Positions 1-41,866 of a DNA stretch of 41,866 nucleotides are shown here, one piece after another. The position numbers and the translations under genes were made by a program. This DNA comes from Sphingomonadales bacterium (GTDB lineage: Bacteria > Pseudomonadota > Alphaproteobacteria > Sphingomonadales > Sphingomonadaceae). The number at the start of each line of letters is the position of its first letter. Within the stretch, counting starts at the first letter, position 1. Location: NCBI GenBank assembly GCA_013297725.1, contig JAAFIB010000018.1, positions 1 through 41,866 on the forward strand. Direction: 5' to 3'. Below the pieces are notes generated by a model, which had not been told where the DNA came from, did not search any database, and saw only the letters and a program-made list of their open reading frames with translations.

Positions 1-894
1 TTGCGCGACAAAGCACCGCTGCTGGTTGGCGCGCAGGATAATGGCGCTGCGTTGTGGCTGCCGCTGATGGAACAAAGCAGCGGCCATTATGCGGCGCTTG
101 CCAACTGGTATAATTTCCACTGGCGGCCCGTATTTGATAAAGCGACGGACGAGGTATCGAAGCTGGCCTTGTTGCGCGAAACGGCGCTAACGGTTCAGAA
201 AACTGCGCGGCGGCTGACTTTCGCTCCGCTGCCCGATGAAGACCACAGCGCAACCCTTATCACCAATGCGTTCCGGCAAGCAGGCTGGACTGTGTTTAGC
301 GAGCAATGCGACGAGAACCACATATTGGAAGTCAAAGGCCGCAGCTTTGACGCCTATTGGGAAAGCCGCCCCAGCCGGTTAAAAAACACCGTAAAGCGCA
401 AAGGTAAATCGGGCGTCGTCACGATCCGCATCGAACGTGAATACCAAGCCGATAGCTGGGCCGATTATGAACGCGTCTATGCCCGCAGCTGGAAACCCCA
501 TGAAGGCAGCCCTGAATTCCTGCGCCAATTGGCCGAACGCGAAAGCGTTGCCGGCGCATTGCGCATCGGCCTTGCCTATATTGATGGCATTCCGGTTGCC
601 GCACAATTTTGGACTGTTGAAAATGGCACCGCGTTAATTCACAAATTGGCGCATGACGAACGGCATATGCAGGCATCACCGGGGACGTTGCTTTCCGCTG
701 CATTGTTTCAACATGTCATTGACGTCGACCATGTTGATCTGATCGATTTCGGTACCGGTAACGATGCCTATAAAGCAGAATGGATGGAGGCTGTGCGTCC
801 GCGTTACCGGCTAGAGCTTTTTTGGCCGAACCATCCTGCAAATTGGCCGCACATTGCCATTCGCCACCTGCGCGCCTATCGCGCGTCAAAATAG
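1..894 (+). CDS. CelD/BcsL-like GNAT acyltransferase, exosortase cluster (5' partial)
   Basis: Reads in frame from the first base (TTG) to a TAG stop, 297 codons. The middle part has the CelD/BcsL acetyltransferase signature: the stretch YWESRPSRLKNTVKRKGK near residue 120 and DFGTGNDAYKAEW near residue 250, both typical of this double-GNAT/FemAB-like fold. Family members are usually somewhat longer, so the true start probably lies upstream of the window. An acyl carrier protein and two exosortase-A-associated hydrolases follow, the arrangement seen in sphingomonad PEP-CTERM/exosortase loci. A role in transferring an acyl or amino-acyl group during polysaccharide or protein-sorting work is inferred from context; the substrate is unknown. 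Confidence 0.8.
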   Translation: MRDKAPLLVGAQDNGAALWLPLMEQSSGHYAALANWYNFHWRPVFDKATDEVSKLALLRETALTVQKTARRLTFAPLPDEDHSATLITNAFRQAGWTVFSEQCDENHILEVKGRSFDAYWESRPSRLKNTVKRKGKSGVVTIRIEREYQADSWADYERVYARSWKPHEGSPEFLRQLAERESVAGALRIGLAYIDGIPVAAQFWTVENGTALIHKLAHDERHMQASPGTLLSAALFQHVIDVDHVDLIDFGTGNDAYKAEWMEAVRPRYRLELFWPNHPANWPHIAIRHLRAYRASK

Positions 895-909
895 GAAGAG
901 ACTATAAAC

Positions 910-1179
910 ATGCCTTTTGTTGCTGATGAAACCGAAGCTGCTGTCCGCGAACTGCTGGTCGATGTGTTGGGCGTTGCCCCTGCAACTGTGGCGGCAATGA
1001 CCGATGACACGCCTTTATTCGGTGCATTGCCAGAGCTCGATTCGATGGCCGTTGCAGGCTTGCTAACCGAGATGGAAGACCGGCTGGATATCATCATCGA
1101 TGATGACGATGTTGACGGCGATTTGTTCGAAAGCTTTGGTAGCCTGGTCACGTTTGCAAAGGCCAAGGTTGCAGAGTGA
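910..1179 (+). CDS. acyl carrier protein, exosortase-associated
   Basis: An 89-residue acidic protein with an acyl carrier protein fold. The phosphopantetheine attachment serine is Ser45 in the motif LPELDSMAV, preceded by an acidic four-helix framework. Start ATG has AGGAAGAG about 9 nt upstream and lies 15 bp after the acyltransferase gene; its stop overlaps the GTG of the next gene (GTGA), so the genes are very probably co-transcribed. It should carry an acyl or related intermediate as a thioester for the neighbouring acyltransferase or hydrolases. It is distinct from the second carrier protein at 38698-38940, which sits with sphingolipid genes. Confidence 0.88.
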   Translation: MPFVADETEAAVRELLVDVLGVAPATVAAMTDDTPLFGALPELDSMAVAGLLTEMEDRLDIIIDDDDVDGDLFESFGSLVTFAKAKVAE

Positions 1180-1883
1180 GTGCACAGCCCGATCACCTGA
1201 CATATGATATCGATTGGCAAGAAGAGCGCGTTCTTGGCCTTGGTGATCGGAATGCCAAACGCAAAATCCTGATTATACCGCCCCTATTTGACGAAATGAA
1301 CCGTATGCGGCGGGCGACTGTGGTTGCCATGCGCGATTTGGCAGCACGGGGCGTGGCGACGTTTCTGCCCGACCTGCCGGGGACGAATGAAAGTCTGGCA
1401 TTGATGCCGGAACAGGATCTGGATAGCTGGCGCGCCGCGATAAAGCTTGCCGCAGAACAGCTAGGCGCAACGCATATCGCCGCAATCCGTGGTGGCGCAT
1501 TGATTGATGATGCTGTGCCGAATTTGCCGCATTGGCGACTGGCTCCGGTTAAAGGCGCTTCGCTGATTAAGACCATGATGCGCACGCGGATCGCTGGCGA
1601 TAAAGAGGCGGGCATAACCACCGGCACAGAAGATTTGATGGCCGAGGCGCAGATTTCGCGGGTCGGGCTATCAGGCCATCTGCTCAATCTGAAAATGGTC
1701 GAACAGTTGATGCAAGCAGAAGCAGCACCCCTGCTCGATGTTCGCACCGTTAATGTGGGCGTTGGTGCGGATATGATTACAGGTTCGCCGCTCTGGCTTC
1801 GCGCCGAACCGCAGGATGATGCGGCCATGTCTGCTGCTATGGCCGCTGAACTTGATCGCTGGAGCGCATCATGCGGCGGATAA
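1176..1883 (+). CDS. alpha/beta hydrolase-like, exosortase A-associated hydrolase 2 type
   Basis: A 235-residue alpha/beta-hydrolase-like protein beginning with GTG, translationally coupled to the acyl carrier protein by a 4-bp overlap. The segment IIPPLFDEMNRMRRATV near residues 33-50 and FLPDLPGTNES near residue 64 match the family called hydrolase 2, exosortase A system-associated (TIGR03101), as far as I can judge by eye. Where a nucleophile elbow GxSxG is expected, the chain reads AAIRGGALID, with no Ser or Cys between the glycines. The protein may therefore be catalytically inactive or use another residue. It overlaps the next gene by 13 bp. Confidence 0.75.
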   Translation: MSAQPDHLTYDIDWQEERVLGLGDRNAKRKILIIPPLFDEMNRMRRATVVAMRDLAARGVATFLPDLPGTNESLALMPEQDLDSWRAAIKLAAEQLGATHIAAIRGGALIDDAVPNLPHWRLAPVKGASLIKTMMRTRIAGDKEAGITTGTEDLMAEAQISRVGLSGHLLNLKMVEQLMQAEAAPLLDVRTVNVGVGADMITGSPLWLRAEPQDDAAMSAAMAAELDRWSASCGG

Positions 1884-2683
1884 TCGACTTTGATTGCGCG
1901 GGCGATTTGCTGACCGGAACACTTGACGAAGCTGCAGGCACAACCGGGCTGTTGATTGTCAGCGGCGGCAATGAAATCCGCAGCGGCGCCTATGCCGGAC
2001 AAGCCATGCTGGCCGGGCTGTTTGCAACAATGGACTATCCCGTATTCCGCTATGACCGGCGCGGAATTGGTGACAGCGAAGGTGTAAATAGCGGCTTTGA
2101 CGGAAGCGCCGCAGATATTGCCGCTGCAGCCGCGGCCTTTCGCGAAAGCGCACCTCATATCGCCCGCGTCGTCGCCTTTGGAAACTGCGATGCGGCAACG
2201 GCTTTGTCGTTGTTTCATGCAGACGTCGCCATCGACGCTTTGATCCTTGCCAACCCGTGGGTGATCGAAAACGCGCCAGACGAAGCCAGCACTCCGCCGA
2301 CCAGCGCCGCTGTTCGCGCCCGCTATTGGAACCGGCTGAAAAATCCGCGCAGTGTGGTCGATTTGTTCACGGGCAAGATCAACCTGCGAAAACTGGCAGG
2401 CGGATTGGTGAAAGCGGCGCAAGCCGACAAGCCATCGGGTCTAGCCGAGCGCTTGGCAGAGGCGCTTGCCAGCAGCACCCTGCCCGCTACGCTGTTGATT
2501 GCGGATCGTGATACGACTGCGATGGCCTTTATGTCGGCGTGGAACTCCGTCACCTTTTCCGCTGTCAAAACACGGCCCGACGTTACCCTGCACAGTTGCG
2601 CAACGGCATCACACAGCTTTGCTGACGCGCCAGCAAAAGCCTGGCTAACAGACAAGATTTTGGGTGTGATGAGCACCAACTAA
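1871..2683 (+). CDS. alpha/beta hydrolase, exosortase A-associated hydrolase 1 type
   Basis: A 270-residue alpha/beta hydrolase. The opening LLIVSGGNEIRSGAY, the oxyanion-side strand FRYDRRGIGDSEG and the elbow AFGNCDAATAL are characteristic of hydrolase 1, exosortase A system-associated (TIGR03100). The nucleophile position is Cys rather than Ser (GNCDA), and a late ASHSF supplies the likely catalytic histidine. Start ATG at 1871 lies inside the preceding hydrolase gene. It is the last gene of this cluster before an intergenic gap of about 100 bp. The biological substrate of these hydrolases in exosortase loci is not known. Confidence 0.82.
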   Translation: MRRIIDFDCAGDLLTGTLDEAAGTTGLLIVSGGNEIRSGAYAGQAMLAGLFATMDYPVFRYDRRGIGDSEGVNSGFDGSAADIAAAAAAFRESAPHIARVVAFGNCDAATALSLFHADVAIDALILANPWVIENAPDEASTPPTSAAVRARYWNRLKNPRSVVDLFTGKINLRKLAGGLVKAAQADKPSGLAERLAEALASSTLPATLLIADRDTTAMAFMSAWNSVTFSAVKTRPDVTLHSCATASHSFADAPAKAWLTDKILGVMSTN

Positions 2684-2732
2684 CGGCTAGCCACTCATCC
2701 CCGTCCGATTGACGTTCGTCGAAAAGCATTAT

Positions 2733-2765
2733 TTACACTTGTAATCGAAACGACTACGCCTGTAA
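2733..2765. promoter_or_regulatory. putative BlaI-type operator pair
   Basis: A perfect TTACA-CT-TGTAA palindrome at 2733-2744 and an imperfect copy CTACG-CC-TGTAA at 2754-2765 lie side by side, with starts 21 bp apart. BlaI/MecI repressors bind TACA/TGTA dyads of this kind as dimers on adjacent turns. The pair sits 24-56 bp before the repressor start codon, which fits autorepression of the operon. Confidence 0.7.
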
Positions 2766-2788
2766 TCAATAGGGCGAAGGAGTCGGCG

Positions 2789-3169
2789 ATGAGTCAAAAA
2801 CCCACCGAACGAATTAGCGACGCGGAACTGGCCGTGATGGAGGTGCTCTGGGAAGAATCTCCGCTAACCGCCACCGAAGTTTCAGGCCGGGTTGCATCGC
2901 GCCGTGACTGGTCATTGGCAACGGTAAAGACATTGTTGTCGCGGCTCGTTTCCAAAAAAGCCATAGGTCATCATCTGGATGGTCGGCGTTTTCTGTACGC
3001 GCCTTTGGTTGAACGCGACGCCTATGTAACCGGGGAATCCCGCCGCTTGGTTGACCGGTTTTTCGGGGGCAAATTGATGCCGCTGGTCGCGCATCTGGCC
3101 GAGCAGGAAAAACTATCTAGCGACGATATTGCCGAAATTGAGCGTCTGTTGAGGGAGATGAAATCATGA
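2789..3169 (+). CDS. BlaI/MecI/CopY family transcriptional repressor
   Basis: A 126-residue winged-helix repressor. The N-terminal segment ISDAELAVMEVLWEESPLTATEV and the following WSLATVKTLLSRLVSKK recognition-helix region are the hallmark of BlaI/MecI proteins; the C-terminal half is the helical dimerisation arm that gets cleaved in induction. GAAGGAG lies 7 nt before the ATG. The stop overlaps the start of the BlaR1-type peptidase gene (ATGA), so sensor and repressor are coupled. It probably represses its own operon through the palindromes just upstream. No beta-lactamase gene is adjacent, so the regulon is unknown. Confidence 0.92.
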   Translation: MSQKPTERISDAELAVMEVLWEESPLTATEVSGRVASRRDWSLATVKTLLSRLVSKKAIGHHLDGRRFLYAPLVERDAYVTGESRRLVDRFFGGKLMPLVAHLAEQEKLSSDDIAEIERLLREMKS

Positions 3170-4758
3170 TCGATTGGCTTTTCGATACATTGATCGCAAC
3201 AACTGCGTTGCTGCTGATCGTTCTGTTGATCCGCGGCAGAGTCGCTCGGCATTTCGGCCCAAGCGTTGCCTATTGGCTGTGGCTGCTGCCCGCTGTGCGT
3301 TTGTTTATGCCGGTGCTGACACAAGAGGTAACTGCACCTGTAGCATCCACCACAAACATCGTCCGTGATACTGTTTTGGCGGCCGCAACTAACCCTGCGA
3401 CTCACAATGCCGTTACCGCAACCGGCAGCAGCTTTAACTGGCTAGCCATTGGCCTATCGGTGTGGATCGGCGGAGCAGCGTTGCTATTTATTGTGCAGAT
3501 GGCGCGCTATTGCTCGTTACGTGACGAATTGCTGGCGGACGCTGAAGAGATCGACCGGATCGGTAACATCCGCGTTATCCAAAGCGACCGGATCGGCGGA
3601 CCTTTGGCTTTTGGCCTGTTCCAGCGGTACATCGCTGTACCCGACCATTTCTCCCAAACTTTTAGCATAGAGGAACGCGAACTCGCATTGGCACATGAAC
3701 TCGCCCACCACCGCGCTGGCGATTTATATGCGAACCTGGCGGCCTTTCTGTTCCTATGCCTGTCATGGTTTAACCCGCTGGCGTGGATGGCGTGGAGTGC
3801 GTTCCGCTTTGATCAAGAAGCCGCCTGCGACGCCCGCGTGCTTGCCGGCACCGATACAGGAACCCGCCAGCATTATGGCCGCGCCTTGGCCCGTGCTGCG
3901 TCCACTGACCGTATGCCAACCCTTGCAATGGCGATGGCGCAAAACAGCCCGCACAACATTATTGAACGATTGAGGAGAGTGATGATGAAAGACACTAGCA
4001 AACGCCGCCTATGGGCGGGCCGGGCAGCGATATTTGCCGCCGCCGCGATTGCTTTGCCGCTAACTGCGACCGTTGTGCCGGTCTTTGCCGAGGACAAACC
4101 GGCGGCTGAAGCCGATGCGCCAAAGACTGTGAAGCAGAAAACCAAGATCATCATTCTAAAAGGCGAAGATGGCAAAATGCAAACCATCAACGTCAGTGGC
4201 GACCAAGAAACACCCTTTGTCAAAACCATCCAAAAGGACGGAAAAACCATCATCCTGCGCTCCAACAAAGAGATGACAGACGCAGAGGTTGAGAAAATGG
4301 TTGCTGATGCCGAAGCATCGCGCGGCGAAGCAGAGGCCAAATGGGGTGAAGCTGAGGCGGCTCGCGGAGAGGCAGAGGCACAGCGCGGGGAAGCCGAGGC
4401 CGCACGTGTGCGTGCGATGACCATCGTGAACAATATGGACGTCGCATCCTACATTCCTGAAATCGATATCCGCGAAGTCACCAAAAACTGCGATGAGGGT
4501 CAGCCTGTCGCAACCGACGTCACCGGATTTGACGGCAAGAACAAATCCCGCGTTCGCATCGTTATGTGCGGTAAAGGCCAGGCCAAAATGGCACGCGTCC
4601 AAGCGGTTCAGGGTTTGCGTGAAGCCATTGTCGAGATCGAAAATGACAAGGACATCCCTGAATCAACGCGCAAATCCATTTTGGATAGCATGAAAAAACA
4701 GATCGACCGGATGGAGGACCAAAGCGCCAAAGAGGATGATCCGGAGGACGAAGCTTAA
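3166..4758 (+). CDS. M56 family (BlaR1-type) membrane metallopeptidase
   Basis: A 530-residue membrane protein. Hydrophobic segments lie near residues 8-22, 36-50 and 93-110, followed by the zinc motif HELAHH at residues 177-182, and another membrane segment near residues 288-305. In BlaR1 relatives the cytoplasmic metalloprotease cleaves the BlaI partner when the sensor is triggered. The region after the last membrane segment is not a penicillin-binding domain: it is a charged stretch with four consecutive GEAEA-type repeats around residues 387-410, likely helical or coiled coil, then a Cys-containing domain that I do not recognise. What it senses is unknown; a beta-lactam is unlikely on this evidence. 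Confidence 0.87.
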   Translation: MIDWLFDTLIATTALLLIVLLIRGRVARHFGPSVAYWLWLLPAVRLFMPVLTQEVTAPVASTTNIVRDTVLAAATNPATHNAVTATGSSFNWLAIGLSVWIGGAALLFIVQMARYCSLRDELLADAEEIDRIGNIRVIQSDRIGGPLAFGLFQRYIAVPDHFSQTFSIEERELALAHELAHHRAGDLYANLAAFLFLCLSWFNPLAWMAWSAFRFDQEAACDARVLAGTDTGTRQHYGRALARAASTDRMPTLAMAMAQNSPHNIIERLRRVMMKDTSKRRLWAGRAAIFAAAAIALPLTATVVPVFAEDKPAAEADAPKTVKQKTKIIILKGEDGKMQTINVSGDQETPFVKTIQKDGKTIILRSNKEMTDAEVEKMVADAEASRGEAEAKWGEAEAARGEAEAQRGEAEAARVRAMTIVNNMDVASYIPEIDIREVTKNCDEGQPVATDVTGFDGKNKSRVRIVMCGKGQAKMARVQAVQGLREAIVEIENDKDIPESTRKSILDSMKKQIDRMEDQSAKEDDPEDEA

Positions 4759-4795
4759 GGAAAATCAAGCTCCCCAGTTCGATTTTCCAATAACT

Positions 4796-4826
4796 GGGCG
4801 GCCCCCAACCGGAGGCCGCCCTTTTT
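4796..4826 (+). terminator. rho-independent terminator after blaI/blaR1-like operon
   Basis: Perfect 8-bp stem GGGCGGCC (4796-4803) with GGCCGCCC (4814-4821), a 10-nt loop and five T residues. It lies between two convergent genes and is oriented for the plus-strand operon. Confidence 0.9.
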
Positions 4827-4828
4827 GG

Positions 4829-7732
4829 TTATTTAACAGCACCCGCTGCAACTGCCTCGCTTACGATGCGGATTTCAAGTGCGCCGTCCGCTGTAAGATA
4901 TTGCTGTGCTGCCTTTTGCACATCAGCAGGAGTTATCGACGACCAGATTTCGGTGCGCTTTAACCTGCGGCCCAGCCGTTCGGGCCGTGTCTGCGCTTCT
5001 GAAATCGCACTCAACCAGCTACTATTTGACCGTTCCTGCGCAGTAAACTGTTCCAGTATCGGCTGGCGAACACGCAACAGAGCATCCTCGTTCGTCCCTT
5101 CATCGCGCAACCGCGCCACAATCGAAAGCAGTTCGGATTTCACCACATCGATGTTTTCCGGCGTTGTCGTGACCAACGACAGGAAAAAGCCATAGCCTGG
5201 AAAGGCGTTGGACGGGATCGAAAACGCCTGTGGCGTGTAGGTCGCACCCAGCTTTTCACGCAGTACGGCACGCATTTCGTTTTGCAAAACACCCGCCAGC
5301 AAATCACGCGCGGCTGTGGAGCGTTGATCGCTGTCATCGCTTGCAGGCCAATTGAGCATGATAACCGCCTGGTCATCCTTGCCCTTATGCGTCAGCACGC
5401 GCGGCGTCAGATCCTTGGGAAAAGCAATCCCCACCACCGACTTTGCTTTGCCGCGTTTGGGAAAGGCGCCCAATGTGCTTGCGATCGCTTTGATCGCCAC
5501 GGCTTCATCGACATCACCGACAAGCGAGATTTCAATCGGTCCGTTCTGCAATTCTGGCTGCAATACAGCTTTTAGTTCGTCCATATTGCGTTCCGACAAG
5601 CCATCAACATCGGCATTGGCGATACGCGGATCGCCATTTGCAAGGATGGAGAACACAGTAGTTTGTAGCGCTGCCATCGGATTAGTTTTCAGTTGGTCCT
5701 CGATAACCGGCGCCAAGGACTGCCAACTTTGATCGGTTTCAGCGCGATAGCCATAGGCTTTCACCGAAGCAGCGATCAACTGCATCTGGAATGCTAAGTC
5801 TTCCGGCGAAACACTGCCGACCGAGGCAATGTCACGTTGGCGCAAGGACAGCCCTGTTTTCACTTTGCGGCCTGCGATAATGCTTTGTAATTCATCAAAA
5901 CTATGCGCCGCCAATCCGTCCTGCGCTGATGTTGCATCCATGAAAGTGGGCAAGCCGGCGATCATCGTTTTCTGTCCGGCTAGGCCCGATCCGATCCGCA
6001 CGGCAAAATGCACTTTGCCCGGTTCAAAATCGGTTTTCTTGATGTTCAGCATCACGCCATTACGAAACTGGATGGTCCGGAAACCCAATTCGCTATTCTG
6101 CGTATCGCTGGCAATTTTTCCATCCGTGCCAAAATTGCTATACGCAAATTTCCCGACCTTTTTTTCCTCCAGCGGCGCAACAGCGATAGCGCGGCTTTCA
6201 CCAAACGCCGCCGATGCTAGCCCTGCGAAATTCTCAACAGGGGCTTTCGACGCGAGGTGGATATAAGTGATCCCGCTGCCCCAATCTTTCTTAAACGCAG
6301 CGTTCACCCTTTCCGGTGTGATCTGGCTCTTATAGGCTTCAAAAATTGCCAGATACTCGGCCGCCGTCATGGCAAATGTCCTGTTCAAGCCATCGTTTGA
6401 CAGGCTTGTTGCGATATCTTGATGGGCGCGGCTGCTTTCGGTTTGAACCGAAGACCGCGCGCTTTCCGCCAATATTTGCAGCGCCGCATCGACTTCCTTC
6501 TGGCTGAGACCATGCTCCGCCATTCGCCGATATTCTTGTTCGGCAAATTTTAGCGCACTTTGCCAATCCCCATCTTTGACAAGCGCAGACAACGACAAAT
6601 TATACGCTGCGCGGAATAAAGAGGCAGTGCCCGCACTGGCAGTCGCAACGCGGCTGTCAGTTGCGCGGCTCAATTGATCCAATCGTTTGGCAAAAGCGAT
6701 TTCCCATATCTGGGATAAAAAGCCGTCTTGATATTCCTCGATCGTGTTTTCATTGACCTCGAAGGGTTCGATACGAACCAGTTCAACCGCCTCAACAACA
6801 CCGGGATTAACAAAATTGCCATAACGTATGGTTTGACTGACATCGGCTTTGCCGTACACGTTTCCGCCAGCTTTATCGAAACTTTTGCCTTTGCCCCGCC
6901 AATCGGCAAAACGGGTTTTGATTTTCTGCTCAACCGCATCAACATCGAAATCACCAACCAGAACCAATGTCGCATTTTCGGGGCGATAGTTGCGTTCGTA
7001 AAAGCGGCGAACGCTTTCCGCCGGTGCGTTTTGGATATCACTCTGATCGTCTGTGAAAACGCCACTGCCAACGTTCGATTCAGGCACAGCATTTTTCATA
7101 TAGGCTTGAAAGTTGCGAATACCCGGATTGTCGCGCGTCGGCGCCTCAGCCAAAATCACGCCACGTTCTTTATCAATCGCATCTTTAGAAAGCGCCAGCT
7201 CGCTTGCGGTTTCGCGCATGATCATCAGCGCGGCGTCAATCATTTCATCATCAGCGCGGGGCAGATCAAGTTTGTACCGCGTATAATCCGGCCCGGTTTC
7301 TGCATTGGTGTCTGGACCAAATGCCAACCCCAACCGCTCAAGCTTTTTCAAAAGCTCCCCATCAGGAATGTTGGTCGATCCGCGAAATGCCATATGCTCC
7401 AAAAAGTGAGCAAGGCCGCGTTCGCCCTCAATCTCTGCCATGCGACCAGCATCAATTGTCAAGCGAACCGAAGCTGCACCTTTGGGCGTTTCATTCCTGC
7501 GCAACGCATACTTCATTCCGTTCGGCAAAACGCCGTAACGCACAGTACTATCAGGCGTCAGGTCATTGGTCGCAATGCCCCAGCCATTTTTTTGTTCCGC
7601 GACTTCGGTTTGCTCGTTAGTTTTCGGTGCTTCTGTGCCTTGCGCAAATGCAGGCAGCGATGACGACAAGGCGATAGCCATTGCGATGATCGAAACCGGG
7701 CGCACGACATTTTTCGAGATTTTAAACTGCAT
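4829..7732 (-). CDS. M16 family zinc metallopeptidase (pitrilysin/PqqL-like), secreted
   Basis: About 967 residues. The inverted zinc motif HFLEH is at residues 109-113, in the context GLAHFLEHMAFRGSTN that defines M16 peptidases; the length fits a protein with two fused M16 halves (PqqL-like). An N-terminal signal peptide ends near residue 30 (PAFA|QG), so it acts in the periplasm or is membrane-associated. I start at the ATG at 7732, because GGGGAG lies 7 nt before it; another in-frame ATG at 7747 has no clear ribosome site. The gene is monocistronic, convergent with the BlaR1-like gene and divergent from the MBL-fold gene. It probably degrades peptides or misfolded polypeptides. Confidence 0.9.
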   Translation of the reverse strand: MQFKISKNVVRPVSIIAMAIALSSSLPAFAQGTEAPKTNEQTEVAEQKNGWGIATNDLTPDSTVRYGVLPNGMKYALRRNETPKGAASVRLTIDAGRMAEIEGERGLAHFLEHMAFRGSTNIPDGELLKKLERLGLAFGPDTNAETGPDYTRYKLDLPRADDEMIDAALMIMRETASELALSKDAIDKERGVILAEAPTRDNPGIRNFQAYMKNAVPESNVGSGVFTDDQSDIQNAPAESVRRFYERNYRPENATLVLVGDFDVDAVEQKIKTRFADWRGKGKSFDKAGGNVYGKADVSQTIRYGNFVNPGVVEAVELVRIEPFEVNENTIEEYQDGFLSQIWEIAFAKRLDQLSRATDSRVATASAGTASLFRAAYNLSLSALVKDGDWQSALKFAEQEYRRMAEHGLSQKEVDAALQILAESARSSVQTESSRAHQDIATSLSNDGLNRTFAMTAAEYLAIFEAYKSQITPERVNAAFKKDWGSGITYIHLASKAPVENFAGLASAAFGESRAIAVAPLEEKKVGKFAYSNFGTDGKIASDTQNSELGFRTIQFRNGVMLNIKKTDFEPGKVHFAVRIGSGLAGQKTMIAGLPTFMDATSAQDGLAAHSFDELQSIIAGRKVKTGLSLRQRDIASVGSVSPEDLAFQMQLIAASVKAYGYRAETDQSWQSLAPVIEDQLKTNPMAALQTTVFSILANGDPRIANADVDGLSERNMDELKAVLQPELQNGPIEISLVGDVDEAVAIKAIASTLGAFPKRGKAKSVVGIAFPKDLTPRVLTHKGKDDQAVIMLNWPASDDSDQRSTAARDLLAGVLQNEMRAVLREKLGATYTPQAFSIPSNAFPGYGFFLSLVTTTPENIDVVKSELLSIVARLRDEGTNEDALLRVRQPILEQFTAQERSNSSWLSAISEAQTRPERLGRRLKRTEIWSSITPADVQKAAQQYLTADGALEIRIVSEAVAAGAVK

Positions 7733-7919
7733 GATAAAGCTCCCCATATTCCAGCGATCACAGGGCTATCCGAAACAGTATTTTGTGAAAGTTCATATCG
7801 ACAAACGGCAGTGCCTTGCCCACCGATAGTATTCCCGTCGACAAACGCACAATTTTGAACGGCGAATAAAATGCGTGATATGCTTTCGCTCTTAGCTGCA
7901 ATCGGCCATAACGATAGAT

Positions 7920-8843
7920 ATGAGTGATTGGCCCGACAGTATCCAAGCAGGCGAAACTGAACTGCATGAACCGCTGGTGCGGCGTGTGCTGGCGCCTAAT
8001 CCTTCGCCATACACCTTCACCGGCACACAAACTTGGCTGGTCGGTGCAGGCAACGAAATCGCCGTAATCGACCCCGGCCCTGCGGGAAGCGGGCTGAGTA
8101 TTGGTGATCCAAAAGACATCAATGGCGCCGGTCATGTCGAGGCGATTTTGCGGGCGGTAGGTGACGCGAAGGTCACTGCCATTCTTTGCACCCATACGCA
8201 CCGTGACCACAGCCCGGCTGCTGCCCCATTAAAGTCAGCGACCGGCGCGCCGATTATCGGCTGCGCTCCCTTGGCGCTTAAGGACGATGGCCCGCGCGCT
8301 GACAGCGCCTTTGACCCCGATTACACGCCCGACCGGATCCTGACCGATGGAGATCGCATCAGCGGCGACGGCTGGACCATCGAAGCCGTTGCCACACCGG
8401 GCCATACCAGCAACCATATCTGCTATGCGCTGATCGAAAGTGGTGCGTTGTTCACTGGCGACCATGTGATGAAATGGTCGACCAGCGTCGTTAGCCCCCC
8501 CGATGGCGACATGGCGGACTATATGGCAAGTTTGCAAAAACTTTACGATCGCACTGACCGGATTTATTATCCCGCCCATGGCCCAGCGATTGAAAAACCA
8601 CAGCAATTGGTCCGCGGCATGATCGGCCACCGGCGCATGCGAGAGCGGCAGATATTGGGCGAGTTAAAAAAGGGCCCGCGACCGATCACGCAAATGGTTG
8701 AGGCCATGTATAAGGGGCTCGATCCGCGATTAAAGGGAGCCGCTGGACGCTCGGTCCTGGCGCATTTGGTGGATCTGAACCAGCAACAACGCGTTGCCGC
8801 CGATGACGACGTCTGGCGCGTAACGGCGGAGGCCGAAACCTAG
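7920..8843 (+). CDS. MBL-fold metallo-hydrolase (LACTB2-like)
   Basis: A 307-residue metallo-beta-lactamase-fold protein. The zinc-binding motif THTHRDH occupies residues 91-97, with later metal ligands in TPGHTSNH and FTGDHVM. The C-terminal 80 residues look like the winged-helix extension of LACTB2-type proteins. No signal peptide is visible, so it is probably cytoplasmic; relatives hydrolyse thioesters, lactones or nucleic-acid phosphodiesters, and the sequence alone does not decide. The ATG at 7920 begins shortly after a divergent intergenic region of about 190 bp shared with the M16 peptidase gene. Confidence 0.88.
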   Translation: MSDWPDSIQAGETELHEPLVRRVLAPNPSPYTFTGTQTWLVGAGNEIAVIDPGPAGSGLSIGDPKDINGAGHVEAILRAVGDAKVTAILCTHTHRDHSPAAAPLKSATGAPIIGCAPLALKDDGPRADSAFDPDYTPDRILTDGDRISGDGWTIEAVATPGHTSNHICYALIESGALFTGDHVMKWSTSVVSPPDGDMADYMASLQKLYDRTDRIYYPAHGPAIEKPQQLVRGMIGHRRMRERQILGELKKGPRPITQMVEAMYKGLDPRLKGAAGRSVLAHLVDLNQQQRVAADDDVWRVTAEAET

Positions 8844-8914
8844 GGCTTGAGGCCTTGATACAACTCAGTTAAAGCCTTTCTCGGGTCGTGACATCCTTTC
8901 AGGGAGGGATATTT

Positions 8915-9688
8915 ATGGCCAGCATAACGCCTGACGTCCGCGACACCGCGCACGCTGACGGATTTTTTCGAACATTGGCATTGTTAATGGCACTGACCGT
9001 TGTCGTCGGTTTCACTTTTCAATTTATGCGTGGATTTTCTAGCCTGTCGGCGCGGCTATTAGTGCATATCCACGGCATCGCCTTTATGAGCTGGGTCGCG
9101 ATATTTGTGACGCAAAGCTGGCTGGCGACGCGCGGCCCCATTGCGCTCCACCGCAGGCTCGGCTGGTTCGGCGCTTTCTGGGTCGTTATTCTGGTCATCC
9201 TGGGCAGTTGGATAACGATCGACGTTGTCCAGCGCGGTACAACACCCTTCTTTTTTCAACCGCAACATTTCCTGATTGGTAATCCATTATCGGCATTTGC
9301 TTTTGCAGCCCTTGTTTATGCCGCGATCCGTCTGCGCAGCCAATCCGATTGGCATATGCGGCTGCAAATCTGTGCGATGACTGCAATTATGGGGCCAGCA
9401 TTCGGGCGTTTGCTGCCGATGCCACTGCTGATCCCTTATGCGTTCGAAGCCGCAGGTCTCGCTGGAACGGTCTTTGCAATTGCGGGAATGATCCGCGACC
9501 GGCGCAAGTATGGCCGCGTACATTCCGCGTGGTATTGGGGGCTGGGCGCGTTTCTGGCGACCATTCCGGTAACTCATCTTATCGCGAGCTCACCGATTGG
9601 TGATGCATTGTATGCGGCGGTAACTGCGGGCCATCCGGGTGCAGCACAACCCGGCCTTGGATTTCCGCCGATGCCGCCAATGCGGTAA
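8915..9688 (+). CDS. multi-pass membrane protein of unknown function
   Basis: A 257-residue protein with about seven hydrophobic segments spread over the whole chain and short loops. Histidines recur in or near the membrane (HIHGIAFMSW, ALHRRLGW, QPQHFL, WHMRL), which could bind haem or metal, but this is inference only. The start is set at 8915, where AGGGAGG precedes the ATG by 7-8 nt; an upstream in-frame GTG at 8888 lacks such a site. The C-terminus is Pro/Gly-rich. I do not recognise the family firmly. Confidence 0.78.
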   Translation: MASITPDVRDTAHADGFFRTLALLMALTVVVGFTFQFMRGFSSLSARLLVHIHGIAFMSWVAIFVTQSWLATRGPIALHRRLGWFGAFWVVILVILGSWITIDVVQRGTTPFFFQPQHFLIGNPLSAFAFAALVYAAIRLRSQSDWHMRLQICAMTAIMGPAFGRLLPMPLLIPYAFEAAGLAGTVFAIAGMIRDRRKYGRVHSAWYWGLGAFLATIPVTHLIASSPIGDALYAAVTAGHPGAAQPGLGFPPMPPMR

Positions 9689-9728
9689 CTGCCGTTGCCC
9701 TTTGGCAAATCATGCCTAGATAGCATTC

Positions 9729-10400
9729 ATGGAAACACGCGCGATTCCCCGCATTCTTATCGGCTTTGGTTTAGCCGCACTGGTATTAATTGCCATCAGC
9801 TGGATCGTGACGCGCAGTGTCAGCCCGTCGCCTGAAACCGTGGCGAGTGCCAGCCTGAAGGGTATTCGTGAACAGAACCGGCTGACCGCGTTTGTCGCGA
9901 ACTATTCGGCTGTCGTGACTAGCGAGCAGAGGCGGTTCGGCCTTTCGGCGCGCAAGACTTTGATCATGCAAGGGCTGGTGCGGTATGAGGTTGATATGAC
10001 AAAGCTCGCGTCAAACGATGTCCGCTGGGATGCCGATACCAATACGCTGCGCGTCCGCATTCCCGATATCGAGGTCGCGGCACCACAGATCGATTTGAAA
10101 TCGATACAGGAATATCAGGAAGGCGGCATCCTGACCGCGCTAACCGATGCGGAGCGCGTGCTCGATACCGTGAACCGGAATAAAGGGCTGGCAGAATTGA
10201 GCCGCCAAGCAGAGGGGCCGGTTCCGATGCGCCTGGCCCGTGAAGCAGCACGCCGTGCGATTGTGCAGAACTTCACAGTCCCGATGAAAGCGGCTGGCAT
10301 GAATGTTCGGGTTGAGGCCAAATACGGCGATGAGCTGGTTGGCAAAGTCGACACGCGCTGGGATTTATCGACTCCATTAAGTGAGATTGTCGGGAAATAA
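9729..10400 (+). CDS. DUF4230 domain-containing membrane-anchored protein
   Basis: A 223-residue protein with one N-terminal membrane anchor (residues 8-26) and a soluble, probably periplasmic, domain. The pattern of short strands (VRYEVDMTKL, TNTLRVRIPDIEV) followed by a helical half (LAREAARRAIVQNF) corresponds to DUF4230. No catalytic motif is visible. It begins 40 bp after the membrane protein gene and could be co-transcribed with it. Function unknown. Confidence 0.8.
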   Translation: METRAIPRILIGFGLAALVLIAISWIVTRSVSPSPETVASASLKGIREQNRLTAFVANYSAVVTSEQRRFGLSARKTLIMQGLVRYEVDMTKLASNDVRWDADTNTLRVRIPDIEVAAPQIDLKSIQEYQEGGILTALTDAERVLDTVNRNKGLAELSRQAEGPVPMRLAREAARRAIVQNFTVPMKAAGMNVRVEAKYGDELVGKVDTRWDLSTPLSEIVGK

Positions 10401-10407
10401 AAATATC

Positions 10408-10468
10408 TTTGTGTCTTCATGGCTTTGTGTGAGATAAATTTTTGCACACGCAGCCACGAAGCCACAAA
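10408..10468. repeat. imperfect 24-bp inverted repeat upstream of nadA
   Basis: Arms at 10408-10431 and 10445-10468 pair at about 20 of 24 positions around a 13-nt AT-rich loop. The arms are built from CTTC-TGGCT and TTTGTG words that often occur as dispersed intergenic repeats in alphaproteobacteria. It has no T-run typical of a terminator on either side. Confidence 0.65.
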
Positions 10469-10511
10469 ATGACGTTACATTCGGCACAGCCGGTCATGTT
10501 TGGAGAATACA

Positions 10512-11504
10512 ATGAACGCCCCTACCCCCCGCGAAAACCTATCTGGCGTTGACTTGCTTGCTGAAATCAACCGGCTGAAAAAAGAGCGGAACGCGGTCAT
10601 CCTTGCGCATTATTATCAAAAGCCGGAAATTCAGGATCTGGCCGATTTCGTTGGAGATTCGCTCGAACTCAGCAAGCGTGCAGCGGAGACTGACGCCGAT
10701 GTGATCGCCTTTTGCGGGGTGAAGTTTATGGCGGAGACAGCCAAAATCCTGTCGCCGCAAAAAACTGTGATCCTGCCCGATATGGCCGCTGGTTGCTCTT
10801 TGGAGGATTCCTGCCCGCCGGGACGGTTTAAGGCATTTCGCGACGCTCATCCCGATCACATCGCACTGACGTATATCAATTGCTCCGCCGAGGTGAAGGC
10901 TCTGTCCGACATTATTGTTACATCGAGCAGTGCAGAGACAATCCTTGCGCAAATCCCTGAAAGCCAGAAAATCATCTTTGGCCCCGACCGACATTTGGGC
11001 GGATATCTGTCCCGCAAGTTCAATCGTGAAATGCTGCTATGGCCAGGCGTATGCATTGTGCATGAAGCGTTTTCAGAAACCGAATTGCTAAAGCTGAAAG
11101 CAAAGCATCCCGGTGTGCCCGTCGCTGCACACCCGGAATGCCCGCCGCATATCATCGACCATAGCGACTATGTTGGTAGCACCAGCGGCATATTACAGTT
11201 CGCCAAAAGCTTTGAAGGCGACACTTTGATCGTCGCCACGGAACCACATATTATTCATCAGATGGAGCTTGCTCTGCCGCATAAAACCTTCATCGGTGCC
11301 CCCGGTGCTGACGGCAACTGCGCTTGCAACATCTGCCCCTATATGGCGCTGAACACTATGGAAAAGCTGTATCTTGCCCTACGCGATTTGCAGCCCCAGA
11401 TCGTGATGGACGAAGGCGTTCGGCTGGCCGCTAAGAAATCACTCGACCGGATGCTCGAAATGGCAAGCGGGACCGTAGGCAAAGGTGATTTGGGCAGAGC
11501 GTAA
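10512..11504 (+). CDS. nadA: quinolinate synthase
   Basis: A 330-residue NadA. It condenses iminoaspartate with dihydroxyacetone phosphate to quinolinate in de novo NAD synthesis and carries a [4Fe-4S] cluster. The expected cluster cysteines are present: Cys95 in AGCSLEDSC, Cys210 in HPEC, and Cys275 in CACNICPYM. The N-terminal ILAHYYQ and DFVGDSLELS motifs are also canonical. The ATG at 10512 has GGAGA just upstream; an earlier in-frame TTG at 10500 is less likely. Its stop overlaps the start of a small membrane protein gene. nadC follows 2 kb downstream, but nadB is not in the window. Confidence 0.96.
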   Translation: MNAPTPRENLSGVDLLAEINRLKKERNAVILAHYYQKPEIQDLADFVGDSLELSKRAAETDADVIAFCGVKFMAETAKILSPQKTVILPDMAAGCSLEDSCPPGRFKAFRDAHPDHIALTYINCSAEVKALSDIIVTSSSAETILAQIPESQKIIFGPDRHLGGYLSRKFNREMLLWPGVCIVHEAFSETELLKLKAKHPGVPVAAHPECPPHIIDHSDYVGSTSGILQFAKSFEGDTLIVATEPHIIHQMELALPHKTFIGAPGADGNCACNICPYMALNTMEKLYLALRDLQPQIVMDEGVRLAAKKSLDRMLEMASGTVGKGDLGRA

Positions 11505-11938
11505 TGCGATGGGCAACGCGATTGCTGCTGATACTGCTTCTGATCTTTATTGCCGCGCCCACCATTTTCATTTGTTGGTCAGGGTATCGCGTGACGTCTG
11601 CGATAAACTATGGGGCATTGCGGGCTAAGGTCGCTGTGTGCCTTGATGTGCGCCATATCTCCCACATTGAACGCGGCTATGTGCCGCAAGGCACCGTCGA
11701 CAATGTACTGACACGGCAAATCTGGGCACATTACTACAATAATCCCAAACGGCGACTGCCGCACCATTTCCTATTGGCGTCGAGTGGCATCGGTTGGTGG
11801 ACATTCTGGTCCACCGATGATCGCAGGAGTATATATCAAGATATGGAACGGCGCATGCCGCCATGTCCGGACGCAGTAACGCGATACCGCGAGATGCACG
11901 CGTCAAGGAAGAAGGCCATAGGGAGAACGGGGAGATAA
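11504..11938 (+). CDS. small membrane-anchored protein, unknown
   Basis: A 144-residue protein starting at an ATG that shares one base with the nadA stop (TAATG), so it is probably translated by coupling. One N-terminal membrane segment (residues 7-27) is followed by a basic, aromatic-rich domain, presumably periplasmic, with WWTFW near its centre. I recognise no family. Codon use resembles the neighbours, and the tight coupling to nadA supports a real gene. Confidence 0.65.
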   Translation: MRWATRLLLILLLIFIAAPTIFICWSGYRVTSAINYGALRAKVAVCLDVRHISHIERGYVPQGTVDNVLTRQIWAHYYNNPKRRLPHHFLLASSGIGWWTFWSTDDRRSIYQDMERRMPPCPDAVTRYREMHASRKKAIGRTGR

Positions 11939-12084
11939 TCCTCGTTGAATTGCCAAAACCATTGTATAAACTTGTTAAATCGGAGTCGCAGCCGCTTACT
12001 GCCGCTTGCGTTTTACAGTCTCCGGCATAGGACTCAGGCGCTACGGCGTGCGTATCTATTGATGCGTGCTCCGCGCTACGGGGG

Positions 12085-12103
12085 CATGGCAATGGTTGCC
12101 ATG
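12085..12103. repeat. perfect 8-bp inverted repeat upstream of the OmpA-fusion gene
   Basis: CATGGCAA (12085-12092) and TTGCCATG (12096-12103) flank a 3-nt loop, 56 bp before the next start codon. It could be an operator or a leader hairpin; there is no T-run, so it is not a typical terminator. Confidence 0.6.
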
Positions 12104-12158
12104 CATGGAGAGCAACTGTGCCGCCATTGGCCGCACATGATATGTAAGGATGGGTCAA

Positions 12159-13319
12159 ATGGCAGTAGATTGGTTAGCGGATGTCCGCATTTATGATGCC
12201 GGTGCCGATGAAGGCGTCGTGCAGAAAATCGTCAGCTATTGCGGCATTGCATTGCAAAGCCGTGATGGACAGTTGGTCGCGATGGCTGATCCAAAGGAAT
12301 GCGAAACTGTTCGCGAAAACTTCCTGAAAAAGAAGCTGGGCCTGACCCAATCCGACGCCGAACTAGACGCCGCGATCCAATCGGTACGCGAAGTGATGAA
12401 AGCGGACCGGACCAAGAACCGCGTCACCGTTTATTATCTTCTTTCAAAACATTTTGGTTCGCTGGCCACTTTTGGCGGTGTTGCCGGTGCAGCAGCAGGA
12501 GCAGCCGGATTGGCTGCGGCAGCTTCGGGTGCATTTTCAGGTGATGATGACAAGGACGAGGGCGGCTCTGCTGCAACGCTTGCTGCGGCAGGCCTTGGTG
12601 CGGCGGCTTTGGGTGCTGGCGCAGCCGGTGTTGCGGGCGCAGCTACGGCTGCAACGCCCGAACCTGTTGCAGCGGCACATGTGCCTGATCCAGATCCGGT
12701 GCCAGAGCCAGAGCCCGTCGCTGCTGCAGCGCCTGCTTATGCGGCATCCAGCTATGATGATGATAGCAAAGGCGGCGGATTTGGCTGGCTGAAATGGTTG
12801 CTGCTGGCGGCATTGCTTGCAGCATTGCTGTTCTTTGTATTGCGCAGCTGCAGCAAACCGGCAGAGATGGCGCCTGCTGAACCGACACAGACGGCCAGCG
12901 AGGCGGTGCCTGCGCCTGAAGAGAAAGCTGCAACACCAGCGACCGAGGCTACACCTGCTGCTGTTCCAACTGGATCAGGCGTTGTTGCTGGAGAGCGCAA
13001 TGGCAAGCCGATGCTGACCGTCTATTTCGAAACGGCAAAGACCAATTTGCCAACCGATTTTGACAAGGTTGCTGCGGTCATCAAGGATTACTCCGCAAAG
13101 AACCCGGGCGCAAAATTTGCGGTTTCGGGTTTCAATTCTCCAACCGGAAGTGCCGCTGGAAATGAGCGGTTGTCAAAGGGCCGCGCAGAAAATGTTGGCG
13201 CAGCACTGCAAAAGCTGGGCGTTGCTGCAGCTGCGTTGGAGATGGTGAAACCAGCCGCTGCAACACAGGGTACAGGCGAAGATGCCAATGCCCGCCGTGT
13301 TGAGGTGACTGTTCAATAA
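12159..13319 (+). CDS. DUF2853 - transmembrane - OmpA-like fusion protein
   Basis: About 386 residues in three parts. The first 105 residues match DUF2853 (KECETVRENFLKKKLGL and a YYLLSKHFG end). An Ala/Gly- and Pro/Glu-rich linker and a membrane segment (WLKWLLLAALLAALLFFVL, near residue 210) follow. The last 110 residues form an OmpA-like peptidoglycan-binding domain (LTVYFETAKTNL, NERLSKGRAENV). The Asp that normally contacts diaminopimelate in the GHTDxTG motif is replaced (GFNSPTG), while the partner Arg in GRAENV is kept. The start at 12159 is chosen for AAGGA 8 nt upstream; an ATG at 12150 overlaps that site. Probably an inner-membrane protein linking a cytoplasmic domain to the periplasm. 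Confidence 0.87.
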   Translation: MAVDWLADVRIYDAGADEGVVQKIVSYCGIALQSRDGQLVAMADPKECETVRENFLKKKLGLTQSDAELDAAIQSVREVMKADRTKNRVTVYYLLSKHFGSLATFGGVAGAAAGAAGLAAAASGAFSGDDDKDEGGSAATLAAAGLGAAALGAGAAGVAGAATAATPEPVAAAHVPDPDPVPEPEPVAAAAPAYAASSYDDDSKGGGFGWLKWLLLAALLAALLFFVLRSCSKPAEMAPAEPTQTASEAVPAPEEKAATPATEATPAAVPTGSGVVAGERNGKPMLTVYFETAKTNLPTDFDKVAAVIKDYSAKNPGAKFAVSGFNSPTGSAAGNERLSKGRAENVGAALQKLGVAAAALEMVKPAAATQGTGEDANARRVEVTVQ

Positions 13320-13347
13320 CAGGCAAAAACCTGGGGTGAAAATAAAG

Positions 13348-13378
13348 GGGGCGGGCCATGTGGTTCCGCCCCTTTTTT
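13348..13378 (+). terminator. rho-independent terminator after the OmpA-fusion gene
   Basis: GGGGCGG (13348-13354) pairs perfectly with CCGCCCC (13366-13372) around an 11-nt loop and is followed by six T residues. It separates the OmpA-fusion gene from nadC. Confidence 0.9.
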
Positions 13379-13433
13379 GTTGCACAGATTTAGCCTAGTG
13401 ATGTCCAAAGACATTTGGATAGAGAGCAAACAC

Positions 13434-14282
13434 ATGCGCTTTGACTTGCCCGGTTTTGATCTCGACGATTTTGTGCGGACAACCCTCGACGAGGATCTTG
13501 GGCCAACGGGCCGCGATGTGACCAGCGAAAGTGTGATCCCCGCAGATGCCCGGTTTTCAGGTGTGATGGATAGCCGCGATGATGTTGTCGTAGCCGGGCT
13601 TCCCATCGCTCTCGCCTTTTTTCGCCATCTGGACCCAGAAATGGAAATCCGTATGCTGGCAACAGAGGGACACGGTGTTGCCGCAGGCTCAGACCTGATG
13701 CAGCTGGAGGGGAATGCACGGGCGATGCTGACGGCGGAACGTTCGGCGCTGAATACGGTCCAGCATCTATCGGGCATCGCAACGATGACCCGCCGCTATG
13801 TCAAGGCGATTGCGGGCACAGGCTGTATATTGCTGGACACGCGCAAGACGATCCCTGGGCTTCGCGTGCTTGAAAAATACGCAACGCGCATGGGCGGGGC
13901 GACCAATCACCGTATGGGACTGTGGGATGCGGCGATGATCAAGGACAATCACGTCGCGGTTGCAGGCGGGGTGGTGGAGGCGGTGCGCCGTGCCAAGGAT
14001 GCAGGGGTTGAACGCATCATCCTGGAGGTTGACCGGTTGGAACAGGTTGAACCAGGATTGAAAGCAGGCGCCACACATTTGTTGCTCGACAATATGGATG
14101 TGGCAGAACTGACCGAGGCGGTTAAGCTGGTCGCCGGGCGCGTGCCAACCGAGGCATCGGGCGGTGTTACGCTAGAGACCATCCGTGCCAAGGCGGAAAC
14201 CGGCGTCACCTATATTTCTGTCGGCAGGCTGACCCAAAGCGCACCTGCCGCCGATATCGGACTTGATTTCAATGTGGCTTAA
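13434..14282 (+). CDS. nadC: nicotinate-nucleotide pyrophosphorylase (carboxylating)
   Basis: A 282-residue quinolinate phosphoribosyltransferase, which converts quinolinate and PRPP to nicotinate mononucleotide in the step after NadA. The family core ILLDTRKTIPGLRVLEKYA, GGATNHRMGLWDAAMIKDNH and the C-terminal VTYISVGRLTQSA are all present. The start ATG at 13434 has AGAGAG 7 nt upstream and gives the usual length; longer in-frame starts at 13377 and 13401 lack a ribosome site and the first lies in the terminator. It overlaps the RNase T2 gene by 11 bp. Confidence 0.95.
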   Translation: MRFDLPGFDLDDFVRTTLDEDLGPTGRDVTSESVIPADARFSGVMDSRDDVVVAGLPIALAFFRHLDPEMEIRMLATEGHGVAAGSDLMQLEGNARAMLTAERSALNTVQHLSGIATMTRRYVKAIAGTGCILLDTRKTIPGLRVLEKYATRMGGATNHRMGLWDAAMIKDNHVAVAGGVVEAVRRAKDAGVERIILEVDRLEQVEPGLKAGATHLLLDNMDVAELTEAVKLVAGRVPTEASGGVTLETIRAKAETGVTYISVGRLTQSAPAADIGLDFNVA

Positions 14283-15018
14283 ACTGGCAGGCATATTTCC
14301 TGTCGTCGCCTTGTTAGCGGCCTCAACAACGCATGAAGCGGCAACGGCGCAGGCATGGCAATGCAAAGCGCCAGCGAACCTTTCTCGCCCAAAAATCGAA
14401 ACACCGTCGCCAAACGAGGTCAGGCGCACACCCGTTGCCAGCTATATTCTGGCGATAAGCTGGAGCCGGGAATTTTGCCGTAGTCGCGAAAATGATCCTG
14501 AGATGGAGCTGCAATGCTCAGGCCGGATCGGCGATTTCGGCTTTGTGCTGCACGGGCTTTGGCCGGAAGCTGCTGGCCCGGATTATCCGCAATATTGCCG
14601 TAAAGCAGGTGTGCTGTCGCGCAAGGTTATCGCCGATAACATCTGCATGACCCCATCAGTTCAGCTGTTGCAACATGAATGGGCAAAGCATGGCACCTGC
14701 ATGACACGCAAGCCGGAAACCTATTTTGGCGCGGCAAAGCTGTTGTTCGAGGCGATTGAATTCCCCGACATGGATCGGCTGTCGCGGCAAGGCAGCAAAG
14801 AGGGCGAAACGCCATTGAATGCAGCTGGATTGGCAGAGGCTTTTGCCAGCACCAACGAAGGCCTACCCGCCAATGCCATCAAAGTGAAAACGAACCGCAA
14901 AGGCTGGCTAGAGGAAATGCGGATTTGCCTTGATAAAAAGTTCAAGCCACAAGCGTGCCCGGGCTTTGTCAAAGGCGCACCGGATAAGGCAGAGGTAAAG
15001 GTCTGGCGGGGAAGTTAG
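14272..15018 (+). CDS. secreted ribonuclease T2 family protein
   Basis: A 248-residue RNase T2-type endoribonuclease. Both conserved active-site blocks are intact: FVLHGLWPE with His94, and HEWAKHGTC with His135, Glu136, Lys139 and His140. An N-terminal signal peptide ends near residue 28, and at least eight cysteines allow disulfides, so it works in the periplasm or outside the cell, like RNase I of E. coli. The ATG at 14272 overlaps the end of nadC by 11 bp; the earlier TTG in frame is unlikely. Confidence 0.92.
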   Translation: MWLKLAGIFPVVALLAASTTHEAATAQAWQCKAPANLSRPKIETPSPNEVRRTPVASYILAISWSREFCRSRENDPEMELQCSGRIGDFGFVLHGLWPEAAGPDYPQYCRKAGVLSRKVIADNICMTPSVQLLQHEWAKHGTCMTRKPETYFGAAKLLFEAIEFPDMDRLSRQGSKEGETPLNAAGLAEAFASTNEGLPANAIKVKTNRKGWLEEMRICLDKKFKPQACPGFVKGAPDKAEVKVWRGS

Positions 15019-15021
15019 GCC

Positions 15022-15444
15022 TTAACCCTCAATCACGCGCGTTCCCGGATGATGTTTGTCCAAATGCTTTTTGATGATCCGCAAGTTCTTAGTGTTTGAC
15101 CGCCAGATAAAGTCAAACAGATCGCCCGCCAGCGGAACTGCACCTAGTGCCGTATCAACACCGACATTGGCAGCCATGCGTATCAATTGCCATTTGGACA
15201 TACCCAGATTACGTGCTTCCCAAACCATATAGGCGCCCATCGCCGCCGTCACGATATCGCCGAGTACAGGAACAAGACCCACGATTGAATCGAGCCCGAT
15301 TGGCACTTTCGTCCCGGGAATGTGGAAGCTGCGCTCCATTAGCTGCTCAAGCGCCTCGACCCGCTGCCGCACAGCATGCGGATCTTTGCTCATCGCTGGC
15401 AAGGACTTTGCCATCTCGTTCAACTGTTCCTGCGATATGGGCAT
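15022..15444 (-). CDS. DUF4112 domain-containing protein
   Basis: A 140-residue protein with the DUF4112 core: IPGTKVPIGLDSIVGLVPVLGD, a hydrophobic helix, then GVDTALGAVPLAGDLFDFIW and a basic tail. Two hydrophobic stretches suggest association with the inner membrane. No function is known for the family. It is convergent with the RNase T2 gene (3 bp between stops) and lies 18 bp downstream of the second substrate-binding protein gene, so it may be in the same transcript. Confidence 0.85.
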   Translation of the reverse strand: MPISQEQLNEMAKSLPAMSKDPHAVRQRVEALEQLMERSFHIPGTKVPIGLDSIVGLVPVLGDIVTAAMGAYMVWEARNLGMSKWQLIRMAANVGVDTALGAVPLAGDLFDFIWRSNTKNLRIIKKHLDKHHPGTRVIEG

Positions 15445-15462
15445 AATGCCTCCTTACAGTCC

Positions 15463-16911
15463 CTATCTTGGGGTGCGACCCAGATATTGCAAGGGATGCC
15501 ATCCGCGTGCATTTGCGGTGAAGCCCAGCAAACCATCACGCGGCAGTGACCAACGGACAGTATTCGCCAGCGGCGCAAAATTGCGTAAATTCTGTAACTT
15601 AAGCTCAGCCTCACCCAATAGGCGCATACGTTCATCGCGATCCGTTGCGCGCTGTGCTTCGGCAACCAAAGTGTCCACATCGGCGCTGCAAATAGTTGTA
15701 ACTTGGCAGGATAATTGTTCCAGATACCATGCAGGGCTTGTCATATCGGCAATCTGGTCAACCAGCCGCAGATCCTCTTGCTGGCCAACGGTCACACGTT
15801 CTGCCGAAAGCCCGATAGCGGCAAGATCGCTTTTCAATCGCGCAAAGAGTATGCGGCTGCCGGGGCCGCGCGGCATTGCGATCCGCAACGGGCGAACTTT
15901 GCCATTTGCTGCCTGCCAGTTCTGGATCACTGAACGCGCCGCAGCTTTTCGTTGATCAACACGCAATGATGCCCAATCCGGCCGCGCAACTTCGGCGCGG
16001 TTTGGCAAAGCTTCCGGGGCAAGCGTCAGCGTCTCTTTCCAGATATTGACGTTGAAATCGGAAATCATCCGCGGCCGGTCAAAGGCCTTTGTGATGGCTT
16101 CACGATTTGAAACTTCCGACAAAAATGGGCCCGAGGCGACAAACAACAGCCCGAACAAACCGGGCGGTGAATCGTAAACTGCCGCCTCGTTATCATCGGT
16201 AACGGCGAGATAGGGCAAATGTTCAAATCTACCCTCCAGCACAAGATCGGTTTCGCCAACAACGAAACGCGACAGCGCCGTCGCCGCATCATGGGCAGCC
16301 AAGGCGACCCGCGCATCCTCCAACGCAACGCCGCGCTCTGGGTCTACCGCACGGTGCGACAGCTGCATAACGCCCGCCCCCTTACGCGCAATCATCGGGC
16401 CAGAACCAACGTTTTTCCGCAACAACCCCAATTCCGGCTGAGCAAGCAGCTCAAGCAAATTTGGCATGGGTGCCTTAAGGCGGATTTCAACGACTTTGCC
16501 GGTCATCGGGACGATCCGGTCGATCACCGCCAGCTCGCTGGCAATCCGGCTGTTACGTAGATCGATCAAGCGCCGCGAAAGTGCGGCTGCAACCTCGTCA
16601 GAGGTAATGTCCCTGCCATCATTCCACCGTGTTTTTTCTAGACGGAAGATATAGCTAAGCCCGTCTTCGGTGGTGATCCAGCGCGCAGCTAAGGCTGGGA
16701 CAACGCGGCCTTCATCGTCAAACCCGACAAGCCCGCGCGCAGTCGCCATGCGGAGATAGGCTGAGGCATGCGACAGGGGCAATGCGCCGACTGCCATGGC
16801 CTTTGGCTGGTTTTCCACAACATCAACACGCAGCCGGTCGTTATCGATGCGAACGCCGCATGCCGACAGCATCGCTGCGCACATGCCAATTATGGCCAGC
16901 CGCCCCTTCAT
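15463..16911 (-). CDS. ABC transporter substrate-binding lipoprotein (SBP family 5-like)
   Basis: A 482-residue extracytoplasmic binding protein related to the dipeptide/oligopeptide (family 5) class. A lipobox LSAC puts the lipidated cysteine at residue 18. The segment SYIFRLEKTRWNDGRDITSDEVAAAL, near residues 90-115, is the family signature in diverged form. Translation is coupled to the upstream paralogue by an ATGA overlap. No permease or ATPase gene is adjacent. It is shorter and more diverged than its neighbour, so it may bind a different ligand or have a structural rather than transport role. Confidence 0.8.
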   Translation of the reverse strand: MKGRLAIIGMCAAMLSACGVRIDNDRLRVDVVENQPKAMAVGALPLSHASAYLRMATARGLVGFDDEGRVVPALAARWITTEDGLSYIFRLEKTRWNDGRDITSDEVAAALSRRLIDLRNSRIASELAVIDRIVPMTGKVVEIRLKAPMPNLLELLAQPELGLLRKNVGSGPMIARKGAGVMQLSHRAVDPERGVALEDARVALAAHDAATALSRFVVGETDLVLEGRFEHLPYLAVTDDNEAAVYDSPPGLFGLLFVASGPFLSEVSNREAITKAFDRPRMISDFNVNIWKETLTLAPEALPNRAEVARPDWASLRVDQRKAAARSVIQNWQAANGKVRPLRIAMPRGPGSRILFARLKSDLAAIGLSAERVTVGQQEDLRLVDQIADMTSPAWYLEQLSCQVTTICSADVDTLVAEAQRATDRDERMRLLGEAELKLQNLRNFAPLANTVRWSLPRDGLLGFTANARGWHPLQYLGRTPR

Positions 16912-18449
16912 GATGGCTTTAACCCCAAAGTCCGGCTGGGATGGGTATGCGCATCATTATCGCGCCAACCCGTAACATTGGGACGGACCAATGCACGTGA
17001 GCTGTAATAATAAAGCGGGATGATCGGCATGTCCGCCATCAATATCGCCTCTGCTTTGCGCATCAATGCCACGCGGGCTGCAGGGTTAGGTTCGGCCAAT
17101 GCCGCATCCAATGCAGCATCATAAGCCGGATTGGCATAGCCCGAATAGTTTTGGATGCCCGTATCGCTGCGATGCACTGACAAGAAATTTTCCGGTGCGG
17201 GCAAATCGGCAATCCATCCCGAACGCGCAAATTGGAAATCGGCACGTTTCAGGCTGTCGAAATGAAGCGATGCTTCGCTGTTCAGCAGTTTTGCCTCAAC
17301 GCCCAGCTCGCGCCACATCGTCGCCATCGCCACAGCCGCGCGGCGATGTTCGGTCGAGCTGTTGAAACGGATTTCAAAGCTTAACGGGCGTTTTGGATCA
17401 TAGCCTGCCTCTGACAACAACCGCCGCGCCGCTGCCAAACGCTTTGCCTGCGGCCAATCAGCCCAATCAGGCTTATAGATCGCACCTGAACCCAGCGACT
17501 TTGGCAGCAAACCCCATGCAGGTTCGTTCCCCGCATCAACCATTTTCCGGGCCAGCCAATCGCGATCAATCGCCATCGAGAGCGCCCGGCGTACCCGCGC
17601 ATCATCGAACGGCGGCTTGCGCGTGTTAAATGCGAAATAATATGTGCCGAGATACGGATAGCTATGCACCAGATCGGGATATTCTGCCTTTAGCCAATGG
17701 TGCCGCGCGGGCGGATAATCGCTGCCGATATGGGCACCGCCCGCCAGCAGCAGCCGCATTGATGAATTCATATTGTCCATGGGTCGCCAGATCAGCTTGG
17801 CCGTCACCGGACGGCCATTGTGCCAGCCGGGATTAGCTTCAAGCCGCAATTGCTGGTTCAATTTCCAATCGATCAGCCGGTACGCCCCGCTTGTGACCAA
17901 AGGCCGATCGGCGGTCCATTTCTCGCCCAGCTTTGTTATCCGGTGAAACGGCAGCGCCGCCATTGCCGGGTGTGCAAGCAGCGCAGGCAATTCGGGAAAC
18001 GGATTTTTAAGTTTGATGATCACAGACTGCGCATCGGGCGCCGTAACACTATCGATCACACTGAACAGCCCACCATGCGGCGATCCACTGTCTTTGTCGT
18101 TGATCCGCGCAAATGCAGCGGGAAAAACCTGCGCTGTTAATGCGGTCCCATCGGAAAATTTAAGGCCGTCACGCAGACGAAAGCTCCATGTTTTACCATC
18201 GGCGCTGATAACCCAATCGGCCGCAAGTCCTGCCTCGGCTTTACCATCGGCATTAAAACGCGTCAGCCCTTCAAACATGTCCGCCGCAATACGGATCGAG
18301 GCAAGGTCAGACACCATTTGCGGATCAAGTCCGCGCGCATCCGAATCTGCAAGCCGTATCAGCGTATCTTTGCCGGCAATCGCGTCTGGTTGCGCATTAC
18401 CGCTACACGCACAAAGCATGAAAAGCAGCAGGGACGAAAGCAGACGCAT
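16908..18449 (-). CDS. ABC transporter substrate-binding lipoprotein (oligopeptide-type, SBP family 5)
   Basis: A 513-residue peptide-type binding protein. The lipobox LCAC gives lipidation at Cys15. Classical family-5 segments are clear: MVSDLASIRIAADMFEGLTRF, WSFRLRDGLKFSDGTALTA, and YFAFNTRKPPFDDARVRRAL. It is expected to capture oligopeptides or similar ligands in the periplasm and pass them to an Opp/Dpp-type permease, but no such genes lie within the window. It is the first gene of the two-gene set and follows a tRNA-Leu gene on the same strand. Confidence 0.9.
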   Translation of the reverse strand: MRLLSSLLLFMLCACSGNAQPDAIAGKDTLIRLADSDARGLDPQMVSDLASIRIAADMFEGLTRFNADGKAEAGLAADWVISADGKTWSFRLRDGLKFSDGTALTAQVFPAAFARINDKDSGSPHGGLFSVIDSVTAPDAQSVIIKLKNPFPELPALLAHPAMAALPFHRITKLGEKWTADRPLVTSGAYRLIDWKLNQQLRLEANPGWHNGRPVTAKLIWRPMDNMNSSMRLLLAGGAHIGSDYPPARHHWLKAEYPDLVHSYPYLGTYYFAFNTRKPPFDDARVRRALSMAIDRDWLARKMVDAGNEPAWGLLPKSLGSGAIYKPDWADWPQAKRLAAARRLLSEAGYDPKRPLSFEIRFNSSTEHRRAAVAMATMWRELGVEAKLLNSEASLHFDSLKRADFQFARSGWIADLPAPENFLSVHRSDTGIQNYSGYANPAYDAALDAALAEPNPAARVALMRKAEAILMADMPIIPLYYYSSRALVRPNVTGWRDNDAHTHPSRTLGLKPS

Positions 18450-18504
18450 GCCGAGTGTTTAGGGGGAAGGTTGCTGCCTAGCAACCTTGGGGATTTAGAA
18501 GTTT

Positions 18505-18589
18505 TGGTGCGGACGGCGGGACTTGAACCCGCATATCCAAAGGATGACAGATTTTAAGTCTGTTGCGTCTACCATTTCGCCACGTCCGC
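18505..18589 (-). tRNA. tRNA-Leu (anticodon TAA)
   Basis: On the minus strand the sequence folds as a class II tRNA: acceptor GCGGACG pairs with CGTCCGC, the anticodon loop reads CTTAAAA with TAA, a variable arm follows, and the T-arm is GCGGGTTCAAGTCCCGC. The CCA end is encoded (18505-18507). Confidence 0.96.
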
Positions 18590-18664
18590 ACAGCGACGCT
18601 CCAATGCCGCGCATTGTTGCTCAGGTCAAATTGTAATGCAAAGTTTGGGTAGAACCCAAGCAGC

Positions 18665-18943
18665 TTACTTGTTCAAACGCTCGCGAACTTCTTTGCCCGG
18701 TTTGAAATACGGCACGCTTTTGGCGGGAACATCAACCGCCTCGCCGGTGCGCGGATTGCGGCCCTTGCGGGGTTTACGTTCACGGGTTGAAAAAGCCCCA
18801 AAGCCGCGCAGTTCAACACGGCCACCATCGGAAAGGCGCTGAATGATCTGGTTAAAGAACAAATCAACGATGCGCTCAACCTCATCCGGGGTAAGCCCCG
18901 GATTTTCGGCTTCCAGTTTTTTGACCAGTTCCGATCGGATCAT
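18665..18943 (-). CDS. ihfB: integration host factor beta subunit
   Basis: A 92-residue HU/IHF-family DNA-bending protein. The arm and core [27 protein letters not shown], followed by [20 protein letters not shown], is that of IhfB. GGAGG lies about 10 nt before the ATG. The cmk-rpsA-ihfB order, all on the minus strand, matches the conserved proteobacterial arrangement and supports IhfB rather than HU or IhfA. It partners with IhfA, encoded elsewhere. Confidence 0.94.
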
Positions 18944-19074
18944 AGCAACGTGCCTCCAAATGTCGATTAGCCGTCAAACAGACTCGGCTATTTAGCCCCC
19001 GCTAGATTAGATAATGACAGAGTTTCAATAGCCTTACAACGTAAATATAGCGAAATGTAAAATCCTTGGCGCAG

Positions 19075-19105
19075 AAAAAAGGGGCGTGCCGCGCTGGCAC
19101 ACCCC
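19075..19105 (-). terminator. rho-independent terminator downstream of rpsA
   Basis: Read on the minus strand, a 10-bp stem (one G-U pair) with loop AGCGC ends in six T residues (plus-strand A-run at 19075-19080). A second small perfect hairpin, GCACCC/GGGTGC at 19116-19131, lies between the rpsA stop and this terminator. Confidence 0.88.
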
Positions 19106-19148
19106 CAATTTTCACGCACCCCCAAGGGTGCAATCCATTGCAACAGTC

Positions 19149-20864
19149 TTACTTCTTGGCACCCTTTAGGGCTTCGCCAAGAATATCGCCAAGCGATGCG
19201 CCTGAATCGGACGAACCATATTGCTCGACAGCCTGTTTTTCCTCGGCAAGCTGCAACGCTTTGATCGAGAAGTTTGGCTTTTTCGAACGGTCAAATCCTG
19301 CGACCAACGCGTCGAATTTCTGACCAACTTGGAAACGATCGGGACGCTGTTCGTCACGATCACGGCCAAGGTCGGCGCGCTTGATAAAGCCGGTTGCGCC
19401 ATCATCGCCTGCTTGCACTTCAAGGCCGCCATCGCGGACTTCAAGAACAGTGACGGTGACAGTCGCACCCTTTTTCAGGCCGCCTGCCGAAGCTGCGCTT
19501 GCGCTGCCTCCTGCTGCAGGTGCGCCTTTTTCAAGCTGCTTGATGCCAAGCGAAATACGCTCTTTCTCTGCGTCGATATCAAGGACGATGGCTTTAACTG
19601 TTTCACCCTTGCGGTGCAGGTGAAGTGCTTCTTCGCCCGTGATGCCCCATGCGATATCCGACATGTGAACCATGCCGTCGACATCGCCATCGAGGCCGAT
19701 GAACAGACCAAATTCTGTCGCATTCTTGACTTCGCCTTCGACTTGCGAGCCGACTGGGAACTTTTCTGCAAAGCTTTCCCATGGGTTGTTCTGAACTTGT
19801 TTCAGACCAAGCGAAATGCGGCGCTTTTCCAGATCGACGTCCAGAACGATGACATCGACTTCTTGCGAAGTCGAAACGATCTTTCCAGGATGGACGTTCT
19901 TTTTGGTCCAGCTCATTTCCGATACATGGACAAGGCCTTCGATGCCGGCTTCGAGTTCGATGAACGCGCCATATTCGGTGATGTTGGTGACAGCACCGGT
20001 CAGCTTTGCGCCAACTGGATATTTGGCAACCGCTGCATCCCAAGGATCGTTTTCCAGCTGCTTCATGCCAAGCGAGATGCGCTGTGTGTCCTTATTGATA
20101 CGGACGATCTGCACCTTAACGGTATCACCAATGTTGATGATTTCGCTTGGGTGATTGATGCGCTTATAGCTGATGTCGGTGACGTGCAGCAGGCCATCGA
20201 TCCCGCCCAGATCAACGAACGCACCGTAATCGGTGATGTTCTTAACCACGCCGTCGATGATCTGGCCTTCGACCAAATTCATGATCAGGCCCGAACGCTG
20301 TTCAGCACGGGTTTCTTCAAGGATCGCACGACGCGAAACAACGATGTTGCCGCGGCGACGGTCCATTTTCAGGATGACGAAAGGCTGTGCGATATCCATC
20401 AAAGGCGCAACGTCGCGCACGGGGCGGACATCAACCTGCGAACCGGGCAAAAACGCAACTGCGCCGCCGAGGTCAACCGTGAAGCCACCTTTGACGCGGC
20501 CAAAGATAACGCCTTCCACGCGTTTTTCAGCGGCGAATTCGCCTTCGAGTGTGTCCCAAGCAGCTTCACGGCGTGCGCGATCGCGCGACAGAACCGATTC
20601 ACCGTTCATATTTTCTACGCGGTCGACATAAACTTCGACTTCATCGCCAACAGCGAGTGTCGATGGCTGACCGGGCATGGAGAATTCACGAAGCGCAACG
20701 CGGCCTTCGGATTTCAAACCCACGTCGATCATTGCATGATCATTGTCGATTGCGGTTACGGTGCCTTTTACGACGCGGCCTTCAAAGCCACCTTCTGCAC
20801 CACCAAGTGATTCGTTGAGCAACGCTTCAAAATCGTTGCGGGTTGGAGTTGGCGAACTTGCCAT
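19149..20864 (-). CDS. rpsA: 30S ribosomal protein S1
   Basis: A 571-residue S1 protein with the normal complement of repeated S1 (OB-fold) domains. The two N-terminal ones bind the ribosome and the later ones bind mRNA. Clear repeats include GVVKNITDYGAFVDLGGIDG, GAVTNITEYGAFIELEAGIEG and GEVKNATEFGLFIGLDGDVDG, each followed by RISLG. Its 237-bp upstream gap to cmk probably holds its own promoter and leader. A 529-codon open frame on the opposite strand across this gene is only a codon-bias shadow. Confidence 0.97.
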   Translation of the reverse strand: MASSPTPTRNDFEALLNESLGGAEGGFEGRVVKGTVTAIDNDHAMIDVGLKSEGRVALREFSMPGQPSTLAVGDEVEVYVDRVENMNGESVLSRDRARREAAWDTLEGEFAAEKRVEGVIFGRVKGGFTVDLGGAVAFLPGSQVDVRPVRDVAPLMDIAQPFVILKMDRRRGNIVVSRRAILEETRAEQRSGLIMNLVEGQIIDGVVKNITDYGAFVDLGGIDGLLHVTDISYKRINHPSEIINIGDTVKVQIVRINKDTQRISLGMKQLENDPWDAAVAKYPVGAKLTGAVTNITEYGAFIELEAGIEGLVHVSEMSWTKKNVHPGKIVSTSQEVDVIVLDVDLEKRRISLGLKQVQNNPWESFAEKFPVGSQVEGEVKNATEFGLFIGLDGDVDGMVHMSDIAWGITGEEALHLHRKGETVKAIVLDIDAEKERISLGIKQLEKGAPAAGGSASAASAGGLKKGATVTVTVLEVRDGGLEVQAGDDGATGFIKRADLGRDRDEQRPDRFQVGQKFDALVAGFDRSKKPNFSIKALQLAEEKQAVEQYGSSDSGASLGDILGEALKGAKK

Positions 20865-21100
20865 AGGTTAGAGTGTCCTTACTTCACATTTTGTCCGGCC
20901 AATCGGTTGGTTCCGATGGTCTTTGACCAGAAATACCCCCTGAACCCCATGTTCAAGCGGTGTCCAAAAAACGGCGGAATACTGGGCAAGTTCACACTAA
21001 AATCGATACCGCGCACAACGCAATCGAGCATGCAGACAAAGCCCCTGATGGTGCTTCGCCAAATGCCCCCAAATTGCGGTTTAATGCGGCCGGCCTGTTA

Positions 21101-21730
21101 TTATGACCGATTCTCTCTTCGTGTGTCCACCAGCTCAATCGCTCTTTGAACGGCTGCGCCTATAGTCAAATCGCCGGTATCTAGCAAGATGGCGTTTTCT
21201 GCGGCTTTTAGCGGCGCTTCGGCCCGTCCCGCATCACGCTCGTCCCGCAGCCGGATATCGGCAAGGATATTGTCAAAATCGACATCCAGCCCGCGCGACA
21301 GCATCTCTTCATAGCGCCGATGCGCCCGCACCTCGGCAGAGGCAGTAACGAACAGCTTCACGTCGGCGTGGGGGGCGATGACCGTACCGATATCGCGGCC
21401 ATCAAGCACAGCGCCGCCGGCTTGATTGGCAAAATCCACCTGCCGCTGGTTCAGCGCGGCGCGCACCGCCGGATGCACTGACACACGACTGGCAAGTCCG
21501 CCAACCTCTTCATTGCGCAACACAGGATCATCGAGCAGAGCGTCAGGAAAAGCACATACAGCGAGCGCATCTGCCGCAACATCGGCATTGCCCCCGTTCA
21601 ACGCCAACTGCTGTCCGACCGCGCGGTAGAGCAAGCCCGTGTCCAGAAACGGTAGGCCGTAATGCGCGGCGAGTGCCTTGGATATCGTGCCTTTGCCAGA
21701 GGCGGTGGGGCCATCAACGGCAATGATCAT
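21101..21730 (-). CDS. cmk: cytidylate kinase
   Basis: A 209-residue (d)CMP kinase that phosphorylates CMP and dCMP. The P-loop is IAVDGPTASGKGTISKALA at the N-terminus, followed by the substrate loop LPFLDTGLLYRAVG and VLDGRDIGTVIAPHADVKLFVTAS. Start overlaps the stop of the cupin gene (ATGA). It sits between aroA and rpsA as in many proteobacteria, and its length is at the short end of normal. Confidence 0.96.
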   Translation of the reverse strand: MIIAVDGPTASGKGTISKALAAHYGLPFLDTGLLYRAVGQQLALNGGNADVAADALAVCAFPDALLDDPVLRNEEVGGLASRVSVHPAVRAALNQRQVDFANQAGGAVLDGRDIGTVIAPHADVKLFVTASAEVRAHRRYEEMLSRGLDVDFDNILADIRLRDERDAGRAEAPLKAAENAILLDTGDLTIGAAVQRAIELVDTRRENRS

Positions 21731-22068
21731 AGCTCATCAACCCGGTCGCCATATGTCGTGGGGCTGGACACAACCAGAAAGCTGACATCGGAATTAGTAA
21801 CGTTTTGCGCACGATGCCGTTTCGTTGGCGGGATTTCGATACTGTCGCCAACTGCAAGGGAATATGTCTCGCCGTCAATTTCCATCGTCAATTCGCCGGT
21901 TAGCACATAGAAAAATTGCCTTGAGCGTTCGTGATGATGGCGCACCTCCGATGTTCCGGGCGGCATGCGTTCTTGAATGGCGGTCATATCAGCATTGGGC
22001 AAAAGCACCCAGCCATCGCAACCGTCGCCCCAGTTATAGTGCTGTGAATTCTGCAAATTGGCTTTCAT
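21727..22068 (-). CDS. small cupin-domain protein
   Basis: A 113-residue single-domain cupin. The first metal motif is seen in GTSEVRHHHERSRQFFYVLTGE (His side chains plus Glu) and the second in VGDSIEIPPTKRHRAQN. Relatives are often annotated as cupins of unknown substrate or as small isomerases or dioxygenases. It is inserted between aroA and cmk, overlapping both by 1 and 4 bp, so it is certainly part of the operon. Its function there is unknown. Confidence 0.88.
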   Translation of the reverse strand: MKANLQNSQHYNWGDGCDGWVLLPNADMTAIQERMPPGTSEVRHHHERSRQFFYVLTGELTMEIDGETYSLAVGDSIEIPPTKRHRAQNVTNSDVSFLVVSSPTTYGDRVDEL

Positions 22069-23399
22069 TATCCAGCCGCCAGTTCTCTAAGCATCGCTTC
22101 AAAGGTCGGAAAGCTGGTCGCAATCGGTGAGATATCATCCACCGTCACACCGCGATAACAATGCTGTCCGGCTACCGCAAAACTCATCGCAATGCGGTGA
22201 TCGAGCGCGCTGGCAACAGTCGCCCCGCCTTCCAGCGGTTCACCGCCGCTGCCGTCGATGACCAAGCCGTCCTCTCGCTCCTCAACCTGTGCGCCAATCG
22301 CCATCAGCCCCGCCGCCATCAGCGCCAGCCGGTCGCTTTCCTTTACGCGCAGTTCATCGAGACCGCTGGTAATCGTCCGCCCCTGCGCCATACTGGCGGC
22401 GATAAAGAACACGGGAAATTCGTCGATCATGCTGGGCGCAACATCGGGGGGCACTTCGATGCCGGTCAGCACCGAATGCCGCGCGGTGATGTCTGCCACC
22501 GGTTCACCGCCGACCATGCGTTCGTTGGAGTACGTCAAATCAGCACCCATCGCCTCCAGCATTTTATAGATACCGGTGCGCGTCGGGTTCATGCCGACAT
22601 GAGTAACAGTGACTTCGCTGCCCGGCGTAATCAGCGCCGCGACAATCGGGAAGGCGGCGGAGGAAGGATCACCGGGGACTTCGATCTGTTGCGGCTTTAA
22701 CTCGGCCTCTCCGACCAGGCGGATATGACGCACGCCATCGGCATCGACCTCGACGGTCAGTTCTGCTCCAAAGCCTGCCAGCATCCGTTCGCTATGGTCG
22801 CGGGTTGGCACCGGCTCGATCACTTCGGTAATGCCCGGTGTGTTCAGGCCTGCGAGCAACACCGCCGATTTCACCTGTGCACTGGCGACAGGCAACCGGT
22901 AGCGGATCGGCACGGCAGGACAAATACCGCGCACCATCAACGGCAAACGCCCTCCGGGAGACGCGGTAAACTCAGCACCGGTGAGGCTCAAAGGATCAAT
23001 CACCCGCCCCATCGGCCGTTTTGACAGCGAAGCATCGCCGATAAACGTCGCGGTGATCGCATGGCTAGCGACAAGGCCCATCAACAGCCGTGTCGACGTG
23101 CCGCTATTCCCCATATCCAGCGCGGCATCGGGTTGCAGCAATCCGCCAACGCCAACGCCGTGCACAATGCATGTGCCATCACCCGTCTGCTCAATCTGCG
23201 CCCCCATCGCCCGCATAGCGGCGGCGGTGGACAGCACATCCTCACCTTCTAACAATCCCGTGATCCGGCTTTCCCCGATGGCAAGCGCAGAGAGCATCAA
23301 GGAACGGTGCGAAATCGACTTGTCGCCGGGGACGCGGACAGTTCCGCGCAACGGGCCGGTTGGGGCAAAGGTTCTGGGTTGGGGCGCAGCATGGCTCAT
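22068..23399 (-). CDS. aroA: 3-phosphoshikimate 1-carboxyvinyltransferase (EPSP synthase, class II)
   Basis: A 443-residue EPSP synthase, sixth step of the shikimate pathway. The start has VPGDKSISHRSLMLSALA. Motifs used to define class II (CP4-like) enzymes are present: RDHSE, GDKS, SAQVK and NPTR, together with KRPMGRVIDPL and LRVKESDRL. The loop that in CP4 reads GNAAT, whose Ala gives glyphosate tolerance, here reads GNSGT with Gly kept. It heads the aroA-cupin-cmk set and is divergent from a lipoprotein gene. Confidence 0.96.
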   Translation of the reverse strand: MSHAAPQPRTFAPTGPLRGTVRVPGDKSISHRSLMLSALAIGESRITGLLEGEDVLSTAAAMRAMGAQIEQTGDGTCIVHGVGVGGLLQPDAALDMGNSGTSTRLLMGLVASHAITATFIGDASLSKRPMGRVIDPLSLTGAEFTASPGGRLPLMVRGICPAVPIRYRLPVASAQVKSAVLLAGLNTPGITEVIEPVPTRDHSERMLAGFGAELTVEVDADGVRHIRLVGEAELKPQQIEVPGDPSSAAFPIVAALITPGSEVTVTHVGMNPTRTGIYKMLEAMGADLTYSNERMVGGEPVADITARHSVLTGIEVPPDVAPSMIDEFPVFFIAASMAQGRTITSGLDELRVKESDRLALMAAGLMAIGAQVEEREDGLVIDGSGGEPLEGGATVASALDHRIAMSFAVAGQHCYRGVTVDDISPIATSFPTFEAMLRELAAG

Positions 23400-23513
23400 A
23401 TCATGGGCTTTGGCTGCGAATATCGTGGAAAGTAAAGGGCTTTTGTCTGCACCTTGACATTATCTTAGGACTTATTGGCCAAATTTGTTTTGAAATCATC
23501 GGGGGGAAGTTGA

Positions 23514-24032
23514 ATGAGGAAATTTAGATACGTGGCACTCATGTCGCTCAGCGCGCTTGCGGCTTGCGGCGCACCAACCGACAACGCAGAGAATATTCCT
23601 CTAGCTGGCAAATGGCGCGATGAAGGCAAGCTGATGTCGGTCAAACGCGGCGGCATGGCGGTTGATAGCGCAGAGTTTCCCGGAATTGATGACATCAAGG
23701 CCAAAATGGAAACCAAAGAATTTTGCGGTGAGCCATATTTCCGAAACAAAGAAGAGTTTCAAGCCGAGCTTGATAGAAGCAACCCTTCGGAATGCGTAAT
23801 CGAAGCTGTAGATTTTAGCGGAAATCGAGCAACAGCAAAGGGTGCTTGCAAAGCAGTAAAAAATGCCGGCATCGATAGCCGGATGGCTTTACGCGGAGAA
23901 GCGACCTTAAATGCTGATAACATCGTCTATAACATGTCCTTTCATGTGTCCGTTCAAGATCAGCAAACCGGAATGGGTGATACCGCGACGGTCGAAGCAA
24001 GGCGGACTATGACGCGGATTGGCGACTGCTAA
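23514..24032 (+). CDS. DUF3617-like lipoprotein
   Basis: A 172-residue protein with a lipoprotein signal (ALAAC, lipidated Cys18). The mature part has GKWRDEGKLMSV, paired cysteines (ETKEFC, NPSECVIE, KGACKA, IGDC) and a C-terminal strand-rich segment, the pattern of DUF3617 proteins of proteobacterial envelopes. GGGGGGAAG precedes the ATG. Function unknown. It stands alone, divergent from aroA. Confidence 0.8.
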   Translation: MRKFRYVALMSLSALAACGAPTDNAENIPLAGKWRDEGKLMSVKRGGMAVDSAEFPGIDDIKAKMETKEFCGEPYFRNKEEFQAELDRSNPSECVIEAVDFSGNRATAKGACKAVKNAGIDSRMALRGEATLNADNIVYNMSFHVSVQDQQTGMGDTATVEARRTMTRIGDC

Positions 24033-24155
24033 CGCCGGACTTTCAGACTTTGTTTTGACAGAAGCTTGCGGTTATGGCAGGGGCCACGCGAATTAATGGC
24101 GACATGCTTAGCAGGCGCTGATTTGCGAAATATTTGAAAGGATAAGAGGCCCACC

Positions 24156-24476
24156 ATGGTGAAGGCTGAATGGGGAACGAAGCGCACTTGCCCGAAATGC
24201 GGCACGCGATTCTACGATCTGACTAAGGAAGACCCGGTTGAGTGCGTTGAGTGCGGCAACCAGTGGACACCCGAACCTGTGCTGAAATCAAAGCAGCCAC
24301 TGCCGTTTGAGGAAGCCGAGAAGAAGAAAGACGACGCTGATCTGGCGGACGACGATCTGGATATCGATGTTGACGCAGTGGATGGCGATGTATCGCCTGA
24401 CAACGACGTTGACCTTGGCGGTGATGAGGATCTGGGCGTTGCAGGCACCGAAGGCGACGGCAACGACGATCAGTAA
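24156..24476 (+). CDS. TIGR02300 family protein (zinc-ribbon plus acidic tail)
   Basis: A 106-residue protein. The first 35 residues form a zinc ribbon, CPKC...CVEC, with the conserved RFYDLTKEDPVEC block that typifies the alphaproteobacterial TIGR02300 family. The rest is extremely acidic (Asp/Glu-rich) and probably disordered. The family's role is unknown; the acidic tail suggests contact with a basic partner. It is followed by a strong terminator. Confidence 0.9.
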   Translation: MVKAEWGTKRTCPKCGTRFYDLTKEDPVECVECGNQWTPEPVLKSKQPLPFEEAEKKKDDADLADDDLDIDVDAVDGDVSPDNDVDLGGDEDLGVAGTEGDGNDDQ

Positions 24477-24513
24477 TTCCTCGGCATAATGCCGTCGAAA
24501 TCTGCACTTTTAT

Positions 24514-24551
24514 ATGTGCGCGCTTTTTAGTGAAGGCGCGCACATGTTTTT
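24514..24551 (+). terminator. rho-independent terminator after the TIGR02300 gene
   Basis: A perfect 10-bp stem, ATGTGCGCGC (24514-24523) with GCGCGCACAT (24536-24545), 12-nt loop, then G and five T residues. The convergent LuxR-type gene ends at 24550, inside the T-run. Confidence 0.9.
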
Positions 24552-24840
24552 ATTTGTTAAATCGCAACTGCCCCTGTTCTGCACTGTGGACACCTGGACT
24601 GCTTAACTCAGTCTCCAACTGCAACAGGCCAAGCTCCATCGCCAGCGTTACCATATGGGTTCTGTTGCGGGCACGGATCTTTAACCGCACGTTTTCGATA
24701 TGCCGCTCTACCGTACGAGGCGCGATATCAATCTCTTGGGCAACTTCTTTGGCCGATAGGCCAAGAGCTACAAGTTCTAACACCTGATGCTCACGCGCTG
24801 TTAACAGCGGCACACCACTGGCAGGGTCCAAATGCAACAC
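24550..24840 (-). CDS. minimal LuxR-type HTH regulator (GerE domain only)
   Basis: A 96-residue protein that is little more than a LuxR/GerE DNA-binding domain: LTAREHQVLELVALGLSAKEVAQEI, then PRTVERHIENVRLKIRARNRTHMV. There is no receiver, PAS or autoinducer domain. The start is a GTG at 24840 with GGGAG 8 nt upstream; no earlier in-frame start seems plausible. A perfect AGTCT/AGACT dyad lies 19 bp before the start. It adjoins the FixK-like gene across a 398-bp AT-rich gap and may regulate the fibre-like locus; that link is positional only. Confidence 0.85.
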   Translation of the reverse strand: MLHLDPASGVPLLTAREHQVLELVALGLSAKEVAQEIDIAPRTVERHIENVRLKIRARNRTHMVTLAMELGLLQLETELSSPGVHSAEQGQLRFNK

Positions 24841-25238
24841 AGTTTTTACTCCCTCGAAAGTCTATAAGACTCGAAACAACATTACCGTTTGCAACCCGGA
24901 AAAAATTAAGAAAATTTAGATGCTTGAGCGTATCTTTTATTTGTTTTTTGTAAAACTATCTTAAACTAAAAACTCTCAGACGCCCCTCAGATGATCCGGA
25001 TACAAAGCCTATATTCCGACTCGAAACCGTTTCGATCATCTTCTTTGAATTAGCATATATACTAAGATATACCTAATTGTAAAATACCCTCAGCAAAACG
25101 CCTTAGTAAAATACCCCACGGGAATGCCCATGCGGAAAGCCCCACGGATTCCTCCCAATGGTCAGCAAAGGATCAGAGGCATAGCTTAGCACCATAATAA
25201 TAAGAGACTCGGGCCGCGCCGACCAAAGGGAGAGTAAA
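24841..25238. promoter_or_regulatory. 398-bp AT-rich divergent regulatory region
   Basis: No gene is visible between the divergent LuxR-type and FixK-like genes. The stretch is clearly richer in A/T than its surroundings. It holds a dyad AGTCT-ATA-AGACT (24859-24871), flanked by CTCGAAA words, a perfect palindrome TCGAAA-CCG-TTTCGA (25021-25035), and direct repeats GTAAAATACCC (25079 and 25106) and CCCCACGG (25114 and 25140), spaced 26-27 bp apart. These look like sites for more than one regulator. Confidence 0.6.
25079..25147. repeat. direct repeats upstream of the FixK-like gene
   Basis: GTAAAATACCC occurs at 25079-25089 and 25106-25116, and CCCCACGG at 25114-25121 and 25140-25147. The periods are 27 and 26 bp, about two and a half helical turns. 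They end 91 bp before the FixK-like start codon. Confidence 0.6.
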
Positions 25239-25943
25239 ATGCTCAGGCTACGCGGCCACACTGAACCCCGCATCCAAGCGGACCTATGTCCGATTTTGAA
25301 GTTTCGCAAAGGCGAAATTGTTTACGCGCAGGGCGACCCGGCAACTGACTGGTTTGAAGTTCTGTCCGGAACTGTACGCACCTGTTACCTTTACAGCGAC
25401 GGCCACCGGCAACTGACGGGTTTTTTCTATTCAGGCGACGTATTCGGTATTGAAACAGGCCATTACGCCTCCTCTGCCGAGGCCGTTACCGCAGTCACGC
25501 TGCGCCGTAATCCACAACGTAGAGAGCATCACGACGAGGCCCAAAAGGATCCATCGGTCCATGTTGCGTATCAGAGCGCACTGAACAACGCACAGGCCTG
25601 TATCTTCCTGCTTGGACGCAGGACTGCATCAGAACGGCTGGCGGCATTTTTGCTCGCTACGGCGAAACGTTTTATCCCGAACAAAGCGTTCGCCTTGCCT
25701 ATGTCCCGGTCCGATATTGCCGATCACTTGGGGCTTACAATCCACACTGTCAGCCGGACCTTATCCGAATTTGTCAGGCGCAAACTGATCCGTCTTGATG
25801 GCCCGCAATCCATTTTCATCGAGGACCATGCCGGGCTGTCAAGCCTAGCCCGTGGTGAAGAGCAGGCACCCTCGCTTGCTGAACAACGGCCGTATCAGGC
25901 GAAGACGAACAGCAGCGATTTTGTAGCACAATTCGGGAACTGA
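25239..25943 (+). CDS. Crp/Fnr family transcriptional regulator, FixK-like
   Basis: A 234-residue regulator with an N-terminal cyclic-nucleotide-fold sensor domain (FRKGEIVYAQGDPATDWFEVL, GFFYSGDVFGIETG) and a C-terminal winged helix (SRSDIADHLGLTIHTVSRTLSEF). The HTVSR recognition helix is of the Fnr/FixK kind. The CX2CX5C cluster of Fnr is missing, so it should not sense oxygen through an iron-sulfur cluster. GGGAGAG precedes the ATG. The outer-membrane barrel gene begins 2 bp after its stop. A FixK2-type palindrome upstream of the facing operon (30170-30183) makes that operon a plausible target. Confidence 0.88.
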   Translation: MLRLRGHTEPRIQADLCPILKFRKGEIVYAQGDPATDWFEVLSGTVRTCYLYSDGHRQLTGFFYSGDVFGIETGHYASSAEAVTAVTLRRNPQRREHHDEAQKDPSVHVAYQSALNNAQACIFLLGRRTASERLAAFLLATAKRFIPNKAFALPMSRSDIADHLGLTIHTVSRTLSEFVRRKLIRLDGPQSIFIEDHAGLSSLARGEEQAPSLAEQRPYQAKTNSSDFVAQFGN

Positions 25944-25945
25944 TC

Positions 25946-27340
25946 ATGACGCATAACTCTATCGAACGCAGCGTGCTAGGCACGCTTGGTTGCGCAGCGG
26001 GCTTTACGGCACTGGCCATCCCATCACAGGCTGAAGCCGCCAGCATCTTGCCAATTGCGGCAAGCGGAGATGCCGTCAAAGCAGCTCTTGTCAAAACCGA
26101 CTATGTGAAATTTGCTGACGCTGAAAACGCTGATGACAAGCCGGTGGCCGTTGCGCCACCGACAGCAGAAACTGACGTGGCCGATCAATTGGCTGCGCTT
26201 GTTGCCGAATTAAAGGCGCAGCGCGCATTGATTGCAGAGCAAAATGCAATCATCGCGCGCCAACAGGCGTCGATAGACCAGCTGATGGGGCAAAGCACCG
26301 CCGACACCAGCCTTTCGCTTATGCGGGCAACTGGTTTTGGCCAAGACAGTGTAGCGCGGGAAACCGCCCCTGCTCCACCAATGCAAACGGTTGGTGAAGC
26401 GCCGCCGCCGCCAGACGAGACAATCACCGACACTCTGACAGCTCTGCCAGAAGGCCAAGGCGTGTTGACGCCGAAAGGACAGACTGTCCTTGAATCCTCG
26501 TTTGAATATACACGCACTTCAAAAAATCGGCTGGTGTTCCGGGGCTTTGAACTGATCCCCGGATTGCAAGTCGGCCTGATCGAGGCATCGGATGCTGATC
26601 GCGATACGATGGTCGGCACTGTCGCATTGCGCCACGGCGTGACCAACAGGTTAGAGATAGAGGCACGTATGCCCGTCCTTGCACGGCACGATCGTATTCA
26701 GGTTGTCCAACAACGTGATGAGGGGATTGTCCGCCAGATTTCACTAACGGACCATTATATAGGCGATGCCGAGGTTTCGCTGAGATATCAGTTTAATGAC
26801 GCCAAAGCGACCGATCACGCGATTTTCGTGGGCAACCTGCGCGTCAAATCTAATACCGGCAGAGGACCGTTTGACATTGACTATGACGATTTTGGTGTTG
26901 CCACCGGGCTGACCACAGGATCCGGTTTTTGGGGCGTGCAGGGCGGCGTAAGCTTTCTGATCCCGTCCGACCCCGTAGTCATTTATGGCGGCACCAGCTA
27001 TCTTTATCACATTCCGGCTACGGTAAATAAAACGGTCGGTGGTGCATTGATTGGCCGGGTTGATCCAGGTGATGCGATTTCGGGCAATATGGGTTTTGGC
27101 TTTGCCCTGAATTCCCGCTTTTCGTTCTCATTGGGATATAATCACAGCTATATCTTCCCGACAAAGACACAGATTAACGCAACCACACAGCGCTCAACCG
27201 CTCTGCAGGTTGGTTCATTGGCGATCGGTGCATCGTTCCGCACAAGCGACCGGACTTCGGTCAACATGGCGTTTGAATTTGGGATGACATCGGATGCACC
27301 AGATGTATCGATGACACTGCGCCTGCCGCTGCGGTTCTGA
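25946..27340 (+). CDS. outer-membrane beta-barrel with N-terminal coiled coil (FapF-like secretion channel candidate)
   Basis: A 464-residue protein. A signal peptide ends near residue 30, a coiled coil spans about residues 78-116 (ADQLAALVAELKAQ onward), a Pro-rich linker follows (137-157), and the last 280 residues alternate as amphipathic strands. The chain ends in LRLPLRF with terminal Phe, the signal for outer-membrane barrel assembly. A periplasmic coiled coil joined to a barrel is the architecture of FapF, the channel that exports Fap amyloid subunits. The facing operon encodes a C39-type peptidase and secreted Asn-rich proteins, as in fap loci. Similar barrels are sometimes mislabelled as acetate kinase. 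The name rests on architecture and context. Confidence 0.6.
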   Translation: MTHNSIERSVLGTLGCAAGFTALAIPSQAEAASILPIAASGDAVKAALVKTDYVKFADAENADDKPVAVAPPTAETDVADQLAALVAELKAQRALIAEQNAIIARQQASIDQLMGQSTADTSLSLMRATGFGQDSVARETAPAPPMQTVGEAPPPPDETITDTLTALPEGQGVLTPKGQTVLESSFEYTRTSKNRLVFRGFELIPGLQVGLIEASDADRDTMVGTVALRHGVTNRLEIEARMPVLARHDRIQVVQQRDEGIVRQISLTDHYIGDAEVSLRYQFNDAKATDHAIFVGNLRVKSNTGRGPFDIDYDDFGVATGLTTGSGFWGVQGGVSFLIPSDPVVIYGGTSYLYHIPATVNKTVGGALIGRVDPGDAISGNMGFGFALNSRFSFSLGYNHSYIFPTKTQINATTQRSTALQVGSLAIGASFRTSDRTSVNMAFEFGMTSDAPDVSMTLRLPLRF

Positions 27341-27448
27341 CAGATTCTTAATGAGCACTATTGCGGCCTAGCGCGTGCGTGTAGCAGGCGCCGTATTCCC
27401 AATTGAAGAGGTGAAGCGCGTTTGACGCTATCAACAATATGCGCTGAT

Positions 27449-28054
27449 TTAGCGGGCGGCGGCTGCGGTCGCGGCCGACAGAGCCGATGATAATGCGCTG
27501 GCAATCCGGCTGTTGATGATTTCGCTGCTAAAGTTCTGATAGCCGGTCAAACCAAGCGTAACATCAGTCTCTTGAGTCAAAGTCATGTTGCTGGCGTTGT
27601 TAATCAGAACATTTTGGATACCACCATCGGTCCGCTGAATAATCGCGGTCTGTCCTTCGTTTGCGACAAACACCGGATTTTGTCCCATCCGTATGGCTAC
27701 AGCACCGCCAGTGGTAAAGCCTGCACGCAAAGCATCCATACTGGATTGCGACAATATGCCAGAGACGATCTGGCTAGTGGTAGCACCGCCCTCGCCCCAG
27801 TTGACTGATGTTTGCAGCACCAATTGACCGTTCAGATAGGTTCGCATTTGCGCGCCAAGTTGAATGTTCATCCCAGCGACAACAAAGCGGCCACGTTGTT
27901 CCGACAGTTCAGCGTCAGAAACGATGCGCGGTAGATCCTGCAATGCTGCAGCGGGGGCTACAGCGTCAAAACCGTCATTCGCTTTCGCGGCGCTTGGTGC
28001 CACGATAACCGCAACGGTGGTTGCAATCAGGGGAAATGCAAAATCTCGTTTCAT
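27449..28054 (-). CDS. secreted protein of the fibre-like operon (FapE-like candidate)
   Basis: A 201-residue protein with a signal peptide (to about residue 25). Near residues 47-62 it has [19 protein letters not shown], which resembles the DSDLLQMRGGQAIVVGNQ stretch of the 153-residue neighbour. The middle is rich in Gly, Gln, Asn and Thr with alternating strands ([36 protein letters not shown]) and the end is an Ala-rich helix. It is the last gene of the operon, 5 bp after the C39 peptidase gene. Position and composition suggest the role of FapE, an extracellular component of the Fap system; homology is not proven. Confidence 0.6.
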
Positions 28055-28059
28055 GGTCT

Positions 28060-28848
28060 TTACTCGCCGACTGTGCCGACGCGCACCGGTATCGTGAGTT
28101 GCGGCGTCAGCTGATATGTTGGGGGAAGATGGCTGGTAATGTCGCCAATGGTTAGCGTCTGGCTATTTGCGTCAACCGGTGCGACGGACCAGGGTGCCCA
28201 GTCTACGACCAGATTATAGCGCGGTGCCGGCGCCGTTCTGTTTTCGACAATGGCAAGGCCAATACCGTTCCACATTTTGGCAAAATCGGCTTTGTTGTAT
28301 TTGGTTAGCCCTAGAATGGAATCGCCAACAAGGACGGTCCCTTCGTGGACGCCCTTTACAACAACGAAATGCTTGAAACCATTTAGGTCCAGTAGCACGA
28401 TTGCGGGCCGTTTCCATTTGGCCAGATCGTCCACCGTCATTTTATATCCCTCGGCATGGATGCCTATGGAATGCAGATAGTTTTTCATGTCGAACATCGA
28501 AAAACCGGATTTCATGATGATCGCCTGATCACCCGATTTCCACATTGCAGCGAACGTCTGTTGTTCAGATGTAGGGCGGCGATAATGATAGGTCAGCAGC
28601 GTTGCGAGCGCGGCGGATCCGCAGCTAAAATCATATCTCTGACGCACGACTGAGCGAAAGGGGATATCGACCCAAGACATGATTTTAACGGAATAATTGG
28701 CCCCGGTTGCTTCTGGTCCGAGATGAACCTCGGCCTGCGCGACAGCTGGCGCTAGCAGAATGGCCATGCAAAAAGGCGGCGTTATTATGCGCCGCAGGCT
28801 AAGCCAACGCTTCCATTGCGACCCGGTGTCGGCTTGTGCAAATTTCAT
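28060..28848 (-). CDS. C39-type cysteine peptidase, periplasmic (FapD-like)
   Basis: A 262-residue protein with a long signal sequence (hydrophobic core 22-38, cleavage near AVAQA). The peptidase core has Gln70 and Cys76 in [18 protein letters not shown], His160 in [10 protein letters not shown] and Asp176 in VGDSILG, giving an intact C39 catalytic set. Unlike bacteriocin exporters there is no ABC transporter fused or adjacent. A stand-alone secreted C39 peptidase beside a coiled-coil barrel and Asn-rich secreted proteins is the mark of FapD in functional amyloid operons, where it is needed for fibre export. The likely substrates are its three operon partners, which is inference. AAGGA lies 9 nt before the ATG. 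Confidence 0.75.
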
Positions 28849-28902
28849 CTGGGCAATCCTTGTGCCAGGCCTTGTGCAGTTAATGCATTGAGCCGGAATT
28901 GG

Positions 28903-29364
28903 TTATTGCGCGAAATTGATCGTAACATTCATGGCTGATTGCAGGTTATTCTGCGCCCCGGTGTTGATCACCAAGTTACCAAGGCCATTGAAGTTAGAAA
29001 GCGTATTGTCGGCAAGCGCGATGCTGCCAGCGGTATAATTGCCAGTAAAGGCGTTGCCGTTGCTGATTGCTGTCAGCGTCTGATTGCCAACAACAATGGC
29101 TTGACCGCCGCGCATCTGCAGCAGATCTGAATCGGCAATAACATTGGGATCAGCTGCAATGACCATGGCGGGTGCATCAATCACATCGGCCACTAAAGGC
29201 TGTTCGGTTGATGCAGCATCCGCTGCCGTATCGGTTGGCTCGATCACTATTACTGGATTTGCGGAGCCTTCAGCATCCTGAGCGAAAGCAGCCGTGGGAA
29301 GGGATATAGCGGCTATGATAGCCATTGGGATCGTCACAGGGACGAATAACTTTGTCCTGAACAT
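28903..29364 (-). CDS. secreted fibre-subunit-like protein (FapB/C-like candidate)
   Basis: A 153-residue protein starting at the ATG at 29364, which has AGGAG 8 nt upstream and gives a clean signal peptide (to PTAAFA|QD); a longer in-frame start has neither. After an acidic linker it has the double-glycine motif DLLQMRGG (residues 80-87). Then comes an Asn/Gly/Thr-rich domain, VVGNQTLTAI to NVTINFAQ at the C-terminus. This domain aligns by eye over its whole length with the end of the 195-residue neighbour (VV..QTL.AI, NTG, N.Q.A.N, F.Q). It may be a minor fibre or nucleating subunit; alternatively an adhesin-like secreted protein. Confidence 0.6.
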   Translation of the reverse strand: MFRTKLFVPVTIPMAIIAAISLPTAAFAQDAEGSANPVIVIEPTDTAADAASTEQPLVADVIDAPAMVIAADPNVIADSDLLQMRGGQAIVVGNQTLTAISNGNAFTGNYTAGSIALADNTLSNFNGLGNLVINTGAQNNLQSAMNVTINFAQ

Positions 29365-29392
29365 TGATCGAACTCCTGTTTGCACTGAAATG

Positions 29393-29453
29393 AAATGATG
29401 ACCGGATTTCCTGAGGTCTGGGGGGTACGGGGAGGGAAATCCGGCCATCATTT
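29393..29453 (-). other. 19-bp stem-loop between first two genes of the fibre-like operon
   Basis: Arms at 29393-29411 and 29435-29453 are complementary at 18 of 19 positions, and the odd position is a G-U pair in the minus-strand RNA; the loop is 23 nt. No strong T-run follows. It lies in the 99-bp gap between the 195- and 153-residue genes and could protect the upstream message or attenuate read-through. Confidence 0.75.
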
Positions 29454-29463
29454 TCAAGCTACC

Positions 29464-30051
29464 TTATTGTGAGAAGGTAACTGTACCGCGAGCCGCAATG
29501 TTGGTTGCAGCTTGTGCATTGGCATTGATGCCTGTGTTCCAGCCCTGGTTCAGGATGCCGGAATAGGCTGCAAATGCGTTGCCGTTCACAGAGTTATTGC
29601 CGCTGCTGTAATCGCTAAGCGCAAGACCGCTTTGGAAATTCAGTGGCGCTGCATTGGCATTAATCGCCAACAACGTCTGGGTCGCAACGACAGCCGAGCT
29701 GTCATTACCGTTGTTGGAGTTATTGACCGAGTTGTTCGAGCTATCCGAATTGAATGAGCCCAATGCGAATGCGAGATCCGTGTTGTTCGAGCCATTTGTT
29801 GAGTTGTTGGAATTATCCGAGTTATCGGAGTTATCCGAATTGTCCGAATTGTCGGTGTTGATCGACTTATTGTTCAAAATGTCGCTAACGCCAATGTCGG
29901 TCGATGTTGTTGTCGTAGACGCAGTGTTGCCAACACCAGCCGCTGTGGCTGGACCGCCGGTTGTTGTCGACGCAACTTGTGCAGCAGCAGGCAGTGCCAA
30001 GCCGCATGCAAGAACCAATGCCGAAGCAGAGAGTGCAATTTTCATTTTCAT
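29464..30051 (-). CDS. Asn/Ser/Asp-rich secreted protein (fibre major-subunit candidate, FapC-like)
   Basis: A 195-residue protein with a signal peptide (to residue 24, PAAA|Q). Residues 28-55 are Thr/Gly-rich. Residues 61-118 are almost entirely Asn, Ser and Asp, with five exact DNS repeats (67-81). The C-terminal 75 residues (VVATQTLLAI to TVTFSQ) share a module with the 153-residue neighbour. It has no cysteine after the signal peptide and few charged residues apart from Asp. Composition, secretion and first place in an operon with a C39 peptidase fit a functional-amyloid subunit. It lacks the C-terminal CxxC of Pseudomonas FapC, so any relation is distant. GGAGA lies 7 nt before the ATG. 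Confidence 0.65.
   Translation of the reverse strand: MKMKIALSASALVLACGLALPAAAQVASTTTGGPATAAGVGNTASTTTTSTDIGVSDILNNKSINTDNSDNSDNSDNSDNSNNSTNGSNNTDLAFALGSFNSDSSNNSVNNSNNGNDSSAVVATQTLLAINANAAPLNFQSGLALSDYSSGNNSVNGNAFAAYSGILNQGWNTGINANAQAATNIAARGTVTFSQ
29809..29853 (-). repeat. 9-bp tandem repeats encoding (Asp-Asn-Ser)5
   Basis: Five near-identical 9-bp units encode five consecutive DNS triplets in the 195-residue secreted protein. Units differ at third codon positions, so the repeat is conserved at protein level rather than being a fresh slippage expansion; length variation between strains is possible. Confidence 0.85.
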
Positions 30052-30373
30052 GGGTCGTCTCCAGTTAGTAAGATAATCTCCGATCGGCCCCTGTTTAACT
30101 GGGTCCTAGAGATTGGACTGCCCACACCTTGCGGGCCATTTCGTAATACAAAATTTTACAGGTGCCCTTTTGCGATAACGCAAGAATAGCGGGAGAATTT
30201 TTACGTAGTGTTTTGCACTCCGTAGCTTTGCCTCGCTGCGGCATCCGACGATCGAGTATGGGAGCAACAATCCGGACAATACGCTGCAAAAAAATTCGCG
30301 CTTGCATAACGGCGCGCGTTGCCTGTAAAGGCGCGCCTTCATATCACCATAGCCGCTCCGTTGTGCGGCAGAT
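30052..30373. promoter_or_regulatory. 322-bp region upstream of the fibre-like operon and tRNA-Ala
   Basis: No convincing gene is present. It should contain the minus-strand promoter of the fibre-like operon and the plus-strand promoter of tRNA-Ala. Notable elements are the TTGC-N6-GCAA palindrome (30170-30183) and a 12-bp palindrome AAGGCGCGCCTT (30328-30339), preceded by a related GGCGCGC word at 30311. Confidence 0.6.
30170..30183. promoter_or_regulatory. FixK2-type box upstream of the fibre-like operon
   Basis: TTGCGATAACGCAA is a perfect palindrome fitting the FixK2 consensus TTG(A/C)-N6-(T/G)CAA known from rhizobia. It lies 119-132 bp before the start codon of the 195-residue secreted protein gene. 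A FixK-like regulator is encoded 5 kb away in the same locus. Confidence 0.55.
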
Positions 30374-30449
30374 GGGGCCTTAGCTCAGCTGGTAGAGCGC
30401 TTCGCTGGCAGCGAAGAGGTCAGGGGTTCGACTCCCCTAGGCTCCACCA
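30374..30449 (+). tRNA. tRNA-Ala (anticodon GGC)
   Basis: A 76-nt class I tRNA with acceptor GGGGCCT/AGGCTCC, D-arm GCTCAGCTGGTAGAGC, anticodon loop CTGGCAG (GGC), T-arm AGGGGTTCGACTCCCCT and an encoded CCA at 30447-30449. Confidence 0.97.
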
Positions 30450-30479
30450 GCCTTCGCTCCCTATGGGAGCTTCGGCTGG
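30447..30479. terminator. hairpin starting in the tRNA-Ala CCA end
   Basis: CCAGCC (30447-30452) and GCTCCC (30456-30461) pair with GGGAGC (30465-30470) and GGCTGG (30474-30479) around a TAT loop, with a TTC/TTC internal loop. It begins in the CCA of the tRNA and lies between convergent genes. A T-run is lacking, so termination is probable but not certain. Confidence 0.55.
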
Positions 30480-30487
30480 TAAAATTC

Positions 30488-31111
30488 CTAATCCCCATAC
30501 GCATCCAGAAACCGATCAACAGCATCGGGCACTTGCTGTTGCAGCTGATGCGGGTCCGGGCCATTTTCTGAAAAACGGGCAAAGAACATATCAAAGCCGC
30601 AGATCAGACCGTAAAGATGGCCAGCGGCCATCTCGCAATCACATGGGCGGATTGTGCCTTTTGATACCGCACTTTCCAACAGCGCGGTTAACTCACGGCG
30701 CAGGCGCCTTGGCCCCGCGTTCAGAAACAGCTCGCCAACCTCTGGCCGCAGTTCTGCCTCTGCGCCAATCCGCCGTTCAAAACGCATGACATGCGGCTGG
30801 GTCAGGAAGTCGACCATTGTTTCACCAAAGGCGATCAGCTGCTGCCGCAAATCTGTGCCGGGTGCATCGGGTGCCACAAAAACAGCACTCATCATCGTGC
30901 ATTGACGCTCAACCACTGCTGCGAACAATGTCTCTTTGGTTTTGAAGCGATTGTAGATCGTCACCTTTGATACGCCGCTGACGGCGGCAATGGTTTCAAT
31001 CGATGCCGCAGCAAAGCCGTGTGTAAAAAATTCGTCACGCGCAGCATCCAATATCGCCTCGCGTTTGACGAGGTCGACGGGACGGTGCCTTGGCTTTTTT
31101 CCTGTATCCAC
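30488..31111 (-). CDS. TetR/AcrR family transcriptional repressor
   Basis: A 207-residue TetR-type repressor. The N-terminal HTH is textbook: REAILDAARDEFFTHGFAAASIETIAAVSGVSKVTIYNRFKTKETLF. The C-terminal helical domain, which would bind the inducer, resembles the AefR/AcrR-like C-terminal domain (CDCEMAAGHLYGLICGFDMFF). It is divergent from a four-gene efflux operon, and the 113-bp gap contains two matching dyads, so it very likely controls both. The inducer is unknown. Confidence 0.93.
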   Translation of the reverse strand: MDTGKKPRHRPVDLVKREAILDAARDEFFTHGFAAASIETIAAVSGVSKVTIYNRFKTKETLFAAVVERQCTMMSAVFVAPDAPGTDLRQQLIAFGETMVDFLTQPHVMRFERRIGAEAELRPEVGELFLNAGPRRLRRELTALLESAVSKGTIRPCDCEMAAGHLYGLICGFDMFFARFSENGPDPHQLQQQVPDAVDRFLDAYGD

Positions 31112-31131
31112 CCCATTCCCACTTTACATTA

Positions 31132-31165
31132 TGAACGATTGCGTTCAATTATACGCCTGCGTTCA
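31132..31165. promoter_or_regulatory. double TetR-type operator
   Basis: A perfect dyad TGAACG-ATTG-CGTTCA at 31132-31147 and an imperfect copy TATACG-CCTG-CGTTCA at 31150-31165, 18 bp apart. They lie between the TetR gene (start 31111) and the efflux operon (start 31225), placed to repress both. Confidence 0.7.
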
Positions 31166-31224
31166 TTATCTCATAGATTCGACGGTTGGGCAAGGTTTGT
31201 AACCGGAAAGGCGAGTAAGCGAAA

Positions 31225-32364
31225 ATGACCTGGATTGCGCTTAGAATGCTGACCGGCGACCGGCAGAAATTCATCGGGCTGATCTTTGGCATCGCGTTCT
31301 CCACGCTGCTGATTACGCAGCAGATGACGATCTTTGTGAACCTGATCCAGCGCGGGGCATCTGCGGTTTACAATGTCGGCACTGTTGATTTGTGGGTGAT
31401 GGACCCCGCCTCGCGCACCACAGATGTAGTTTACCCCATGCCGTCAACTGCGCTTGATAAGGTGCGCGGCGTAAAGGGCGTTGAATGGGCTGCGCCCTAT
31501 TTGCAATCCGGTGCGACAATCCGGACACCAGAAGGTGATCTGGAAGGAGTTAGCGTTATTGGTGTGGATGACAGCACTCTGATCGGACTGCCGCGCAGGA
31601 TGGTTAGCGGCGACAAATCCGCACTATATGAACCCGACACAGTATTTGTTGATGATGTCGGGGCTGAGAGACTGTTCCCGGCAGGCGTTAATCCAATCGG
31701 CCGGATGCTTGAGATTAATGACCGGCGTGCAGTTATCCGCGGCATTGTTGATACGACACCAACCTTCACCAGTCAGGTAATCCTCTACACCCGCTATTCC
31801 AGCGCGTTAAGCTATGTGCCGGGCACCCGCAACCGGCTAAGCTTTGTGGTCGCTCGCGCCGCAGATGGTGAGAGTGCAAGGGTTATTGCAGACAGGATCA
31901 CAGCGCAAACCGGCCTAAAAGTGCGGACACGCGACGAGTTTGCCGCCGACGGTCGCAATTTCATTATTGAGAACACTGGTATCCCGGTGAATTTCGGTAT
32001 TACTGTGGCGTTGGGCTTTATCGTAGGGGTCGCGATTGTGGGGCTGACGCTCAGCCTGTTTATCCGCGATAACATCAAACAGTTTGGCGCGTTAAAGGCC
32101 ATCGGCGTTACTAATGGTAAAATCCGGCTGATGGTCGCGGCTCAGGCCGGGCTTGTCGGATTGGTTGGTTATGCGGTCGGCGTTTTGGGGGCGGTCGCTT
32201 TCGTAAATGGCTTTGCAAGCGGTGGCGGCTTTTTCAAAGGTTTCTATACGCCGTGGCAAATCCCGGTCATGACCGCGATTGTTACTGTGGTGATCCTGAC
32301 ACTTACCGGTCTGCTCGCACTGCGCACTGTCCTTAAAACTGAACCGGCATCGGTGTTCAGATGA
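31225..32364 (+). CDS. ABC transporter permease, FtsX/DevC-like
   Basis: A 379-residue MacB/FtsX-fold permease. A first membrane helix lies near residues 15-35. A periplasmic domain of about 220 residues (ASAVYNVGTVDLWVMD, PASRTTDVVYPMP) follows, then three C-terminal helices (NFGITVALGFIVGVAIVGLTLS, LVGLVGYAVGVLGAVAF, IPVMTAIVTVVILTLTGLLA). This resembles DevC of cyanobacterial glycolipid exporters and other type VII tripartite efflux permeases. The ATPase gene overlaps it by 4 bp (ATGA). Confidence 0.88.
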   Translation: MTWIALRMLTGDRQKFIGLIFGIAFSTLLITQQMTIFVNLIQRGASAVYNVGTVDLWVMDPASRTTDVVYPMPSTALDKVRGVKGVEWAAPYLQSGATIRTPEGDLEGVSVIGVDDSTLIGLPRRMVSGDKSALYEPDTVFVDDVGAERLFPAGVNPIGRMLEINDRRAVIRGIVDTTPTFTSQVILYTRYSSALSYVPGTRNRLSFVVARAADGESARVIADRITAQTGLKVRTRDEFAADGRNFIIENTGIPVNFGITVALGFIVGVAIVGLTLSLFIRDNIKQFGALKAIGVTNGKIRLMVAAQAGLVGLVGYAVGVLGAVAFVNGFASGGGFFKGFYTPWQIPVMTAIVTVVILTLTGLLALRTVLKTEPASVFR

Positions 32365-33065
32365 GCGAGGCTCCCGCAATCTCTGTACAAAATATCAGCC
32401 GCGATTTTGAAGCGGGCGGGCAGATGCTGCGCGTGCTGCATAACATCGAAACTGACATAAAGGCGGGCGAGCTGACTTATCTGGTCGGCGAATCGGGTTC
32501 TGGCAAAACGACACTGATTTCGATTATCGCCGGTATTCTCTACCCGACCGAAGGTACAGTTTCCGTCTTTGGCACTGACATATACCAGCTGAGTGATAGT
32601 GATCTGGTGCGTTTCCGTCTGGCCAATATTGGCTTCATTTTTCAGCAATACAATCTGCTACCATCGTTGACTGCCGCCGAAAATGCCTCGGTGCCATTGG
32701 TTGCCGCAGGAATGGCGCGTCATGAGGCGCTTGAGCGCAGCAGAGCGATCCTTGAGAAGCTGAACATGACCAGCCAAGCGGAGAAGCGGCCCAACCAGCT
32801 TTCAGGCGGGCAGCAGCAGCGGGTCGCCATTGCCCGCGCACTGGTGCACGAACCCCGGCTGATTGTTTGCGATGAGCCAACTGCAGCACTCGACGCAAAA
32901 TCGGGGCGGCGGGTCATGGATTTGCTGCGTGAAGTGGCCCTGTCACCAGACCGATCCGTCATTATCGTTACCCATGACAATCGTATTTTCGACCTCGCGG
33001 ACCGCATCCTCTTAATGGAGGATGGGCGGATCACCCGCGATGGCCGCGACGCAATGGAGCATTAA
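32361..33065 (+). CDS. ABC transporter ATP-binding protein (DevA/LolD-like)
   Basis: A 234-residue ATPase of the MacB/LolD/DevA class. Walker A is GESGSGKTT, the Q-loop [17 protein letters not shown], the signature [15 protein letters not shown], Walker [13 protein letters not shown] and the H-loop VIIVTHDNR; all are intact. It powers the permease encoded just upstream and overlaps that gene by 4 bp. Confidence 0.95.
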
Positions 33066-33075
33066 GGACTAAGCC

Positions 33076-34062
33076 ATGCAGCTACCCAGTTTCTCACGCA
33101 AAATCCTGCCTGTTCTTGCCATCGGGGCAATCTTGCTTGCCGCTTTCTGGGTGCTGTCCAGCCAGCCGGACCGCAGCTTGGAGAAACCTGAAAAGAAACC
33201 GCCAGAGGCATCGACAGCCAATGGCGGCAAAGCGAGCGTTGCGGGCTCCGGCGTGATTGAGCCATCAAGCGAGACAACCGAAGTCGGCACCAATGTGTCA
33301 GGTGTAGTCACAGAGGTCTTTGTTCAAATCGGCCAGCGGGTCGGCAAAGGCACGCCGCTTTTTGCGGTCGATAGCAGGCAGGTGCGGGCCACGCTCAAAG
33401 AAGCAGAAACCGGAATGGCCGAGGCTCGTGCAGGAATTAACGAAGCGCAAACCAACATCAACACCGCGCGGCGGCAGCTGGCGCTTTATCGCAGTGTCGA
33501 TGATGCCCGAGCGGTATCTCGATCAGAAGTGATTGCAGCAGAAGGGACACTTGCCGATGCCCGGGCCCGGCTATCTGCGGCACGGGCGCAATTAACGGCG
33601 GCACAGGCTCGCAGGGCAAGTGCGGCAACTGAACTGTCCCGGCATATCGTTTATGCCCCGATCAGTGGCGAGATACTGGATGTTGAAATCCGGCCCGGTG
33701 AGTTTGTTTCAGCAGGCGGCCAGAGCGGCAGCAACGCAACGCCCTATATGCAGATTGGCGAAACACAGCCATTATATGTTCGCATCGATATTGATGAAAA
33801 TGAAGCGGCGCGGATCACTACAGGCGCAGGTGCCGTTATCAGCCCGCGCGGCAACGCTGCAAAGCGCGTGCCGGTCACGTTCGTTCGGGTCGAGCCGCAG
33901 ATTGTGCCGAAACGATCGCTTACCAATAGCGCTAGCGAACGTGTGGATGTGCGCGTGATGCAGCTGATTTACGCAGTGCCGCTGGACGAGACTGGTCTTC
34001 GCGTTGGGCAACAAGTTGATGCCTTTGTCGAAATGGGCAACGCCAAGGAAACAAAGCAATGA
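33076..34062 (+). CDS. HlyD/DevB-family periplasmic adaptor protein
   Basis: A 328-residue membrane-fusion protein. It has an N-terminal membrane anchor (residues 10-27), a Pro/Lys-rich linker, the split lipoyl domain (GSGVIEPSSETTEVGTNVSGVVTEVFVQIGQRVGKG and APISGEILDVEIRPGEFV), a helical hairpin between them (about 105-190) and a beta-barrel domain. It should bridge the DevC-like permease to the outer-membrane factor encoded next. The start lies 10 bp after the ATPase gene. Confidence 0.92.
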   Translation: MQLPSFSRKILPVLAIGAILLAAFWVLSSQPDRSLEKPEKKPPEASTANGGKASVAGSGVIEPSSETTEVGTNVSGVVTEVFVQIGQRVGKGTPLFAVDSRQVRATLKEAETGMAEARAGINEAQTNINTARRQLALYRSVDDARAVSRSEVIAAEGTLADARARLSAARAQLTAAQARRASAATELSRHIVYAPISGEILDVEIRPGEFVSAGGQSGSNATPYMQIGETQPLYVRIDIDENEAARITTGAGAVISPRGNAAKRVPVTFVRVEPQIVPKRSLTNSASERVDVRVMQLIYAVPLDETGLRVGQQVDAFVEMGNAKETKQ

Positions 34063-35486
34063 TCCGCAGCAAACTCGCATTGGCTTTGCCTGCGTTATTG
34101 CTGGCAGGCTGTGCCAGCATCGGCGAAATGCCCCCGCGTGCCGAAATTGTTATGCCTGACAATTTCGTCTTTGCACCCGTTGATGCGTCGGCAGAAAATC
34201 TGAATGCCCGCGCGCTTTTGCCATCAGAGACACCGGCGTTTCAGGCATTGATAAAGCGGGCGGCAAATGCGCCTGATCTTGCCATTGCTGTGGCGCGGAT
34301 TGACGCTGCCCGTGCCGTCACTGCGCGCGCCAAAGCAGAACGTCTGCCCGCGGTTGATTTCAACGCATCGGCGCAGGAACAGCGCAGCAATCCCAACCAA
34401 TTTGGCAACATCCCGGGAGGCGCCGGGGCAGATGCGAGCCGTTTTAGTATCGGCGGAGAGATAAGCGCACGCTGGGATCTAGACCTGTTCGGAAGGCTGA
34501 AAGCTAGCCAGCGCGCGGCGCAAAAACGGCTGGATGCCGCTGGTTTTGATGCAGAGGCTGTGCGCATTGCGCTGGCCAGCGAAGTCGCCGCCGCTGTGGT
34601 CGATTGGCAAAGCCTTGCAGCGCAACAGGCACAGATCATGGCGAATGTGGCGGCTGCCGAACAACGCGCAGGGCTGATCAAATCGCGGGTACGCGCGGGC
34701 CTGAACCCCGGGCTGGATGCGATGCGCGCTGATGCGGTGGTTGAAGGGCTGCGTGCGCAGCTGGCGCCATTGAAAGGCGATGAGACGCAGGTCGTCAGCC
34801 GCATGGTCGCGCTAACCGGTGCGTCTGCCGATACGGTGATGGCTGAACTTAATCTTTCCAATGCGCAATGGAGCGGCGATGCGGCACCAAGCAGCGCGCC
34901 CTCCGCAATTATTGCGTCGCGCCCTGACGTGCAGGCTGCGGCAGCACGGCTTGCGGCAAGCGATGCGGATCTGGCTGCAATCGCTGCGCAGCGTTTCCCT
35001 AGCTTCACTTTATCCTCAGCGCTCGGTTTGCTGGCTTTTTCGCTTGGCGGTTTGTTTGATAGCGATGCGATCACCGGACAGTTGGGCGCTGGCATCGCTG
35101 GGCCGTTGCTGGATTTCGGACGCATCCAGTCTGAAATTGATGGCGGCAAAGCACAGACCAAGATTGCCTTTGAAGAACTGCGCAAAGCCACCTTTACAGC
35201 TCTCGGCGAAGCTGAAGGCGGCTTTGGACGACTGGCAGCCGCCGACCAAGAAGCAGACTTGCTAGCAGCGCAGGCGCAACGCGAAGCTGACGTTGCCCGC
35301 GTATCTGCTAGCCGCTACCGTGCTGGTTTGGAGAGCCTGATTGCGGTGCTTGATGCAGACCGGACAGCCTATCTGGCTCAGCAACAGGCGGTCGCCGCCA
35401 AAGGCCGTGCGCAACGGGCAAGGCTTACACTATGGCAAGTCCTGGGTGGCCCCGGCACAGCAGAGCTTTTCCCAACATCGCAATAA
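34059..35486 (+). CDS. NodT-type outer-membrane efflux lipoprotein (TolC family)
   Basis: A 475-residue outer-membrane factor with a lipobox LAGC (lipidated Cys18). The two repeated TolC-type helical halves are visible, with the classical NodT features ISARWDLDLFGRLKASQRAA near residue 140 and IASRPDVQAAAARLAASDADLAAI near residue 285. It overlaps the adaptor gene by 4 bp and completes a dedicated efflux system with all three other parts encoded here. Substrate unknown. Confidence 0.93.
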   Translation: MIRSKLALALPALLLAGCASIGEMPPRAEIVMPDNFVFAPVDASAENLNARALLPSETPAFQALIKRAANAPDLAIAVARIDAARAVTARAKAERLPAVDFNASAQEQRSNPNQFGNIPGGAGADASRFSIGGEISARWDLDLFGRLKASQRAAQKRLDAAGFDAEAVRIALASEVAAAVVDWQSLAAQQAQIMANVAAAEQRAGLIKSRVRAGLNPGLDAMRADAVVEGLRAQLAPLKGDETQVVSRMVALTGASADTVMAELNLSNAQWSGDAAPSSAPSAIIASRPDVQAAAARLAASDADLAAIAAQRFPSFTLSSALGLLAFSLGGLFDSDAITGQLGAGIAGPLLDFGRIQSEIDGGKAQTKIAFEELRKATFTALGEAEGGFGRLAAADQEADLLAAQAQREADVARVSASRYRAGLESLIAVLDADRTAYLAQQQAVAAKGRAQRARLTLWQVLGGPGTAELFPTSQ

Positions 35487-35543
35487 CACTGTCACAATAA
35501 CGCTTTTGTCGACGCTATGGTAAAATCGCCTAAGCTGCCCTAA

Positions 35544-37698
<2,155 letters not shown>

Positions 37699-37702
<4 letters not shown>

Positions 37703-38622
37703 GCGGAGGCACTAAGGTCGTCGCCCTAACTGGAGCAACCGGCTTTGTCGGCGGCGCGACGCTTGATCTGTTGTTACAGGCTGGCTGGCACGTCCGCGCC
37801 CTGACCCGCAGCGATCAGCCAAAGCGTACAGGCGTCACATGGATCAACGGTGCGCTGGATAAACCCCAAAGCCTAAACGCCCTGTGCGATGGCGCAGACT
37901 TTGTGCTTCACATTGCTGGCGTAGTGAACGCCATCGACACCGCGGGTTTTGAAACAGGCAACGTCACCGGCACTGCCAATATGCTATCCGCCGCCAAAGC
38001 TTGCGGCATACAACGCTTTGTCCATGTGTCGTCACTATCGGCGCGGGAACCGCAATTGTCGGTTTATGGTGCCAGCAAAGCCAAAGCGGAAAAGCTTGTC
38101 GCCACCAGCCTGCTTGATTGGACCATCATCCGCCCGCCCGCCGTTTACGGCCCCGGCGACAAAGACGTGTTTGAGATGTTTCGCATGGCCAATAAAGGCT
38201 TGTGCTTGCTGCCCCCCATCGGGCTTAGTTCCTGGATTTATGTTGATGATCTGGCGCGGTTGCTGGTCGCGTTGCTGCCTGCACACGAGGACGCGACAGC
38301 ACGGATATTTGAGGCTGATGACGGCGAACCCGGCGGCTGGACACATGAAGGCTTTGCCCGCGCCATCGGCTGGGCGCTGGGTAAGCGGATCAACACATTT
38401 TCCGCACCCCGCCCGTTGCTGTTCGCCGCCGCCTGGGCCGACAGGCTGGTTCGCGGGAAAAAGGCAAAGCTGACGCCCGACCGCGCTGGCTATATGAGCC
38501 ATCCCGATTGGGTGATTGACAGAGGTGCCGTGCCGCCTGCTGCATTGTGGAGCCCGCAAACGCCAACGCGCGACGGCCTGAAAACGACGGCGCGATGGTA
38601 TAAAGCGCAAGGTTGGCTGTAG
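37699..38622 (+). CDS. extended SDR oxidoreductase, ceramide reductase (CerR)-like
   Basis: A 307-residue extended short-chain dehydrogenase. The NAD(P)-binding motif TGATGFVGG is at residues 11-19 and the catalytic pair is Tyr123/Lys127 (YGASK) with upstream serines (VSSLSA). The start is a GTG overlapping the proB stop (GTGA). In Caulobacter an epimerase-like SDR of this kind, CerR, reduces the 3-keto group of the ceramide precursor and lies near spt and an acyl carrier protein. Here both follow immediately. The assignment therefore rests mainly on context; a generic NDUFA9-like or sugar epimerase function is the alternative. Confidence 0.78.
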
Positions 38623-38697
38623 CATAATTCCACAAATTGCCCTGTTGCCGCCGCAATCGACTGCCACAGACCAAATTGTTAAGATGAAGGATTACCC

Positions 38698-38940
38698 ATG
38701 ACCGACCGCAGTGCAATGTTCGATAAGCTAAAAAGCCTGATCGAGCCGTTCAATAAAAAGGGTGCGGCGCTATCTGACGCGACCACTTTTGCAGGTGATC
38801 TTGAATGGGACAGCCTGACGGTTATGGATTTCGTTGCCGAAGTTGAGGATGCGTTCGACATCGTCATCACCATGAACATGCAGGCCGAAATTGAAACTGT
38901 CGGCCAGCTGGTTGATGCTGTTATCAAGCTTACGGATTAA
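38698..38940 (+). CDS. acyl carrier protein for sphingolipid synthesis
   Basis: An 80-residue acyl carrier protein with phosphopantetheine site Ser39 (LEWDSLTVMDF). Placed 3 bp before the serine palmitoyltransferase gene, it is probably the dedicated carrier that presents the acyl chain to that enzyme, as described for spt-linked carrier proteins in Caulobacter and Sphingomonas. It differs clearly from the carrier protein at 910-1179. The gap of 75 bp to the SDR gene could hold a promoter. Confidence 0.9.
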   Translation: MTDRSAMFDKLKSLIEPFNKKGAALSDATTFAGDLEWDSLTVMDFVAEVEDAFDIVITMNMQAEIETVGQLVDAVIKLTD

Positions 38941-38943
38941 ACT

Positions 38944-40143
38944 ATGACTGACCTTTTTTCAAAATTTGATCCCCTTATTGAACAGCGCCGTTCGCTGCTG
39001 TCCACCGGACTGACCGATCCGTTCGGGCTGGTGATGGAAAAGGTGCTGTCGCCCACCGTGGCGATTTGCAACGGCAAGGAAACTATCCTGCTTGGCACCT
39101 ATAACTATATGGGCATGACTTTTGACGATGATGTCATCGCGGCGGGCAAGCAGTCATTTGACGATTTCGGCGCTGGCACAACCGGCAGCCGCGTCCTTAA
39201 CGGCACATTCCATCCGCACCGCGATGTCGAGGCGGCTTTGCGCGAATTTTACGACATGGACCATGCAATGGTCTTTTCAACCGGATATCAGGCAAACCTT
39301 GGCATTATCAGCACCATCGCCGGCAAAGGCGATTACATCATCCTAGATATCGACAGCCATGCATCGATCTATGATGGCTGCAAAATGGGCGATGCCGAAA
39401 TCGTTGCATTCCGCCACAATGATGTCGAGGCGCTGGAAAAACGCCTGAAGCGCCTGCCGCCAGAGGCTGGCAAGCTGGTCATTCTTGAAGGCGTCTATTC
39501 GATGCTGGGTGATGTCGCGCCACTAAAGGAAATGATCCGCATTTCCAAAGAAGCAGGCGCGATGGTGCTGGTCGATGAAGCACACAGCATGGGCTTCATC
39601 GGTGAAAATGGCCGCGGTGTTGCCGAAGAACAAGGCTGCCTAGACGATGTCGATTTCATCATCGGCACGTTCAGTAAGTCGGTCGGCACCGTCGGCGGAT
39701 TTTGTGTTTCGAACCATCCAAAGTTTGAAATCCTGCGCCTCGTCTGCCGCCCCTATGTGTTCACCGCTGCTCTGCCGCCAAGCGTGATGGCATCAAGCGC
39801 GGTGTCGATCCGCAAGCTGATGCACGGCGGCAACAAGCGTGCGCATTTGTGGGAAAACAGCAAGACATTGCACAAAGGCCTGCGCGATCTGGGCTTCAAA
39901 CTTGGCACCGAAACGCCGCAATCCGCGATCATCGCAGTCATCATGCCCGATCTGGAACGCGGTGCGATGATGTGGGAGGCGCTGTTGAAAGAAGGCCTCT
40001 ACGTCAACCTTGCGCGCCCGCCTGCAACGCCCGCTGGGATGACATTGCTGCGCTGCTCGCTATGTGCGGAACATACTGCAGAGCAAGTGCAGGATATTCT
40101 TGGCCGGTTTGAACGCGCCGGGAAGGCAATTGGGATTATTTAA
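38944..40143 (+). CDS. spt: serine palmitoyltransferase
   Basis: A 399-residue PLP-dependent alpha-oxoamine synthase. The cofactor lysine is Lys245 in GTFSKSVG; Asp211 and His214 (VDEAHSMG) hold the PLP ring. The opening GTYNYMGM and GAGTTGSRVLNGTFHPHRDVE are typical of bacterial SPT rather than KBL or BioF. It condenses serine with an acyl thioester to 3-ketosphinganine, the entry to ceramide and the glycosphingolipids that replace lipopolysaccharide in sphingomonads. The adjacent carrier protein and SDR fit this pathway. Confidence 0.92.
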   Translation: MTDLFSKFDPLIEQRRSLLSTGLTDPFGLVMEKVLSPTVAICNGKETILLGTYNYMGMTFDDDVIAAGKQSFDDFGAGTTGSRVLNGTFHPHRDVEAALREFYDMDHAMVFSTGYQANLGIISTIAGKGDYIILDIDSHASIYDGCKMGDAEIVAFRHNDVEALEKRLKRLPPEAGKLVILEGVYSMLGDVAPLKEMIRISKEAGAMVLVDEAHSMGFIGENGRGVAEEQGCLDDVDFIIGTFSKSVGTVGGFCVSNHPKFEILRLVCRPYVFTAALPPSVMASSAVSIRKLMHGGNKRAHLWENSKTLHKGLRDLGFKLGTETPQSAIIAVIMPDLERGAMMWEALLKEGLYVNLARPPATPAGMTLLRCSLCAEHTAEQVQDILGRFERAGKAIGII

Positions 40144-40151
40144 TCTAGCCT

Positions 40152-40688
40152 CTAAAAACGCATGGCAAGGAACACTCCACCGCTTTTTGTGTCGCCGTAA
40201 GGAACAACGGCAAAGTTGCGGTCGAGCTTGTTTGTAATAAGCAAACCGGCAGTCAAGCCAATGCCCGCCCCTGCAACGGCATCATACCAAAAATGCTTAT
40301 CAGCCTTCACCCTAGCTACGCCAACCAGTCCCGCTACAATAAATGCCGGAACGCCTAGCTTTGGCCCCTGCCTTTCATAGATGCTTGCCGCTGCTGCAAA
40401 TGCAGTTGCTGTATGAGCTGACGGGAAACTCTTCCGATCACTGCCATCAGGGCGCACTTCAGGAAAGCTGTATTTCAAACCTTGGCTAACCAGTTGAGCG
40501 GCAGTGATTGATCCAGCCGCCTGAAATGCTCCATTCTTGTCATTTTCGACAACTGGTATGCCGATCGAAATCGCCGCCAAGCTGAACGCCCCTATGTTGC
40601 TGGCGGTATCCCAGTCCTTTTGCGAGTCCGCATAGGATGGCGTGGCCAGCAGAAGTAATGGGGGAAAGCATAGGATCGAGAATTTCAT
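40152..40688 (-). CDS. PAP2-family phosphatase, periplasmic
   Basis: About 178 residues. The three PAP2 motifs are present: KYSFPEVRP (KX6RP), SFPSAHTATA (PSxH) and ARVKADKHFWYDAVAG (R..H...D). An N-terminal signal or anchor sequence follows the chosen ATG at 40688, where AAGG is 9 nt upstream; a longer in-frame start only adds an implausible tail. The enzyme probably removes phosphate from a lipid phosphate or similar substrate at the outer face of the membrane. It is convergent with spt (8 bp apart) and next to a putative lipid nucleotidyltransferase. Confidence 0.88.
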   Translation of the reverse strand: MKFSILCFPPLLLLATPSYADSQKDWDTASNIGAFSLAAISIGIPVVENDKNGAFQAAGSITAAQLVSQGLKYSFPEVRPDGSDRKSFPSAHTATAFAAAASIYERQGPKLGVPAFIVAGLVGVARVKADKHFWYDAVAGAGIGLTAGLLITNKLDRNFAVVPYGDTKSGGVFLAMRF

Positions 40689-40775
40689 AGAGGAGAGCCT
40701 TATTTGGCTGCCGACGCACCATGCTTGGTTTCCGCAGGCGTAATGCCTAGTTGACTTAAGGTTCACCGGCAATGG

Positions 40776-41702
40776 CTAACGCACAGCACCCTTAACTAAC
40801 AACCTCGGCACCAGCGCTAACGCCGCAACCAATGGCCACCTCCGCTGCCATGGCTTAATCTCGATCTTCGTCCCGGCATGGCGGTTTATCTTCCACGCGA
40901 GGTAGTCGATCCCGCCTGCATAGGTGAACGCGGCTTTGCCTAGCCGTGCCACTGTCAGCATTTTGCCGCGCCGCCGCAGGGCTGGCCAGCGTTTCTTTTC
41001 CTGCAAAATCCGGCGTTCGGGGTCGGCGAGCAAATGGACTTTGCCATCGTCGCGCATTGCGTTGGGGATTGGCGTGTGCAGCAAAGCAGCTTTGCCAAAC
41101 GCGCGGTAACGGTCTGGGTCGAACTCGACTACCGAGGCTGGCCTGTCGCTGCGTTCGGCGCGCAGCTCGGCACCGTAAGTTAGGGAAAAGCCCAGTTCCC
41201 AAAGATCGAGCACATCATCCTCATGCCCCATATGCGCCAGCGCACCGTTCAATAAAGTCGGCGCAGCGCCAGAAATTGACAGTGCCGCGGCCTTGCGCGC
41301 ATCGTCATCGGCAGCCCATACCAACCGGGCAGGCTGCGCAAACCGCGCCCATACCGATACAGCCGATGCCCCGGCGCGGTTGAGATCGTGGAAATCCTTT
41401 TCGCTAAGCACCGCGACTTTCGCGGACAGGCCGTCATGCTGCACCGGAAAGACATTCGGCGGCAGGCGGCGGTTCCATTTGGCCAGCCATTTGCGATCAT
41501 AGGTCGCGTCATAATCCGATACGATCAGATAGAAATCGAGCATTTGCCCTTCGAGTTGTTCGCTGCGCAGGCACGATCCGTAAAACAACACGGCACGGGC
41601 AGCCGCCGGATATTGCCCCGCGATATGCGCGGCGAAGGCTTGCACGGCGGGGAGCGCGGGAATGGCCAGTTCTTCGGCGATCAGTTGTTGTAGCGAGTGC
41701 AT
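40776..41702 (-). CDS. nucleotidyltransferase-fold protein, Tam41/Mmp37-like
   Basis: A 308-residue protein. Residues 38-65 have a nucleotidyltransferase core, VLFYGSCLRSEQL then LDFYLIVSDYD, followed by WLAKWNRRLPPNVF and AKVAVLSEKDFHDLNRAG. This order (YGS, an acidic strand, a W/N segment, then a K-V-V strand and an R-P strand ARFAQPARLV) recalls the Tam41/Mmp37 family, mitochondrial CDP-diacylglycerol synthases. The C-terminal 60 residues are basic with a hydrophobic end (WPLVAALALVPRLLVKG), suited to membrane contact. A role in activating a lipid headgroup is inferred from this likeness and from the PAP2 and spt neighbours. Confidence 0.65.
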   Translation of the reverse strand: MHSLQQLIAEELAIPALPAVQAFAAHIAGQYPAAARAVLFYGSCLRSEQLEGQMLDFYLIVSDYDATYDRKWLAKWNRRLPPNVFPVQHDGLSAKVAVLSEKDFHDLNRAGASAVSVWARFAQPARLVWAADDDARKAAALSISGAAPTLLNGALAHMGHEDDVLDLWELGFSLTYGAELRAERSDRPASVVEFDPDRYRAFGKAALLHTPIPNAMRDDGKVHLLADPERRILQEKKRWPALRRRGKMLTVARLGKAAFTYAGGIDYLAWKINRHAGTKIEIKPWQRRWPLVAALALVPRLLVKGAVR

Positions 41703-41745
41703 GGGATTATCTAACGCAAATTATATCGCTTAATCACCCCATTTC

Positions 41746-41772
41746 GTTATCCTGAAACAAGTTCAGGATGAC
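41746..41772. repeat. short palindromic intergenic repeat
   Basis: ATCCTGAA (41749-41756) and TTCAGGAT (41762-41769) flank ACAAG, with GTT/GAC extensions. The word TCCTGAA-ACAAG-TTCAGGA is a palindrome I know as frequent between genes in sphingomonad genomes. It lies between two minus-strand genes. Confidence 0.7.
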
Positions 41773-41790
41773 GATCGGAGTGAATTGCGC

Positions 41791-41866
41791 TTAAGCCGCC
41801 AGTTTCAAAAACGGCACAGGCGGTGTTGAGCGCAGCACGATTGGGCTGTTAAGGCGCGCTTCAAAG
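41791..41866 (-). CDS. C-terminal end of an unidentified minus-strand gene (partial)
   Basis: Read on the minus strand from the window edge, one frame stays open for 24 codons (FEARLNSPIVLRSTPPVPFL then KLAA) to a TAA at 41791-41793. The 88-bp gap before the next start holds the palindromic repeat, as expected between genes. Too little is visible to name it. Confidence 0.5.
   Translation of the reverse strand, partial: FEARLNSPIVLRSTPPVPFLKLAA

Follow-up and report, generated by a model that had tools for sequence, protein, structure and literature searches.

The Fap proteins of Pseudomonas (FapABCDEF) and the Acinetobacter Fil 'putative pilus' (FilA-FilF) are among the closest described relatives of the locus considered here. 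FapC has a stacked Greek-key fold, and fap has been expressed in laboratory E. coli. FapA is often absent from Fap systems, and separation of fapF is a common deviation from the fap operon (PMC3792158); Fap systems in Erythrobacter, Porphyrobacter and Novosphingobium, as well as FapD-FapF pairs in five further phyla, have already been mentioned (PMC6173800). A 2018 review treats the substrate of FapD as not settled, with FapE suspected. PMC6173795 ties the Gln layers of the pore to Gln/Asn-rich amyloid substrates.

We analysed a window, the whole stretch of 41,866 nt from a Sphingomonadales bacterium (assembly GCA_013297725.1, contig JAAFIB010000018.1, forward strand). Sequence comparison indicates that a locus within it is a widespread, unnamed relative of the Pseudomonas amyloid-secretion machine with different secreted proteins. 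We consider it probable that the locus serves the export of surface fibres through a FapD/FapF machine, which would trim and secrete a cargo set of its own.

Layout and recurrence of the locus

The whole locus lies inside an inserted segment, with a G+C content of 0.521 compared to 0.559 and 0.568 in the flanks.

24477..30373, no strand assigned: inserted segment with the whole locus inside, between a FYDLN_acid gene and tRNA-Ala(ggc)
24550..24840, minus strand: LuxR-type HTH regulator of 96 aa, probable regulator of the locus (Pfam GerE 3.2e-17)
25239..25943, plus strand: FixK-like regulator of the Crp/Fnr family, with the pore gene directly downstream (NCBIfam FixK 1e-41)
25946..27340, plus strand: FapF-type pore of 464 aa, with signal peptide, periplasmic coiled coil with Gln layers, and beta-barrel
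27449..28054, minus strand: Sub3, 201 aa, with Sec-type signal, leader and predicted folded domain, in the FapE position
28060..28848, minus strand: FapD-type stand-alone exported C39 cysteine peptidase, 262 aa
28903..29361, minus strand: Sub2, 152 aa, with Sec-type signal, double-glycine leader and C-terminal Asn-rich NTG domain
29464..30051, minus strand: Sub1, 195 aa, Asn/Ser/Asp-rich secreted protein without a double-glycine leader

The barrel, the minus-strand ORFs and the C39 peptidase lie where the original prediction had placed them, as do both regulators that it had counted in the locus. The gene of the second secreted protein is also present, but its start differs: by eye, ATG 29361 is the probable start instead of the ORF end at 29457, since the signal peptide is then N-terminal and 'caggag' lies upstream. 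The FixK-like protein scores 142.6 bits, less than the 300-bit cut-off of the NCBIfam model; its relatives (E ≤ 2e-29) adjoin the barrel in 17 other loci, and 13 other loci (L039, L041-L051 and L076) have a short LuxR relative of 90-169 aa (E ≤ 3e-18) about 4 kb or less from the barrel. The genes do not form a single fapABCDEF operon, since the pore gene is convergent with the remaining genes of the locus. This inversion had been noted correctly, but it is no oddity, as the pore gene is on the opposite strand in 39 of the 70 named loci with a detected barrel.

The gene set is conserved. The C39 peptidase, the pore, Sub2 and Sub3 occur together in 66 of the 80 named relatives (the best 80 of at least 582 were kept), which span the Alpha-, Beta- and Gammaproteobacteria and the Geobacterales; thus, chance grouping is excluded. 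Similarly, a search with the Sub2 profile alone found 17 places outside the window, with the peptidase beside all 17 and Sub3 also beside 16, and the expectation that these genes recur together in other genomes is borne out. Environmental genera with the cargo family include Sphingopyxis, Brevundimonas, Cupriavidus and Lysobacter; Sphingopyxis italica DSM 25229 (L046) and Sphingopyxis sp. LC81 (L042) are two strains that have the set. Wide regions were examined for 20 of 24 alphaproteobacterial places, and among these 20 the window-type system is found in 10 compared to 3 for classical Fap. A classical fap operon occurs in another genome of the same genus (G021), and G183 has both classical and window-type systems, on different contigs. 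The earlier suggestion that the system may be undescribed is correct in part only, because sphingomonad Fap systems and FapD-FapF pairs are already in print. No description of the gene set itself was among the results listed from the open-access literature.

Pore and peptidase

The pore is homologous to FapF. It matches the NCBIfam FapF model at 2.9e-31 (108.7 bits, below the 700-bit equivalog cut-off) and the FapF chains in the PDB (5o65/5o67/5o68, best 4e-24), and a model made from five classical FapF sequences matches the window barrel at 5.6e-41 as well as all 88 of the 88 system barrels shorter than 600 aa (those of 600 aa or more were excluded). The feared match to an unrelated family without FapF relatives did not occur. 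The predicted coiled coil is real, with five heptads starting at residue 82 and Gln at three 'd' positions, and such Gln-layer heptads are found in 72 of 91 system barrels, compared to 3.1 expected from shuffles. As a mark of classical FapF too, the heptads were rejected, the crude pattern finding 1/5 classical and 0/8 minimal-pair barrels. The window pore appears to combine the periplasmic coiled coil and the beta-barrel of FapF, as a homologue below the equivalog cut-off.

The peptidase matches NCBIfam FapD at 3.1e-45 (154.2 bits, below the 330-bit equivalog cut-off) and Pfam Peptidase_C39 at 1.8e-19. Residues Q70, C76, H160 and D176 are present and are invariant across 13 aligned relatives, in agreement with the original description of a stand-alone C39 peptidase with intact Cys/His/Asp. 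Its homology to FapD is clear, and like FapD it would be Sec-exported with a catalytic Cys/His/Asp, again at a score below the equivalog cut-off. A C39 peptidase together with double-glycine leaders could also denote a bacteriocin-type processing cluster, a reading we find extremely improbable: the 262-aa peptidase is stand-alone, with a signal peptide and no fused ABC exporter, its usual partner is a FapF-type pore, and ABC-transporter C39 domains form a clade of their own (5/5 rows, SH-aLRT 100 in a quick tree; 3/3 rows, 100/100 in a careful tree). The window peptidase falls outside that clade and does not group with bacteriocin processing enzymes.

Classical Fap peptidases likewise form their own clade (SH-aLRT 97 in the quick tree; 100/91 in the careful tree), and the window's own peptidase set (22 rows) has support of 96/86 in the careful tree. 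Nesting of classical Fap inside the window-type system, which the quick tree suggested, was set aside. A tree with the 103 system rows kept together was 52.65 log units better and was not rejected (p-AU 0.909). The careful tree (88 rows, with 34 loci thinned out beforehand) joins classical Fap, Fil and the minimal FapD-FapF pairs (98/80) and attaches the ABC outgroup among system rows. Of these groupings, we take just two as firm, the clade of classical Fap and the window's own set.

Membership in the Acinetobacter Fil system is, in our view, very improbable. The pore does match NCBIfam FilC (4.8e-22, 78.8 bits, cut-off 630) and the peptidase FilB (6.8e-38, 130.6 bits, cut-off 475), and the FilA of L193 has, by eye, a leader-like stretch near its N-terminus. 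However, the FapF and FapD models outscore FilC and FilB for the two proteins, FilB stands by itself on a long branch outside the window clade in both trees (a broken FilB, L161, was excluded from the trees and from the leader-neighbour groups below), and a scan of ten window proteins at E ≤ 1 gave no FilA, FilE or FilF model among the matches listed.

Secreted proteins and their leaders

Sub1 is rich in Asn (17%), Ser (15%) and Asp (6%) and low in charge, with 4 Lys+Arg in 195 aa. The C-terminal domains of Sub1 and Sub2 are related (hhalign 2.3e-10, probability 96.8), and the likeness to Fap repeats is weak for both Sub2 (0.0019, probability 14.1) and Sub1 (0.011, probability 3.7). As originally claimed, the subunits have no clear FapB/FapC match: no FapB- or FapC-named model matches the three Sub proteins at E ≤ 1, and the FapC model NF058558 has no match in the genome at E ≤ 10, on which count a plain fap operon was rejected. 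The AlphaFold2 model of Sub2 is mostly coil and of low confidence (pLDDT 63.6) and is thus unusable for fold comparison; in a fold search with the Sub3 model, the best PDB match was at 1.4e-02 (TM about 0.1) and none reached E ≤ 0.001. Curli subunit and secretion models in Pfam and NCBIfam gave no match at E ≤ 1 for the pore and Sub proteins.

Double-glycine-type leaders are the classic recognition motif of C39 peptidases. What is new here is a leader of this type behind the Sec signal of both Sub2 (IADSDLLQMRGG, residues 75-86) and Sub3 (residues 45-56). Of 105 Sub3/FapE proteins, 79 match the strict pattern, compared to an average of 5.3 and a maximum of 12 over 200 runs of shuffling; of 98 Sub2 proteins, 32 match it, compared to an average of 2.85 and a maximum of 8. 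It is absent from 26/105 Sub3 and 66/98 Sub2 proteins; the leader patterns were drawn up after some sequences had been seen, and the loci include near-copies. Position -12, which is free in the strict pattern, is V/L/M/I in 73 of the 77 Sub3 proteins left after excluding 28 of the 105 rows, in which the strict pattern, or R/H at -3, is absent. Across 98 aligned Sub2 proteins, -12 is L/V/I/M in 91, -7 is L/M in all 98, -2 is G in 90 and -1 is G in 56. At the proposed cut site, the window Sub3 reads RGR, not RGG, and a variant of the leader occurs in 5/5 classical FapE proteins, which read RGK, RGR or HGK at the matching site. AlphaFold2 predicts a short helix on the leader of Sub2 and Sub3, with the folded part of Sub3 beginning directly behind it. 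The pattern is not found in the window Sub1, and 113 Asn-rich ORFs gave 10 matches compared to 12.2 expected; Sub1 was rejected as a leader substrate.

A same-strand neighbour within 1 kb that has a hydrophobic segment and a leader is found at 98 of 103 system loci, compared to 5/103 on the opposite strand and 11/103 at 3-6 kb. The classical Fap loci score 5/5 (the neighbour being FapE), with 1/5 in each control, and minimal pairs score 5/8 at the true position and 2/8 in each control. These conserved, cut-site-like motifs predict that Sub2 and Sub3 are the targets of the peptidase.

The locus could instead be a true, fast-evolving fapABCDEF operon in which Sub1 is FapC, Sub2 is FapB and Sub3 is FapE, all diverged beyond recognition; this we consider quite unlikely. 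Its pore and peptidase belong to the same families as those of Fap, Sub3 has a FapE-like leader, and among 9,898 ORFs the only matches to a Fap-repeat model at E < 1 are 10 FapB/C, 5 Sub2 and 2 classical FapE proteins, a weak indication that the subunits share an ancestor. However, besides the negative FapC search and the separate clade of classical Fap peptidases, classical Fap coexists with the window-type system (G021 and G183), the Sub2 leader is not seen in FapB/FapC proteins, and mature Sub3 is unlike mature FapE. Indeed, Sub3 matches NCBIfam FapE at 0.0022 over residues 42-73 only, and its hhalign value against FapE is 2.5e-6 for the whole protein but 0.26 for the mature part, the likeness being that of the leader and the first residues behind it. 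The original view of a rearranged, strongly diverged Fap relative is supported, and none of the three outcomes that had been named as speaking against it was obtained.

Double-glycine leaders are typical of exported peptides, and some minimal peptidase-pore pairs (L033, L154-L157) are accompanied by small proteins that bear a leader. Both points favour a FapD/FapF-type secretion locus whose cargo is soluble secreted peptides or adhesion factors rather than fibre subunits, an alternative that is unlikely but not negligible. Against it are the low-charge, Asn/Ser-rich Sub1, the Asn-rich domain common to Sub1 and Sub2, the Gln layers of the pore, linked to Gln/Asn-rich amyloid substrates in PMC6173795, and a sigma-54 activator gene before the pore in L022 and L029, the latter passing the Pfam VpsR-domain cut-off.

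Proposed export route and comparison with known systems

For a surface-fibre export locus, the reading we prefer, we infer the cleavage, the secretion route and the fibre and amyloid nature of the products as follows. Sub1, Sub2, Sub3, the C39 peptidase and the pore subunits would reach the periplasm via Sec, as their signal peptides suggest. There, the peptidase would recognise Sub2 and Sub3 by their second leader, the one of double-glycine type, and cut behind it. This leader has a hydrophobic residue at -12, Leu or Met at -7, Gly at -2 and, in most cases, Arg at -3 and Gly at -1. The FapF-type pore, a trimer, would then let out trimmed Sub2 and Sub3 together with Sub1; judging from FapF, the coiled coil of the pore, with its Gln layers in the periplasm, probably collects or gates substrates. 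Outside the cell, Sub1 and Sub2 may use the Asn-rich domain common to their C-termini to polymerise into a fibre or a matrix coat. Folded Sub3 may be the base or anchor of this structure, a role that has been proposed for FapE. The locus is probably turned on by its two regulators, one FixK-like and one LuxR-like.

More broadly, we lean towards the view that Fap is one branch of a larger two-leader secretion class, and that the window belongs to a branch with its own fibre cargo (Sub1/Sub2/Sub3) that is commoner than classical Fap in the regions examined. Proteins exported by this class would carry a Sec signal followed by a double-glycine leader; a FapD-family peptidase in the periplasm would remove the leader either before the proteins pass a FapF-family pore or as they do so. 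The full leader is kept in the sister system and a worn form stands at the matching place in classical FapE, which yields one exact predicted cleavage site per protein. The FapD/FapF machine would also serve a cargo family across the Alpha-, Beta- and Gammaproteobacteria and the Geobacterales.

The window locus resembles Fap in its FapF-type coiled-coil barrel, its FapD-type exported C39 peptidase, its three further exported proteins and the leader-like motif of FapE and Sub3. It differs in having no recognisable FapB/FapC repeats, a different mature Sub3, a second leader-bearing protein (Sub2), a convergent pore gene and a separate peptidase clade; none of the matches listed at E ≤ 1 in the scan of ten window proteins is to a FapA-named model. 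With Fil it shares a peptidase related to FilB and a barrel related to FilC, but both score weaker against these models, below the NCBI cut-offs. The minimal FapD-FapF pairs of other Alphaproteobacteria (L033, L152-L158) also have a stand-alone C39 peptidase adjoining a FapF-like barrel, with a small leader-bearing neighbour in 5/8 by pattern and leader-like stretches by eye in L152 and L153, but have no assigned Sub1/Sub2/Sub3 set and no barrel heptads (0/8). Finally, ABC transporters with fused C39 domains (bacteriocin export) share the C39 fold and the double-glycine leader logic, but their peptidase domain is cytoplasmic and fused to the exporter, whereas that of the window would be Sec-exported and partnered with an outer-membrane pore.

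The locus, its peptidase and its barrel protein

The locus in the window is best read as an export system of the FapD/FapF type that carries a conserved cargo set peculiar to it, and comprises the following genes, of which Sub1, Sub2 and Sub3 encode Sec-type exported proteins.

Genes of the locus, in the minus-strand reading order for Sub1 to Sub3
29464-30051, minus strand, Sub1
28903-29361, minus strand, Sub2
28060-28848, minus strand, C39 peptidase
27449-28054, minus strand, Sub3
25946-27340, facing the Sub and peptidase genes, barrel protein
25239-25943, facing the Sub and peptidase genes, Crp/FixK-like regulator
24550-24840, LuxR-type protein of 96 amino acids

The original prediction was that barrel and peptidase are relatives of FapF and FapD. 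HMM searches against NCBIfam bear this out: the E-values for the barrel are 2.9e-31 against FapF and 4.8e-22 against FilC, from the Fil system of Acinetobacter, and those for the peptidase are 3.1e-45 against FapD and 6.8e-38 against FilB, each match lying under the NCBI curated cut-off. Sub3 matches FapE at 0.0022, over residues 42-73 only and likewise under the curated cut-off. The barrel also matches the FapF crystal structures in a sequence search (4e-24), and the coiled coil at its N-terminus comprises five heptads, three of whose ‘d’ positions hold Gln. Based on a crude pattern, at least three heptads with Gln at ‘d’ are found in 72 of the system's 91 barrels, compared to 3.1 in shuffled sequences, and in only one of five classical FapF proteins.

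We checked the peptidase against bacteriocin-type processing enzymes and found that it does not group with ABC-fused C39 domains, which separate from the stand-alone peptidases with full support. Classical FapD forms one clade (97 in one tree, 100/91 in another), and the window peptidase falls within a set of 22 rows, all members of which come from this system (96/86). In one Acinetobacter record (L161 5848-6687), a FilB-type peptidase is split over two reading frames.

Genomic setting and distribution

In all 29 other loci of the genus examined, tRNA-Ala(ggc) follows the FYDLN_acid gene at a distance of roughly 80-120 bp; in the window, a segment of 5.9 kb containing the whole locus (24477-30373) is inserted between the two, with a G+C of 0.521 versus 0.559 and 0.568 on its two sides. 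No integrase was seen by eye in this segment. Two genomes that carry the system, G002 and G026, show the short junction (L166, L192), and thus the system is located elsewhere in those genomes. Just past the tRNA (30488-34062), a TetR-type regulator lies beside a DevBC-like ABC exporter set of permease, ATPase and adaptor.

In 17 other loci, the barrel gene has a Crp relative (E ≤2e-29) directly beside it, and in 13 a short LuxR relative lies close by. In two more distant relatives (L022 4900-6414 and L029 5305-6762), a sigma-54 activator gene precedes the pore gene; against the Pfam VpsR domain, the L029 activator scores above the cut-off and that of L022 does not.

PMC3792158 describes FapD and FapF as members of larger families and Fap as limited to Beta-, Gamma- and Deltaproteobacteria; according to PMC6173800, FapD-FapF pairs occur in five additional phyla, and Erythrobacter, Porphyrobacter and Novosphingobium have Fap systems. 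Among 61 genomes, 20 match the FapD model, 14 of them strongly (E <1e-20), and most of the others are long, ABC-transporter-like proteins. The window type is present in four of the 37 genomes of the window's genus (G000, G002, G012 and G026). Another member, G021, has instead a classical Fap operon with FapB/FapC-type repeats (L021 1840-7217).

In a class-wide sample of 385 genomes, 22, including that of the window, give a match at E ≤1e-20. We sorted 20 wide regions taken from these matches by type: classical Fap, judged by FapB/C-like repeats, accounts for 3 (L140-L142), the window type for 10 (L143-L151, L159; Sub2 match in 8) and minimal peptidase-barrel pairs for 7 (L152-L158). In one genome, G183, the classical and the window type are both present, each on its own contig. 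An additional exported protein of ∼200 amino acids lies between FapE and FapF in classical alphaproteobacterial Fap loci (L142 9410-10042, with similar ORFs at L021 5215-5820 and L140 5599-6225); that of L142 matches PG_binding_1 at 5.8e-9 and may be a cell-wall anchor.

The genes were also predicted to occur together in other genomes, as we found. Searching species genomes with the peptidase alignment yielded at least 582 relatives, and in 66 of the best 80 peptidase, barrel, Sub2 and Sub3 occur together; among the other 14, the sole missing gene is the barrel in 9, Sub2 in 2 and Sub3 in 2, and 1 lacks both barrel and Sub3. These best 80 loci are distributed among Sphingomonadales (32), Burkholderiales (8), Caulobacterales (7), Rhodospirillales (6) and others, including Geobacterales (2), and 66 have an Asn-rich Sub1-like ORF upstream, based on a composition filter and a count made from the listing. 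Independently, the Sub2 profile alone matches 16 of 398 Pseudomonadota genomes at 1e-6, including the window's. Outside the window this gave 17 Sub2 places in 15 genomes, with flanks too short for the barrel; a C39 peptidase lies within 1.5 kb in 17/17, two places in G707 having one peptidase gene in common. A separate Sub3 match is present at 16 of the 17, and at the seventeenth (L207) a stop interrupts Sub2, which is itself the sole Sub3-like match. Two Sub2-peptidase clusters lie ∼3 kb apart in one genome (L195 and L210 in G570), perhaps a tandem duplication.

A leader motif in Sub2 and Sub3

Behind the Sec signal, Sub2 and Sub3 have a motif with a hydrophobic residue at -12, Leu/Met at -7, Gly at -2 and usually Gly at -1, the last residue before the proposed cut, which we take to be the double-glycine leader that C39 peptidases typically recognise. 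We composed a strict pattern after viewing 12 Sub3 and 10 Sub2 sequences, leaving -12 free. It is found in 79 of 105 Sub3/FapE proteins (mean of 5.3 and maximum of 12 in 200 shuffles) and in 32 of 98 Sub2 proteins (mean 2.85, maximum 8). Elsewhere, it occurs in 1 of 117 peptidases, in 12 of 106 barrels, where 8.6 would be expected, in 10 of 113 Asn-rich ORFs, against an expected 12.2, and in 199 of 4,182 other ORFs. Although free in the pattern, -12 of Sub3 is V/L/M/I in 73 of 77 cases. The 98 aligned Sub2 proteins all have Leu/Met at -7, with Gly (90) or Ala (8) at -2 and Gly at -1 in 56. AlphaFold2 places a helix inside the leader in both Sub2 (residues 77-84) and Sub3 (residues 47-54).

A second pattern couples the leader to a hydrophobic segment, and was scored in same-strand neighbours within 1 kb, among loci that include near-copies and some that do not reach as far as 6 kb.

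Loci with the second pattern (same-strand neighbour ≤1 kb; control, opposite strand; control, 3-6 kb away)
This system: 98/103; 5/103; 11/103
Classical Fap: 5/5; 1/5; 1/5
Minimal pairs: 5/8; 2/8; 2/8

In the classical loci the neighbour is FapE, with RGK, RGR or HGK. The minimal pairs L033 and L152-L157 adjoin small exported proteins that bear leaders like LSxxQMDxVxAG, and L157 has three.

PMC5557850 reports that FapC secretion requires the FapD Cys, that FapE gave no peptides in its first ∼70 residues and that canonical C39 sequences are absent from Fap proteins, and PMC6173800 calls the FapD substrate undetermined. For that substrate, the leader gives an exact prediction. Neither leader motif nor cargo set was found in the consulted portions of PMC3792158, PMC6173800, PMC5557850, PMC5135000 and PMC6173795, and we found no prior description of the cargo set in the open-access literature.

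The cargo compared with Fap subunits

Behind its leader, Sub3 is modelled as a confident domain (pLDDT near 90 from residue 61 onward, apart from lower values at 111-120; model mean 79.0), and this AlphaFold2 model has no match in the PDB at E ≤0.001. Sub2, apart from the leader helix, is mostly coil (pLDDT 63.6). At the C-terminus, Sub1 and Sub2 are related over 64 columns (hhalign E 2.3e-10, probability 96.8), and N[T/S]G is nearly invariant in Sub2.

The subunits had been said to show no clear match to FapB/C, and this stands: likeness to Fap repeats is weak by hhalign, at 0.0019 (14.1%) for Sub2 and 0.011 (3.7%) for Sub1. Among 9,898 ORFs, a Fap-repeat model found only 10 FapB/C, the same 10 from which it was built, 5 Sub2 and 2 classical FapE at E <1. 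Sub3 and FapE align at 2.5e-6 over the leader and the next ∼20 residues only, with 0.26 for the mature parts alone. The product of the window system may be a fibre and amyloid in nature. Since the likeness to Fap repeats is weak and that between Sub3 and FapE is limited to the leader region, classical Fap and this system have the machine in common, but the cargo here is largely distinct.
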